Source: a bacterium (GTDB lineage: Bacteria; T1Sed10-126). From it: 6,334 nt of DNA. The notes beneath the pieces are model-generated. The model was given only the letters and a program-made list of their open reading frames with translations. It was not told the origin of the DNA and made no database searches. Below, piece by piece: positions 1 to 6,334 of this stretch. Position numbers and translations under genes: made by a program. The number at the start of each line of letters is the position of its first letter. Positions within the stretch are counted from its first letter, which is position 1. Location: positions 1 through 6,334 of the forward strand of contig PWHN01000061.1 in the NCBI GenBank assembly GCA_003554945.1. The letters are read 5' to 3'.

Positions 1-19
1 CTTTCGGTCTTCATTCGCT

Positions 20-54
20 CGTCATTGTCCAACTTGATTGGACAATCCAGTGAC
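20..54 (+). repeat. Small palindromic repeat (hairpin with CTTGA loop)
   Basis: A perfect 9-bp inverted repeat, ATTGTCCAA (24-32) and TTGGACAAT (38-46), encloses the loop CTTGA. Outside it, GTCA (21-24) can partly pair with TGAC (51-54) across a bulge. The block begins CGTCATTGTC and continues AATCCA. That is the same plan as the right-hand hairpin of the element at 1176-1289 read on the other strand: 23 of 30 positions are identical and the stem differences are mostly pair-preserving. It is most likely a dispersed intergenic repeat. It lies at the window edge, so any outer arms on the left cannot be seen. No T-tract follows, so it does not look like an intrinsic terminator. Confidence 0.6.
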
Positions 55-55
55 T

Positions 56-85
56 TTGACGTTGATTTTAAACCGGAATTATGGT
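56..85 (+). promoter_or_regulatory. Candidate sigma-70-type promoter for the ribokinase gene
   Basis: TTGACG (56-61) matches five of six -35 bases. It is followed after 18 bp by TATGGT (80-85), which matches four of six -10 bases. This would place transcription start about 75 bases upstream of the gene. The -10 box is poor and there is no extended -10 TGn, so this is only a candidate. The -35 box directly follows the palindromic repeat at 20-54. Confidence 0.3.
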
Positions 86-156
86 CACATTTTCGACCAA
101 GACTGGGCGCTAAGATTTCAACAGAACCATCAAAATACAAGTGATGTTCATCTTAT

Positions 157-166
157 AAAGGGGTGA
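157..166 (+). promoter_or_regulatory. Ribosome binding site that decides the rbsK-like start
   Basis: AAAGGGGTGA matches 8 of 10 bases of the anti-Shine-Dalgarno complement AAGGAGGTGA. It ends 5 bases before the in-frame TTG at 172. The upstream in-frame GTG at 163-165 lies inside this site, so it could not use it for initiation. An in-frame TAA at 157-159 closes the frame above that. TTG at 172 is therefore the best start. Confidence 0.75.
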
Positions 167-171
167 GTCCT

Positions 172-1068
172 TTGCAGACAATCGGCGTAGTAACAAGCTG
201 TATTATGGATTTGACTTTTGAGGTGCCGGAGCTTCCCCGACCCGGCGAGACAGTGGCGACGGATAATTTCCACACCGGCTTCGGCGGCAAAGGCGCCAAC
301 CAGGCCGTTGCTGCAGCTAAAACCGGCGCTAAAGTCCAGGTCATAGGCACCGTTGGAGAGGACGACTTTGGCTGTGATACGATCGTTAATTTCGAGAAAA
401 ATAACATCAATACCGAATATATTTACCAGTTTGAAGAGGAAGGCACCGGGCTGGCTTCAATATACGTCGACGCCGAAGGAGAAAACGCCATCGGTGTAGC
501 CCTCCGGGCCAATCGCCTGCTCTCGGCGGAACATGTCGAAAAAATTCCTGACAGATGGTTTGAGAAAATTGATATTATAGCCGGGGTGCTGGAAATTGCC
601 CCGCCAGTATTAAGGAAAAGTTTTGCCCGCAGCAAGGAAAGCGGCGACACACTGACGGTGCTTAACGCCGCCCCGGCCCGGGAAATACCCGAGGACCTAT
701 GGCAGCTCACTGATGTCTTAATTGTTAACGAAACAGAAGCTGAATTTTACTGCGGTAGCCTGCCCACCTGGGAGCAACCCGAGCCGGCACTGGAAGCTCT
801 GATTGAACGTGGTCCTGAAGTTATCGTCCTCTCCCTGGGTCGCAAGGGAGCCATTGCTTACGTCAACAATGAGATCATACGGGCTCAAGGCAAAGAAGTC
901 GATACAGTCGATACTACCGGCGCCGGCGACGCTTTCATTGGTCGTTACGTGAGTAGCTTAGCAACCGATCAGGATCACGGTTTGGCAATAAACAACGCCA
1001 ACCAATACGCCGCCCGCACCGTCCAGGCGTCAGGCACCCAGAAATCATTCCCCACTTTAAACAACTGA
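172..1068 (+). CDS. rbsK: Ribokinase-type PfkB family carbohydrate kinase
   Basis: A cytosolic sugar kinase of the PfkB/ribokinase fold, expected to phosphorylate D-ribose to ribose 5-phosphate with ATP. Numbered from the TTG start (298 aa), it shows the PGET motif (25-28), the first PfkB signature GGKGANQAV (38-46), the sugar-contacting Glu of the GVLE segment (141), NETEAE (186-191) and the second PfkB signature DTTGAGD (247-253), whose last Asp is the catalytic base. Length and end-to-end motif order fit a complete ribokinase. The N-terminal GSxNxD motif reads TSCIMD: the Asp is kept but Gly and Asn are replaced. Human ribokinase also lacks the Asn, so this is tolerated, but a related sugar or nucleoside substrate remains possible. 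TTG is preferred over GTG at 163 because of the ribosome binding site position. No transporter, rbsD or regulator is visible nearby, so the pathway is open. Family is certain; substrate is probable. Confidence 0.85.
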   Translation: MQTIGVVTSCIMDLTFEVPELPRPGETVATDNFHTGFGGKGANQAVAAAKTGAKVQVIGTVGEDDFGCDTIVNFEKNNINTEYIYQFEEEGTGLASIYVDAEGENAIGVALRANRLLSAEHVEKIPDRWFEKIDIIAGVLEIAPPVLRKSFARSKESGDTLTVLNAAPAREIPEDLWQLTDVLIVNETEAEFYCGSLPTWEQPEPALEALIERGPEVIVLSLGRKGAIAYVNNEIIRAQGKEVDTVDTTGAGDAFIGRYVSSLATDQDHGLAINNANQYAARTVQASGTQKSFPTLNN

Positions 1069-1387
1069 TTAACTTGATCTATTTTGTCATAAGCTCTTCT
1101 CCATACTCCAAGCTCTACCAGCGTAATTCTGGGAAAGTGACTGCAGATCTAATCCCTTACATCTAATCCTCCACCACCTACCGACGTCATTCCGGGCGAA
1201 GTGAGCGAAGCGAACGTAGACCCGGAATCTATGGTAACTTCAAAATGGATTGCCAGGTCAAGCCCGACAATGACGGGGGTTCGGTAGGTTCTGCTAATCA
1301 CCTACACTTTCTTGACAAAACAGTGGGAGCTATGACACCATTTACCGCCTTAAAATTAAATCACTGCAGAGAAAGGGCTTCACGGAA
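1069..1387. other. 319-bp intergenic region between the kinase and clc
   Basis: No credible coding frame is seen. The region holds the repeat element at 1176-1289. Left of it is a featureless stretch (1069-1175) without a hairpin plus T-tract, so no intrinsic terminator for the kinase gene is evident. Right of it, TTGACA at 1312-1317 could be a -35 box, but no acceptable -10 box lies 16-18 bp downstream. AAAGGG at 1372-1377 is a plausible, slightly distant ribosome binding site for clc (10-base spacing). Confidence 0.6.
1176..1289. repeat. MITE-like palindromic repeat element with 9-bp terminal inverted repeats
   Basis: The 114-bp block is bounded by a perfect inverted repeat, ACCTACCGA (1176-1184) and TCGGTAGGT (1281-1289). 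Inside, CGTCATT (1185-1191) faces AATGACG (1269-1275). Two internal hairpins are visible. Hairpin A pairs ATTCCGGG (1189-1196) with CCCGGAAT (1221-1228) around a purine-rich loop containing GAGCGAAGCGAA. Hairpin B pairs ATTGCCAGG (1249-1257) with CCCGACAAT (1263-1271), with two G-U wobbles in one orientation, around a 5-nt loop. The whole block could also fold as one long imperfect hairpin. GTCATTCC...GGAATC palindromes of this type are common dispersed intergenic repeats in many bacteria. No coding capacity is present and no directly flanking target duplication is seen. Confidence 0.7.
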
Positions 1388-3649
1388 ATGAAAGACAATA
1401 GTCGCCCCTATTCACCGGCACAGTCAGGAAAAAGATTTCCTTTACTAACACGCCTGCAGAGCAAAATATATCGTTATTTTCAAGACTTCGGTCCCTTGCA
1501 GGTAATAATTCTCTCCTCGCTTATTGGTTTTGTCGGCGGTTTGGGTTCAATTGCCTTTAAAGCTCTTATTTTACTCTTTAAATACTTGTTCTATGGTGCA
1601 ACTTCAACAGACGGTTTTCTGGCGACAGTCGTCGCTCTCCCCTGGCAGTGGCGCTTGTTTGCTCCCGCCGTTGGTGGCCTGATTATCGGCCCGCTAATTT
1701 ATTACCTCGTCCCCGAAGCAAAAGGGCACGGCGTGCCCGAAGTCATGGAAGGAGTCTCCTTTCACGACGGCAAGTTACGCCTGCGCGTTGTTCCCATGAA
1801 AGCTTTAATTTCCGCCATCTGTATCGGTTCTGGTGGATCGGCGGGACGTGAGGGGCCGATTGTGCAAATAGGTTCCGCCTTTGGTTCAACCGTCGGTCAA
1901 TTCCTTAATCTCTCCGCGGCTCGAACAAAAACTCTTTTAGCTGCCGGCGCAGCAGCCGGTATTGCCGGGACTTTTTATGCCCCCCTGGCCGGTGTAATTT
2001 TCAGCATCGAGGTTATATTACGCAAAATCAGACCAACAGATTTTGCAATAATTGTAATTGCTTCCGTGATTGGAACTGCAATCTCCAACACTTATGCCGG
2101 TGGTATTTACGCTGTCTTTGACATTCCGGTTCATGAAATGATTACAATGTGGGAGTTATTACTCTACGCCGGACTTGGTTTTGTTGGTGCGGTTGTCGCC
2201 CTAATTTATACAAACACCCTCTACGCCATGGAAGACATCTTTGAAAAATTTCCACTCCATCCCGCCCTTATACCAGCTCTTGGCGGACTTTTGCTTGGAC
2301 TTTTAGCCCTTTATATTCCTCAAATACACGCCACCGGATATCCGGTCATGGAGGAAGCCCTGCACGGCAATCTCCCCCTCCAGTTGGTTTTCATCTTCAT
2401 GGTCGCTAAAATTCTCGCCACAATTTTAACTCTTGGCAGCGGTGGTTCAGGTGGAATTTTCGCGCCGGCGCTTTTCATTGGCTCCATGATGGGCAGCACA
2501 TACGGACACCTGGTAAACAACTGGTTGCCCAACATGACCGGTGGGCCCGGGTCCTATGCCATGGTTGGAATGGGCGCCGTCTTCGCCGGTGCCACTCACG
2601 CACCGCTGACCGCGGTTATCATCCTTTTTGAAATGACCCACGACCACCGCATAATACTGCCCATGATGTTTGCCTGTATCATTAGCTCTTTTGTTACCAA
2701 AATCTACCAGAAAAAGAATATCTATACTACCAAACTTCTTAACCGTGGACTGGATATCGATTCGGTTGAAGAACACGAAAAACTTGAAAAAATTACGGTT
2801 CGCGAGGCAATGACTCCCGACCCGATCACTATTTCTGAAGAAACTACAATAAAAGAAGCCCGTAAATCCTTCGAAAAGAGCTTCTACTCTCATCTGCCCG
2901 TTGTTAGCAGTGATTCCGGGGAACTTATAGGTATTTTAAGCCATCACCAGGTTTTTGATGTTGACCCGGAAAACGACCAGCAAATAGCCCGGGAAGTCTC
3001 TGTTCCTCCAGGCACCACTATTTTTGAAGATGATAACCTGCTGCAGGCACTGGAGCTAATTAGTCAGATTTCAATGAAAATTATCCCGGTTATTGCCACT
3101 GACGGCTCAAACCGCCTTGTCGGCATCCTGGCCCGCGGCGATATCATGGACAATTTTTCCCAACAAATTCTGGCCAAACAGGATAAAGTAACTTTTGACA
3201 TCAGTACACGCACCCGTACTACTGTTCAGGACCTGGTCAACGCATCCATTCAGCCGGTTAAAAAGCAAGCCCGGGAGGCCAACATTACAATCCTGACTGA
3301 CATCGATGAGAATTTACCCGAGATAAAAGTAGACTTTACAAAAATAAGCTGGGTGATTACCAGTCTGCTCGGTAATGCTATTCGCTATAGTAAATCGGGA
3401 GACGAAATAATAGTGGCTGCCAGGAAAAGAGACGAAGACGTCCTGATCACTGTTTCAGACAATGGAGCCGGTATGCCCCCCAGATGCCAGCGTTTGATTT
3501 TTTCTGAACGTAAAGAGGATCAGGACCCTCAAAAGTGCCAGGGACTGGCGATCGCTCGCGAAATTGTTGAGGGACACAAGGGCGAGATGTGGATTGAGAG
3601 CACCTCCTGGGAGGGAACGGACGTTTACTTCACCATCCCCCTTTCTTAA
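1388..3649 (+). CDS. ClC chloride channel/transporter with CBS pair and C-terminal histidine-kinase-type ATPase domain
   Basis: An inner-membrane ClC family anion channel or transporter of 753 aa, much longer than the roughly 420-470 aa of a bare bacterial ClC. Domains in order: a short cytosolic N-terminus (1-35); the ClC membrane domain (about 36-440) with GHGVP (113-117), GSGGSAGREGP (147-157, gating Glu155), GIFAP (356-360) and the pore-type Tyr446; a CBS pair (about 469-523 and 532-590); and a HATPase_c domain (about 611-753). The last has the N-box Asn663 in LLGNA, the G1 box DNGAGM (691-696, Asp691) and a reduced G2 region ending GLAIA (719-723). No HisKA helix pair with a phosphoacceptor His lies between CBS2 and the ATPase domain. 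The central-site Ser of ClC-ec1 is His114 here, and the internal proton Glu203 position is Val209, as in channel-type ClCs. The frame is open across both junctions, with no internal stop or start signal. ATG follows AAAGGG at 10-base spacing. The gene is convergent with trkH. Confidence 0.92.
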   Translation: MKDNSRPYSPAQSGKRFPLLTRLQSKIYRYFQDFGPLQVIILSSLIGFVGGLGSIAFKALILLFKYLFYGATSTDGFLATVVALPWQWRLFAPAVGGLIIGPLIYYLVPEAKGHGVPEVMEGVSFHDGKLRLRVVPMKALISAICIGSGGSAGREGPIVQIGSAFGSTVGQFLNLSAARTKTLLAAGAAAGIAGTFYAPLAGVIFSIEVILRKIRPTDFAIIVIASVIGTAISNTYAGGIYAVFDIPVHEMITMWELLLYAGLGFVGAVVALIYTNTLYAMEDIFEKFPLHPALIPALGGLLLGLLALYIPQIHATGYPVMEEALHGNLPLQLVFIFMVAKILATILTLGSGGSGGIFAPALFIGSMMGSTYGHLVNNWLPNMTGGPGSYAMVGMGAVFAGATHAPLTAVIILFEMTHDHRIILPMMFACIISSFVTKIYQKKNIYTTKLLNRGLDIDSVEEHEKLEKITVREAMTPDPITISEETTIKEARKSFEKSFYSHLPVVSSDSGELIGILSHHQVFDVDPENDQQIAREVSVPPGTTIFEDDNLLQALELISQISMKIIPVIATDGSNRLVGILARGDIMDNFSQQILAKQDKVTFDISTRTRTTVQDLVNASIQPVKKQAREANITILTDIDENLPEIKVDFTKISWVITSLLGNAIRYSKSGDEIIVAARKRDEDVLITVSDNGAGMPPRCQRLIFSERKEDQDPQKCQGLAIAREIVEGHKGEMWIESTSWEGTDVYFTIPLS
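3218..3646 (+). other. HATPase_c (GHKL) domain-encoding segment fused to clc
   Basis: This segment encodes residues 611-753 of the ClC protein. The pattern follows the catalytic domain of sensor histidine kinases: a lead-in helix with IQPVKKQARE, then ITILTDIDENLPEIKVD, the N-box SLLGNAIRYS (659-668), the G1 box VSDNGAGMPP (689-698), and the final GLAIAREIVEGHKGEMWIES run (719-738) with a terminal TDVYFTIPL strand. The Mg-coordinating Asn663 and adenine-contacting Asp691 are present. The first N-box Asn is Ser659, and the usual GTGLGLA of the G2 box reads KCQGLA, so the ATP lid is only partly conserved. ATP or ADP binding is plausible; phosphotransfer to its own chain is not, because no DHp domain is present. 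Confidence 0.85.
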
Positions 3650-3655
3650 TTCCAG

Positions 3656-5140
3656 CTATTTCCAGTAAGCCGGCGTAAAGACGATAAATACAGTAAAAAT
3701 TTCCAGCCGGCCCAGCCACATCAAAACTGCACATATTAACCTGGAGACCGGTGATAAAACCAGGTAATTTTCCATTGGACCAAATGCTCCCAGACCGGGG
3801 CCGATGTTGCCCAGCGATGCCGCCGACGCACTCATCAATTCAAGCGGCGCAAACTCCGTCCCCACCCGGAGAGCATCTAACTGTAAGAAGAGTGTCCCCA
3901 GCAAAAAGACAGAAAAATAGGCTAAAATCATAATGATTATGTTTTTGACAATTTTTTCACTTACTATCTTCTTCCCCCGCCGCAGCGGACGCACGGCGTC
4001 CGGATGAACCGTGGTAAACAGCTCACGAATTATGGATTTTATTCCAACCAGCCAGCGGACTATTTTAATTCCACCGCCGGTGCTGCCGGAACAACCGCCA
4101 ACAAACATCAATAGAAACAACACTGTTATTACAAGTCCCGACCAGCCTGCAAAATCGGCGCTTGCATAGCCCGTGGTCGTGATAATCGTTAAAATTTGAA
4201 AAAAGCTGTGTCTCCAGGCTTCAAGTTGGTCAAAATCAAGGCTAACAATCAGCCCCAGGAAAACTAGTAGCGCCGCTATCAGAACTACTGCCAGGTAGAG
4301 CAGAAATTCTTTGTTCTCTCGCAGTACTGAAAGATGACCGCTGAAGACCCACCAGAGCAGAGCAAAATTTGTCCCGGCAAGAAACATGAAAGGTATAATT
4401 GCCCACTGCGCCGCCGGTGAAAAAGCGGCTATTCCTGCCGCTTCAGTAGAAAATCCCCCCGTCGGCATTGTAGTAAAAGCATGCGCCAGGGCGTTATAAA
4501 AATTCATCCCCGGAGCCTCTCCAAGCTGATAAAGAGAAAATAAAATTCCCACCATTAATACAGTCAAACCAAGATAGACAATCCAGAGACGTCGCGCTGT
4601 CGCCACTATCCGCGGCGCCAGCCGCTCCACGGATGGCCCCGGTGCCTCCGCTTCGATCAACTGTATCCCACCAATAGAGAGTTTGGGAAGGATGGCGACG
4701 GCAAGAACAATAATTCCCATTCCACCCAGCCACTGGCTGAGCTGACGCCACATCATTATAGCGGCGGAATGACGAGCAAAGGATATTTTTTCCATCACCG
4801 TCGCACCAGTAGTGGTAAATCCACTCATTGACTCAAAAAATGCGTTGACAGGTGAGGCAATGGTACCCTGTCCGGCGAAAATATAGGGCAGAGCTCCAAA
4901 AATTGCGGCAACCAGCCAGGTAAGCATTACGAGCAAGAATCCCTCGCGGGTGTTCACTTCAGGATTTTTTTCAAACTGTTCTAAGATTAAACCGAAGACC
5001 ACCACAAGTAAAATGGTAGCCACAAAAACCAGTATATCCTCGCCGGTTAAAATGGCTATAAAAAGAGGCAACAGCAGCGGTACAGAAAGCCAGACAAGTA
5101 TCGAACCAATAAGACTTAAAACGCTTTTGTAATCAACCAT
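3656..5140 (-). CDS. trkH: Trk potassium uptake system pore subunit TrkH
   Basis: A membrane K+ translocating subunit of the TrkH/Ktr/HKT superfamily (494 aa, the usual length), with about ten hydrophobic spans plus four pore loops. All four selectivity-filter loops are recognisable, with their glycines: TTTGAT (Gly112), MPTGGFST (Gly228/229), TTTGYAS (Gly324) and LGNIGPG (Gly444). The family hallmarks GGMGIIVL (139-146) and GGCSGSTGGGIKIVR (348-362), the latter next to the gating region, are intact, as is the C-terminal GRLEIFTV...FTP signature. The ATG is the only possible start, because an in-frame TAA (5147-5149) lies 6 bases upstream. The Shine-Dalgarno GAGAGG is rather distant, about 12 bases. 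The gene follows trkA on the same strand after 114 bases, so co-transcription is likely. Its stop is 6 bases from the clc stop, tail to tail. Nothing appears truncated. Confidence 0.95.
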   Translation of the reverse strand: MVDYKSVLSLIGSILVWLSVPLLLPLFIAILTGEDILVFVATILLVVVFGLILEQFEKNPEVNTREGFLLVMLTWLVAAIFGALPYIFAGQGTIASPVNAFFESMSGFTTTGATVMEKISFARHSAAIMMWRQLSQWLGGMGIIVLAVAILPKLSIGGIQLIEAEAPGPSVERLAPRIVATARRLWIVYLGLTVLMVGILFSLYQLGEAPGMNFYNALAHAFTTMPTGGFSTEAAGIAAFSPAAQWAIIPFMFLAGTNFALLWWVFSGHLSVLRENKEFLLYLAVVLIAALLVFLGLIVSLDFDQLEAWRHSFFQILTIITTTGYASADFAGWSGLVITVLFLLMFVGGCSGSTGGGIKIVRWLVGIKSIIRELFTTVHPDAVRPLRRGKKIVSEKIVKNIIIMILAYFSVFLLGTLFLQLDALRVGTEFAPLELMSASAASLGNIGPGLGAFGPMENYLVLSPVSRLICAVLMWLGRLEIFTVFIVFTPAYWK

Positions 5141-5170
5141 CGCTACTTAAAGCCTCTCTCAAAAGTTACC

Positions 5171-5246
5171 TCGCCCCTAGCGGGAAAAGGTTATGCTTTT
5201 TCCCACTCCCTTCCCCCCTGGAGGGGGAAGGTTAGGATGGGGGGAG
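5171..5246. repeat. GC-rich palindromic repeat (REP-like) between trkA and trkH
   Basis: Two adjacent hairpins are visible. One pairs GGGAAAA (5182-5188) with TTTTCCC (5198-5204) over a 9-nt loop. The other pairs CCTTCCCCC (5209-5217) with GGGGGAAGG (5223-5231) over a 5-nt loop, followed by TTAGGATGGGGGG. Palindromes reading CCTTCCCC...GGGGAAGG then TTAGGNTGGGG recur as dispersed intergenic repeats in many bacterial genomes. The block lies in the intercistronic gap on the trkA-trkH transcript. Neither hairpin is followed by a T-tract in either direction, so termination is unlikely. Effects on mRNA stability or on the relative level of the two subunits are possible. Confidence 0.6.
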
Positions 5247-5254
5247 AAGTTAAT

Positions 5255-6334
5255 CTACTTAAGCCGTTCAGCAACATCTTCGGCCTGTTCAGCGTCCGTA
5301 AGCACTACAAGCCGGTCGCCCACTCGCAGCTCAGTTTCCCCTCTTGGAGTCAGCACTTTACCTCCACGAATTACGGCCCCGATAGTCATCCGTTCAGAAA
5401 GTGAACTCACACTTTCGGACAGCCGGCGTTCAACAAGCTCACTTTGCGGCCCTACCTCCACTTCAAATACAGTTCCCCGGTGGTGTTCAATGCTGGTAAT
5501 ATTTTCAGCGTAGTCTACTTCGATATATCGAATTATCTCCTCAGAAACCTCTTCCCGGGGATTAACTACATAATCAACCGCCGTTGATTCAAACAAATCA
5601 ACAAATTGCTTCTCGTGCACAATCGAGACAACCTGAGGGATACCCTTGCTCTTAGCCAGCAGGGAAACAAGCAAATTATCGGCATCTGGGTTAACTGCTC
5701 CAACGGCCATATCGGCTCTTGCTAAGTTTTCCCGCTGCCAGAGTCCCTCATCTGTCGCACTGCCGTGAAGAACCAGGGCTTCAGGCAGGTTTTCAGCCAG
5801 TTTTCGTGCTCGCTGTTCATTCTTTTCAACCACAGTGATGTCGACTGAATACTTTTGAAGCTGCCGGACAATTTGATAACCGAAACTGCCGCCACCGAAA
5901 ACTACAAGATCGGAAATATCCAAGTCAAATTCGGACGGGTAAATATCGCGCCCAAACTGGTCAACTTTATCCGGCACACCGATAACCGCTATTCGGTCGC
6001 CCGCTTCTATAACGTCACCACCGCGCGGAAAAATAAGTTCTTTGTCGCGGAAAATCGCTCCAAAAGTGAGGTGCTGAAATTGGTCAGCTTCTTCAACACT
6101 CTGACCGGCGACCGGACTGTTTTCTGGCACTTCATAAACGGCCATCTGGATTTTTGCGTCAACAAAAAATTCGACTTCCCTCGCCGGCTGGCGGCGGGAG
6201 CTGTAGGCAACCAATCGTGTAATGCTCTCAGCAGCTAACAGAGCCCGCCCAAGCATCAAATCAACGCCAAAAGCTCCGGCTGAATGTCTCCAGGTTTTCA
6301 GATAGTCCGTATTAGTCACCCGGGCTATCGTGAA
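5255..6334 (-). CDS. trkA: Trk potassium uptake regulator TrkA (5' end beyond window)
   Basis: A cytosolic NAD(H)/nucleotide-binding RCK protein that forms the gating ring under TrkH. The visible part is 359 codons, while tandem TrkA proteins are about 450 aa, so roughly the first 90-100 residues are missing off the right edge. Numbered from the window edge, it holds: the tail of the first TrkA-N domain (1 to about 45, beginning FTIARVTNTDYLKTW); the first TrkA-C (about 53-120); the second TrkA-N (about 141-267), with a Rossmann glycine motif GGGSFG (147-152) and an acidic Glu170 ending beta-2, typical of NAD rather than NADP binding; and the second TrkA-C (about 285-350). The GTG at 6317-6319 codes the Val of ARVTN inside the first domain and is not the start, because the frame stays open to the window end. 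It is the first gene of a probable trkA-trkH unit. Confidence 0.93.
   Translation of the reverse strand, partial: FTIARVTNTDYLKTWRHSAGAFGVDLMLGRALLAAESITRLVAYSSRRQPAREVEFFVDAKIQMAVYEVPENSPVAGQSVEEADQFQHLTFGAIFRDKELIFPRGGDVIEAGDRIAVIGVPDKVDQFGRDIYPSEFDLDISDLVVFGGGSFGYQIVRQLQKYSVDITVVEKNEQRARKLAENLPEALVLHGSATDEGLWQRENLARADMAVGAVNPDADNLLVSLLAKSKGIPQVVSIVHEKQFVDLFESTAVDYVVNPREEVSEEIIRYIEVDYAENITSIEHHRGTVFEVEVGPQSELVERRLSESVSSLSERMTIGAVIRGGKVLTPRGETELRVGDRLVVLTDAEQAEDVAERLK

Follow-up and report, generated by a model that had tools for sequence, protein, structure and literature searches.

The window, by which we mean the whole 6,334-nucleotide stretch of DNA analysed here, carries on its plus strand a gene (1388..3649) that starts with ATG and encodes a protein of 753 amino acids in a single uninterrupted open reading frame. 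Pfam identified in this protein a Voltage_CLC domain (residues 96-437, 1.9e-101), two CBS domains (3e-21) and a C-terminal HATPase_c domain (residues 652-752, 9.2e-18). The HATPase_c match reached 65 bits against a cut-off of 26.4, and the other Pfam domains were also well above cut-off. In order along the gene, the ClC membrane domain (1478..2767, residues 31-460, around the Pfam core) is followed by CBS domain 1 (2798..2959, residues 471-524), CBS domain 2 (2990..3154, about residues 535-589, with boundaries taken from the L029 match and the alignment) and a histidine-kinase-type CA domain without DHp (3200..3646, residues 605-753). A preliminary description of this DNA had joined a full ClC domain, two CBS domains and a HATPase_c domain with N-box and G1-box motifs in one frame, and the ORF and Pfam results bear this out, with both boxes intact. 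We refine that reading in placing the start of the CA domain near residue 605, in finding no DHp or H-box ahead of it, and in recognizing that its G2 box is degenerate. Rfam returned no match.

Upstream of the fusion gene lies a gene for a PfkB-family sugar kinase (163..1068, plus strand). Downstream, only 6 bp away and convergent with it, is the gene for a TrkH K+ uptake subunit (3656..5140, minus strand), followed by that of a TrkA K+ uptake regulator (5255..6334, minus strand), which is cut by the end of the window and has a full-length homologue on the related contig L028. L028 has the same gene order, with the PfkB kinase ahead of the ClC fusion and the convergent TrkH and TrkA behind it. 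Past this block, L028 has what appears by eye to be a second, putative TrkH/TrkA-like (Ktr-type) K+ uptake pair (L028:12229-14235). Between the PfkB and ClC genes of the window (1189-1230) we noted a short REP-like inverted repeat, ATTCCGGG...CCCGGAAT, two further copies of which, with 3 mismatches, occur elsewhere in the window genome.

The whole membrane domain is homologous to CLC-ec1 family structures (1e-44 to 1e-48). By alignment, Glu155 (1850..1852, plus strand), which lies in a GREGP motif, corresponds to the gating glutamate Glu148 of CLC-ec1 and is invariant in 47 of 47 ClC rows, and the helix-R tyrosine is present as Tyr446. The internal proton glutamate of CLC-ec1-type H+/Cl- exchangers is absent from the fusion protein, where the alignments place Val209 (2012..2014, plus strand) at the position of CLC-ec1 Glu203. 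This position is V, I or L in 45 of the 47 ClC relatives, and the Ser107 loop of the fusion protein reads GHGVP. Replacements of the Val209 type together with GHGVP point to a channel or a poorly H+-coupled anion carrier; some ClCs exchange H+ without a Glu203-type glutamate. Both features are traits of the whole GHGVP-type subfamily and are not specific to the fusion. Val209 thus suggests uncoupled transport, and a channel rather than an H+ exchanger is plausible, but the trait is subfamily-wide and no proof of channel behaviour.

The membrane domain is followed by two consecutive CBS stretches that score above cut-off. CBS2 keeps Asp585, within ARGDI. The equivalent Asp, where the ribose is normally bound, is missing from CBS1, so perhaps not all of the nucleotide sites work. 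Control by nucleotides through CBS domains is established for CLCs and MgtE: mammalian CLC-3/4/5 sense ATP/ADP (PMC7271328), AtCLCa is nucleotide-regulated (PMC10423218) and the CBS domain of MgtE binds ATP (PMC5529423).

Searched alone, the tail matches solved histidine kinases from residue 607 on, with HK853 as the best match (1.3e-16). An AlphaFold model of residues 454-753, built with an alignment of four sequences, gave pLDDT values mostly of 70-94 for the CA domain from residue 610, with low values in the lid and a poor CBS part. The modelled CA superposes on the CA domains of ZraS-ADP, HK853, ThkA, VanS and others with Z of 18-22, and Foldseek E values for the modelled tail go down to 5e-16. 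The top structural match by Z is the atypical kinase DivL, tied with ordinary kinases. The HATPase_c domain that the preliminary description had placed at residues 611-753 is thus supported by profile, sequence match and predicted fold.

CBS2 ends near residue 590, and a short linker precedes the first CA helix. Between CBS2 and CA, none of the five fused proteins that we identified (see below) has an H-box, and kinases encoded in the same genomes have theirs directly upstream of their CA domains. A kinase with an overlooked DHp is ruled out, as there is no H-box and the model lacks a hairpin in the stretch that links the CBS2 helix to CA. With neither the DHp helix pair nor the H-box, the tail does not qualify as a histidine kinase.

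In the core of the nucleotide site, the N-box Asn, the G1 Asp-x-Gly-x-Gly and the F-box do not vary among the five fused proteins. Asn663 and Arg666 of the N-box (SLLGNAIRY, 3362..3388, plus strand) and Asp691, Gly693 and Gly695 of the G1 box (DNGAG, 3458..3472, plus strand) are invariant in all five fused proteins, as are Ile704, Phe705, Gly719 and Leu720. Invariant residues occupy 9 of 12 nucleotide-site motif positions versus 13 of 89 other positions of the domain (Fisher p 3e-5), a conservation that is partly explained by the fold itself. The F-box, the ATP lid, which is shortened, and the degenerate G2 lie within IFSERKEDQDPQKCQGLAI (3497..3553, plus strand). The window protein has KCQGLAI at G2 instead of GxGLGLAI, and four of the five proteins have a shortened lid and Cys in place of the first G2 glycine. 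Nucleotide affinity could be low, because these four have lost that glycine and part of the lid. The fifth, a paralogue encoded in genome G059, has a canonical lid, a GKGLGLS G2 and canonical N and G1 boxes, and its HATPase_c match is 1.1e-28.

The CA domain diverges faster than the ClC domain, with 53% versus 82% identity between the window protein and that of G001. For the pair formed by the first G059 gene (G059a) and the G076 gene, dN is 0.165 and dS about 0.41-0.44 in CA, compared with 0.051 and 0.556 in ClC. With dN below dS in both domains, this pair indicates purifying selection on CA, weaker than that on ClC.

The same fusion was identified in five proteins from four genomes (the window genome G000, G001, G059 and G076) of at least two lineages, which answers whether the architecture recurs in related genomes. 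The protein of G001 (contig L028, MAG CSSed10_354m) is 71% identical to the window protein. G059 encodes two, the first 60% identical to the window protein (L029, “Elusimicrobia bacterium” CSSed10_371m) and the second, the paralogue mentioned above (G059b), 50% identical (L041/L042); that of G076 (L040/L044) is 58% identical. All four of these closest proteins run on past CBS2 into HATPase_c without a stop, and Pfam gives them the architecture of the window protein. When the four genomes, of which the window genome is 93.5% complete, were searched with Voltage_CLC, we recovered only five ClC genes, all of them fusions, and thus no unfused ClC. Soda-lake sediment MAGs of this type, and the sample code CSSed10, are described in PMC6146748, and at least one of the uncultured bacteria bearing the fusion comes from a hypersaline soda lake.

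Across 766 genome searches (some genomes repeated), which scored few candidates per genome under strict cut-offs and so could miss distant fusions, we found the fusion only in these four genomes. Phylum searches around G511, G480 and G585 revealed no close relative, and the fusion was absent from the viral contigs searched. Matches to plasmid-encoded Rhizobium proteins that reached residue 733 were rejected, as these proteins are ClCs of only 604 amino acids and the remainder is alignment spill. In the open-licence literature we found no publication that pairs Voltage_CLC with HATPase_c, in these or equivalent words. The parts are all known; their combination was found neither in that literature nor in the other genomes searched, and the protein is a variant of ClC-CBS proteins.

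The other fusion genes also lie among genes for ion transporters. On L042, one strand carries Mrp-type Na+/H+ antiporter genes, MnhG-EIIA, Na_H_Exchanger-EIIA, the ClC fusion and an SLC12-type transporter, and on L044 an SLC12-type transporter and the ClC fusion are followed by a convergent MnhG-EIIA. The SLC12-type (cation-chloride cotransporter-like) proteins (L042:4982-7195 and L044:21-2270) directly adjoin the ClC fusion in both genomes. EIIA domains fused to the Na_H_Exchanger protein and the Mrp MnhG subunit are encoded near or beside ClC fusions (L042:9468-12055, L044:4585-5424 and L029:2766-3605), and ion transporters with PTS-type tails form a set around these genes. The theme shared by the neighbourhoods is K+, Na+ and Cl- balance, as expected in hypersaline habitats.

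In a tree of 47 ClC proteins, the five fusions and a ClC-CBS protein from a Spirochaetales MAG (L030:6938-9208) form one clade (100/100), in which the placement of the L030 protein is weakly supported (83/60). This protein is 60% identical in the matched ClC-CBS part and has PTS_EIIA_2 (Pfam 3.2e-22) where HATPase_c sits. The five fused CA domains likewise form one clade (98/92) in a CA tree to which kinases of the same genomes were added. Their branching is that of the ClC domains, G059b first, then the window protein with G001 and G059a with G076. As the fused CA domains are one clade and branch like the ClC domains, a single origin of the fusion is most likely. The simplest history would be one fusion without repeated capture, in which EIIA either replaced the CA later or belongs to a relative that branches just outside the clade. 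Among outgroup ClC-CBS proteins, some stop after CBS2 and others continue into a tail (Pfam TrkA_C in the five tested). With HATPase_c, EIIA, TrkA_C or nothing after CBS2, this slot therefore accepts different sensors.

Comparison with known systems places the fusion closest to ClC-CBS proteins (the prokaryotic GHGVP type, and eukaryotic CLC-3/4/5 and AtCLCa), with which it has in common the ClC fold, the gating glutamate, the CBS pair and a cytosolic regulatory C-terminus. Many prokaryotic GHGVP-type proteins end in TrkA_C, including relatives 40-44% identical that have it after CBS2, and the fusion has a histidine-kinase CA in that position. No relative outside the small fusion clade was found to have such a domain after CBS2. 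In the L030 protein and the EIIA-fused antiporters, which belong to the same ClC clade or the same neighbourhoods, a signalling domain is likewise attached to an ion transporter; EIIA, unlike the CA of the fusion, is a PTS phospho-acceptor. In E. coli, the K+/H+ antiporter YcgO is acted on by a stand-alone protein, PtsN (PMC11808508).

RsbW/SpoIIAB anti-sigma factors, which are soluble Ser kinases from a different HATPase subfamily, are DHp-less Bergerat-fold regulators as well. The fusion shares the lack of DHp with them, whereas its domain is of the HK853/ZraS type and is attached to a channel. The SLC5-STAC histidine kinases CbrA and CrbS also combine a transport domain and histidine-kinase parts in one polypeptide. 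CbrA contains STAC, PAS, DHp and CA domains and acts as the kinase of CbrB (PMC13022988). The fusion, in comparison, has ClC, CBS and only CA, so the usual route of autophosphorylation is not open to it.

We consider it fairly probable, judging from sequence and predicted structure, that the fusion takes part in salt homeostasis as a ClC-type channel or uncoupled carrier of anions in which the CBS pair and the DHp-less CA act as two nucleotide regulators. Such a protein would be a homodimeric anion channel or H+-uncoupled carrier that serves salt and volume homeostasis in salt-adapted bacteria, alongside K+ uptake by Trk and further ion transporters. Its cytosolic gate would be controlled in cis by two modules of the adenine-nucleotide type, first the CBS pair and then the histidine-kinase CA without DHp. 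The CA would probably bind ATP or ADP and convey its conformational state to the membrane domain by way of the CBS dimer, so that anion flux would be tied to energy state. We infer nucleotide binding, its effect on gating, the dimer geometry and the ion carried. The preliminary description had proposed anion flux under nucleotide control through two modules, and among the readings considered this appears the best supported. The part that is phosphorylated is missing, and the kinase domain has therefore probably taken on a new role, regulating salt flow as a nucleotide sensor. A more specific version, which we advance tentatively, is a Bergerat-fold (GHKL) ATP switch in which closure of the CA lid on ATP would open or shut the ClC pore via the CBS dimer.

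Because G2 and the lid are altered in four of the five proteins, the main rival is a structural tail, in which the CA no longer uses nucleotides and serves as a protein-interaction or stabilizing module under the CBS dimer, as in degenerate kinases. The faster divergence of the tail relative to ClC fits this, and so does the top rank of DivL by Z, though it is level with ordinary kinases. The invariance of nine motif residues from Asn663 to Leu720 in all five proteins and the canonical boxes of the G059 paralogue argue against it, and we regard a purely structural role as rather unlikely.

A kinase acting in trans, with the state of the channel setting phosphorylation of a DHp or other partner as in a CbrA-like transceptor, is less probable still. 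Transporter-kinase fusions are known in CbrA and CrbS (PMC13022988, PMC7096432, PMC5715377), and the CA domain of the G059 paralogue is complete. Against this, the fusion has no DHp or H-box, unlike the same-genome kinases, the G2 and lid are reduced in four of five proteins, and the neighbourhoods read contain neither a response regulator, cognate or otherwise, nor a DHp-only gene beside the fusion. The suggestion in the preliminary description that channel state is relayed to a signalling partner has accordingly become less likely, there being no phospho-acceptor His in the protein and no adjoining response regulator in the neighbourhoods read.

That misassembly or a frameshift made the fusion out of a ClC gene and a piece of a kinase gene we reject as extremely improbable: the genomes concerned are all metagenome assemblies or fragmented genomes, but the same junction recurs across genomes on separate contigs in five genes that have diverged (50-71% identical to the window), with congruent trees and open frames without stops.

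If the Bergerat-fold ATP switch is correct, a piece of a two-component kinase has been turned into a domain by which a ligand gates an ion channel. Nucleotide control of the ClC through both modules would mean that a histidine kinase's ATP-binding half is separable from the phospho-acceptor and reusable for direct regulation of an ion channel. The exchange of HATPase_c, EIIA and TrkA_C in the slot after CBS2 suggests that ClC gating tolerates very different plug-in sensors, and the fusion, with its two nucleotide modules, is a compact natural system in which to study how ClC gates read energy state.
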